Shown: positions 1 to 64,000 of the stretch, one piece after another | Position numbering within the stretch: the first letter of the stretch is position 1 | How the letters are laid out: each line of letters begins with the position of its first letter | Assembly: GCA_907165275.2 (NCBI GenBank) | Contig: OU015671.1 | Location: forward strand, 10,423,501-10,487,500 | Length of the DNA stretch: 64,000 bases | Direction: 5' to 3' | Origin: Zygaena filipendulae | Lineage: Eukaryota; Arthropoda; Insecta; Lepidoptera; Zygaenidae | Position numbers and translations under genes: made by a program | The notes under the pieces: model-generated | What the model was told of the DNA's origin: nothing | Database searches by the model: none | What the model saw: the letters and a program-made list of their open reading frames with translations, nothing else

Positions 1-5542
<5,542 letters not shown>

Positions 5543-5607
5543 TCACCACACTATCACTATCACTATGAAATATCTTGTATCATTTCACTTATATGTATGA
5601 CTGAACC

Positions 5608-5613
5608 AATAAA
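5608..5613 (+). promoter_or_regulatory. ZNF330 poly(A) signal
   Basis: A canonical AATAAA lies 66 bases after the ZNF330 stop codon. Confidence 0.7.
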
Positions 5614-6485
5614 CGAATGAGAAACTAAAATGTAAATGTGTGTTGTGCAAGTCTCGATTTTTATCAGTTTGTGGTGCGGTGTGCCGGGTGTGCGTCTCAA
5701 AAAAATAACGTTATTGTTCTGAGGTGTGCGTATGACAACATGGGGTACTTACATGAAACTTATAATAAGAAATTGTGTCAATATTTCAAAAATACGGTCC
5801 AAGAAAAGCTTTATCGTGAAAGATTTAGGTACTAAAAAATTATCAATAGTTTCCAAAATATTCAAATTTTGTGAAACGGAACGTTTCAACGAAACACCAG
5901 GTGTGCCTTCCGTGGCTTCGCACGAATGCACTCGAACGCAGTAGTGATTACCTTCTCTCTGCTCGAACGCGCTCGAGCGCGCTCTGAACCCGTTCTGTGG
6001 CTTGGTGAAATTTTACTCTGACAACTGTCAGAGCGTAGTATCACCCGTTCCGTGGCTCAGAGTGCAGAAAAATTTACCCCTTTCAGGAAAGGCAAAAGAA
6101 ACGAAGTGCATACAGTCCACACATATTTTACTTTTTCTGAAGTTTTTTAATTTTAAAATGCATTGGTAAGATGCATTTTTAAGTACTAGAATTTTTAAAC
6201 GTAACTCGACACAGATCAACCCTAATTTCGCTTTTCCAATTCAAATTTGTGGTTTATGGCTCCACCGTTTTGGATATTGAAGTTACTTCTCAGAAGAATA
6301 AATAAGTTACGTATCTGTCAGTGTCACATGACCCTGTCAAAATGACTGACATCTCTATCACAGATTAATAAGCCGTAATTTTTATCTAGTAACGTCAATC
6401 TGTGTTTTGGCGGTAAGGTCAAAAGTAGGAACTTTGAAACGCTCCCTTATGCATATTTTTTTTCTTGCTTTTTCTGTTTCTTTTT
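5614..6485. other. Intergenic DNA between ZNF330 and Graf
   Basis: AT-rich, with a short GC-rich stretch near 5930-6060. That stretch contains GTAGTGATTACCTTCTCTCT, which recurs at about 46974, so it is probably repeat-derived. I see no gene. Confidence 0.4.
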
Positions 6486-7429
6486 TAACCGACTTCCAAA
6501 AAGGAGGAGGTTCTATGTTCGATTGAATGTATGTTTTTTTTTTATGTATGTTTATTTATTTATTTATTTATGTTCACCGATTACTCGAAGACGGTTGGAC
6601 CGATTTGAAAAATTCTTTTTTTGTTTGAAAGGGTATACTCCCAATTAGGTCCCATTGCCACCAAGTCGGGATCTAATGATGGGATCTTGGAGAAATCGAG
6701 GGAACTCTTCAAAGATTATGGGTACACCTACAGCGATTTTTGTATTTTTTATAGTAAATCGTTTCTTTGCTTTCGGAAAGCAAAATTTGAAGAAGTGGAA
6801 CTGATGATGAAGACCACAGATGGTCATCGGAACTACTCAATAATGGGTATTTCACGGGTTCCGAATCGTTAATTTTAATATGGTTTCTAAACAATTTATG
6901 CCCGTCACAATGTATATGGTGAAGTGGAACTGATGGTGATGTACTAGGAGAACTCCTCAACAATTAACGTCCCTGCGTCGGGAAAAGCAATATTTTGTAA
7001 AAGGTGATGAGCAGTTGACATTAGGCTATTGTAACTTAGAGAAATTACAAACTAAGTTACTTAAAAGCGAGAAATAAACAAAATTTAAACAAAAAAATTA
7101 AAACCGACTTCCAAAAACACAAAACTGAAAGCTAAAAATAAAAAGCTAAAAATAACAAAATACCGATTTAATCCAAAAGACAAAAACACACGTAATATTA
7201 TTATTGGTTTGTGCTACCACTGATCGGTATGAAGTCGGTGTCCGGTGACAAGCCAAATATGGAGGGGGAAGATGGGCTAAGTCGACTCCCGCCACCAGCT
7301 CTTCGTGAGCAGAACAACCCAAGTGGGCAGACACCAGCGGGCTTGTCACCGAATTCAAACCGATCAGATTTTGTTATTTTTAGCTTTTCAGTTTTGTGTT
7401 TTTGGAAGTCGGTTTTAATTTTATTGTTA
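6486..7429 (+). mobile_element. Inverted-terminal element with TTAACCGACTTCC ends, copy 1
   Basis: It begins TTAACCGACTTCCAAAAA and ends with the complement (TTTTTGGAAGTCGG) followed by a T-rich tail and GTTA. An internal copy of AACCGACTTCCAAAAA lies at about 7103. The same sequence is present in reverse orientation at 27351-28598, with a diverged part-copy at 39930-40185. No transposase is encoded, so it is probably a non-autonomous DNA element of a common lepidopteran family. Confidence 0.65.
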
Positions 7430-7809
7430 AAATTTTCTTGCTTTGTTTAAGTAGCCCATATATCTTTAAAATAGACTGAAAAAAAAACATGCAAGTACCC
7501 TATTGTGAGAAGTGTAGTGATATCACTAACAGGATAAAATTAAAGAAAATATTTTAGCGGTGATCGTTCGCCGCGTATAGAAAAGAAGTAGATTCCTTCC
7601 ACAGATATTCATGTATACGGATAGCAGTAGAAAATATTTTAAATGTTGTTAGAAAGAAGGTTAGATATTTTTTCCTACATAGCCCCTGAAAATTAGGCCA
7701 CGTCATTGGTCCGAATAAAAAGGCTTCTCTTTTTTGTTAAGTATTTTGTTATAATTAAGTATTATGACTATTAAGTTTCACTAACGATATACCTAGTTCC
7801 TTTGCCTAC

Positions 7810-7925
7810 TATATAGATGCATTTCGATGCAAATAACTTCAGAAGAAGAAAAATACAACTGAAATGGTTGTATGAACTTAACTTTCTTTGGCTTCCCCAT
7901 TCAAGTAAATTTAACAAAAAAAAGA
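7810..7925 (+). repeat. Dispersed repeat shared with the AIFM1 upstream region
   Basis: GCATTTCGATGCAAATAACT and the following 100 bases are recognisably repeated at about 47605-47715 upstream of AIFM1, including the AAGTAAATTTAACA end. The family is not recognised. Confidence 0.5.
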
Positions 7926-7929
7926 CGAG

Positions 7930-8236
7930 TGACGTCTGCTATCTGGCATGTTTGACAGCTTTGGTCTTTGAGCGTCGATCGGAGGAGGGCGAATGATAAA
8001 TACGTAGGTAGGCCTAGTTAATGTCGTTTCGTTATTCAATTCTTATGCGCCTAACTTTATTGTAACTGTCGCAAAGTTAATTTCAAGTATTCACATTTCG
8101 TTCTCGAAGAGTGTTCGTGCGAAGACATGTCTCGCGGAGTCAGCGGTCGGTGAAAGTTGGTGTTTAGTGTGTGACCGTGATCGAGCTTTGTGGGTAGTGG
8201 CTCTGAATAGTGAGTGAGTGAGTGTCGAGCGCCGCC
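7930..8236 (+). promoter_or_regulatory. Probable Graf promoter and 5' UTR
   Basis: This is the region directly upstream of the Graf start codon. No TATA box is obvious. GAGTCAGCGG at about 8136 could be an initiator. The start codon has an ideal GCCGCCATGG context at 8237. The transcription start is not determined. Confidence 0.4.
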
Positions 8237-11200
8237 ATGGGCGTGGGTCTGCAGCCCCTCGAGTTCACGGAGTGCCTGGCGGACAGCCCACACTTCCGCG
8301 AGAACCTGCAGCGCCACGAGAAGGAGCTGGAGCAAACCAGCCAGCAGATCAAGCGGCTCATCAAGGAGGTCAAGGATGTCGTGTCGGCTGCTAAGCGTAA
8401 GTGTAACGCGGCACCAAACTTTCCTCTATACAGCTGCCATTCCCTCCCCCTGCTACGCTGTGTCATAACTATGTCTTTGTCAAGGCTGATACAGATACAA
8501 AAAGTGCAATTGAGCATTATTGCAGTCAGTGCTATCTTGAGAGCACAACTCATGCAGTTTAGTATCCCAGTTCCTGTCCTTATCAAGTGGACGATGTAGA
8601 CAGTGTACCTTAACTGGCTTTCAATCTCCACAGTTAGTTCAATAGCTAGTTTGGCTTATCATGCTACACTATCAGGGTCATTGTCCAACTAAACAATAAG
8701 TTTGTCTTGTGCAATAATGCCATAAAAGCTTATGTGCCCTTGATGTTTTGTCTAACTGAAGCTATTATGTGTGAGTACATTGTTGAATTATTTAGTGGCT
8801 GGGCTCCTGGTTGTTTGTCAAGATTTTAAAGTATTGTAGTTTTGGATTTGTTATAGTGTTTATTATTATCATAGTACTAATAAACTGTAGTATGTATTTA
8901 ATTTAACACACAAAAAAACAGCACTAATTTATTAACTTCAATCTTAAAATGAAACTTTAAAATTAACGAAACTTTAGGATTACTTGTAACAAATCCAATG
9001 GATTTCTTTTTTGTCAAGATATAGAAATAGTTAATAATAATAATTTTTATTTCTTTCTTTAGGCTTACAATAACTAGACATACATAATGCATCCTATTTA
9101 TATTATAATTTTGACTTTAATTTTACAGAAGGTTAAAAAACAATAGGAAAAAAAACTCGCAAATTTAGATTTTTTAAATAATTAATGTTCATTTTATCAT
9201 TTGGAGGTGTGACCGTGAAGGGTTAATATCTATACAAATATTATAAAGCTGAAGAGTTTTTTTGCTTGAATGCGCTAATCTCAAGAACTACAGGTCCAAT
9301 TTGAAAAATTAATAAGTTCGGTAGTTTTCCAGAATATGAGGAAAATAAATTTTTATATATCAACACTCAAAGTCCAATAGGAGCAGAGCAGCAATAAAAA
9401 ATGTTGCTCAAACGGTAAAAAATATTCCTTATAAGAGTTTATATTGTATACACTGTGTTAACGGTTAGCTATGGAGTATATTTTAGTTAGTTTTTCCTCA
9501 AATTAACATAAGTGAAACTGCGGGGCACAGCTAGTATTATATTATATTGTGTCTTCTACTGTGTGTGCATAAAGTATATTTGATTGATTGATTAATAATT
9601 CCCAATGCTTGTGTAGCATTTACATAAATTGTGCCAAATCATTGGAGATGGTATGTGTGCCAGTGGGTCTACTGGTTAGCTGCTTGATAAATGCAAGAAC
9701 ACCCAGGCAGTTAAAAAAAATTGTCAGTGAGATTTAAATATAAGTTAATACATACTTATGGAAAAGCTTCTCTTGTATTCCTATATGCAACATGTAGTAC
9801 ATTTGTTCCTAAACAAAATATAAGCATTAACCTAAATGTGTTGTTAAATAGTGACTCTAACCATCGAGTTAATCACAATCAAAGCTACACCTTATTTTAT
9901 ACTAGCTGTGCCCCGCGGTTTCACCCAAGGTAATTTCGGAGTTACTGCGAGAATTCTGGGATAAAAAGTATCCTATGTTCTTCTCGGTACCCCTGACAAT
10001 GTGCATGCAAAATTTCATCCAAATCTGTTCAGCCGTTTTTGCGTGATTGAGTAACAAACATCCAAACATCTAAACAGCCAAACATCCAAACATCCACACT
10101 TTCACATTTATAATATTAGTAGGATTATTGTTAATTAATTACAGTCAGATGAAGCCAGCCTGAATTAGTTCATGAATTGTGCATTGTAATCAGTAGGTAG
10201 GTACCTATAATATACAATTAGCAGTGCTTTAAATGGTCAAGCAAAAACTGATAACATTCAGTTCTGTTATTGTCACACGTAGTGGGCCTGTTGATGTGAT
10301 GTGTTTATTGAGCTCATAATAGTTATTTAATGGTTTCCTTTAAAGTTGTGGCACACTGGTGAGTGGTGACATCCGTGCTGCGGCTCGGGCGAGCGAACGT
10401 GCGACGCAAATGTAGTGTGCCAAGAGCTTTGCACAGCATTGCCTGCTACAATTTTGCCTGTTTACTTCACTCTAATTTATATATTATTATCTTTATAATA
10501 TTTTGTATGCTGTTTAGTTCATTCAACATCTGTGTGCTGGACAAAACACAGCAGGAAATATATCTAGTTTCATTTAAAGTTCCCATCTGGCCATTTCGAT
10601 ATACATATAACTCGGCTAATGTAATGATAGAAAATTGTATTAGCTTTTATATCCGTTGGTACCACAACATCGCCTACCTACCAGCATTGAAATATTTTCC
10701 GTCTGCTTTTAATGTATGTATGATAACGTCTTAAGCAGTATTACGTAGGCGATGCGCGCGCGCCGCGATGTGTTCGATGGAGGTGGGGCATGCAGATAGT
10801 GTTATCACGAATTCACGACTTATTACTTGAGCGAGCGCGGGCGCGGGCGCTGATAGCCGGCCGGCCGGTGCGGGGATCCGCTCGGGGAGGGCACCGTGGG
10901 GCATAGTATATCCCCTGTCCGGTTAATAATTAATGCATGAGTATCCCCCTGCCTTAATACATCGGTGATGACTTTGTCTTTTCAATCTTCCCATATAAGC
11001 GATTTTTTTTTATAGTGAACTTATGATCAGTTAACTCTTCCCTCGTTAAAGGACAAAATCGAATTACATGGACTAAAAAATAATTATTATAGCTCAGTAC
11101 ATGAGCATGACGTTGATAAGACCTCGTAGCGACAAGAGCGTAGCGTGGTGGGTTGACTCATTGAGTGGACTGGTCGATATGGACGAATAAATAATTATCA

Positions 11201-14200
11201 TGTCTATATTTGCAACTTGTGTAATATCTAGTACAGCTGTAAAATGATACTAATAAATAATTAATTTAATATTGCTAATAGGTATACGATGACGCCTCAA
11301 GTGTGCTCCGTGTGCTCCAAACACGAGGTCGCCGAAACAACAAGTATACCTATCCAAATCCAAAATCGGGCGACGCGCGACGTTAAATTATCATTAGAAG
11401 TAGGCGTTATTTTGTGTTGCAATTTTTTGTTTTTACTTGTTGGTCTGGTTCTACTTAGTATGTTTTAAATCTTAGAAGTTAGAATATTATCTCGTAGCAG
11501 TTTTAAATGTAGTTAACTACATTGATGATGGAATGTCCCAAATAGCGTGAAATAATGTTCGCATGACGTCGGCTGCGCATTGAGAATCAATTCCGAAATG
11601 GTGGTGAGGTGCGCCCTGTGTGCCCGTGTGTACCTATGCCGTATGTATGTACATATGTGTGGCGGCGTGCGCAGGGCTGGGCGCGGCGCAGGTGGCGCTG
11701 GCGACGAGCATGGAGCAGTTCGAGTTCGCGTTCATCGGCGCCTCCATGACGGAGGACGAGCGCGTCATCGGCCGCTCGCTGCACCACTTCGCCGGCCTCA
11801 TCCGCACCATCGAGGCCGAGCGGGACCGCATGGTTAGTGCCAGCTTCTCCTCCCCAACCTCCTCTACACACGCATGCACACACTGCCGCAACTTGTTCAG
11901 CGGAAATTATACTCAGAAATAAGGCCCTGACGTTTGAAAGAGACCACAGGATTACTTAGAGGCCGAAGAGATGAGGACATGAGGTCAACTTCACCGAAGA
12001 TGGACATGGGCTGATCCTTGGGCAATGGGCATGTTGACTATTTTTTTTTACTCCGTCTTTTAGATTATTAAAATACATTGGACACGTATTTTTCTTTTTT
12101 TACGTAAGTAAGTCAAAAAATGACGGCGATATATTGAGTTGAAATTTCGCGTGACGTCACTATTCTGACAGTTTGTATGGCGGTTTTCGCGGTTAGTAAC
12201 GTCACGACCTCCTCACCCTAAGCATTAATGCGCTTTATCTCTGTATATTTTAATTTATTTGAAAAAGCAAAAAAATACGTGTCTATTGTTTTTTTATTTT
12301 CTAACTGACGGACTAATTAGATGTTGATTTTCAAAAGTAGTCCACATCCCCATTGACCGGGTTCAAATAAACGTGGGATTGGGACTTGGGCATTAATCGG
12401 GTTTTAATACCTAAGCATCGGGGTATCCCATCTCGGCGCGACCTGCGCAACAATACACACGACACGACACATCACTTCCCGCCTGTCAGCGACCGCGGAC
12501 CGACCTCACTGTGTTGTACCTACAGCTACATGACTACATGAGTGTACACAACTAACTGATTTTGATTTGCCTGGACTTTATCTGCATTGTTGTTGTTATG
12601 AAAATGAGATAATAATTAAATATTCCTAGATTCAGAAGCTTTCAACCCTTTGTCCTGAAAGTTTATATCAATAATACCTCGTCATACCTCGTACTACAAC
12701 CCAGTCGTTAGGATGTGCAGATCTTATAACTCGGTGATTTCTTCCTGTTCAGAAGTGGTTCAGAACTGGACATATTTGACAGTAGGTTATTGTTAATGTC
12801 TGTGTCTCGTTGTGTGCCAATAAATAAATAAATAATGCATTCCGTATGACTCGACGCGGTGCGCGGGGCGCGGGGCGGGGCGCGGGCGCGGGCTATGGTG
12901 CACGGGGAGTCAGCCCGCCGCGCCGCGCCGCGCCGCGCCGCACGGAAACACTGCCATGGTCATGCCTTGTGCTGCGTGGTGGCTCTGCGATCAGTTTGTT
13001 ACACTTGTTATGTGCTTGTTATAACGAATGAATACAAATCGAGCCCGGCTTATCGCCGGCGGTGGCGCTGACGCCGCGCCACGCTGTGTGTACAATGTTA
13101 ATGAGGTAGGTACTTAAATACAATTAAAACAAACATTCACTCTCGCCGGCGGGCGGCGGGCGGCGGGCGGCGGGGCGGGGTGGGCCACTCAGCCACTCTC
13201 ACTTTTATGCCACCTTTCAGCGGTCATTGCAAGTGGCGGTCACGCGCGTTCACGTCATTTGTGTCGTCATCGCCATTAAGAGATGCTTATTGCACTCATA
13301 TATGTATAGAAATTTTTTTATTTATTTTTTTGGGCTTCATTTATTCATCGATCCTTTTATTTTATTTGGTTTTTGGATACCAAATATTCTGTATAAATTT
13401 TCTTTTTGTTAAAACTGAATCTTATGAATTGTGATCGCACGCTGTGTTCACTTCTGGTAGGATGTACACGACATGCATGACATTTGTATTTAATTTTTAC
13501 CTATGTGCGACAATAATGTGTATCATCCGGTTTAGTGAACCTTTAATAAAAAAAAAAAAAAAAATGTGTTGACCTCATGTTGACCTCCGGGCGCCGCCAT
13601 TAATCATTATTCACCATAACCAACTATTTCCATTGCCCATAACGCGCGTTCCAAAAACATCATCACAAACGTTCCGATGGTAAAATACCTATTAGAAATT
13701 AATAATCTGTATGCCATAAGATAGTATGTATTTTTTATTACTTATGTTTACAGTAAAATTATTTGAATAATTTTAATTTGAATAATGAAACTTTGACGAA
13801 CTGGCGCGTCAACGCGTCGCGTCCTTCGCGTGGCTCAGAACATGACGCGGGCGTATCGAGCGAATCGCTCCGTATCCATTGGAGATTATGAAGATGTGAC
13901 TCCAATGGCTAGCTAGTATTGTGGTGAGCGGTGACCGGCGCGACGTGCGGCGGCGCGACGTGCGGCCGCGATTTCACCCGCGTTAATTTCGAAATTGCCT
14001 CGGGAATTCTGGGATAAAACCGTGCCCTATGTCCCTTTCTGTACTCCCTACAACATACAAGCAAAATTTCATGATAATCGGACAGCTAGTAGATTATAAT
14101 ATTATTATTTTTGATTTTACACGAGTGTTACACCACCTGTATACGAGTATAATATGCTTTATGCGTGCTGCGTGCGTGCGCCGTGCCCACACCCGGAGTG

Positions 14201-17200
14201 ACGGTGGTTGTGTTGCAGCTGGGGCGCGCGCACGATCAGATCATCCAGCCGCTGGAGCGCTTCCGCAAGGAGCACATCGGCGCCGTCAAGGTGAGCTGCA
14301 GCGCTATACAGTCTACACTGTAGAGTGTAGGTACACCTACCGGTTACCGCCATCTAGTGCTGACTACACGGACCGACGCTATGGGGTCCAAAAATTGCAA
14401 TGTTTCTCTAATAAGAAGTGAAATTGTATCTTCTATCATGTGGGTATTATTATCGTTCTTCTATTTTTATGTTCTTTATTACTCAATTATAGTAAATAAA
14501 TACTTTATTAATCTCGGCAAGATTTCTCTTACTCGAATAACCTTTATAAGTTTTGTTGGAGTTTGAAATGTTTTTGCGTTCGAATCTCGGCCGAGGTATA
14601 GCTATATTTAAGTGACCGTGCGCGTGTTCGTGTGCGCAGGAGGGCAAGAAGAAGTTCGACAAGAAGACGGCCAAGTTCTGCCAGACGCAGGAGCGCACGC
14701 TGTCGCTGTCCGCCCGCAAGCAGGAGAACGTGTTCCAGGAGGTGGGTAGCGCCTCCCCGCCCGCCGCGCGCCCTGTGACGTGCGCGTGACGTATAGTAAC
14801 GTGTGTGTGTGCGCTGCGGCAGGCGGACGCGGCGATGGACATGGCGGAGCGCGACTTCTGCCAGGCGTCGCTGGAGTACGTGTTCCAGCTGCAGGCGGTG
14901 CAGGAGCGCAAGAAGTTCGAGCTGGTGGAGACGCTGCTGTGCTTCGTGTTCGGCTGGTGGACCTTCCACCACACGGCGCACGACGTGCACCACGACGCCG
15001 AGCCGCTGGTGCGCGACCTGCAGCTGCGCATACAGAGGGTACATACACACAGTAAACACACAGCCACACACAGTACCCACAGCACACATTCACCAGGAGC
15101 AGCAACTATCTCATTTGCACTTTTAGGAACTTTGCAATTTTAATTATACTTTTGATTTTGTCTTCGCCTATCCTATTTCTGATTTATACTTATCGTCCTA
15201 GTCAGATTTTCATCTTCTATTCTTCTTCTGGATTTTTTAGACTTAATGTGCCCCCGGCTGCGTGGCCCCTGCGCCGCCCCCGCCGCGCCCCGCCCCGCCC
15301 GCCCGGCCGCGCCGCGCGGTACGCCGCGGGGGACCGCTCCCGCTCCCTCTTCCGCTCCCGCTCCCGCTCTCACCCGCACTAACCGTTTTGGCTTTCACCT
15401 GAATGTTCTGGTTTTTCCACTAATCATTAGTGGCGAAATCTATTCGCCGACGCATGCCGAGGTTGACTTTCGATGCGGGTTACAAATGTGACAGCAGTGT
15501 TTTGAAGTTCACCCGCGCCGTCTCATCCCGCCGCGCGCCGCCCCGCCCCGTCCATCCATCACGCACTCGATACTCATAATATACTCACTACATATAAACT
15601 GTATAATTCGCCTCTCACATCGGTTTGTCGTGCTTTAAAACGAAATTTTAACAGTAATGAAAGTGTCTTGTGTCGATTTGATTTTTTTTTTTGCTAAATC
15701 TAAAGCATCATGTGACTGACTGAGAGTGTGCGCGTGTGCGTGTGCGTGTGCGCATGGCGGCGGCTACACGTTGTGCGTGTGTGCGTGTTGCAGACGCGGA
15801 GCAACTTCGAGGAGACGAGCAAGCAGACCGAGTCGCTCATGAAGAAGATGATGGAGGTGCGCCAGCTGGTGAGTTCGGCGGCGAGGCGCGTAGTTTACCA
15901 TACATGTGTATGTGAACTCTTCCGCTGAAGGTACATACCACACACCTGCCGCTGTGTAAACTGGCAGCGGGCGACGCCGTTGGCAATATGTGCCTTCAGC
16001 GGGGGCGCGATAGGGTTCGTGTTCCCTTGGCGCCGGTAACGTGTCTCCCGCCCGCAGAGCAAGGAGGAGGAGCACGGAGGGGGCGAGGAGGCGGCCGGGG
16101 GCGGGGGCGGCAGCCGCGCCGGGTACCTGTTCCTCATGGAGAAGAGTGAGTGGCGGGCAGGGGGCCGCGGGCATTCTATACTTATACGCACTTTATTCAG
16201 AAATCAACTGACATAAACACGCAATACACAATAGGTATGTACCTAGCTAACTGTACAAGTTGATCATCGATTTTTACACATGGATAAACAAATACAAATA
16301 GTAGGTATTATATTGCCGTCAAGTCCTGTATCGTTAATCATTATAATTATCATGTTGATACATACATATATAACCGTCCGGCGCCGGCCGCGCCCCGCGC
16401 CCCGCGCCCCGTGGGGTGTGTGCGGGGCGCGGGGCGCGAGGCTGACGGGGAGTGTCGCTCGCTGCAGAGGCGTTCGGCACCGCGTGGACCAAGCAGTACT
16501 GCACCTACGAGAAGAGCTCCAAGCTGCTGTCGCTGATGCCCTACAACCAGATCAACGTCAAGTCGGTCAGTATTCGGGGCGTGCTGCCTGTCGTACGGGG
16601 TAGGGTCGCCTCGAGCCACCCGTCACGCGTGTGTGTGTGTGTGTGTGTGTGTGCGCAGACTTCGCCCCCGGAGAGCGTGTGCCTGTGCGGGGCGCGCTGC
16701 GCGGACGCGGCGGAGCGCCGCTTCTGCTGGGAGGCGGTGCCGGCGGACCGCGAGCGCGCGCCGCTCACGCTGCAGGCGCTCAGCGAGGCGGACCGCGCCG
16801 CGTGGCTGCGCGCCGTCGACTGCGCGCCGCCCTCGCCCGCGCCGCCCGCCGCCGCGCCCGCAGCGCCCGCGGCGGGGGCGCCGGGGGTGGGGGCGGGCGG
16901 CGACGCGTGGCCGCTGGACGAGGCGGGGTTCGCGTTCGTGCGGCGGCTGGTGGCGAGCGTGGAGGCGCGCGGCCTGGACGAGCAGGGGCTGTACCGCGTG
17001 GCGGGCGTGGCGAGCCGCGTGGCGCGCCTGGTGGCGGCGGCGCGCCAGCCCGCGCCCGCGCCCGCCGGCGCCGGCGCCGACCCGCTGGCCGCCGAGCTGG
17101 ACACGCGCACGCTCACCTCGGCGCTCAAGAGCTACCTGCGCGCGCTGCCCGAGCCCGTGCTCACGCGCCGCCTGCACCACCAGTTCATCGCCGCCGCCAA

Positions 17201-20200
17201 GTGCGAGAGCCGCGCGGAGCGGGCGGCCGCGGTGCAGGCGCTGGTGCGCGCGCTGCCGCCCGACCACTACGAGATGCTCAAGCTGGTCATCACGCACCTG
17301 CGCAAGTGGGTACCCCCCTGGAGTGGCGGTGCGCGTGACGCGCGTGTGACGCGTGCGTGACGGGTGCGTGACGTGTGCGCAGGGTGGCGGCGCACAGCGA
17401 TCGCAACCTGATGACGGCGTCCAACCTGGCGGTGTGCTTCGGGCCGACGCTGCTGCGCGCCGAGCGCGAGACCGTGGCCTCCATCCTCGACCTGAAGTTC
17501 TACAACGTGCTGGTGGAGACGCTGCTCGACCACGACATGTTCCAGGACGGCGCCGCCCCCGCCGCCCCCGCCCCCGCGCCCACCCCGCCGCCCGCCGCCT
17601 GCCTCCAACACAACGGCGTCGGCCGGTGAGTGCTGCTCGTGTTATTATTATTATATTTTCGTAGTGAAACTTCTTAGATGGCGCTTCGATGGTCATTGGA
17701 CGAGTGTTGAGAGTGGAACGAGGACGCCGCGCGTTACGCGAGAGGGAAGAAAGGCATTTCTCTTACGTGTCTATGCGTGAGAGGGAAGGAATGTTCGAAA
17801 ATATCTCTGACTTTTTTTGTATTGTGATAAAAAACAACAACTTACCAGATAGCTAAAGCCGAGAGCCGCTTCGCCGAGTTGTGTCCCGGTCGCGCCGCGC
17901 CCGGCCGCGCTTCGCTTTAGCGCCCGGTTAGAGCCGTGAAATGTCACATGTAATACGTATTTGTGTTTAGATCTTTTCGGTCCTGAGTCTTGACGCTCGT
18001 TCAAGTTTGGTCAATGATTACCTAATCAATATTATCTTCGAAATAACAGTGGATTCGCCATTTTCAAAATAATCAACGCGAAATGAATGAAATTGTTTCA
18101 AATATTAATTTTAAATGTTTAAATTTGCTAACGTCTCGTCGCGCGTTACCGGTCGGCCTCCGGTACCTACTACAACATCGGTCGCAAATGCAATACGTAG
18201 GTTATATAACTGCTCTACAATCCACGAACGTTCTATGATTGAGTCCTACATGCCTACAAACCTTTCCTCTCTATATTAAAAAGATCAAATTCAAAATATG
18301 TTTATTACTAAGGATCGGTACAATCGCTTATAATCGTCAGCAAGCGATTCATAAAATAGGGATGTTGACGACTTTTGATAATCAAAATTCTAATTAGTCC
18401 GTCAGTTGGCAAATTAAAAATCATTAGACACTCGTATCACTCGTATTTTTTTATTTTTCAAATAAATGAAAATAGACAGAGATAAAGCGCATTATAATAG
18501 TTTAGGGTGGGGGCTCGTGACGTCACTTACCGCTACAAGCCGCCAAACAAACTGCACTGGTTAGTGACGTCACGCGAAATTTCAACTCAATGTATCGCCG
18601 TTATTTTTTGACTACGTAAAAAATGAAAAAATACGTGTCCAATATTTTTTATCTACAAGACGGACTAAAAAAAATTAGTCAAATAGCCTATTAAGTTGAT
18701 GAATTGCTGTCAGTTCGGAACGCGGGCTCTACTGACAAGAACTGACAAGAAACTCAGCAGCGTTATCTTTTTTATTATTGGCACAATCAGGTAGGTAGGT
18801 ACCTACCTACTAATAAAATAGGATTACAAAAAAATAATATTTTATAGAGCAATTCATTTGCTAACGTTTGCGTAATTTAAATAATCTACTAATTATGCTT
18901 TATCGCATAGTTTGTCTTATTATAAAGAGCAAAAGTTTGTGAGTTTGTGACGTTCTAAGAGTTAATCTCTGGATCAATTGAACCGATTTTGAAAATTATT
19001 TCACTTATGGGAAGCTATCCTGAGTGTCATAGGGTACTTTTTATTCCGTAAACACGGGGGAAAGCTATCTCTGGATCTACTGAACCCATTTTGAAAATTC
19101 TTTCACTTATAGATAGGAAACTAAAGTAATCCTGAGTGTCAGAGTACTTTTTATCATGGAATCCCCACGGGAACTCCGAAATAACCGTGGGTGAAACCGC
19201 GGGGTCAGCTAGTGTTTGATAAAGGTCTTAAATTTATTAATTGACAAGTTTAAATACATCGTTTGGAAGCTTGTTATAAAAGTGTATACTTGCCCTATAA
19301 AAGAGACAGAGATTTTATGAAGCCTAGTACTCACTGGGCACGGCGAGTTTATCTTTATTTCTTAAGTTGAGATTATGTAAATCACTATTTTCAAAAATTA
19401 AATTATTATTGTGTGTCTCATCGTGTCAGTAATTATAATAATAATATTCGAGTTTGGTTCTGTAGCGTGAAGGCGCTACGGAAGGCCCTACAGTGGTACG
19501 TGACGTGGCACTGCATATAGTAGATGTAGATCTAGTTGTTCCCAGCTGTTTCACTCGCGTTCATTTCAGAGTTTCCGCGGGAATTCCAGGATAAAAAGTC
19601 AAGGTGCGAGGATATATTATATCAATGGATATATATCCTCCAATGCTTTTTTATATATACATATATATAATTATAATAATAATATTCGAGTTTGGTTCTG
19701 TAGCGTGAAGGCGCTACGGAAGGCCCTACAGTGGTACGTGACGTGGCACTGCATATAGTAGATGTAGATCTAGTTGTTCCCAGCTGTTTCACTCGCGTTC
19801 ATTTCAGAGTTTCCGCGGGAATTCCAGGATAAAAAGTCAAGGTGCGAGGATATATTATATCAATGGATATATATCCTCCAATGCTTTTTTATATATACAT
19901 ATATATAATTAAAATAATAATATTCAAGAATTTTTAAAAATACATTCTCACAAATAATAAGTTTTAATCCTTTGTTGAGTCCATTTTATGTTTTTAGTTC
20001 ATTTTTCTCATTTATTAGAAGATTTTATGTTTTTGAGTTGATTTGTCCTGATTTTTTATAAAATTATATATATTTATGTATATTTCAGTTTTGGTGTCCA
20101 TAAGAGTGTCCATAATCCCCTCCTCCCCTGATGATGAGGTTGAGGTGAGGTTTTAGACTACCCCACCCATCACGTGTATTTTTTTAGTACAAAGTATATT

Positions 20201-23200
20201 AAAATTTTCAGAATATTATATCTCTAGATAAAGGTAGACCGCCGCACTCAGAGTCGACTTTAATGTTTACTTTGTTAAGTATAGATTTTTAAAACAAAAC
20301 TGCCGCAATCAGACAAGTTTAATAGATTAATGTTAATTGGCATTTAACTAATTAAGTTACATCTCATTAAATGCCAACTAACATTAATTTACTGAACGTC
20401 TCTGATTGCGGCAGTTTTGTTTTAAAAAGCTATACTTAACTAAGTAATCATTAAAGTCGACTCTGAGTGCGGCCGAGAATCTGATTAAATTTTGGAAAAT
20501 TAAGCATCATGATAAAAATTTGTAGGCAGACATTAGGTAAGATTTATTTTTACAAAGGGGTGACATCATCGATTATGAAGAAACCCCTCTAAGTAAAGAT
20601 TACAAAAAAAAAACTATTTCGACTTCAATGCGGCAGTTGGAAAAAAAGAGCACTGTTCAACTTTGTCCCTTCTCTCTTTCTGATAATTTTTGATATTTTT
20701 TCCAATTTTGGTATTAAAGCGATTCGCTCTAAAAGTGAAAACCAAAGGGGTGCTTTATCGGAGTCGCGCGAGTCGCTGACCGCGGCGGGCGCGCCGCGGC
20801 GCTAGGGTCGCCACCCGTACTATATTATATTGTATCGTACTATATTTCAGTCAATTGTACTAAATGTATATTATAGAAAAATAATATAGTACGAAAATAC
20901 TATATTTATATACCTAATTCAACGGTCGCGCTTTTTATATTAACTGTGACTGGTCTGGAACGCACCCTCAGTGCAGCACGGGGAATTTCAGAACGGCATA
21001 CCCGGCAACAAAACGTCAAAGTAGCAATAATTTGTAGATGAATGCTGCCCAATACATAATGATAACAAAATATTTTCTTTATTATTTTTTCCCTGCATTT
21101 CCCAAAAGTACTATGTTTTTGCACATTTTTTCGGAAAAATACTAAATTTTTTCCAAATAAAGGTGGTAACCCTACGCGGCGCTGGCTCGGTCGGTGCATA
21201 AACAAATAAATATTATTTACTCTCTGTTTGCATTCTCGTCTAATAGCTACTGCAGCTGTTAAACAGGTAAATAAAATAAACATGTAAATAATAAAAACAA
21301 CCGGTCAAGTGAGAGTCGGCCTCGCGCACCGACGCGACGCGCGACGGTTCCGCACAGGCACACCCGTGAGTACCTACCTAGTACACACTTGTAGGTAGGT
21401 ATGTAAATAGTTCGTCGTAAACTGGATTATGGGACAAACTCAAACTTTGCCTTCGGAAAATTGTTTTCCCCATACATTGATACATATAAGTAGGTCGCGG
21501 TCTGTTTACCGACTGCAAATTTTATAATCGCAAGTTTATTTCACATTTTTATGACACACCTAACACACCTAACTACAATAATATTGAATTTTAACAAATT
21601 TACTGAAAATAAATTACATACATATACATAAATATCTGCAAGCAGTCACTGTAACTAGTTTAGATATAAAGTGAGCTACTATCTTTGAATAGGCGTGTTT
21701 CCACTAAGAATAAATCGGATGGCTTGGAGTTTCTAATGATTAACCATGATATTAAGTAAACAAAAAAACAACTTTTCTATTAAAATAATAAAAGATTAAT
21801 AATATTTTTGGAAATTAAAATCGACAAAATGAGGCGTTCAATCACGAGACTTTAAACACCAATCAGAGAAGCGCATGGAAGCGTGACGTCACGTCTCGCA
21901 AAACGAGCGCGAAACGCTATGTTGTAGCTGTCAATTTCGTATAAAGTGAACACGCTATTTCTTGTTTTCAGCAACTATTGTTAAATTATTACAGTTCGTT
22001 TTTAGTTTAATCTTAAAGGACAGTTATATTTGCGATGGAATCAGGATTCAACAAAGCAAACAGCAGTAATTTGCCCAAAATTGACGCCGTTATGCTTGGC
22101 AAATTTTTTGCAATAAACACTGACTTTTGTTCATCGGAATTCCGCAATGTTAAAACTTCTATGTAAGTATTATTTGAAGAACACACAAAGTCTTATTTAA
22201 TTAACAGTTACCAATCAGAGAGTCGCATTTACCTACTGTGGAATGTAAATACTTAACTGATTTTGAGGTTAGCGAATACAAAGTTGTAATAACTTATAAC
22301 ATAATTCGTTTTTGATTTCAGGTCATCACGAGCTTCATACGGAGATGATGCTGTAAGCTATGTGCAGCTTAAGCGTGACGGCAAACTATGTATTTTAAAG
22401 TGCAAAATATGTCCTGAGCACAAAGTTCATGCAAAGCTGTATAGATGCACACTAGTTGTTAATGAGGAAGATGAGAGTATCCTCTCTGTACAATGTGAAG
22501 ACTGCGTAGCTTCACAGGGTGGTTGTAAGCACGCAATAGCCTTCTTAATGTGGGTTCATCGACGAAGTGAGGAACCCTCATGCACTTCGATTGAATGCTA
22601 TTGGAAGAAATCAAAATTATCGAGAGTTGGTAATACTCTTAAATATATGACAGCAAAAGATTTATCCAAGGGCAGCCCTCTTTCACAACCGAATTCATCG
22701 GTTTTGCTGAAGTTTCTAGAAGAAGGAAAGAAGAGGAAAATTGAGGATTGTGAACTCTTGAAGTATCAACCCACATATAGTGTGAGTGAAACACAGGCTG
22801 TCTCAATGCATCAACTTGTGTGGAATTTTAAAGAGAAATGTGTTGATGAATTCTTAAAAAAAGTTCAAATATCTGCATCTCTAATAACAAAAGTTGAAGA
22901 AGAAACAAGAGAACAAGCCAGTACCTGCCTTTGGTATGAGCTGCGGTATGGACGAATAACTGCATCTAGAGCATTCGAGGTTAGCCGCTGTAAAAAGAAT
23001 GATGGTACACTCGTATCTCTCATATTAGGTGCAAAGATACCAGATACTTCAGCTATGAAACGTGGACGTTTACTAGAAGATGAAGTAAGAAAAACTGTGG
23101 AGAAAAAACTAAATAAAAAAATCAATAAATGTGGTCTTGTATTAAGTTCAGTTTATCCTATGATTGCTGGTTCCCCAGATGGCATATTTGAAGATGGTGT

Positions 23201-26200
23201 TATAGAAATTAAATGTCCCAGTAGTGTGAAAACATATAAAACTTACATTGAAAACGGTGAAGCTACAGAAAAGTACAATACTCAAATGCAACTTCAAATG
23301 TATTTAACAGGAAAGAAAAACTGTTTCTTTTGTGTAGCCCATCCCGATTATTGCCAAAATAAAAAAGTTAAAGTTTTAAGAGTACAATATGATCCTGAAT
23401 ATATTGAAAATATAAAAGTTAAGTTATTAGACTTTTGGAAAATGAATATTTATCCATTATTATATAAGAGTATAGAACTATAATTTAGGTATTTTAAATA
23501 AAAAGTCTTGATTTTAATTTGTTTTATTTTATTAAAGAATCTTGTAAATTAATTAAGGCACATGCTATGATTATTATGTCATCAAGTATTTTTACAAATT
23601 TAAAATTAATACATGCATGTGGTTTAAGCATACGAAATTCACGTAAACGCCGAATAACTCGCTCTATATGTATCCTTAGGCTAGCTATCTGTTTAGTTAG
23701 TTTTGCTTCAGTTTTACTCATCTTTACACCTGTTTCGACACTAGGAGGTCTTACTAGTGTAATACCAGCTTTTTTTAGATATTGTTCTAAATGTTTGAAA
23801 CCCCTGTCTGCCATAACGAACATACCACTTCTTAATGTTTGGACAAAGTCACAGGATTCAACTAAACAAGTGTCAGTTGTCCTGCCCCCAAATCCCGGAG
23901 AAATATAGTTCACTAGACCATTTGGTGTACAGGATATTAAATATTTTATTGTGTTGGCTTTTTTATAATCTGACCAGGTTAATGCTTGATTTATTGCTTT
24001 AGATGGTTTTTCTATCTCTATTTCAAGGCAGTCTATAATGCAACTAACATTATTATATTTGTGCCTGAATGCCATGGGTAAAGTTTTTTTAATCATTTCA
24101 CTATCTAGCGACACAATAAAAGGCCTCATAACACTGGCTATTAATGGTATATTTTTTGAAAATATCTTGCTTAAATATGATATAGTCATTGCATAATCAT
24201 CTGACAGTTGATTAAATGAACTATCTAATCTTATTTTATTTAAACAAAACAATAAATGATTTTTGGGAATATTAATTTCATCTTTTATTATATCAATCAG
24301 ATAGTAACACTTGCTTGGAACACCAATGTATAGTCGAGGCTTTTTCTCAATTTTTTTAATCATATTCAATATAGTCTCTTTTGCTTCTACCTTTTTATCT
24401 TCTTCAATAAATTCACTACAGTTAGAAGAGGATTTAACTTGCAAAGAATGCACAGGTGAGCAACTGGTGGTAGATGCAGATGGTATATATAAAGAAATAT
24501 CACTATCAGACTGTTTTGCTTCAATAGATATATTTCTTGTAATTTTGCTGAAGCCAGACATAGAAGGACTTGAATTTTTAATGGTTTCCAATTTGAATGG
24601 AGATGTGGAGGTAGATATTTGTGGTGGTTTCAAAGGTGATAGTGCCTTTTCTGTTGATTTAATTTTAGTCTGGACAGCTTTACTTCTGAATTTGTGTGTT
24701 ATTAAAGCTTGAACAGATTTATCCGCTGTTATTTCACATAAAGTTTCAGGTGTTTCAGGTACATTCTCTCCAACTATTTGAAAATCTGGAAAATAAACAA
24801 TATTATGCTCATCATAATAATAATGACTGCATACTTATTTCAAACTACAATCCGTTTGTTTTGTTTGTTACCTACCTGAACTTGTATTAGAAGTATCCTT
24901 GACAGATGAACTTGGAATACTACTTTGTTCTGGTTCATTCAAACACTCTGCGATTATGGACATCCTTTGTTTTTTCAACATATATGGTCGTTCCTTATAG
25001 CTGCATGTCCGTTTCCTTCTATCTTCTTGGCATTCGAACTTCTTTGGTATACAACTGCGCACTTGAGAGACTTTACCCATAATATGATATTCTGTATAAT
25101 TAATCATATCGTTTGGCAACTAAAAAAATTAAAAGAGTGTGAATTATTACATTTTATAAAACAAAATAATATTTTAACTCCAATAAATCATAAAACCCTA
25201 TTCAAGTCATAACATTTTATAGGTTTAATGTGTGGTATATTATGGTAGATTTTGCAAAATTCATTTCTTTTACTATACATTTATTAATAGATACATCAAG
25301 TTGTGTTTAATACTTACATCAAAATGATCTTCACAGAAATAAATTGTGGAATGAGTTGATAAAGTAAGAACATCTTGTCTCCTTGCCATTTTTAACCACT
25401 TTCTTCGTATTTGTTTATTGTTCGGAACGTATATGAATAATTTGTTTGGCGTTTTTATCGTTGTACTTTTACTTTGGGGCACCATACAGTATTTATAATA
25501 CGAGTAATTCATTATTTATTAAAAAACACTATTGACTGTCATAAACAAACACGGCTGATTTGTGAGACGTGACGTCATTCAAGACGCCATGACAATCTTG
25601 GCCTTTTTCGCGGTTAATTTCAAGTTCATTTCTAAAAACCCAAAATACTAATATAAAAGACCTATTTTTCTTAAAATAACATATTTTTGGGTTGAAATAG
25701 ATGCTAAGCTATAGTTTTAAACTAATTTCAAAATTTTGTCAACTAGCCTATTCTTCTTGTTTCCGAAATAATATTATTATTATTTTGTATGTTTTCGCAA
25801 AAATGAAAATTACCTAAGTATGTCTACGATCCGACCCGAGTAGGTGGACGTCCATTAGCAAAAGAAATCTAAATCTCTGGGTACGTCGATATGGACGAAA
25901 TGAATTGACTGTGAAATAGAAAAAAAAAATTGACGACATATTTTTTTTTTTCGTTTTCCATATCTTCGGGTCGTGATCTTTGTTTATATAAACGGGCTCG
26001 CCCCATCTGAGTTCAGCAGTGACGTTACCTGCGCAATCATACCTACAGCCGCCGTCTTTGTGCTCGTCTTACGCTTTTGTGTTTGTGCCCGCTCACAGTG
26101 CCCGCGCACAAAAAACGGACTACAATAACGTGTAGGGACGTCTCGGTGCACGTGACGTGAGTGCACGCGAGTTGCGACGACAGCTGGTTCCGTGTTGGCT

Positions 26201-29200
26201 TTCGGGATCCAACGTCCAGTGTCGTCGTATGACCAGTGGCCGCTGCGATCTATTCTAATATACGTATAGTTGAACACAGTAGTTAGTGCGCGATATGGAC
26301 GGCTCGCGGCCGGCGGCCGGCGGCTGGCGCGCGGCCGCCGCTCGCGCCGACAGGTGATGCACTCGGGAGAAGCCTCACACCGCCTGCGCCGCCCCTCTAG
26401 CGCCGCGCACCGCCCCGCGGCCCGGGCGCGCGGCGCAGCTGGCGCGGGCCACAAAAACCAGACCGGAATCACTTTGATTTTTTATCTCGTAACCTTTTCT
26501 TCGGAGCGCAATTATATTTGTATAATATCTAGTAGGTAGGTATATAATATGTAATCTCTTATCATACTTATACACGTACCTATTTGGTGATATCCATATA
26601 TCTATACATGTTTTATTAAGTTTTTTTTTCCTTTTCCAAGTTCATATCGAGTTAGGTAGGTAAGTAAACCCTTTCTTTATCTGGAACTAAACTTGATGTG
26701 ACTTTAAGGTGCGCAAGGTTTTTTCTTCAATAGATATATTTATTTATTTATTTAAATGGAGAAAAAACAGATACAAATTTACAATAAATAATAAATACAG
26801 AAATATTTAAGCTATAAAACAACAATTTGAACCCTTAATATTCTCACTGACTAATCGAGCGAAATAACTAAAATATATTATAATGTTTTATATTGGAACG
26901 TAGTTCCTTATGGGACGATGCGGAGGGGCACCCTAACCGGGAAAAAACGTCCGTAACGTAAGATTTTTTTATCAATAAAAAATTATATTAAAAAATTTAT
27001 ACCCGAATAATTATTTTTTTATACCTCAAATGGAACTTAAAATTAATATTTTTATAATAAGGAACTTCGTTCCTATCCGGTGTCCCACGACACCGCTCTT
27101 TTTTATATCTGGGGGCACGGTAGTGCCCCCGCAAAGACGAGCCAGCGAAGCGCAAGGGCACTACCACGGGGCACTACCTATCTTTTCTCGAAGTGCTTCG
27201 TCGTTTTTTTGAACCCTTGTAACTTGGGTCTGGATTATACCAAAACCAGATATTTTGACAAAGGTGTAGAGTTGGTGGAGTTAGACCTATCTTTTCTCGA
27301 AGCGCTTCGTCGTTTTTTTGAACCCTTGTAACTTGGGTCTGGATTATACCATAACAAAAAAATTAAAACCGACTTCCAAAAACACAAAACTAAAAAACTA
27401 AAAATAAAAAGCTAAAAATAACAAAATACCGATTTAATCCAAAAGACAAAAACACACGTAATATTATTATTGGTTTGTGCTACCACTAATCGGTTTGAAT
27501 TCGGTGACAAGCCCGCTGGTGTCTGCCCACTTGGGTTGTTCTGCTCACGAAGAGCTGGTGGCGGGAGTCGACTTAGCCCATCTTCCCCCTCCATATTTGG
27601 CTTGTCACCGACTTCATACCGATCAGTGGTAGCACAAACCAATAATAATATTACGTGTGTTTTTGTCTTTTGGATTAAATCGGTATTTTGTTATTTTTAG
27701 CTTTTTATTTTTAGTTTTTTAGTTTTGTGTTTTTGGAAGTCGGTTTTAATTTTTTTGTTAAAATTTTGTTTATTTCTCGCTTTTAAGTGACTTAGTTCGT
27801 AATTTCTCTAAGTTACAATAGCCTAATGTCAACTGCTCATCACCTTTTACAAAATATTGCTATTCCCGACGCAGGGACGTTAATTGTTGAGGAGTTCTCC
27901 TAGTACATCATCATCAGTTCTACTTCACCATATACATTGTGCCGGGCATAAATTGTTTAGAAACCATATTAAAGTTAACGATTCGGAACCCGTGAAATAC
28001 CCATTATTGAGTAGTTCCGATGACCATCTGTGGTCTTCATCATCAGTTCCTCTTCTTCAAATTTTGCTTTCCGAAAGCAAATAAACGATTTACTATAAAA
28101 AATACAAAAATCGCTATAGGTATACCCATAATTTTTGAAGAGTTCCCTCGATTACTCCAAGATTCCGTCATCAAATCTCGATTTGGTGACAATGGAATCA
28201 ATTTGGGAGTATCCCCTTCAAACAAAAAATTTTTTAAATCGCTTCAATCGGAACCCGTGAAATACGTATTATTTTTGAGTTGTTCCGATGACCACCTGGG
28301 TCTTCATCATCAGTTCCACTTCTTCAAATTTTGCTTTCCGAAAGCAAATGAACGATTTACTATCAAAAATACCCAAATCGGTATAGGTGTGCCTATAATT
28401 TTTGAAGAGTTCCCTCGATTTCTCCAAGATCCCATCATCAGATCCCGACTTGGTGGCAATGGGACCTAATTGGGAGTAAACCCTTTCAAACAAAAAAAGA
28501 ATTTTTCAAATCCGTCCAACCGTCTTCGAGTAATCGGTGAACATACAAAAAAAAAAAAAAATCGAACATAGAACCTCCTCCTTTTTGGAAGTCGGTTAAA
28601 AACCAGATATTTTGACAAAGGTGTAGAGTTGGTGAAGTTAGACCTTGTAGAGTTAGAAGCTTGGCTCTACATGAGATCTGATAACTTTTTGAAAGTGCTG
28701 GTATATGGTCTCGTCTTGGCAACATTTTACATGAAAATGTTTTTGTTGGGATAATAGTTTAATCATTACACATAAATATCTCGGCCGCGTCTGTCTGACT
28801 GTCTGTTCGCGATAAACTCAAAACTACCTAACTGATTTTCATGCGGTTTTCACTAATAGATAAGTTATTCAAGAGGAAGGTTTATACGTACCTACAGTTT
28901 ATCGAGGAATTCCCGCGGACCTCTGAAATTACCGCGGCTAAAACCGCGGGCGACAGCTAGTCATAATTTGTGTCTTTATTTAAATAAAATTTATGCTTAT
29001 AAATAATTTTATCTCTTATTTGTATTTACTTTATACCGATCTCGATGAACGGTCGGATTTGCAAATGGGTGGATATGTAGCTGTATTAAGGGGATAACAC
29101 CATGGAGGTAGGACTATATTTTTATTTTTCCATAATTTGAACAATTTTATAAATACGAATTGATACTCAATAAGTCGATACTCGCTAGAGATAGTATTTC

Positions 29201-32200
29201 TTGTATTTAAAAGCCAATTTAAATTGGTAGCTGTTTTTTTTTTCCATATGCAATAAATAAAAAATGTGTCATGACCAGGTGGTCACGACTCTTAGTACTA
29301 TAACAACGTAATTTTTTTAATTTTCTTACATCAGTGACAACATTTTTGTTCGCGCAAATTTACAAACTTCTCGAAACGAACGGTATTTTTTGCAACTGGA
29401 GCGATGGCTCGATGTGATCCCCTTGACGGTGCGGGTCCTCCGGGTGCCCCCGCCCCCGCCTCGCGCCCCGCGCCCCGCGCGAGGTAGCCTGCACTCGCGG
29501 AGATAAAGCGAAGAATGCGCCCGCGACAGCTGCGCGCGGGAATGCGCACCTGCCGCCCGCCGCCTGCAGCCTGCCGCGCCGGGCCGGGCCGGACCGGGCC
29601 GGGCGGCGGGCTGCTGCGATACCCGGACTTTGTTAGATATCATTGCCTAATTACTCCTTGCTAGGGTTCCGTACCTCAAAAGGAAAAGAGGATTTAAGAG
29701 GCATTATTAGCATTATTACATATTATATGATTAGGAGAACTTATTAGGATCATTTCCGTCTGTTTTTCGCAGAAACACGTTACTGTTAGATACTGTACGT
29801 AACGCGAAAATCGTTGGAAATTACTTAAATCGAATGCTTAGATTTGCAATCGCTTGAAGCTGTGAAAAAATCAAACTTCTAATATTTTGAAATTCGCAAG
29901 GGGTTAAAAACTATACGGAGGGTAAGTACATCCTGTTGAACTAGAATCATGAAATTTGGCAAGAAGCACAAACAAAGAGAAAAATCCAAATACCGTATTT
30001 TTTTCATTGAAACAAAAATATATTTATATATTATAAATGCGAAAGTAACTCTGTCTGTCTGTCTGCTACGCTTTCACGCCTTGACGGCTCAAACGTTCAT
30101 CATGAAATTTTGCATAAACATTATCAGGGGTACAAAAAAGGACATAGGTCACTTTTTGTCCCGGAATTCCCGCGGGAACTCCGAAATTAAAGCGAGCGAA
30201 ACCGCGGGGAACAGCCAGTTAGGTATTTTATTTGTAGTCGGTAAATTGACTGCGACCTTCAAATGTATGGGACAACTGTTTTCCGACGGCAAAGTTAAGT
30301 TTGTCCCTCAATCCAGTTTACGACGTACTGTATACGTGCTTATGGAACCCTCGGTGCGCAAGTCCTACTCGCACTTGATCGGTTTTTTTGTTGTTAAATA
30401 ATATGTAAATAACATAAAAGTATCAATCTATATTGCTTTGAATTTCATAATTATAATATTCGTCGTAATATTTCGCGGAATGACCTTCGCGTCTCGCCCC
30501 GCCGCCCCTCCGCCCCGCGCGAGCGTTTGCTGTTTGTAATCGTTCTAGCGAGAACACCCGATGCGCCCGCGATGCGGGGATCGAACCTGCGACACCTGGT
30601 ATAGCTATCAGGTTCACTAACCACTACACCGACGGTGGTGTGCAACCATGGATAGATTCAAATGTGTTTCGAGTAACTACCTACCTATTATGTATATCCG
30701 AGGATTAATAAAATCATAGGGGCGACTCTCGATCCTGACTTTTTTAAATCACTAGTTTCTCCGGCAATCGTAACTTGCCAGTAAGTGCGGCTAGGGTGCG
30801 GCGCGATCATCTGTCGAGTGTGCGTGTGTGCCGGGCGGCGGGCGGCGGGCGGCGGGCGACAGACAGGTGCTGCGCGCTGTGCGGACTGCGACTGCGGCGC
30901 ACGTGTGCCGCGCGCATCTGCCGCCCGCCGCCGCCCCGCGCCCCATCCCACCCCGCCCCGCCCCGCCCCGCATATATAGCAGCACGCCGCGCTCGGCCGC
31001 CCAGTGCTCACCTGTGCGTGCCCGCGCGCGGCTCGTCCCGCGACCCATATTGCCGCCAGTGCAGTGCTCGCGCCCAGCTGTCTGTTTAGTGACGTGCGGG
31101 CCCTACGCGGAGTGCATCGTCACCGCCATGATCATCTGCCTGTCAGGATTCGTGATCGCCGGGTTGGTCTCACCTCCCTCCCTCTCTCGTTCCCCCGAAT
31201 TTATTTTGGAATGAATCTATCCAGAATTATTGTGAATATTTGCAAGGTCGACCTTCGCTCCACGGATAACGAATTTTCTTGGTTTAAGTTACCTCCCGTT
31301 ACGTTGTGTTATTTATTTGAGTAGCGGTTGTAACTTTTATAACTATCAGCAGTTTCGTATGCATGGTTTTCTGTTTGTGCCTTCCGAGTTTCTTGTAAGT
31401 TCTCTTCAGGAGCGGCTAGTTTACGAACTCAGGATAGGTCAACTTAATATACATAGGTAAAAGATTGAAAGTGATCTTATGTTGGACTTGGCCCTAATTA
31501 ATAAAGATATACATATGTATGTATATTTTATAGGGAACATAAATATCTCATTATTATAGCTTATTATTTAAATTTGCATACAATAATTATTGGTTCACAC
31601 GACTGGGTTAGCAAAGTAGGTCACCATGCCTAATCGTTAATCAAGAAGTTACGGGTTCGATTCCTGACGCAAGTGGACTGTTTGTGCTGAACACAGGGTT
31701 CTGGGCGTATTTATAGTTATATATTTATTTAATTTATTTATTGAAAGGTAACTACAGCACATTAAAAATAACAACCACATAGGAATTACTCACAATAGTG
31801 TCAATGACAGGTTAGTCAAATCGTAGATAAAAGAACTGAAATGTTAATATCTATTTATATCTACACCTACTATTTATATATTGTTTGATAAAATGTAGTA
31901 GGTATATGTACATACCATAGTAGCTCGATTCTACGACACAAGCTTATAGATTAATGTCGGGCCAAGTCAAGTAGATCTATCAGACAGCTGAACTTTACTA
32001 TAATAAATAATTAGTATATAATTATTCTTAGTTATTTACTTTTTCTTAAATTTATACCTACCTGTTTATAATTAATTTACCTGTTTTAATTAGCGGTTTT
32101 AATTTTAAGCAAGCTAGGGACACAAGTAAAAAGATTGTAGTCGGACTTCTGTTTTATTAACAGTTCTGTTTTATGTTCGTTAAGACTGTAATCTGTTTTG

Positions 32201-33144
32201 TGTTCTAAATAAATAAATATCTGTGCGTAGTATCAGCGAGGACGCTGTATCCGTGTACACTGTACAGCAGGGGGCGGCGCGGCCGCGAGTCGCGCGTCCC
32301 CTACTGCCTCATTACTGTGTGTGACGTGTTGCGTGTGTTGCAGCCCCCCCGCCCCCGCGCGCTACTCGCCGCACCAGCACCAGCTGCTGCAGCAGTTCGC
32401 GCCGCCCGCCCTCAGCGCCGCGCCCGCCTCGCTGCTCGCGCTGCGCGGTCAGTACCCACCACTTCGAACTATTGGGAACAGGCTCGGCGCCCTAACACAG
32501 CTCGCTTGATGTTATGTGACCGTGTGGTCGAAAACTGTGAGCACACCTAGCCCGCAAAAAGAACCGGATTTCGAGTGAGGCTACCGGATCACATCGGTAG
32601 GTGCTCGGCGACAGATTTTCAATTTAAAGCAAGATTACCTCCCTACCACCATGTTATTTGCACTTTACCTCTCCCACGGTATAGGTATGTATGTACGATC
32701 TCCAAGATTCATGGGATAATTTCCAATCATCCGAATCACCCATGTGACACGTCAATTTCGGAATTCCCGCAGGATCTTTTCAAATCAGAATGAAAGTAAC
32801 CTATAATGTATAATCCTATTCCAGCATATTAATTACTTGTAACTGTTGTGTGTGCTGCAGGCGTGGGCCGCTCGAGCAGCAGCTCGGCGGAGTCGGTGTC
32901 GAGCTGCGGCGCGTCCCCTCCGCCGGGCGGCGCGGGGGGCGCGCGGGGCGGCGCGCGGGGCGCGGCGGCGGCGCGCGTGCGCACGCTGTACGCCTGCCTC
33001 GGCGAGAGCGAGGGCGAGCTGTCGTTCGAGCCCAACCAGATCATCACCAACGTGGCGCCCTCGCCCGAGCCGGGCTGGCTGCGCGGCACGCTCAACGGGA
33101 AGACGGGCCTCGTGCCCTGCAACTACGTCGAGCCGCTGCCGTGA
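8237..33144 (+). CDS. Graf: Graf: BAR-PH-RhoGAP-SH3 Rho GTPase-activating protein
   Basis: Twelve exons: 8237-8396, 11675-11832, 14219-14290, 14640-14741, 14823-15038, 15794-15868, 16058-16145, 16468-16565, 16659-17305, 17383-17625, 32344-32447, 32861-33144. They sum to 2247 nt (748 aa) with all phases matching. The order is BAR (about 20-235; LEFTECLADSPHFRENL, SLEYVFQLQAVQERKKFE), PH (about 283-378; GYLFLMEK, QALSEADRAAWLRAV), RhoGAP (about 410-600; arginine finger in GLYRVAG near 436, NLMTASNLAVCFGPTLLR) and SH3 (about 693-748; ALYAC-type start, PGWLRGTLNGKTGLVP). This is the GRAF/ARHGAP26-oligophrenin architecture: the BAR-PH part binds curved phosphoinositide membrane and the GAP domain inactivates Rho-type GTPases in membrane traffic and actin control. 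The linker before SH3 is shorter than in human GRAF. Exons are very GC-rich. The tenth intron is 14.7 kb and holds a complete transposon. Confidence 0.93.
8397..9228. other. Graf intron 1, left part
   Basis: AT-rich intron sequence after the GTAAGT donor. No exon, RNA gene or clear element was recognised here. Confidence 0.5.
9229..9534 (+). mobile_element. Helitron-like element (diverged)
   Basis: Begins TCTATACAAATATTATAAAG and ends GTGAAACTGCGGGGCACAGCTAG. It is longer and more diverged than the other copies. Confidence 0.55.
9902..10124 (-). mobile_element. Helitron-like element
   Basis: Reads CTAGCTGTGCCCCGCGGTTT on the plus strand and ends ATATTAGTAGGA|T, so it is a minus-oriented copy with intact ends in Graf intron 1. 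Confidence 0.75.
10125..11674. other. Graf intron 1, right part
   Basis: AT-rich, with a GC-rich patch at about 10740-10900 (CGCGCGCGCCGCG, GGCCGGCCGG). The patch has no open exon with consistent splice sites. An open frame at 10363-10734 has no recognisable homology or coding bias. The exon acceptor follows at 11674. Confidence 0.45.
12027..12351 (+). mobile_element. MITE related to the ISL2EU transposon, copy 1
   Basis: A 325-bp element flanked by AT target duplications (12025-12026 and 12352-12353). Its terminal inverted repeats are GGGCATGTTGACTA and TAGTCCACATCCCC. An inner CTCCGTC/GACGGA pair and a subterminal CGCGTGACGTCAC motif are also present. A second copy lies inverted at 18358-18689. 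The ends, TSD and GACGTCAC motif match the autonomous element at 21691-25749. Confidence 0.75.
12352..14218. other. Graf intron 2, right part
   Basis: Contains AT-rich LINE-tail-like sequence ending (AATAA)n near 12820, a GC-rich patch at 12850-12960, a CGGCGGG repeat at 13145-13180, poly(A) at 13548-13564 and a Helitron-like fragment at about 13968-14090. No exon was recognised. Confidence 0.45.
15039..15793. other. Graf intron 5
   Basis: Contains GC-rich patches at 15250-15380 and 15510-15555 and AT-rich sequence between them. No conserved exon was seen. It ends in a GT/GC-rich tract before the CAG acceptor at 15793. Confidence 0.45.
17626..18357. other. Graf intron 10, first segment
   Basis: Begins with a strong GTGAGT donor. 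The sequence is mostly AT-rich with no gene recognised before the MITE at 18358. Confidence 0.4.
18358..18689 (-). mobile_element. MITE related to the ISL2EU transposon, copy 2
   Basis: A 332-bp inverted copy of the element at 12027-12351, flanked by AT duplications (18356-18357 and 18690-18691). The ends are AGGGATGTTGACGACTTTTG and CTAATTTGAC-type sequence finishing in AAATAGCCT. It shares the internal GTGACGTCACGCGAAATTTC block with copy 1. Confidence 0.75.
18915..19212 (+). mobile_element. Helitron-like element (internally repeated)
   Basis: Starts TCTTATTATAAAGAGC and ends GTGAAACCGCGGGGTCAGCTAG. The TTTTGAAAATTMTTTCACTTAT body motif occurs twice, which makes this copy about 100 bases longer than the standard length. 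Confidence 0.65.
19433..19910 (+). repeat. Tandem duplication of a 238-bp unit
   Basis: Two nearly identical 238-base units, each from ATTATAATAATAATATTCGA to the TATATATACATATATATAAT end. Each contains a truncated Helitron-like fragment (CAGCTGTTTCACTCGCG). Near identity suggests a recent duplication, or an assembly duplication. Confidence 0.85.
20242..20472. repeat. Long palindromic MITE-like element
   Basis: The left arm CCGCACTCAGAGTCGACTTT and following 90 bases are complementary to the right arm ending AAAGTCGACTCTGAGTGCGG. The central part is AATTAAGTTA-like. It is a roughly 231-bp foldback element in Graf intron 10; the family is not recognised. Confidence 0.85.
20473..21690. other. 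Graf intron 10, segment before the transposon
   Basis: AT-rich with GC patches at 20760-20815 and 21170-21190 and a repeated ACTATATT motif at 20819-20905. The open frame at 20906-21283 (-) shows no recognisable domain. No exon was identified. Confidence 0.4.
22035..23483 (+). CDS. Transposon-encoded YqaJ-like nuclease with SWIM-type zinc finger
   Basis: Two exons (22035-22162 and 22322-23483; GTAAGT donor, TTTCAG acceptor) give 1290 nt, 429 aa, with no breaks. The N-terminal half has a Cys/His cluster typical of SWIM fingers (CEDCVASQGGCKHAIAFLMW, about residues 95-115). The C-terminal half carries the YqaJ/lambda-exonuclease-like fold signatures: RYGRITASRAFEV, GRLLEDEVR, then AGSPDGIFEDGVIEIKCPSS, where D, E-x-K supply metal-binding residues, and a Q-rich helix (YNTQMQLQMYLTG). 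It is probably the accessory nuclease of the surrounding ISL2EU-type element, acting with the transposase on the opposite strand, whose stop codon lies 41 bp from this one. Its exact role in transposition is not known to me. Confidence 0.85.
23524..25512 (-). CDS. THAP-DDE transposase of the ISL2EU-type element
   Basis: Three exons on the minus strand (25512-25318, 25119-24876, 24785-23524) sum to 1701 nt, 566 aa, all in phase with canonical GT-AG introns. Residues 1-70 form a THAP DNA-binding finger (YFCEDHF keeps the C-x2-H half; LPNDMINYTEYHIMG follows). The expected second Cys of the first pair is Ser14 (CMVPQS). The C-terminal 230 residues are a DDE_Tnp_4/IS5-like catalytic domain: IIDCLEIEIEKPS, a WSDYKKANTIKYLI segment, FGGRTTDTCLVES, MADRGFKHLEQYL and the final Glu region RIHIERVIRRLREFRML. 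It should cut and join the element's ends in the nucleus. The catalytic signature is intact; the Ser14 change could weaken end binding. Confidence 0.87.
25985..26015 (+). promoter_or_regulatory. TATA/initiator core promoter candidate A in Graf intron 10
   Basis: TATATAAA at 25985-25992 is followed, 30 bases from its first T, by the A of a TTCAGCAG initiator-like sequence at 26015. That is the classical spacing. It lies 236 bp right of the transposon end, upstream of the short open exon at 26295-26353. Confidence 0.5.
26295..26353 (+). CDS. Candidate alternative first exon A of Graf
   Basis: ATG at 26295 opens 19 codons plus two bases, GC-rich and Ala/Arg-rich, ending CAG|GTGATG. The phase-2 end fits exactly the Graf exon at 32344, which needs one base. 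Spliced to 32344-32447 and 32861-33144, it would give 447 nt (148 aa) carrying only the linker and SH3 domain. One short upstream ORF begins at 26229. The promoter at 25985 supports it; there is no direct evidence of splicing. It could instead be the first exon of an unrelated transcript. Confidence 0.4.
26354..27178. other. Graf intron 10, segment after candidate exon A
   Basis: A GC-rich stretch to 26455, then AT-rich sequence with (TTTA)n at 26740 and a repeat-like block at 26890-27178. The block contains inverted GGAACGTAGTTCC and GGAACTTCGTTCC motifs and GGGGCAC/GTGCCCC pairs. No coding exon was recognised. Confidence 0.4.
27179..27350 (+). repeat. 109-bp tandem repeat interrupted by an insertion
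   Basis: The unit TATCTTTTCTCGAAG...TTAGACC occurs at 27179-27287 and again from 27288. The second unit is broken at GGATTATACC by the element at 27351-28598 and resumes at about 28599 (AAAACCAGATATTTTGAC). The first unit therefore preserves the empty insertion site. Confidence 0.8.
27351..28598 (-). mobile_element. Inverted-terminal element with TTAACCGACTTCC ends, copy 2
   Basis: The reverse-oriented longer relative of 6486-7429. The right end is GGAAGTCGGTTAA and the left end TAACAAAAAAATTAAAACCG. Its left 400 bases (27356-27762) form a long inverted repeat, with arms ending in AACCGACTTCC and GGAAGTCGGTT, which copy 1 lacks in part. A segment with CCGATGACCA is duplicated within it (about 28015-28130 and 28285-28400). 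No protein-coding gene is seen. Confidence 0.7.
28765..28960 (+). mobile_element. Helitron-like element (5' end diverged)
   Basis: The 3' end CCGCGGCTAAAACCGCGGGCGACAGCTAG is intact. The 5' part begins in a CTGTCTGACTGTCTG stretch and the TC head is not clear. Confidence 0.55.
28961..30030. other. Graf intron 10, segment with a GC-rich patch
   Basis: AT-rich sequence with a strongly GC-rich patch at 29410-29620 (GGGCCGGGCCGGACCGGGCC). No in-phase exon or clear promoter was recognised in it. Confidence 0.4.
30035..30218 (+). mobile_element. Helitron-like element
   Basis: TTATAAATGCGAAAGTAACT head followed by GTCTGTCTGTCTGC, the CCCGGAATTCCCGCGGGAAC body and a GCGAAACCGCGGGGAACAGCCAG end, in which CTAG has changed to CCAG. 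Confidence 0.6.
30535..30641 (-). repeat. tRNA-derived SINE-like sequence
   Basis: On the minus strand GTGTAGTGGTTAGTGAACCT (A box) and GCAGGTTCGATCCCCGC (B box) are correctly spaced. The acceptor stem does not pair and the anticodon loop is too long, so this is a SINE head or tRNA pseudogene. Confidence 0.65.
30971..31001 (+). promoter_or_regulatory. TATA/initiator core promoter candidate B in Graf intron 10
   Basis: TATATAG at 30971 lies 30 bases before the A of a CCAGTG initiator-like motif at 31001, in a GC-rich setting (30780-31090). The first ATG downstream is at 31128 in a CACCGCCATGA context. Confidence 0.5.
31128..31162 (+). CDS. Candidate alternative first exon B of Graf
   Basis: The first ATG after promoter candidate B opens a short hydrophobic peptide (MIICLSGFVIAG) ending GCCGG|GTTGGT in phase 2. 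That phase matches the Graf exon at 32344. The spliced product would be 423 nt (140 aa): a hydrophobic start, the linker and the SH3 domain. The frame is also open upstream of the ATG, so a longer internal exon is possible, but its start phase does not fit Graf exon 10. This is inference only. Confidence 0.4.
31600..31745 (+). repeat. tRNA-derived SINE-like sequence with A/T tail
   Basis: GGTTAGCAAAGTAGGTCACC followed 45 bases later by ACGGGTTCGATTCCTGACGC gives A- and B-box-like motifs. The 3' end runs into a (TTTA)n tail near 31740. Confidence 0.55.
31746..32343. other. Graf intron 10, last segment
   Basis: AT-rich sequence ending in a LINE-tail-like CTAAATAAATAAATATC near 32210, then a GC-rich stretch and the TGTGTTGCAG acceptor at 32343. 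No other feature was seen. Confidence 0.4.
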
Positions 33145-33411
33145 GGCGGTCGCCCGCGCGCCCACGCCGCCCACGCCGCCCACACCGGCCACGCCGCCAA
33201 CCCTCGCCACGCTACACCAAATAACCATATCGTAGACTATGTCGTTGTTGATTCTTATGTACGTCTGTATATTTTGTACTGTATTATATTGTAAATAAGC
33301 GTTGTTGATATTTTTTAACTATTTATAAATTTTACTAGTTACGTATTATTATTATTACGTTATGGATATATTTGTACCTACCGATTGAGATGAGCGATTT
33401 TAATATAAACG

Positions 33412-33417
33412 AATAAA
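33412..33417 (+). promoter_or_regulatory. Graf poly(A) signal
   Basis: AATAAA lies 268 bases after the Graf stop codon, preceded by AT-rich sequence. Confidence 0.65.
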
Positions 33418-33904
33418 AAACTAATATACTACGAATGGGTTTTACTCGTTACCGTTACCTCTCGACGGGCCGCCGGGGAATGACAACACGACACATTCAC
33501 GATGGCTATTTATTACATAGATACAACAATACAGTATTACAATAACGATACAGTGCTAGCGCGAGGCGCGGCCGGGCGCGGGCCGGGGGCGGCGCGCTAC
33601 CGGCAGCACCGCCGGCACGCCGCGCCCGGCCCGGCCCAGCTCGCTACATATATTACAGCGATTATAAAGTGTTCTCGAATACAATTTCAAAATTAATAAC
33701 ATTATTAAAATAAAACTATTTAGATGTTAGCACAGAGTAGATATTAGGCGCGACGCCCACCGGCGGGACGGCACGGGAGGGGGTTTTTTAGGTGATCAAT
33801 GACAATAATAATTATTATGTCCTTAAGTAGACAACGATAAGAGTGCGTTATTATATTATTTAATAGATAACTTCACCCCCGCCGGGCCCCCCTTGCCGGT
33901 ACGC

Positions 33905-33947
33905 CGCCCCCCAGACCACCCCGTCCGGTGGGGTGGTCTGGGGGGCG
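33905..33947. repeat. Perfect 18-bp hairpin between convergent genes
   Basis: CGCCCCCCAGACCACCCC (33905-33922) and its exact complement (33930-33947) are separated by the 7-base loop GTCCGGT. It lies between the poly(A) signals of Graf and TSC1. Confidence 0.9.
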
Positions 33948-34058
33948 ACTACAGCTCTAGAGCTGCGCTCGCGGACACCTCGACAGGGCCGCTCGCACTT
34001 ATTTCTGACCATTTTGTTACGAACGGTAAATAGACAAGGTTTATAGCAGATACAAATT

Positions 34059-34064
34059 TTTATT
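34059..34064 (-). promoter_or_regulatory. Probable TSC1 poly(A) signal
   Basis: AATAAA on the minus strand (TTTATT on the plus), 257 bases beyond the TSC1 stop codon. Confidence 0.55.
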
Positions 34065-34320
34065 TAGGTAACTCGCGACGGTGAGAGGTTAGGATTTTCT
34101 ATATTTTTTAGTCGCTCGCTTCTCGATATCTGAACGACGACGACAGCTCGAGGACTCATCCGTCGGCGACGACTCGAGGACGAGTCGCGGCCGGGCGGGC
34201 TCTAGCGAACGGTGTGAATTCTGATCTCATGAAAACGAGCGTTCGCGTTCGGTAGGAATTCAAGAAAGCTTAATTAAAACGTGCCGCCGCGAGTCCCGCC
34301 CGGGGCGGGTGCTAGGGGCG

Positions 34321-36934
34321 CTAGCTGCCGCCGGCGTCGGCTTCGGCGTCGGCCGCGTCGTGCAGCTCCAGCAGCGAGCGCACGCGCCCGCTGGCCGCCA
34401 GCGCGGCGGGGGCGCCGGGAGCGGCGGGGGCGGCGTCGGCGGCGGCGGGGGCGCGCGGCGAGCCGACGCCGGCGCCCAGCTCGTCGCGCGCCAGGTGGCG
34501 CAGGCGCTGCGCCTCGGCGGCGCGCACGGTGCGCATGAGCACGCGGTACTTGTCCTGCAGCGCGCGCAGCCGCTCGTGGTCCTCCTCGCTGGCGCGGCGC
34601 GCGGCGCGCTCCAGCTCGGCTAGCAGGCGGCCGCGCGCCGCCAGCTGCGCCTCCAGCGCGCGCGCGTGCGCCGCCGCCGCGTCGGCCCGCGCGCCCGCCG
34701 CCTCCGCCTCGCGCGCCGCCGCCGCCGCCCGCTCGCTCAGCGCGCGCCGCCCGCTCTCTGCGACCAGTGACCACGCATTCACGGCTATTGTATGCTCGGG
34801 GCGGCCGACTTGCCGATAGGCCGACACGTATTAGGTATACACTAACAAACCACTGCACTTACGTTTATTTACTAGCTGTGCGCTATTCCGAAACCCGCGG
34901 TTTTACCCGCGTGAGTTTCGGAATTACCGCAGGAACTATTTTTTCTAAAATAAAAGTATTCCTTATAACACCAGAAACAACTTGTTTTTATTACAGTAAA
35001 TGTGGAATCTGTCTAAATCCTCCTGCAAAAGTAAACAATCTTGAGGACCTTTAATTTGTCGATAAATCTTTAAGTCATCAGCGAACAACAAGGTGTTCCT
35101 GTGTTGAAAGCATACGGAGATATCATTGACGAAAATGATAAAGAGTAGTGGCCCCAAAATTGATCCCTGTGGTACGCCTGAAGTTATTTCACAAACTCTA
35201 GAAGAGAATCCGTTAAGAACCACTGATTGATGCCCACGTTCTAGATAAGAAGAAAACCATCTGAGGAGACTGCCCCCGATCCCATTGTAACTAAGCTTCT
35301 TTAATAACATCATGTAGTCCACTTTAGCGAACGCTTTACGAAAGTCAGTATATATTGAATCTACTGCAATTCCACCATCCAAAGACTCCAGGAGGAAATT
35401 TGTGTATGTGAGTAAGTTAGTTTCAGTGGATTTAGCTGCCCCAAAACCGTGCTGATTTGGATTAATAGAGCGTTCAATAAGTGGAAATACCCTGCCATAG
35501 ACCAACCTCTCGAAGACTTAGCTATGGCTGAAAGTATTGATACCGGTCTGTAATTTTCTATACAATTTTTCGAGCCCGATTTGTGTATAGGCGTAATGCT
35601 TGCACACTTCCAGACCTTTGGGATCCACCCCTCAGCTATACTTTTATTGAAAAGTATAGTGAGAGGCTTGCACAGAGTGGATGCAGTTCTAGATAGGAGT
35701 ATAGGACCTATTCTATCCAGACCAGGACCCTTATTGCAATCCAGTCCTTCTAAAACCTTTTCTACCTCAACTTCCGTAAATACAATATTAGTAATATAGT
35801 TTGTGGCATTATGTTCAATATCATTACACAAAAATGTGACATCGTACGACTGAGACGTAGATGGTTCAAATACTGATGAGAAATAAGACGAGAACATTTC
35901 GCAAATATTACTTGGATCATTCGACGGTTGGTTATTGAGCTTCATGACCGAAGGATAACCAGATTTGTTATTTTTTAAGTCATGTGAAAATTTCCAAAAT
36001 ATTTAATGTTGTGTTTGATAGAATTTTCTACGTTCGTTATGTAATCTTTATTACAACTAGACAAAAGCTGTTTAACAGCATGTCTCACCTTGGAGTATTT
36101 AATATAGTCACATTTATTGCCATACATCTTCCACTTTATCCAATGTTTCTCTTTACATTTAAGCTGTTTACGTAACTCAGCTGAGAACCAACAAGGATGC
36201 CTTGAACTTTTGACTTTTTGAAGAGGTATAGTGCTGTTCAAAACTTTATATAAGTGTGTGTAAAAACACTCAACCGCGTGATGTGTATCCAGACTATGCA
36301 ATTCGTGAAACCATTCAATGTTAGAAAACTCATTGTTTATTAGATCGTAATTTGCTTTATGAAAATTGTATTTTTTGGTATTTCTACGTTCAATTAATTG
36401 TTTATTACTGACCAAAGTAAGGTTAACATCTAGCGGTGGATGATAAGAATCCACACTCAACAAAGGACTAATACACTCTGTAACAGAACAAGGTAAGTCA
36501 CATAAAATCAGGCCAAGAATGTGGTTGTTCTTATTTTTTATGTTATTATATTGAGACAAATTAAGTAGAGACATTGTGTGTATAAGTTGCTCTGCAATCT
36601 CACTCGTGGTACCGGTTAGTGTTCCGCAACTCGAATTATTGTTGAACTCCCATTCTAAATAAGGTAAATTGTAGTCCCCTATATGGAAAGTATTAGATCC
36701 CGGTAACTCAGTAACAACATCTATAAATTTAGCAAAGTGTGAGGTGTAAGCTAAGGATTTAGATTAAATGTATTATCATAAAACTGGCACATTATGCGCA
36801 AAGGAGCTCGTTGACCTAGGTTAGTTCTACAGAAGGTGTGATTTGATCTCAAAGGGCGAGACGGGAAATGAAATTTTTTTATTATTCCACTATCCATGTG
36901 CGAAAATCTGTAATCGACTTTTTTGTTTGGCCGC

Positions 36935-37007
<73 letters not shown>

Positions 37008-40000
37008 CGTGTGCGTGTGCGTGTGCGCGTGTGCGTGTGCACGGGCAGGCACCGACCGGCGAAGTGCGCGGCGCCGTCGCTGCGGTCGCGCAGCGCGCGC
37101 TCGGCGGCCGCGCTGAGCCGCGCCTCGCGCTCCGCCAGCAGCAGCAGCTCGCGCCGCAGCCGCCGCACGTGGTCGGCGCGCCGCTCCGCGCCCAGCGCCG
37201 CGTGCGCCAGCGCCTCCAGCTGGCGCGCCGCCTCCGCCGCCTCGCCGCGCGCGCGCTGCAGCGAGCCCTCCGCCTGCGCGCGCGCCGCCTCCGCCTCGCG
37301 CAGCGCCGCCTCGGCCCGCGCGCGCGCGCCGCGCTCCGCCGCCAGCGCCGCCTCGAGCGCGGCGAGCGCCCCGTCCTCGCCCGCCCCCGCCCCCGCCCCC
37401 GCCGCGCCCGCCGCGCCCGCCGGCCGGGGCCGCGCGAGCCGCGCGCTCAGCTCGTCGCGCTCGCGCGCCGCCGCCCGCAGCCGCTCGCGCAGCGCCGCGT
37501 TCTGCAGCTCGAGCGCGCGCACCTGGCGGCAGCGCCCGAGCAGGCGCCGGTTGCGCTCCGCGTGCGCCTCGCGCCGCCACCGCTCGTACATGAGCTGCGC
37601 GTGCGCCAGCGCCAGCTGCTCCCGCGCCTCCGGCCCGCGCCCCGTCGCCGAGCCCGAGTACAGCTCCGCCAGGTAGGCGTCGAGCCGCTCGCCCGGGCTC
37701 GCCGCCTCCTCGCTCGTCTGCCGTCGGAACGTCGTAGATGAATGATCACATCGCCGACGCGGCCGGTGCCGTCGCCACCGAGCCCCGTTCCCGCCCGTAC
37801 CTGGTCGAGGTCGGCGGGGAGGTCTCTGAAGCAGTCGGCGATGAGGAACTCGTAGGGCTCCGGCCACGCGTCCACCGTCTGCACGGCGACGCAGCGCGCG
37901 GCGGGCGCGGCGCCGGGCGGCGGGCACGAGCCGGGCCGGCGCGGCGGGGCGGCGCCGGCGCCGGGGCCGGGGCCGGGGCGCGCGCGGCCGAGGGGCGGCG
38001 CGGGGGCGGCGCGGGGGTCGCGCGCGCGGAGGGGGGGCGCGCCCCCGCCCTCCGGCCACGACTCCTCGCCCTGTCCGAGCGTCGTCAACTCGATGACCTG
38101 TCGATTGTCATGTTTTCTATTAAGTCGTTCTTTATTTCAGGGAATTCTAGTAGTACGGGAGATACCGATGCTAATTCGGGAGCGACTCGGGCGTCGTTGG
38201 GACCTATTGGGTTTTGAAGATTAGGAGATATAAACAAAATAAGGTCATATGATATTTTTTCATTCACCGGTGGGTTTAGCTTCTACAGGCTTTCAAAAAT
38301 GTAAAAAAAATATTAAAATGGAAATACTCGAGCGCGTCAGATATTGTAGTTTAGATACTCCAAGGTGTCTCTGATATCGAAAATATATTCATCTGCCGAT
38401 TTGCGTGGTGGGGGTGGCCATCCGGAAGTGGAGAAAATGAAAAAAAAAAAACATTTACTCCAGCGCGTCAGATATTCAAAGGGGATGTTAAGTGAGCCCT
38501 AAAAATGCTCCCCTTCGAAAATCTGCCAATTTGGAGGTGACGCAAGGTAGTAGCGAATTTTTGAAAATGCAAAAAAAAATCTCAATTTTGAAATACTCGA
38601 GCGTGTCAGATTATTTTACAGAAGGTTCAGCTTGCACTCCAAGTTATGTTGGCTTAAAATCTGACAATAATTTTGAGGGGTATTATTAATCTGACTGCTA
38701 GAAACAAAAATTATGATTTATTTTTAAGATTTTTTTTTCTTTCTGACGTGTAAGTTTAATAACTTTATGAGCTATTTCTTATTCACAAAAAACACACTTT
38801 ATATTTCTATGAAATATGTAAAAGCTCACAAAATATTATTCACCAAACTAACTTTAAAGCACAAACAAGCCAGAGCGTTTTACATATAATAACATGAACG
38901 CGTTGTTTTGTGATGAGCTTTATTATATAATATATATAATTACATTAAAGTGAAAGGTTATAGGTGAACCTATAGTTTGATGTAATACTTACCTTAACTT
39001 ATTTTAATATGTATTTTAACCGACTAAAAAAAGTTATAATTTGACACGTTTAGCGCCGTGATATACTGTGATGACGTTATGGCGGCGGAAAGTAGTGTGA
39101 GGACGGTGCGAGAGAGTGAGAGATAGAGAAAAAGTAAAAGAGAAAGAAAGACAGAGATATGAATAGGTACATGTTTCACTGCAGCTGCTCGTTCGATTCG
39201 AAGACGATTTTTGTTTCTTCGGCTTATGAAAATCGGCAGATTATATTTTTCCCGCTATCCTTGAGTTATTTACTTTAAAATAAAAAATAAATCAACTGCG
39301 CTCGAGAATGTCGAAGTTGCGTTTTTTTTTTGCAAGTTTGTGATCCTCTAACTCCCTTACGTCACGTTCAAATGGTCAGATTATTCATATACATACTTCT
39401 CACTATGTAATTAACCCACCATATCTTAATCTGACGCGCTCGAGTATTTCGAGTTATCGATTTTTTTTTACTAATCTGATCGGTTATTCTAGACGCACCC
39501 ACCAGTGTAGAGGGCCTATATTTGGTGGAGGTACTCAACATGGTGCAAGGTACCCCCCTTATGTTCATCTGACGCGCTTTAGCTAATCCACAAATCCCCT
39601 CTTGGCGGTCCGTACTATAGCGTTATGTCATGGCAACAGTGTTAGTCGGTACCCTTATTCCCATTTAATAAATTAAAGTCTGTACGCCCACAATTGATGG
39701 TGGGGTTGTGGGTATAAACACTAGTGTCAGCACAGAAGAGCTTCATTCTACTCTGCTCGACGTAAGTGGTCGTAATAAGTATTCTATCTCTATTGTATAT
39801 GTGCGATTGTAATAACTATAATAGTGAGAAGTTGTGTATAATCTTTCTTTATCTTCTTTTATAATTATTACTGTTACTGCCTAGGGCATAACAAGTTTAC
39901 CTATTTTATTATACATATTTATTTGTATAAGCGGTAAACTCACCGAATGTGGAGTACCTACTCCACATTTGGCTTGTCACTTGTGTTAGTGGATGGGCTA

Positions 40001-42279
40001 AATCCACTCCCGCCACGAGCTCGTTGTGAGCTGAACGGAGTGGGCAGACGTAAGCGGGCTTGGCACCGAAACCTCTTCAAATCGAAATGTGGTAGCACGA
40101 ACCAATACTATTACGCATATTTTTATCTGTTGGATTAAATCGGTATTTTGTTATTTTTAGCTTTTTAGTTTCGTATTTTTTATCCGTAACAATTTCAATT
40201 AATTTCTTGTTGTATAAATCCTTTTTAGATAGTTTACATTTAATCTAAAATACTTTATGATGTATTCAAATTTTATGTCAATTAGTAATTCTTTATTTTT
40301 TTTCTCGCTTCCTCTACAACTACTTGGTACTACATAACGCGTAACAAGTTTGCCTATTCTTGTTTGTATCGGCAGTGGACCCGGCGACTCATGTTCCAGT
40401 CATCACGCTAATGCTAGTCGTTTATAATGTAACTTTACTGTGGGAAAATTTAGAACATAAGTTATTATGTCTAGTTGTAAGTTTTCTTATTCTGTAACTA
40501 TATTTTTCTCCAATAAATAAGTAAATAAATAAATTAGGACTCCAAAATAACAATACAATTCACTTGATAAAATTTCTCATAGCTGTAAACGTCCTTTTAT
40601 TTTATTCTCTTTAAATTTTTACAATACGATCTACTTTTCAAATAAACTGCCATTCTACAGCATCTTGCCAGGACGCTTTACTTAGCGAGCATTTTTTTTG
40701 TTATTCACTACCCATGTTCAGTGTCATAAAGCAGTAGAGAACACTTCCTAGTTTAATTGTTGTCATCGAGATATTGCAGCTGTTGATTTTCCAAAAAAAA
40801 ATAAAATAAAAGTAAAAGATCGGGGGCCGCGTCGATCGATACCTCACGATCCTCGGCGTCCAGCACGAGAGGCGGCCGGCTGGGCTCGGGCCGCGCCACG
40901 GCCGCGCCCGCCGGCGGCGCCCCGCCGAACGGCACCGGCGACTCGGCGGCGCGGCGCCGGCCCCCGTCCGCCTCGTGCGCCGCGCGGTCCAGCGCCAGCC
41001 GCGCCAGCCGCCCGCCCACCCCGCCCACACCGCCCACCGTGCCCGCGCCGCCCGCCGCGCACACGCCGCCCGCCTCCACCGATGGCGACGTCTCCTTGCG
41101 CAGCGGCGACGGCGGCTGCGAGCGGCGCCCGCTCGGCCCCGCCCCCACCGCCCCCACCGCCGCCGTCGACACCGCGGGGAAGCGGAACTGTGCGCGCGTC
41201 TCCTTGGCGGGCGTGTTCTCCGGCGTGGCCTCCACCGCCGCCTCGGGCGGCTCCACGGCGTCCGCGTCCGCCGGCAGCGGCGTCTGCGGCGCCGAGTCCG
41301 CCCCGCAGCGCTCGCCGAGCGGGAACCACGGCTCCACGCCGGGCCGCAAAGAGCCGGCGGTGCGCGCCGCGTGCGCCCCCGAGCCGGGCGCCGGCGAGCC
41401 GGGCGGCGCGGCGGGCGCGGCCGCGGGCGGGACGCGCGGCGCGGGCGCGGGCGCGGGCGCGGGAGAGGCGCCCGCCAGCGCCGGCGGCGGCGGTGAGGGC
41501 GCCGGCAGCGACAGGCGGCGGCACTCGGCCACCACGTCGTGCAGCTCGAGCGCCGGCCAGCGCGCCGCGTCCGCCTCGCGCTGCCGCGAGCCGGTCACCA
41601 GCGCCGGGTGCAGGCGCACCGAGTCGAGCAGCGGCCGCGCGGCGCGCTCCCAGGCGTCGCGCGCCGCCGCGCCCGGCGCCGCCGCGTGCCCGGCGCGCAG
41701 CGCGTCCAGCAGCGAGCAGGGGTGCGTCGCGTACAGCGCGCGGAACAGAGCCAGGCGCGCCAGCTGCAGGTGCGCGCGCGGCCCGCCCGGCTCGGGCGCG
41801 GCGGGCCGCAGCAGCGCGTCGGCCAGCTCGGGCAGGTGAGGCGCGGCCAGCGCGGGCGCCGCCGGCAGCAGCGCGGCCAGCGCCAGCAGCGCGTGCAGCA
41901 GCGGTAGCGGCTCGCGCTCGTCGCGCGCGGCGCGCACCAGGTCGCGGGCCAGCGGGTGTCCGGCGAGGCGGTGCAGCCAGGCGGGCCGGCGCGCCACGAG
42001 CGGCGCCAGCGCGGCCAGCGCCGCCCGGCGCGCGGGCCGCTCCCCGCGCAGCTGCTCGTGCAGCAGCTCCAGCAGGTGGCGCGCGTGCGGCTCGGGCGCG
42101 CGCGCCAGCAGCTCAAGAGCGCGGGCGCTGCCGGTGCGCTCGTGATACTGCAGCAGCGCGCGCGCCAGCCACGGCTCGCGCACGCTGACGAACATCGCCG
42201 CGAACGTGTCGGCCGCCTCCTTTGCTCCGCCCGCGCCGCCCTCCAGCAGCGCGAATAGCGCGGTCGCTTCACCCGACAT
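34321..42279 (-). CDS. TSC1: Hamartin (TSC1)
   Basis: Minus-strand exons 42279-40843, 38097-37801, 37717-37057 and 34757-34321 sum to 2832 nt (943 aa), all in phase. The first exon is the helical N-terminal core. The diagnostic stretch [19 protein letters not shown] is followed by [13 protein letters not shown], matching hamartin. The second exon has the [12 protein letters not shown] motif. The third has [20 protein letters not shown], the conserved start of the long C-terminal coiled coil, which continues to the end. Hamartin stabilises tuberin (TSC2) in the complex that turns off Rheb and so mTORC1 at the lysosome. The protein is shorter than human (about 1160) and very Ala/Arg-rich because of GC bias. 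The 5' border of the second exon is uncertain: another open frame (38203-38098) abuts it in a different phase. A LINE fragment fills the last intron. Confidence 0.88.
34872..34975 (-). mobile_element. Truncated Helitron-like element
   Basis: CTAGCTGTGC and ACCCGCGGTTTTACCCGCG mark the 3' end of a minus-oriented copy. The body stops at about 34975, where the LINE fragment begins. Confidence 0.55.
34963..36760 (-). pseudogene. Broken non-LTR retrotransposon (endonuclease end plus RT)
   Basis: On the minus strand a frame from about 36755 includes the endonuclease motif GDYNLP and continues to 35975. After interruptions it resumes with the RT core: [32 protein letters not shown], then [14 protein letters not shown] and the catalytic FADD ([11 protein letters not shown]), stopping at 34963. 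The frame is broken near 35970 and 35510, and both ends of the element are missing. It is a dead LINE with CR1/Jockey-like motifs sitting in the last TSC1 intron in the same orientation as the gene. Confidence 0.85.
36938..37039 (+). repeat. (GT)n microsatellite beside a TSC1 exon
   Basis: About 100 bases of GT repeat with GTGC variants, 18 bases from the TSC1 exon end at 37057. It follows the donor on the minus strand as (CA)n and extends shadow open frames. Confidence 0.9.
38300..39600. repeat. Dispersed element with CTCGAGCGCGTCAGAT satellite units at both ends
   Basis: Left-end units with ACTCGAGCGCGTCAGAT-type motifs start at about 38325, 38458 and 38590. The right end carries the same motif inverted (CTGACGCGCTCGAGTATTTC at 39431, CTGACGCGCTTTAG at 39570). 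The right 370 bases recur in the AIFM1 intron at 50530-50905. It is non-coding and the class is not certain. Confidence 0.6.
39930..40185 (+). repeat. Diverged part-copy of the TTAACCGACTTCC element
   Basis: Shares the TTTGGCTTGTCAC, GGGCTAAATCCACTCCCGCC, GTGGGCAGACG and ATTAAATCGGTATTTTGTTA segments with the elements at 6486 and 27351. The terminal inverted repeats are lost. Confidence 0.6.
40316..40508 (+). repeat. Dispersed repeat (copy at 45867-46049)
   Basis: CAACTACTTGGTACTACATAAC to TATTCTGTAACTATATT is repeated at 45867-46049 with about 85-90% identity by eye. The tail (AATAAATAAGTAAATAAATA) suggests a retroelement 3' end. Confidence 0.65.
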
Positions 42280-45224
42280 CCTCGATTGCCTGTTTTTTTT
42301 TTTTTTATTTATTTACTGAAGAAAAAACAGCCACAAGTTGTCATACCCTAACAATGCTTTTGCTACGTTGTACCTAATTTGTAAACTGGTGTATTTCTGT
42401 TTGCCTGAATAAATAGATAAATAAATAAATATAGTTGTACATTATAAAAACTAACATTTAGACACTAGACAGATAGACGATTAGACGCGATGCGATGCGA
42501 TGCGACGGGACATGAAAGTCGACATCGGATAGAAGGGAAGGACTGTTGGTATGAAAGCCAGATTCGAAATTTTCAGAATAACTAACTAATATTTTGAAAT
42601 CCTCTCAAATTGGTGATGGCTTTAAATTTGGTATTTTGAAAGCAGTCAAAAACACTATGGGGCATTTGAAAATCTTACAACAGCGAGTCAATGATGTATC
42701 TACCTTCTTATTTATTTATTTATTCATTTATTCAGCCAACAGAAATACACCAGCTTACAAATTACAACGTACAAATCTATGGAAAGAACAGTAATAGAAA
42801 AGTATTGAGTTTAACAAATGGCTGAGATAGATGTAATGATGGGATATGTCATTATAATTTGGTGTAAATATGTTGATTTTCCAAATAAAGTAAAATAAAA
42901 ATAAAATAAAATATTTTTGTAGCTGTTGATTTTCCAAATAAAGTAAAATAAAAAAAAAATTAACCCATCAGATGTGTGAATAATGACTATTTGTTGATTA
43001 ATATAATGAGGACTTGCAGCTGCACTTCGAGTGGGAAGAAGCCATTCATCACCGAACCAACTTTTGATTAAGCTTCCATTGTTTTAATCACACACCACCT
43101 TGACACAGGGCTCTATTAAAAACTATACAACTCTCAATTAAATATATCATCACAGCATGCTGAGTAGAGCAGAACCTCTGATATTATGGTATTTGATATT
43201 TTTTATTTTTGTAATTCCACTACCCATGTGCGAAAATCGGTAATGAGCTTTTTTGTTTATTTATTGGTTTGCCACTTAAATGTTCAGTTTATGTTTGTAG
43301 CAGTTGATTTTCCAAATAAAGTAAAATAAAATAAAGATAAAATGATGCAAAGCAGAATAACAAGTGTATGGACAGAGACTGGCAATAGTCCAGCAGTTGT
43401 CACACTTTTTTGGTCAAGGGCCACTTAAACCAATGTAGGTATTCCCACCGGATCGCATATGGTTCACTTATATTATATTGGGTTATATACCTAGGTACAT
43501 TTGATCTATGTGATTGTTTAAATCAAGGAGCATTTAGGTTTGGATACAAATATAAATTGAAAAGTACACATTTTAATTGCCTACTATTTATTTATTGAAA
43601 TAAATGTATGAAAATTGTTAAAAAAAATATATTTGTAATTTAAGAATTATTATGTTGAACTTTTTTTATGATATCATCAATATAGGCATCTTTTGGACTG
43701 CATGCAATACTCATTGCATCTTCTAAGTGTGAATTACAGGCAAAATAGTTACTTTGTTAGAGTCACTCGATTATTTAATTCGATTAGCAACAGGACAGAT
43801 TGCGACCTATTTTGCACTGCTGTCCCTAAGTTGAGGAAAGCATTGGCAGTCGAACTTTGCAACGAATGATCGCCTAATTGTATTTCTTTTGTACCTATGT
43901 TTTCATTGATTTCACATATATACTACTTGTACATATTTCTGTATGTGAAAACTTTAAGGCTGTAGTGACTTAAATATAGACCTAATTGTTAATATAGCTG
44001 TAAGTTTTCCAAAGTAAATAAAATAAAATAAATAAAATAAAAATTAAATTAGTCCTTAGAATGTTTTGGTAGTTATTTAAATTATTAGCTATGCTGCGGC
44101 GGGCCACACATAAACAAGCTGCAGGCCGCATTTGATGACCACTACAACAGTCCATGACTGATAAAAAAAATAATTGTAAATAAATCACAAAAGAAACATT
44201 TGAAGTATTAATCTCTAAATAAAGATTATTACTTATTCTCTTTGCACAAGAGGTACCTACAAATGGTAAACTCAGTTTATTAAAAAATCAATTAGTAAAA
44301 AAAGTATAATCTGATGAAATAACAACCTTGCTTTTTGCGACAAAAGTGCTCATGCAATTGATTTATGTATCCGTTCATATGAGACCTAACGATCCCTAAT
44401 AAACAGTTACTAAATTGTTACCTCTCGGGTAAATGATGATTGATGGATCAGAGGCAGAGGAGTAAGCCACTACATATTATGCTGCAGGGTAGGGCCGCAG
44501 GCGGCGGGGAGCTAACTAGTGGCAGCAGCGCGTCGCCGGAGGCACAGTCGGAGGCGCGGTGACGGGCACTCACCGGTTAGCAGATCGGAGGGATGAGCAG
44601 CCCAAGGTCACTGCAGCCGGAGGAATTTTGGCTGTTTTACGAAACCCTTACTCGAATTTATAAATGAGAAGAAAAACGAGCTAACCACCTAATCGAATGA
44701 ACAATACCTATGTCTGTTAAATGATTTTAACGGATACAATTTTAATCGGCGTATTCTGTTTCTTACACACAACACAAAATCACAAACTACCTACACAAGT
44801 ACATACTACATCTGGGCTGCAAAAATTAATCGACTTTTTTTAATCGATTAGTTTTGTAGAATAATTGAGATTCTCGATAAGAAAAATCGATTTTTAATAA
44901 ATCCAATACACAAATTAGAGGGGTAACCGGGTTAAAATAAAAAGATTAGAATGATATCTTGAGGCCAAAAGGTTGTCGTTTTATTTCTTGTATTAAACTT
45001 ATCGTTTTATTTTATTTTTATTTTAATAAATTAATGTTTTATAAAGGACTATCTAACGGCAAATATAAAAAAACCAACGCCGCGCGCCGTGGAACTTACT
45101 CTACGCTGATGATGTTTACCCTATATCCAATAGCAAAACAGAAATTCAGGGGGGCTTAGAGCAGTGAACAATCACTGGAGAAGAATGGCTTGCGCATAAA
45201 TCGAACAAAGACAGAATAATATAA

Positions 45225-45423
45225 TCCTACTAATATTATAAATGTGAAAGTGTGGATGTTCGGATGTTTGTTACTCAATCACGCAAAAACGGCTAAACGT
45301 ATTTGAATGAAATTTGGCATGCACTTTATCAGAGGTACGGAGAAGGATATCGGGTACTTTTTATCCCGGAATTCCCGTGAGAACTCCGAAATTACCGCAG
45401 GTGAAACTGTGGGGCACAGCTAG
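45225..45423 (+). mobile_element. Helitron-like element (well preserved)
   Basis: A textbook copy: A|TCCTACTAATATTATAAATG head, ACTCAATCACGCAAAAACGG body, CCGCAGGTGAAACTGTGG hairpin remnant and CACAGCTAG|T end. Confidence 0.8.
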
Positions 45424-45866
45424 TATGTATATATATATGACCATTGACCTGTATAGCCAACCCCAAAGTACCCAAGTGATCATCTAATACTTGATGGAAC
45501 CCCTCTACTACGGGTCAAATCTTTTAAAATATAATCAGCTTTGTTCAGTAATATTAATTTTTTATTATTTTATTTATTTAAAAAAATAATACTTTACAAC
45601 AATCTTACTTATACAAATCTGTGTTGTATTTTTGAAAATTCAATGATTCAAAATATCTTTATTACTTTGGATTTTAGTTTTTAAAATCAAAATGTTTGTT
45701 TTATTTCTTGTACTAAACTTATCTTTCTATTTTATTTTGATTCTAATGAGCTAGTAAATGGCACTAAACATTTGAGACATTAATTACTTTATTGTTTAAG
45801 TTTGAAGCATAAAAAGAGATTGTATTTTAATTTTGAAATTGTGTTGGTTATTCTTTATACTTAAAA

Positions 45867-46049
45867 CTATTTGGTACTACGTAACGCGTAACAAGTTTGC
45901 CTATTCTAGTTTGTATTGGTAGTGGACCCAGTGACTCATGTTCCTGTCACCATGCTAATTCAAGTCGTTTATAACGTAACTTAACTGTGGGAAAGATTAG
46001 GACATAAGTTATTATGTCTAGTTGTAAGTTTTCTTATTCTGTAACTATA
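45867..46049 (+). repeat. Dispersed repeat (copy of 40316-40508)
   Basis: Second copy of the ACTATTTGGTACTACGTAAC repeat. It ends TTCTTATTCTGTAACTATAT without the A/T tail. Confidence 0.65.
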
Positions 46050-46429
46050 TCCCAACTTGTTTGTGTCATATTAAACTGAACTCATGAGATAATAAAAAAA
46101 TAAAAATAGAATAAAATAGATTTTATTCCACCTAATAAATTATTTTTCCAACTAAAATAGATTGAAACCAAATCGGTATTAATGAAAAGAGGAAAATCGA
46201 TTTTTTTTACTTAATGTCACATCCCTTCTACATAAATACTGACAAGTGACACCACTCTGACACTTTTACCAGTTGATATTTGACACTTGACGTTAGTGTC
46301 ACGATAATTCAAACCCTCGGAACCTCAGAAGTACGGTAGTATCTCACATTTATGTCTAGTTAATTTGTGAGTATCTCTAAGTAGTTTGTGAATAACTAAT
46401 AATCCTGAACTAAAAGGTAGATATTACTC

Positions 46430-46936
46430 TTTATTGCAGCCGTCTATACCAGCAAAGCTTTGGTTCCGCAAGGCCAAGTTTGGTAAGACGGCTACTAGTA
46501 TCTTAATACGCATGAGACTTGGTCACGTCTGTCTGTACACCGGCCCACCTGGCCAAACTTGGTATGGTATCGTTACTGATGAATATTGTGAGTGTGCGAT
46601 GGACATAGGCGATTTAAACCACATTTTCTTTTCATGCCCACTTTACGACCGGTTCGTTTTCCTAACTGATCTCCTTTCCCTCGATGTTCCTTTTCCTACA
46701 TCTATTATTTCCCTGCTCTCTTCAAATGATTTATTAATATTTAAATGTATCGTATCTTTCCTGATTTCCAACGACATTAAGATATAATCTATCTGTATAT
46801 ATAATAATATTTATGATTACCTGTGGAAATCCAAAATTCCGAATCCGCATCCTTTTCATGTTTATCATCGTTTCCCTACCTTGAAACTGGCAAAATGCGC
46901 AAACCGCGCGATGCCATAAAAAAAAAAAAAAAAACT
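46430..46936 (+). pseudogene. 5'-truncated LINE 3' end with poly(A)
   Basis: An open frame (46434-46787) ends in the typical zinc-knuckle tail of Jockey/R1-type ORF2 proteins: CECAMDIGDLNHIFFSCPLY, i.e. C-x-C ... H-x4-C. It is followed by about 130 bases of 3' UTR and a poly(A) tract at 46919-46934. The RT domain is missing, so the insertion is truncated and dead. Confidence 0.8.
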
Positions 46937-47184
46937 AATTGTTCTGAGCTCGGAACACTGCAAGTAAAACGTAGTGATTACCTTCTCTCTGACTGCAATT
47001 AGTCATTCTTCTGAGGAACACGGCGAATGCAGACGTTGTTCCTGTATTGTCACGGCACAGATAATATATTAATACTATACTAGTGTCACGGTATTGTCGT
47101 GGAATTGGCAAGGTGCAAAGCGGTTGGAGGGAATAGCATTTCCTAATTTCAAGGCACCAATCTAGGTCCCTAAATCGGATACAA

Positions 47185-47318
47185 TTTAGGGTCGGTGAGT
47201 GAGAGAGAGAGAGCGAGTAATCACACTACACTAAATTGTACTCTAAATCGACTGCCGTAGGGTACATTTTAATGTAGTGTGATTACTCGCTCTCTCTCTC
47301 TCACTCACGGACCCTAAA
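47185..47318. repeat. Palindromic element with GA/CT-rich arms
   Basis: TTTAGGGTCGGTGAGTGAGA...AGTGTGATTACTC-type arms (47185-47238 and 47269-47318) are near-perfect complements round a 30-base loop containing TCTAAATCGACTGCC. It is a foldback MITE 560 bp upstream of the AIFM1 start. Confidence 0.8.
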
Positions 47319-47877
47319 TAAATTGAAAAGTGTAATAAGCGCATTACTTCTCGCTTGACAGCTGTGACAATATTGTCCATAATGATCACCTGTACATGGC
47401 GCTGTCGTCGCGAGTTTATCGTGATTAATATTCTGTGAATGTGGTTCATTAGTGATGTATAATTGTACAGTCTGTGGAAACAGTGAAATAAGATGAAATG
47501 GGGCGTTCACCGGGAGGTTGTCGTTTTACTATACAACTTCGAACAGAGTGTCCTATTAAGGTTCAACTGTGAAGAGTTGCTGCCAAAAGTTCTGCTAAAG
47601 CATCGAAATGCATTTCAATGTAAATAACGAAGAAGAAAATACTACTGAGTTGGCTATATGGTCTTAGCTTCCTTTGCCTTCCTCATCGAAGTAAATTAAA
47701 TTTAACATAACAAAAAGTAACCTAAAAGGTTAAAAATTAAAATTAAATAATTGTTTTAGTTTGTTTAAATTTTAAAAGATTCAGTATTTTTGCGCAAAGT
47801 GAACAAAATGTACATAAAGTGCGGAAATTAGTGCACCTGACCAATTAAGAATAAAGTATTTTCTTGATTCAGGGAAC
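47319..47877 (+). promoter_or_regulatory. AIFM1 upstream region and probable 5' UTR
   Basis: Contains the repeat shared with 7810-7925 at 47605-47715. TTTTCTTGATTCAG|GGAACATG just before the start codon is a good acceptor, so the start codon exon probably begins at about 47873 and a 5' UTR exon lies upstream. No core promoter was identified. Confidence 0.4.
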
Positions 47878-50800
47878 ATGTTGAGGGCAGTATCAACTAT
47901 TTACTTTGAAAGTCAAGCGCTGGAAGTGTTTACGACTGTGCGAAAGGATGCATTTAAACTGTTCCGTAAGTAATTCACTGCTCTTAAGTTGTCGATCGAG
48001 TTGGATAACCAGTGATGATAGTTTAATCGTCTCCCCAGTCATCAGCAGTAGCGTCTGGCATCAGTCCGAGTCTCATATCTAACTCTGGTTGTTACAGGCA
48101 CCGGCACGTACTCCACAGCCGCGTCACACGCGCAGGTATCTATGTGCTATCTCTCTGATCTCTGGCCTTCAGTATTTTGGTTGGAACTATATGTTAATTT
48201 AACAAGATTTTACTTCCCTTAGGAACCCTTTCCTGTACTTTTTGTAACCGTGACTTGGTGTTGATTATTACATAATTTTTACCTGTGAATATTTTGAGAA
48301 AACCATTGTTATTATAGATTACAATTAATACAATGAAAGGGAACACTACCCTGTGATTTTTCACAAGGGATTTGTTTGTTGCATTGAATGTTGAAACTGA
48401 TCTCATGTCCTATATTCTGTTGATTGTTCTTGTGCAAACTAACAACATTTTCGAATTTTTAAGCTTTCGAGGAAAATAAAGAAATATAAAACGGTAATAT
48501 ACTAATTGTTCACTTTTCAAATTGTTGTCTGTTTGGTTGCCTGTAAAATAATCTCTTAAGTTTTTAAATTATAAAGGCTGTGGTTTGTTTTTATTGTCGC
48601 ACTATATCCTAGATTTGTAGAAATTGTTTAAGCCTGAAATTGATTATTCAATCTAAAGACAGGCCTCTCTCTTACGAGAAGGGTTCATGTTTTTGATGTT
48701 TGACATTCTATTCAAATGCATGCTTTAATCCAGAACACCCGTCTTTAATTTTTATAAAATCTTTGCATATGAATCATGAAACACATGAAACATTATGGTA
48801 AATACTAAATATAAATTTTTGTAATTAAAAATTAATTTCAATAATTTTGGTTAATATCAATATTATTATTTTCAACTGTTAACTTAAATGCATAAAATTA
48901 TAGTCCGAGAATGCTTCCATAGTCAGTCATTAATTATTCTAAACAACGTGTTTTTCTAAACAAATTACCACCACCTTAAAACATACAAAATATATTATGT
49001 CCAAAAAAATAATTGCAAGTTATGATGATTTTAATTGATGAGTGTATAGTACTTTGGTAGAAGTCAGTAATCATCTCCTTGTCTACTCTCTGTTCTTAAG
49101 ACTGTGATCGCAGTGGACCCGCCCTCCGCGCCCGCCGCCCCCCCGGCTCCGCCTCCTTCGCAGCCGCCGGCCCCGCCCCCGCCCCCGCGCCGGGCTTGGA
49201 CCTTGCCGGCAGCTGCGGTGGCGCTCACGGCCTCCATAGGCGGGGTCAGTATGCAGGGTCGGCTTCTGGTGCCTCCAGATCAGATTCGGTCGTAGTGCTC
49301 ATATTTTGTACAAACATGGTGTAATGACAGCAAACACTTCTTTTTGGCAGGTTTACTTCTATAGAAAATTGAGGGAAGAGGATCAAATTAAACCAGAACT
49401 GAGCCACAGTGAGTACCTAATTAATAAAAATAATTATAATTTGACCAAAGTTAAAATAGACTTGAATTTGAGAATGCAATAGGTACTATTAGCCCATTCA
49501 TTCTGAACTAGCTGTTCTCTCATGAAAAGTATCTTGTGCCAGTCAGAGATCCTGGAGCTCGCTGTCAGTGAAAGAATTGTTATAATCAGTTAAGTAGTTC
49601 CAGAGATATTTATGTTTAGAAGATAAACAGCACAATTAAATTAAACAATGTAAAAATTAGTAAAAATCTAAATTAAACAATGAAATCACTACTGATAGAT
49701 GTCCATTATTGTCATATTATTCACCTCGACCCACAGGTAGAACGTTTCGATTTAACCCATTCGTGCAGATGTAGAGACGGAGGCGTCCCCGTGGGCGGCG
49801 GCCCTGGAGCCGGAGCCGGAGCCGGTGCCGGCGTCGGGCGCGGCGTTCCCGGCGCACGTGCAGTACCTGCTGGTGGGCGCAGGCACCGCCTCGTTCGCGG
49901 CGCTGCGCGCCATCCGCGCCGCGCGGCCCGGCGCCGGCGTGCTGCTCGTGGGCGACGAGCCCGCGCCGCCCTACATGCGCCCGCCGCTCAGCAAGGAGCT
50001 GTGGCGCGAGCCCGAGCTGGCGCGCCGCGCGCTCTCGCCCGACGCGCTCACCTTCCGCCAGTGGAACGGCAAGCGGCGCCCGCTGCTGTACGAGCCGCGC
50101 GCCTTCTACGCGCCCGTCGAGCGGCTGGCGGCGGGCGAGGGGGGCGCGGCGCTGGCGCTCGGCTGGCGGCTCGTGCGGCTGGACGTGGCGCGGCACGAGG
50201 CGGAGCTGGCGGCGCCGGGCCGCGCGCCGGTGACGCTGCGCTACGACAAGCTGCTGCTGGCGACGGGCGCGCGGGCGGCGCGCGTGCCGGCGCTGGCGGG
50301 CGCGGCGCGCGCGGGCCGCTCGCTGGCGCTGCGCGGGTTGCGCGACGCGGCGCGGCTGGCGGCGGCGCTGGACGACGGGGCCGTGCGCCGCGTCGCCGTC
50401 GTCGGCGGCGGGCTCCTCGCCACCGAGCTCAGCGCCGCGCTCGCCGAACGACGTCAGTTACACACGTATTATAACAAACAGGAATACATGTTTCAGTGCG
50501 GCTCTTTTTAAACTTACTAGACGATTTTTACTACTCGGGCTCGTGGAAATCGGCAGATTATATTTTTTCCGCTATCCTTGAGTGATTTACTTAAAAAAAA
50601 AAAAAAAAATCACTCTCGAGAAAGTCGAGGTGGCGATTTTTTTTGATCGTTTGTGATGCTATAACCCGCTTACATCACGTTAGAATAATCATACTATTCA
50701 TTTGCTCACTTTCAGTATAATGAACCCACCATATCTCAAACTGACGCGGTCGAGTATTTCTAGCTATCGATGTTTTTGTTTTACAATTCTGAACGGCTAC

Positions 50801-52394
50801 CCTAGACGCGCGACCCTGTGTCTGCCTATATTCGGTAGAGGTAGTCAACATGGTGGTCTGATGCGATCGATCGACTCCAAAAATCCCTTCTCGAGCTCCC
50901 CCACTATCGACGCGACAATCTACCCGTAGGCAACTCTAGTCCTGCCCTAACGATTATTTCGTCTCTTTGAGATGGCCGGTCGTTCAATCGTCGCTATCGT
51001 AATTAATAAAACCGTGCCCGTCGCGGGCGGCTGCAGTGCGCGCGGAGGGCAAGAGCGTGGTGCAGGTGTGCCGCGAGAGCGCGCCGCTGGCGGGCGTGCT
51101 GCCCGGCTACCTGGCGGCGGACGCGCGGCGCCGGCTGGCCGCGGCCGGCGTGCGGCTGCTGCCCGGCGCCGAGGTGCGCGCCGCGCGGCTCGAGGCCGGC
51201 GCCGTGCGGCTCGAGCTGCGCGGCGGGCCCGAGGCGCGGCTCGACTGCGACCTGGTGGTGGAGTGCGTCGGCAGCGAGCCCGAGGCCGCCGTGGCGGCGG
51301 CGGCCGGCCTCGAGCTGCACCCGGCGCTGGGCGGCGTGGTGGTGAACGCGGAGCTGCAGGCGCGCACCGACGTGTACGCGGCCGGGGACGTGGCCTGCTT
51401 CCACGACGCGGCGCTCGGCCGCCGCCGGCTCGAGCACCACGACCACGCCGTCGTGACGGGCCGCCTCGCCGGGGAGAACATGGCCGCCGTCGCGCCGCCC
51501 AAGGCCTACGCGCACCAGAGCATGTTCTGGAGCGACCTCGGCCCGCAGCTCGGCTACGAGGCACGTAGCCGCCCCGCCCGCCTCGCACCCCCCACCGGGC
51601 GCGCCCTTAACGCTGTGTACTCTTTCAGGCCATAGGCATCATAGACTCGACGCTGCCCACCGTGGGGGTGTTCTCGGCGGACGCGGTGACGGAGGCGACG
51701 GCGGCGGTGGAGGGGGTCGCCACCGCCGGGGCGGGGGCGGGGGCGGGCGCGTCTGCGGAGGCGGCGACGGGGGCGGGAGCGGAGGCGGGAGCGGAGGCGG
51801 AGGCGGACGAGCCGGCGGCGTCGCGGCGCTACGAGCGCGGCGTGGTGTTCTACCTGCGCGAGCGGCGCGTGGTGGGCGTGCTGCTGTGGAACCTGTTCAA
51901 CCGCATGCACGTCGCGCGGCAGGTGCGTGCGGGGCGGGGCGGGGCGGGGCGGGGCGGGGCGGGGCGCGCTGCCCACACTGGGGACTTTATGAATTGATAA
52001 TACACATTCCTTGAACGCCTGTCGAGATAGAATGGATAGCTGCTCTATTCGGATTCGACTCGATTCAAAAATCTAGTTTCGTTTATTCCGAAATCGACTG
52101 ACACAAAAGTAGAATAGACATTTCACTGTTGAACGTAGAAACTGAGCAAAGATTTCCATATGTCGCTGTAGCTAATTCCGAATGTGCACTAGTGAAAAAT
52201 GTTCAAGAATCTAGGGATCAATAATATATAAATAATGACTGTCGAAGCTCACATCGCGCGGTGACCGATGTGCGCGGCCAGGAGCCGTTCCCTCACGCAG
52301 CCGTTCCCTCACGCGCCCGCAGGTGCTGGCGCAGGGCGAGTTCGAGGACCTGTTCGAGGCGGCCAAGCTGTTCGCGCTGCACGAGGACGACTGA
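47878..52394 (+). CDS. AIFM1: Mitochondrial apoptosis-inducing factor 1 (AIFM1)
   Basis: Eight exons (47878-47965, 48098-48135, 49101-49244, 49351-49408, 49769-50452, 51037-51560, 51629-51922, 52323-52394) sum to 1902 nt, 633 aa, all in phase. The N-terminus is presequence-like, then a Pro-rich stretch and an inner-membrane anchor (AAAVALTASIGG + VYFYRK). The FAD/NAD oxidoreductase core follows: YLLVGAGTASFAALRAIRA, PYMRPPLSKELW, FRQWNGK, VAVVGGGLLATELSAAL, VNAELQARTDVYAAGDVACF and LEHHDHAVVTGRLAGENM. The AIF C-terminal domain has HQSMFWSDLGPQLGYEA and VVGVLLWNLFNRM. AIF supports respiratory-chain biogenesis and can trigger caspase-independent death. The intron after 51560 has no usable GT donor and is best read as GC-AG (GAG|GCACGT), since YEA|IGIIDS is conserved. 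An Ala/Gly-rich insert lies in exon 7. The stop is only 4 kb from telomere repeats. Confidence 0.93.
48136..49100. other. AIFM1 intron 2
   Basis: AT-rich intron between GTATCT and TTCTTAAG. No element or gene was recognised. Confidence 0.5.
50530..50905 (+). repeat. Copy of the CTCGAG-satellite element in AIFM1 intron 5
   Basis: GAAATCGGCAGATTATATTT, ACCCACCATATCTCAAACTG and TCAACATGGTG segments match 39225-39545 in the TSC1 intron in the same order, about 80% identical by eye. Confidence 0.65.
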
Positions 52395-52471
52395 GCGCGC
52401 CCGGCGGCGGCGGCCGGCGCCGCTACCGCAACATACCTGACTGTTTGTGTACATATTATGTATCTTACTTT

Positions 52472-52477
52472 AATAAA
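52472..52477 (+). promoter_or_regulatory. AIFM1 poly(A) signal
   Basis: AATAAA lies 78 bases after the AIFM1 stop codon. Confidence 0.7.
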
Positions 52478-52578
52478 ATATTAATATTAGTGATTATTAT
52501 TTATGTTTTATTTATGTATTCGTAACGGGTCCTTGAGTATCGTACCGATCATTCTTTGCGACATTGATATATTTAATA

Positions 52579-52815
52579 CTAGCTGACCCCCGTGGTTTCA
52601 CTCGCGGGAATTTCGGGATCATAAGTGAAAGAATTTTGAAAATCGGTTCAGTAGATCTAGAGTTTTTAACGTCGCTAACCTCCGGAGTTCTCGCGAGAAT
52701 CCCGGGATAAAAAATTACCCAATGTCACTTAGGTTCACTGCAGATTTTAAAATGTGAAAGAATTCTTAAAATCAGTTCAGTAGATCCAGAGAATATCATT
52801 TACAATCTCACAAAC
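52579..52815 (-). mobile_element. Helitron-like element, diverged
   Basis: CTAGCTGACCCCCGTGGTTT start with a duplicated AAATCRGTTCAGTAGATCYAGAG body, as in the long copy at 18915. The far end runs into CAACAACAACAAC. Confidence 0.55.
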
Positions 52816-52829
52816 AACAACAACAACTA

Positions 52830-53215
52830 ATAATTTGCATCAAATCTAAGACTACTGGTCATGATGATGTGAGCAGAATGATGATCTCCCTTTTACTTAA
52901 TTTTATTCTCCCTGTGGTTACTCACATAATAAATTTTTCGATTACATCTGGTGAATTTCCTGAGTTATGGCTCAGAGCTTTTGTAATTCTTCTTCCAAAA
53001 GTCTCCAACCCCTCATTACCGAAGCACTACCGTCCTATATCTATACTCCCATTCCTTTCTAAAATCCTTGAGGCTGTGGTCCACCAACAACTTCCAGTTT
53101 TATTTCAAATTTCCACATCCTCAGTCCCGTTCAATCCGGCTTCCGACCAGGCCACAACACCACTACTGCCCTGTTAAAAATCACCGAAGATATTAGGGAT
53201 GGCATGGAACCGTAG
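52830..53215 (+). pseudogene. LINE reverse-transcriptase fragment
   Basis: KTTGHDDVSRMM, FPELWLRAFVILLPKVSNP and HYRPISILPFLSKILEAVVH are motifs of the N-terminal RT fingers of non-LTR elements. The frame breaks after VLFQIS (FNPASDQATT should read as the QxGFRPGH block in another frame). The catalytic region is absent, so this is a dead fragment. Confidence 0.8.
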
Positions 53216-53374
53216 ATGGAGAATGAATAGATAAGGCGATTTCCTTCTCTTTCTAATAATAAGCGAGACAGTGTTATGGCTAAGTTCTTAAGAGTGAAAG
53301 AGATTTCCAATTATCTTTTGTCCTTATCTAGCGTATAGGTTTTTTTTTTTTTTTTTAACCAATAGATAGAGTGA

Positions 53375-53464
53375 TTCATGAGGAAGGTTTGTAACTATAT
53401 TTTATCCTGGAATTCCTGCGGGAACTCCGAAATTACCACGGGTGAAACCGCGCGGGTCAGCTAG
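53375..53464 (+). mobile_element. Helitron-like 3' end fragment
   Basis: CCTGGAATTCCTGCGGGAAC and GTGAAACCGCGCGGGTCAGCTAG. Only the last 90 bases of the family remain. Confidence 0.6.
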
Positions 53465-53646
53465 TATATTATAAATCCCCTCGACACCATCAGGCATCGA
53501 TGATTTATAGTTTATATACAAAACAACCTATCCTTTAAAACTCCATTTTACTTCCTATAGCTTTTTCATCACCAAACAAGCTAAAACTCCTTGGAAATTG
53601 GGAATAAGTTATTTAGTGGCAATACTGGTAGTTTACATGTGTGCAT

Positions 53647-56431
<2,785 letters not shown>

Positions 56432-56433
56432 CG

Positions 56434-56550
56434 TTTGGACGAGTTAGGTTTGGACGAGTTAGGTTTGGACGAGTTAGGTTTGGACGAGTTAGGTTTGGAC
56501 GAGTTAGGTTTGGACGAGTTAGGTTTGGTTAGGTTAGGTTAGGTTAGGTT
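56434..56550 (+). repeat. Start of the telomere array: degenerate 15-mers then TTAGG
   Basis: Six perfect copies of TTTGGACGAGTTAGG (56434-56523), then TTTGG, four TTAGG and TT. All stay in one 5-base register, so each 15-mer reads as three telomere-like pentamers: TTTGG, ACGAG, TTAGG. Confidence 0.95.
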
Positions 56551-57390
56551 CCCCCCCGAATTGGGTCCCCGCCTTGTCGTGGCGGGGGGGCTCTAGTAAC
56601 CGTGGACTCGTCACCCACGGTGAAGCTAAGAGGGACCCAGAGGCGGGCCGGAATGCCGGGTGCGGCGCTGATCTGGGGGACGGCGCTGCGCCCGACATGA
56701 GGCACCGGACGGGGCCGTCTCACCCACTTGCAGGCGGCAAGCACGGGGTCGAGGCGGCCCATGTAGGTGGCGCTGTCGTCCTCCGGGGCGGCGGCGCCAC
56801 TGAGGCGGGCTGCGGTGGCTCGGGGAGCACCGCGGCTGAGGGTTAGAGGCCGTGGAGACGTTTTCCTCTGCGGCCTCGACGGGGCCGCCCCGGTGATTGG
56901 CGGCGTGGAGGGGCTGCGGGGGGAGGGGAGTGCTGGCGCGGAGCTAGTCGGCCCTCCTCACCCTCTGCGGCCGTCGTGGTGGGCGGCGGGGCCACTGACC
57001 CGACCCGTCGCAGGGGGCCTTGGGCGCCGGTCATGGGCCCGACCGGCGTCCTTTGCACAAGGTCCCCGAGAGGGAGGAGGACGGCGATGCGTCGCGTGTT
57101 CCGGCGCATCGTCGTCATTCTGAGGGGCACTCGTGCCCCTCGAGGAGGAGCCCGGCAACGGGCTGGCGCCGTCGGGGCTGCGGAGCATGCGAAAGCGATT
57201 CCCGTGGCCCCGGCGCTAGGCGCGGAGGAGGAACACCCCAGGGTTTTTAGTGGGTAGCATTCCCGCCCTTCTCAGGGCGGGTTGCCCTTATCAGGGCAGA
57301 GTCCCACATAACCATCGCCCCGGCCCGGGGGCGGTGGTATGCATAAAGCATTTTCCCTGGGTCAAAAAAAAAAAAAAAAAAAAAAAAAAA
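56551..57390 (+). mobile_element. Short telomere-specific retroposon, copy 1
   Basis: 840 bp from CCCCCCCGAATTGGGTCCCC to TTTTCCCTGGGTC followed by A27, inserted between ...TTAGGTT and GGTTAGG. The 5' head (GGGTCCCCGCCTTGTCGTGG, then GTGAAGCTAAGAGGGACCC) is shared with the longer LINE at 62227. The 3' part has stem-forming CCCGCCC...GGGCGGG and GCCCTT...AGGGC pairs. No RT, endonuclease or convincing gag frame is present. It is probably a non-autonomous relative of SART-type elements. Confidence 0.8.
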
Positions 57391-57414
57391 GGTTAGGTTA
57401 GGTTAGGTTAGGTT
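57391..57414 (+). repeat. TTAGG telomere repeats
   Basis: GG, four TTAGG units and TT separate the first two retroposons. Confidence 0.97.
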
Positions 57415-58227
57415 CCCCCCCGAATTGGGTCCCCGCCTTGTCGTGGCGGGGGGGCTCTAGTAGCCGTGGACTCGTCACCCACGGTGAAGCTAAGAGGGAC
57501 CCAGAGGCGGGCCGGAATGCCGGGTGCGGCGCTGATCTGGGGGACGGCGCTGCGCCCGACATGAGGCACCGGACGAGGCCGTCTCACCCACTTGCAGGCG
57601 GCAAGCACGGGGTCGAGGCGGCCCATGTAGGTGGCGCTGTCGTCCTCCGGGGCGGCGGTGCCACTGAGGCGGGCTGCGGTGGCTCGGGGAGCACCGCGGC
57701 TGAGGGTTAGAGGCCGTGGAGACGTTTTTCCTCTGCGGCCTCGACGGGGCCGCCCCGGTGATTGGCGGCGTGGAGGGGCTGCGGGGGGAGGGGAGTGCTG
57801 GCGCGGAGCTAGTCGGCCCTCCTCACCCTCTGCGGCCGTCGTGGTGGGCGGCGGGGCCACTGACCCGACCCGTCGCAGGGGGCCTTGGGCGCCGGTCATG
57901 GGCCCGACCGGCGTCCTTTGCACAAGGTCCCCGAGAGGGAGGAGGACGGCGGTGCGTCGCGTGTTCCGGCGCATCGTCGTCATTCTGAGGGGCACTTGTG
58001 CCCCTCGAGGAGGAGCCCGGCAACGGGCTGGCGCCGTCGGGGCTGCGGAGCATGCGAAAGCGATTCCCGTGGCCCCGGCAACAGGCGCGGAGGAGGAACA
58101 CCCCAGGGTTTTTAGTGGGTAGCATTCCCGCCCTTCTCAGGGCGGGTTGCCCTTTTCAGGGCAGAGTCCCACATAACCATCGCCCCGGCCCGGGGGCGTT
58201 GGTATGCATAAAGCATTTTCCCTGGGT

Positions 58228-58273
<46 letters not shown>
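57415..58273 (+). mobile_element. Short telomere-specific retroposon, copy 2
   Basis: 859 bp and nearly identical to copy 1 (a handful of substitutions, e.g. GGCAACAGGCG for GGCGCTAGGCG), ending in A45. Same TT|GG target junctions. The high identity indicates recent insertion or duplication within the telomere. Confidence 0.85.
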
Positions 58274-58275
<2 letters not shown>

Positions 58276-58352
58276 TTAGGTTAGGTTAGGTTAGGTTAGG
58301 TTAGGTTAGGTTAGGTTAGGTTAGGTTAGGTTAGGTTAGGTTAGGTTAGGTT
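58274..58352 (+). repeat. TTAGG telomere repeats
   Basis: GG, fifteen perfect TTAGG units and TT. Confidence 0.98.
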
Positions 58353-59800
58353 CCCCCCCGAATTGGGTTCCCGCCTTGTCGTGGCGGGGGGGCTTAGTAG
58401 CCGTGGGTACTGTCCACCCACGGTGAAGCCAAGAGGAACCCTGAGGCGGGCCGGAATGCCGGTGAGTGCGGCGCTGAGAAGGGCCAGCGCTGCGCCCGAC
58501 ATGAGGCACCGAGACGGGTAGGTTGCGCCTCTCGGGCGCTTTGGCGTGGGGGCGCGACTGAGGCGGGTCGCGGCGTAAAAACCGTGGCCGGGAGAGGGGA
58601 CGGTAGGTTGCGCCTCTCGGGCGCTTTGGCGTGGGGGTGCAACTGAGGTGGGCCGCGGCGTAAAAAACCGTGGCCGGGAGAGGGGAGCGTAGGCCGTGCC
58701 TCTCGGGCGCTTTGGCGTGGGGGCGCGGCTGAGGCGGGTCGCGGCGTAAAAACCGTGGCCGGGAGAAGGGCCGGAACGTTCGGGTGCGGCGCCGTCGATT
58801 TCATCCGACGCCGCGCCCGGCATGCGGCACCGGGACGGGTAGGCCGTGCCTCTCGGGCGCTTTGGCGTGGGGGCGCGGCTGAGGCGGGTCGCGGCGTAAA
58901 AACCGTGGCCGGGAGAAGGGCCGGAATGCTCGGGTGCGGCGCCGTCGATTTCATCCGACGCCGCGCCCGGCATGCGGCACCGGGACGGGTAGGCCGTGCC
59001 TCTCGGGCGCTTTGGCGTGGGGGCGCGGCTGAGGCGGGTCGCGGCGTAAAAACCGTGGCCGGGAGAAGGGCCGGAATGTTCGGGTGCGGCGCCGTCGATT
59101 TCATCCGACGCCGCGCCCGGCATGAGGCACCGGGAGGGGGCCGTCTCACCCACTTGCAGGCAGCAAGCACGTGGTCGAGGCGGCCCATGTAGGTGGCGCT
59201 GTCGTCCTCCGGGGCGGCGGCGCCACTGAGGCGGGCCGCGGTGGCTCGGGGAGCACCGCGGCTGAGTGTTAGAGGCCGTGGAGATGCTTTTCCTCTGCGG
59301 CCTCGACGGGGCCGCCCCGGTGATTGGCGGCGTGGAGGGGCTGCGGGGGGAGGGGAGTGCTGGCGCGGAGCTAGTCGGCCCTCCTCACCCCCTGCGGCCG
59401 TCGTGGTGGGCGGCGGGGCCACTTACCTGACCCGTCGCAGGGGGCCTTGGGCGCCGGTCATGGGCCCGGCCGGCGTCCTTTGCACAAGGTCCCCGAGAGA
59501 GGGAGGAGGGCGGCGGTGCGCCGCGTGTTCCGGCGCATCGTCGTCATTCTGAGGGGCACTCGTGCCCCTCGAGGAGGAGCCCGGAGACGGGCTGGCGCCG
59601 TCGGGGCTGCGGAGCATGCGAAAGCGATTCCCGCGGCCCCGGCAACAGGCGCGGAGGAGGAACACCCCAGGGTTTTTAGTGGGTAGCATTCCCGCCCTTC
59701 TCAGGGCGGGTTGCCCTTTTCAGGGCAGAGTCCCACATAACCATCGCCCCGGCCCGGGGGCGGTGGTATGCATAAAGCATTTTCCCTGGGTCAAAAAAAA
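58353..59800 (+). mobile_element. Short telomere-specific retroposon, copy 3, with internal tandem repeats
   Basis: 1448 bp with the same head and tail as copies 1 and 2 and an A8 tail. It carries a roughly 600-bp internal expansion (58511-59125): five units around CTCTCGGGCGCTTTGGCGTG, at 58530, 58613, 58699, 58849 and 58999. The last units have an exact 150-bp period. The long open frames on the minus strand follow from the repeat period being divisible by three. Confidence 0.85.
58511..59125 (+). repeat. Tandem repeats inside retroposon copy 3
   Basis: Three units of about 83-86 bp are followed by 150-bp units that add a CCGGAATG...CATGCGGCACCGGGACGGG segment derived from the element's own 5' region. 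Confidence 0.9.
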
Positions 59801-59869
59801 GGTTAGGTTAGGTTAGGTTAGGTTAGGTTAGGTTAGGTTAGGTTAGGTTAGGTTAGGTTAGGTTAGGTT

Positions 59870-59872
<3 letters not shown>
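59801..59872 (+). repeat. TTAGG telomere repeats
   Basis: GG and fourteen TTAGG units, ending in the T run that is the poly(A) tail of the minus-strand element. Confidence 0.97.
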
Positions 59873-59933
<61 letters not shown>

Positions 59934-60289
59934 CCTAGCCCTTTGACATTATCAAAGCCCTTATCTACTACACACATTCATTCCAGTTCTCGCAATTGCT
60001 ACTTCTCGTACGTTCATTCTGCATACTTATTTCTTCTTTCATCCTTCTTATCTTTTATTCCTACTTGGTGGGTTACCAAGCTATCTCTATTCTATCTCTA
60101 TCTACATCTTACTCTATTTTACACGGGGATGGGTCGGGGTTTCTGTTTATTTTATTTATCCACTTTATTTTAAAAGTATTGTCCTTATATTACATTTTAT
60201 GCTACTTTCTTAAAAAATTATCTAGTACATTATATCTTACTTAGTTTATTATCATATTTTTTATTTAAACAGGGTTTAATCTTATGAGC

Positions 60290-60535
60290 GGCGCACGCCG
60301 CGGGCAGCATCCGCCGCGGGTGACACCCGCCGCGGGCGACACCGGCCGCGGGTGACATCCGCCGCGGCGACATCCGCCGCGGGTGACACCCGCCGCGGGT
60401 GACACCCGCCGCGGCGACATCCGCCGCGGTGACATCCGCCGCGGGCGACACCCGCCGCGGGCGACATCCGCCGCGGGTGACACCCGCCGCGGGTGACGCC
60501 CGCCGCGGGCGACACCCACCGCGAGCGACATAGTC
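60290..60535. repeat. GC-rich minisatellite in the LINE 3' UTR
   Basis: About sixteen units of 12-15 bases, CGCCGCGGGTGACAC and variants, each carrying a self-complementary CCGCGG. It stands out in the otherwise AT-rich 3' UTR. Confidence 0.9.
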
Positions 60536-60809
60536 TATTTATTACATTCTCTTATTATATCTACCTTAGTTTATTTCATCTCAACTTCCTTATTTATTAT
60601 CTATTACATTATCTTTTCTTATATTTTAATTAGTTTATTACTAACTATACAGTACTTTTCTTATATTAAACACAAGCAACTCCCTTTTATCAAGAAAAAA
60701 TTTTTACAACTTCCTATTATCTACTTACATTCTTATCCTATATTTGTTTAACTGTCTATACTGTTTATGATATCTTTTATATATATCAATATATAGTATA
60801 TCATAATAA

Positions 60810-62167
60810 TTATACTGTTTTATTCCTTTTGTTTACTTTTTTAACGATTTGGCAACAATAATCAAGGAATTTATCCCTGTTTTTACCCCTTAGAATGCCT
60901 GGGACACTGTCCGCCACGATCCTTTCGCCCACCTCCATCTCCGCTTTATAGCGGTCCAAGATGAAGGCGGGACAATCGAAGAGGACGTGAGGGACAGTCT
61001 CCCACACATCGGGGTCACAGATACACGATGGGCTCTCCTTACACTTGAAGCGATTCAAGTATTCGGAGAACCCACCGTGTCCCGTCATCGCCTGAGTGGT
61101 GAAATTGCTGTGCTCTATCTTCCTCACAATACTGTACGCGGCAACCGCATCGGGGAAAAATATTTTAGTGACTGCCGCGGTATCCCCAGAGATGTATCTC
61201 CGGTTCCACTCGGCAAGCGACTCCGTTCGGAGTATTCGCTTGACGAATGAGACCGGACACACATCATAGTCTGGTCGCTTTTTAGACCCGAGGGCGGCCT
61301 CCTTGGCGAGCGCGTCGGCTCTCTCGTTTCCCTCCAATCCTGCGTGGGCTTTAATCCAGAATAAGGAGACACTCTTATTCTGGATGTGGCAGTGAGCTAT
61401 GGTGTCTCTTGTTTCCACAGCCAGGGGATGGAGGCAAGCGGGATTCGACACGGTCTGGAGAGCCGCCATCGAGTCACTATATATTGCGTAGGACATGTCT
61501 CCGCCACCCAGGGCCACCCTAGCCGCTCTGCATATAGCCAAGAGCTCGGCCTGGTAGACGGTACAATACGATGGTAGAGCAAGCTTGATGGCACGGGTTT
61601 CGGTTTCTCTATTCCATAAAGATAGAGCTGCGCCGACCCTGCCATCAATCTTGCTCCCATCTGTAAAGATACGGACATTAAAGTCACTATGACTGAGGTA
61701 AAGTTCCTCGTCTACCAGGTTTTTGAACTCAAGTCTGATACGCTTCGCGGGATGAGGGACCCCGAGCGCCGAAGACATGACCTCGACCTCCCTGTCACCT
61801 AGCACTGCCTGGGGCACCCCCCTCTTAGCTTCGTACAGTAGAGCTGCTTCTCGCACGCGGAGGTCGAGGGGAAGTATCCCAGACAGCACCAGCGCCGAGT
61901 GCAGCGAGACGGTCCGATAAGCCCGGCAGAGTTTCTGCGCGAACCCGCGTTGCACGCTTGCAAGGTATTTGCGTGCTCCCAGTTTATTGACTGCCGGTGC
62001 CCAAGCACTTGCCGCGTACAGTATTATGGGCTCTACCGCTGCCGTGTAAATAACCCTAGTGACCTCAGGGTTTAATCCCCAGCTGACCTTCGCCGCCCTA
62101 GCCAACTGCCTATAGATGTTTATTGCTTTTTTACAGACTTGCGCTACATGTGCATTGAATGTCAAGT
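60810..62167 (-). CDS. Telomeric LINE ORF2 C-terminal part: RT end, RNase H, zinc knuckle
   Basis: 452 codons open from the truncation point to a TAG at 60810-60812, with no break. The first 120 residues (WGLNPEVTRVIYTAAVEPII, LYAASAW) are the thumb/connection region of R1-clade reverse transcriptases. The middle has RNase H signatures in order: FTDGSKIDG, YQAELLAICRA, YSDSMAAL and HAGLEGNERADALAK. The tail has a C-x-C-x9-H-x4-C knuckle (CICDPDVWETVPHVLFDC). The family copies itself into TTAGG repeats by target-primed reverse transcription. The catalytic RT core and endonuclease are missing, so this copy is inactive although the remaining frame is intact, which suggests a young insertion. Confidence 0.87.
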
Positions 62168-62226
62168 GGTTAGGTTAGGTTAGGTTAGGTTAGGTTAGGT
62201 TAGGTTAGGTTAGGTTAGGTTAGGTT
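62168..62226 (+). repeat. TTAGG telomere repeats
   Basis: GG, eleven TTAGG units and TT between the minus-strand LINE and the last plus-strand LINE. Confidence 0.98.
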
Positions 62227-64000
62227 CCCCCTCAATCGGGTCCGCGCCTTGTCGTGGCGAGGGGGCTTAGTAGCGGCTGGATGCATTTTTCCCAGCTGTG
62301 AAGCTAAGCGGACCCGCTAGCATATCGTAATCCCGCTCTGAGTGTCGTGGTCATGTCTCGCGGCTCGGAGTGGGACCGAGGGTCCACCGTAAAAAGTGGA
62401 CCGCGAGGAAGAAAACCTCTATAAAAAATTACCCCGGATCCCCCGCTTGTGGCGGTCGGTGGGGGGTTCGCCGGGGATAGTGGCCCGGATGCCAGGCCGT
62501 CACGGGGGGCATACCCCGATAAGAATAGCAAAACCAAAAAATGAAGAAGAAAACGCAATTGGCTAAAAATCCCCACGTGGGTACCGGCCCCGAAAGGGCC
62601 GGCCAGTCCCACCCCGGACACCGAGGTCCGGGCCGCCCCTCGTATGTGGGGGGGGCACCAATGCGTGGAGGAAAGGAGGAGAAGGGAGTAGATGGGGGTG
62701 AGGGGTGGCCGCCTCCAGACCCAAGGCCACCCAAACAAACACGACTTCTGGCATGGAATAGGCTTATGCAAAGGAGAGAGTGGGAGTGTGATCTTGCATC
62801 GGTGAGTGAGTCACAGTTGCAGGAAAAGATGCTCGAGGAGTATGAGTACTGGGAGACTGCCTGCTTGGAGGAGATGGTAGAGCTCATTACGGGGGACACG
62901 CCGAAGGGAAAGTATACTCCTCGGCAAGTATACATCGACTCACTGTCCGATCGGGATATTGAGGCTGAGGTCCGTGAGGACATTCGGGTTAGACACAGGC
63001 TGCTGTTGGCTGAGCGACAGAAGCTTAGAGCAGCAGCCCGTGCCACCGACGAGAGAGCCATCCAGCCGTCCGTGTCGGGCGCTGGAGGGCCCACAACCCC
63101 TTCGCCCGGACTACCTGTGGTGGTTCTGGAGAGGATGGAGGTCCCTCCGGCGTCCGGGCTGGGCGGTTATGGTGAGTCATCTGCTGGCTCGTCCCGTGAG
63201 AGTAGCGGGACGAGGAAGCGGACAAGAGAGGAGGAGAACATTGGGGACCGGTCGCCCGCAGGTCCTACGATCCCTCGTTTTAGATCGGAGGCAAAGCGGG
63301 GTCGCCTGCGCAAACCGGGGGCCAGCCAATCTGCCTCGCATGACGATGAGCTCCTCGAAGTTGCATCAGGGGCGGAGACAGCTAGGCGAGACGTGGCGGA
63401 TCGTGTCGCCAGAGCGGGGAAGGGTTCGGTTTCGGGGGTCGGGGCTGTCTCGCTAAACGAGCCAGCCTGCGACCTTCGGGATCGCATCTTCGAGGACACG
63501 GAGGTTATCTGTCGTGTCGCTGCCGGGTCGGGTAACTTGAAGGGCACAAGTGTTCGCGCCCTCAAGGAGGCGGCGGCACGCATAGATGACAGGGTGAAAA
63601 CCCTCGCAGAGCGCTCCGTGTCCGACGAAACGTCGAGATTGGCTGCCCAGAACGCCCGTCTCCGGGCGGAGGTCGACGGACTTCACAAGGAGGTCGCCGC
63701 CCTTCGCGCGGAGATGGCTAGGGCCAACCAGTCCCAGGTGAGGCAGGAGGAGGTGGCTCGGGAGCAGCCTCTCTCCCGTGAAGTTGTGGAAGCGATCCGG
63801 CATATGGTGGCTGCTTCCATCGAAGGGAGGCTGGTCCCGGACCGGCCGCGACCACTCCCCCGGCGGGTAGGGCGGATAGAGAGAGCGGAGGAGCTCGCGC
63901 AACCCATTGTGGAAGTTGCGCCAGCCCCCCCGCATCAGGCCCAGAAGAAGGGCACTAAGGGGCCTCCACGGACGGTCCCTGAGACGGCTTCTCCCCGTCC
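62227..64000 (+). mobile_element. SART-like telomeric LINE, 5' end (continues past window)
   Basis: Begins CCCCCTCAATCGGGTCCGCG after ...TTAGGTT, with the head motif GCCTTGTCGTGGCG and GTGAAGCTAAGCGGACCC shared with the short retroposons. A 314-base 5' UTR is followed by ORF1, which is still open at the window end. The plus orientation and the TT junction match the insertion mode of the short elements. Confidence 0.8.
62541..64000 (+). CDS. ORF1 (gag-like) of the telomeric LINE, partial
   Basis: ATG at 62541 (MKKKTQLAKNPHVG) opens a frame with no stop for 486 codons up to the last base. A second in-frame ATG is at 62661. The product is charged and hydrophilic, with an acidic/Glu-rich helix region (residues about 85-160), a basic KRTREEE patch and a long coiled coil near 63590-63760 (LAAQNARLRAEVDGLHKEVA). 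That is the usual layout of R1-clade ORF1 before its CCHC knuckles, which would lie beyond the window. ORF1 proteins bind the element's RNA and carry it to the telomere. Only the C-terminal part would settle the family. Confidence 0.75.
   Translation, partial: MKKKTQLAKNPHVGTGPERAGQSHPGHRGPGRPSYVGGAPMRGGKEEKGVDGGEGWPPPDPRPPKQTRLLAWNRLMQRREWECDLASVSESQLQEKMLEEYEYWETACLEEMVELITGDTPKGKYTPRQVYIDSLSDRDIEAEVREDIRVRHRLLLAERQKLRAAARATDERAIQPSVSGAGGPTTPSPGLPVVVLERMEVPPASGLGGYGESSAGSSRESSGTRKRTREEENIGDRSPAGPTIPRFRSEAKRGRLRKPGASQSASHDDELLEVASGAETARRDVADRVARAGKGSVSGVGAVSLNEPACDLRDRIFEDTEVICRVAAGSGNLKGTSVRALKEAAARIDDRVKTLAERSVSDETSRLAAQNARLRAEVDGLHKEVAALRAEMARANQSQVRQEEVAREQPLSREVVEAIRHMVAASIEGRLVPDRPRPLPRRVGRIERAEELAQPIVEVAPAPPHQAQKKGTKGPPRTVPETASPR

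Follow-up and report, generated by a model that had tools for sequence, protein, structure and literature searches.

Short retroposons with HDV-like ribozyme folds in the telomeric repeats of Zygaena filipendulae, probable dependents of SART-like LINEs

Three short insertions in TTAGG repeats of Zygaena filipendulae very probably belong, as young copies, to a family of non-autonomous retroposons with a ribozyme head (a Short Internally Deleted Element, SIDE). The family very probably exploits LINEs of the SART-like type, R1 clade, that reside in the same genome and would mobilise it in trans. On our best reading, this family is the telomeric counterpart of the R2 SIDEs of Drosophila.

Results

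Three short elements in a TTAGG region

The window, by which we mean the whole stretch of 64,000 nucleotides that was analysed, corresponds to C22:10423501-10487500 of the 365.9-Mb assembly; its end lies 10 kb from the contig end, followed by 5000 N. It contains the following features.

56529..56548, plus strand: TTAGG array 5' of copy 1
56551..57390, plus strand: short element copy 1, 840 bp including poly(A), recognised by its ends and TTAGG flanks
57364..57390, plus strand: poly(A) of copy 1, 27 A
57415..58273, plus strand: short element copy 2, 859 bp including the poly(A) at 58229-58273 (45 A)
58353..59800, plus strand: short element copy 3, 1448 bp including an 8-nt poly(A), with internal tandem repeats
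57393-57412, 58276-58350, 59803-59872 and 62170-62224: further TTAGG arrays
62227..64000, plus strand: 5' part of a SART-like LINE with an ORF from 62541, presumed to be ORF1 by its position; cut by the window end

The lengths, coordinates and poly(A) of the three copies in the original prediction for this DNA proved exact on re-measurement. All three copies start with CCCCCCCGAATTGGGT directly 3' of ...TTAGGTT, giving the boundary TTAGGTT|CCCCCCC, and end in ...CCCTGGGTC plus poly(A), after which the flank resumes as GGTTAGG. The copies had been placed exactly at TT|GG of TTAGG; TTAGG repeats do flank them on both sides, but the junction is better read as TT|AGG, because the A of the target merges with the poly(A).

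Copies 1 and 2 share 98.6% identity, and copy 3 is 94.6 to 94.8% identical to them across its last ∼726 nt, its greater length being due to internal tandem repeats with units of 85 and 150 bp. As predicted, no RT, EN or ORF1 was found: none of the five body ORFs of the short elements had a Pfam match, and the longest reading frames are not the same from copy to copy. The ORF1 and the ORF2 with EN and RT that characterise an autonomous SART were not recognised in the short elements.

A 5' head that fits an HDV-like ribozyme

HDV-like ribozymes have the layout of a nested double pseudoknot, P1 to P4, in which P1 starts at the cleavage site; in their J4/2 the catalytic C is conserved and precedes NAA. 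Such ribozymes were reportedly described in SART by Ruminski et al. in 2011. The ∼88-nt head of the short elements fits a self-cleaving ribozyme of this type that starts at the very first nucleotide, with P1 CCCCCCC/GGGGGGG, P2 GGGTCCC/GGGACCC, P3 GCC/GGC, P4 CCGTGG/CCACGG and a J4/2 containing GCTAAG; the start of the element would then be the predicted cleavage site. The following folds were assigned in the window.

56551..56638, plus strand: HDV-like ribozyme fold of copy 1, with P1 beginning at nucleotide 1 and GCTAAG in J4/2 (strict descriptor and pair counts)
57415..57502, plus strand: HDV-like ribozyme fold of copy 2 (pair check and strict descriptor)
58353..58441, plus strand: HDV-like ribozyme fold of copy 3, with T-A for C-G in P2 and J4/2 GCCAAG
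62227..62315, plus strand: HDV-like ribozyme fold, homologous to those of the short copies, heading the SART-like LINE (BLAST, pair check and strict descriptor)

The head had been predicted to be common to the short elements and the LINE at 62227, and the two are indeed 77.5 to 79% identical, over only ∼88 to 91 aligned nt, although the ribozyme fold itself had not been named. Outside the head we found no convincing similarity between the short elements and the 1774 nt of this LINE, the next-best match being 29 nt long (E value, 0.014). In the LINE head, a C-G pair of the short elements is replaced by T-A in P1 and another by G-C in P2, and three pairs of P4 differ.

For the pair counts, 20 further heads were fetched, and the resulting 26 heads represent 12 distinct sets; the head L087, which repeats its own first nucleotides, was left out. 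Across the 12 sets, standard pairs occupied 83/84 cells in P1, 84/84 in P2, 35/36 in P3 and 72/72 in P4, and J4/2 read GCTAAG or GCCAAG in 26/26 heads. Two-sided changes were seen at six pairs, two of which (P2-5 and P4-4) also change among the short elements; the other four change only between short elements and LINEs. In some variants of the head, pairing survives through G-U wobbles (P2 ...CCT and P1 T5/T6/T7), with no two-sided change. Sliding the partner strand by 1 to 3 nt reduced pairing from 49/49 to 13-32/49 for P2 and from 49/49 to 28-39/49 for P1. P1 consists almost entirely of C-G pairs, and some ambiguity in its register is possible.

A looser descriptor of the nested pseudoknot also matched unrelated sites in the window, and a strict version was used instead. 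Across both strands of the window and of the initial 10 kb of C1 to C20, the strict descriptor matched only seven 5' ends, all already known from BLAST to bear the head (copies 1 to 3, one short element each on C13 and C19, and two LINEs), and it had no match in 20 simulated 64-kb sequences. Rfam, searched in E-value mode over positions 52000-64000, did not call the heads or any HDV family; its five matches, one of them over copy 3, lay far below their gathering scores.

The fold might instead have been inherited from a SART ancestor and no longer cleave, with transcription coming from an internal Pol II promoter. We consider this unlikely, since only two cells among the 276 of P1 to P4 in the 12 distinct sets are broken (at C5:13.71M in P1 and on C18 in P3) despite the changes observed, and the retention of nearly all head pairs across subfamilies implies recent selection.

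A telomere-biased family

Using copy 2 as a query, we obtained 62 matches from the 40 scored of 644 candidates. Within these, 48 matches, including window copies 1 and 2, showed 91 to 100% identity over 813 to 814 of 814 bases, and three more showed 80 to 81% over the same span. The 48 near-full-length matches place the family far beyond chance. A genome-wide search for head plus tail had been proposed as a check with the original prediction; the head pattern gave 239 occurrences with at most two mismatches, which makes this a large as well as a real family. Divergent short subfamilies were also seen, with the copy on C19 at 78 to 85% identity and a copy on C42 at 77% to copy 1 over the 416 nt read. 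Variant heads on C36 and C42 had been considered as LINE heads; this was rejected, the C42 sequence (321 bases fetched) being another short subfamily.

Positions were classified for the first 100 of the 239 heads listed, all of them exact and located on C1 to C20. Sixty lay at most 100 kb from the end of a contig, a 40-fold excess over expectation, and 59 of these 60 ran in the same direction as the telomere strand. Many contigs of the assembly begin with CCTAA arrays. TTAGGTT stood directly 5' of the head in 99 occurrences with at most one mismatch, 92 of them exact. The position classification covered 86 of the exact junctions, every one of them oriented as the telomere and at most 98 kb from the end of a contig; the other six exact junctions and the seven with one mismatch, five of these seven on C31, C36 and C42, fell outside it.

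The elements had originally been taken to be telomere-specific, which would confine their copies to TTAGG, with many copies outside telomeres named as evidence to the contrary. The remaining 40 of the 100 heads are interstitial (25 minus, 15 plus), which touches on that very point: the family is telomere-biased, not telomere-specific. The same counts bear on a host-serving role, in which the family would be a HeT-A-like telomere element selected to lengthen chromosome ends. The terminal zones, with their nearly uniform orientation, would suit such a role, but the interstitial heads on both strands speak against it, as does the location of the window insertions inside TTAGG arrays, and we regard it as very improbable.

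Interstitial copies and their target sites

Nineteen interstitial copies, comprising all near-full-length matches to copy 2 more than 100 kb from a contig end (14 of them among the 40 interstitial heads), were inspected at their junctions. Each of the 19 had a target-site duplication of its own. Not counting the shared A, the duplications had a median length of 14 bp, with 9 to 16 bp in 18 copies and 28 bp in C10:7086180, where the T run is unequal between the two sides. The duplication at C5:13708266 has one extra G, and at C18:9930767 only 8 nt of the 3' flank were seen. The insertion site was A|GG in 17/19 copies, the exceptions being C9:10486839 and C28:1528552. All 19 copies extend to the first nucleotides of the head and have a poly(A) of 14 to 36 nt; several carry a variant head, and C11:9126494 repeats its own start. 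At the level of target choice, these copies mean that targeting to telomeres is not strict.

In the accessible part of the literature, R1 insertions are described as having 14-bp duplications (PMC3414825), and SART1 as inserting between the T and the A of TTAGG, the A being essential (PMC7265360).

The interstitial junctions also bear on the idea that the short elements go back to internal deletions at a single SART locus and that recombination between telomeric arrays, not retroposition, has multiplied them. The near-identity of copies 1 and 2, which lie in tandem in TTAGG, and the clustering of several copies outside the window would fit such recombination. Against it stand the poly(A) and individual duplication of every one of the 19 interstitial copies, the divergent subfamilies on C19 and C42, and the middle of the short elements, which matched none of the four LINE pieces set against it; this explanation therefore appears hardly likely.

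A structured 3' tail shared with SART-like LINEs

The 3' ends of the short elements resemble those of SART-like LINEs.

57142..57363, plus strand: 3' tail of copy 1, 79 to 82% identical to SART-like LINE 3' UTRs, with a fold
58007..58228, plus strand: 3' tail of copy 2, 78 to 80% identical to SART-like LINE 3' UTRs
59571..59792, plus strand: 3' tail of copy 3, from the alignment with LINE tails and the fold

Alignment to SART-like 3' UTRs, a further check proposed with the original prediction, gave 76 to 82% identity over 199 to 223 nt between the tails of copies 1 to 3 and the C19 copy and ten LINE 3' ends, and the alignment contains invariant blocks. The closest LINE tails are only ∼82% identical. 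The predicted structured 3' end was also recovered: RNAalifold, applied to three short and seven of the ten LINE tails, gave a common fold with 53 consensus pairs, none of them broken in the 10 sequences. Three pairs show two-sided changes, and co-variation in the tail is thin because 42/53 pairs never vary. An exact match to the tail pattern was not found in viral_contigs or genome_contigs.

Two LINEs on C7 were analysed. The end of the first adjoins a TTAGG array, and the last 198 nt of its 3' UTR are 80% identical to the final 222 nt of copy 1. Its uninterrupted ORF2 frame of 1063 aa (C7 11783..8595, minus strand), scanned as two parts, holds EN and RT domains. ORF1 is missing from this LINE, whose ORF2 frame is closely joined to the poly(A) and GGTT that belong to the second C7 LINE. 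The second LINE has a different 3' UTR, and the named relatives of its ORF2, among the 120 of 312 listed, are from Lepidoptera and Hymenoptera, with one bacterial name and general names. The ribozyme head is absent from both C7 LINEs, each of which starts with GCACCACCC after GGTT. On C5, a LINE with a head of the window LINE type has a 3' UTR that differs from the short tail and is related to that of the second C7 LINE (74%). Among the LINEs compared, a set without the complete 5' ends of the other tail-matching LINEs, no single one combined the ribozyme head with a short-like tail.

With the 3' UTR of the first C7 LINE as a query, 40 matches were obtained from the 40 scored of 555 candidates. 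Of these 40 matches, 28 showed 83 to 100% identity over nearly the whole 3' UTR; 22 of the 28 lay less than 100 kb from a contig end, and the others were on C32 to C51 (five) and on C25 (one). Ten matches at 80 to 81% were interstitial in nine cases and 98 kb from an end in one, and the two further matches (C54 and C11) were partial. All five interstitial LINE ends that were fetched adjoin GG after the poly(A). The positions of the matches, rather than a tree, suggest two LINE lineages with a common tail and different target ranges.

A classical SINE, transcribed by Pol III and ending in a tail of LINE origin, would likewise be short, with poly(A) and no recognisable coding, but it is the least probable of the explanations considered here, since a simple consensus scan of five copies found no A or B box, Rfam gave no match near its gathering score over 52000-64000 and a 5' ribozyme fold suits processing from a longer transcript; the SINE-like strategy originally proposed thus does not apply in the strict sense.

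Discussion

We thus favor a ribozyme-headed family without recognisable coding that depends on LINEs for its movement. The suggestion that the short elements are non-autonomous parasites of a SART-like element, keeping both its ends, survives in part: head and tail both belong to a SART-like system, but the tail matches that of LINEs found elsewhere in the genome.

The cycle that we propose would begin with transcription of a copy within a longer transcript. The 5' HDV-like ribozyme, whose structure and co-variation are described above, would cut this RNA exactly before the first C, so that no internal promoter would be needed for a complete 5' end. The EN/RT protein of a LINE would then bind in trans to the ∼200-nt structured tail that the two kinds of element share, together with the poly(A). 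Opposite T|AGG, the EN of this protein would nick the bottom strand. Target-primed reverse transcription would start in the poly(A), with a cut in the top strand ∼14 bp downstream, an enzymology suggested by the junctions and duplications observed at the 19 interstitial copies. Copies would accumulate in TTAGG arrays because the site is offered there every 5 bp, and AGG-containing sites elsewhere would also be used. The proposed binding in trans is supported by SART1, which is described, in the part of the paper available, as acting in trans on RNAs that bear its 3' UTR (PMC7265360).

The original prediction recognised no described family, yet elements of this kind have already been described as SIDEs, as the accessible text of one report indicates (PMC3414825). 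According to the same text, the R2 SIDEs of Drosophila (R2Dwi_SIDE; Eickbush and Eickbush 2012, PMC3414825) also combine a 5' HDV-like ribozyme with an unrelated middle, the 3' end of a LINE that is autonomous and site specific, poly(A) and mostly precise 5' junctions. Unlike the short elements, they reside in 28S rDNA and use the machinery of R2 or, for hybrids, R1, whereas the present family targets TTAGG and other AGG sites, presumably with SART-like machinery. As far as the portion of PMC4035085 at hand goes, NARTc/RIME with L1Tc/ingi are similar in being short, in keeping a 5' HDV-like ribozyme region and LINE ends, and in being called SIDEs; they differ in belonging to trypanosomatids and in a 5' module that is also described as activating transcription, and "telomer" does not occur in that text.

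SART1 of Bombyx mori resembles the short family in its T/A insertion in TTAGG, its poly(A) and the recognition of its 3' UTR in trans but is 6.7 kb long and carries both ORF1 and ORF2; neither SINE nor ribozyme occurs as a word in the available text (PMC7265360). The accessible part of PMC11620745 mentions that the telomere-specific SART has a 5' HDV-like ribozyme. SART ribozymes occur in autonomous elements, whereas here the fold is also found in a derivative without recognisable coding. Two features of a SIDE are present, a 5' ribozyme fold (77.5 to 79%) and a 3' end (76 to 82%) each related to that of a LINE; recognition of this 3' end by the LINE protein is predicted, and both ends may or may not stem from one LINE family. 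SIDEs with HDV-like ribozymes have been described for rDNA (PMC3414825) and trypanosomatids (PMC4035085), to judge from the available text of both. No telomeric SIDE was found in the literature searched, which excluded most subscription papers and repeat databases, and a named family may exist.

A wider picture, which we put forward tentatively as one possibility, is that diversified ribozyme-headed retroposons without coding are moved by two SART-like LINE lineages that have one 3' tail in common and unlike target ranges, one nearly confined to chromosome ends and the other mostly interstitial. The common RNA handles would then open both compartments to the short elements, and the interstitial insertions would expose the T|AGG nick and the 14-bp stagger.

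If our interpretation is correct, there would be two-tier parasitism at the TTAGG chromosome ends of this moth, and the short elements would represent a natural minimal substrate, consisting of ribozyme, ∼200-nt tail and poly(A), for studying the choice of RNA and target by SART-type proteins. Their interstitial copies provide a direct read-out of the nick site and the stagger, which telomeric repeats conceal.

Repeats beside the telomeric block, and a second LINE

The telomeric block of the window is adjoined by simple and TTAGG-like repeats, and the SART-like LINE at 62227 is accompanied by a LINE of opposite orientation:

53647-56432, (ACA)n array of 2.8 kb, immediately adjoining the telomeric block
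56433-56528, 15-bp TTAGG-like satellite, unit GTTTGGACGAGTTAG; also in two other stretches (L029 and L070)
59873-62167, minus strand, LINE oriented opposite to the SART-like LINE
59873-59930, poly(T) of this LINE
62165..60810, minus strand, its ORF with an RNase H domain
60296-60530, tandem array of CGCCGCGGGCGACACC (period 16, 15 copies) within the same LINE stretch

The ORF of the opposite-strand LINE is truncated at TTAGG, and the element has the orientation reported for TRAS elements. The 15-bp satellite edges TTAGG arrays on three contigs (C22, C19 and C24), with short elements adjoining.

SART-like elements and 5' ends elsewhere in the genome

An interstitial SART-like element of 3133 bp on C5 (within L072, C5:8101000-8108260) carries a ribozyme head of the window-LINE type. 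Its ORF1 region holds an open frame of 837 amino acids, with no second long frame, and it also has a 3' UTR and poly(A). The element resembles a gag-only derivative. It is flanked on both sides by the duplication GGTACGAGGTAGGT, the 5' copy of which is the insertion point of a short element.

On C7, two SART-like LINEs (L031 and L017) lie in tandem. Both begin with GCACCACCC, immediately preceded by GGTT, and they start at different points, one within an ORF1 frame and its neighbour close to where ORF2 begins. Their common first bases may reflect a shared truncation point or microhomology. Two short copies (L040, C11:9126494, and L087, C7:50884) repeat their own first ∼16 to 18 nt at the start, which resembles the outcome of reverse transcription restarting or jumping when it reached the 5' end.

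Two heads of the same variant lie in divergent orientation, 2.9 kb apart, at C36:208697/211603, and the same arrangement and spacing occur at C42:886922/889828. Some interstitial insertions form close pairs (C18:9930065-9931580, C12:5946515-5947232 and C5:8108232), possibly because the target duplication restores the AGG site.
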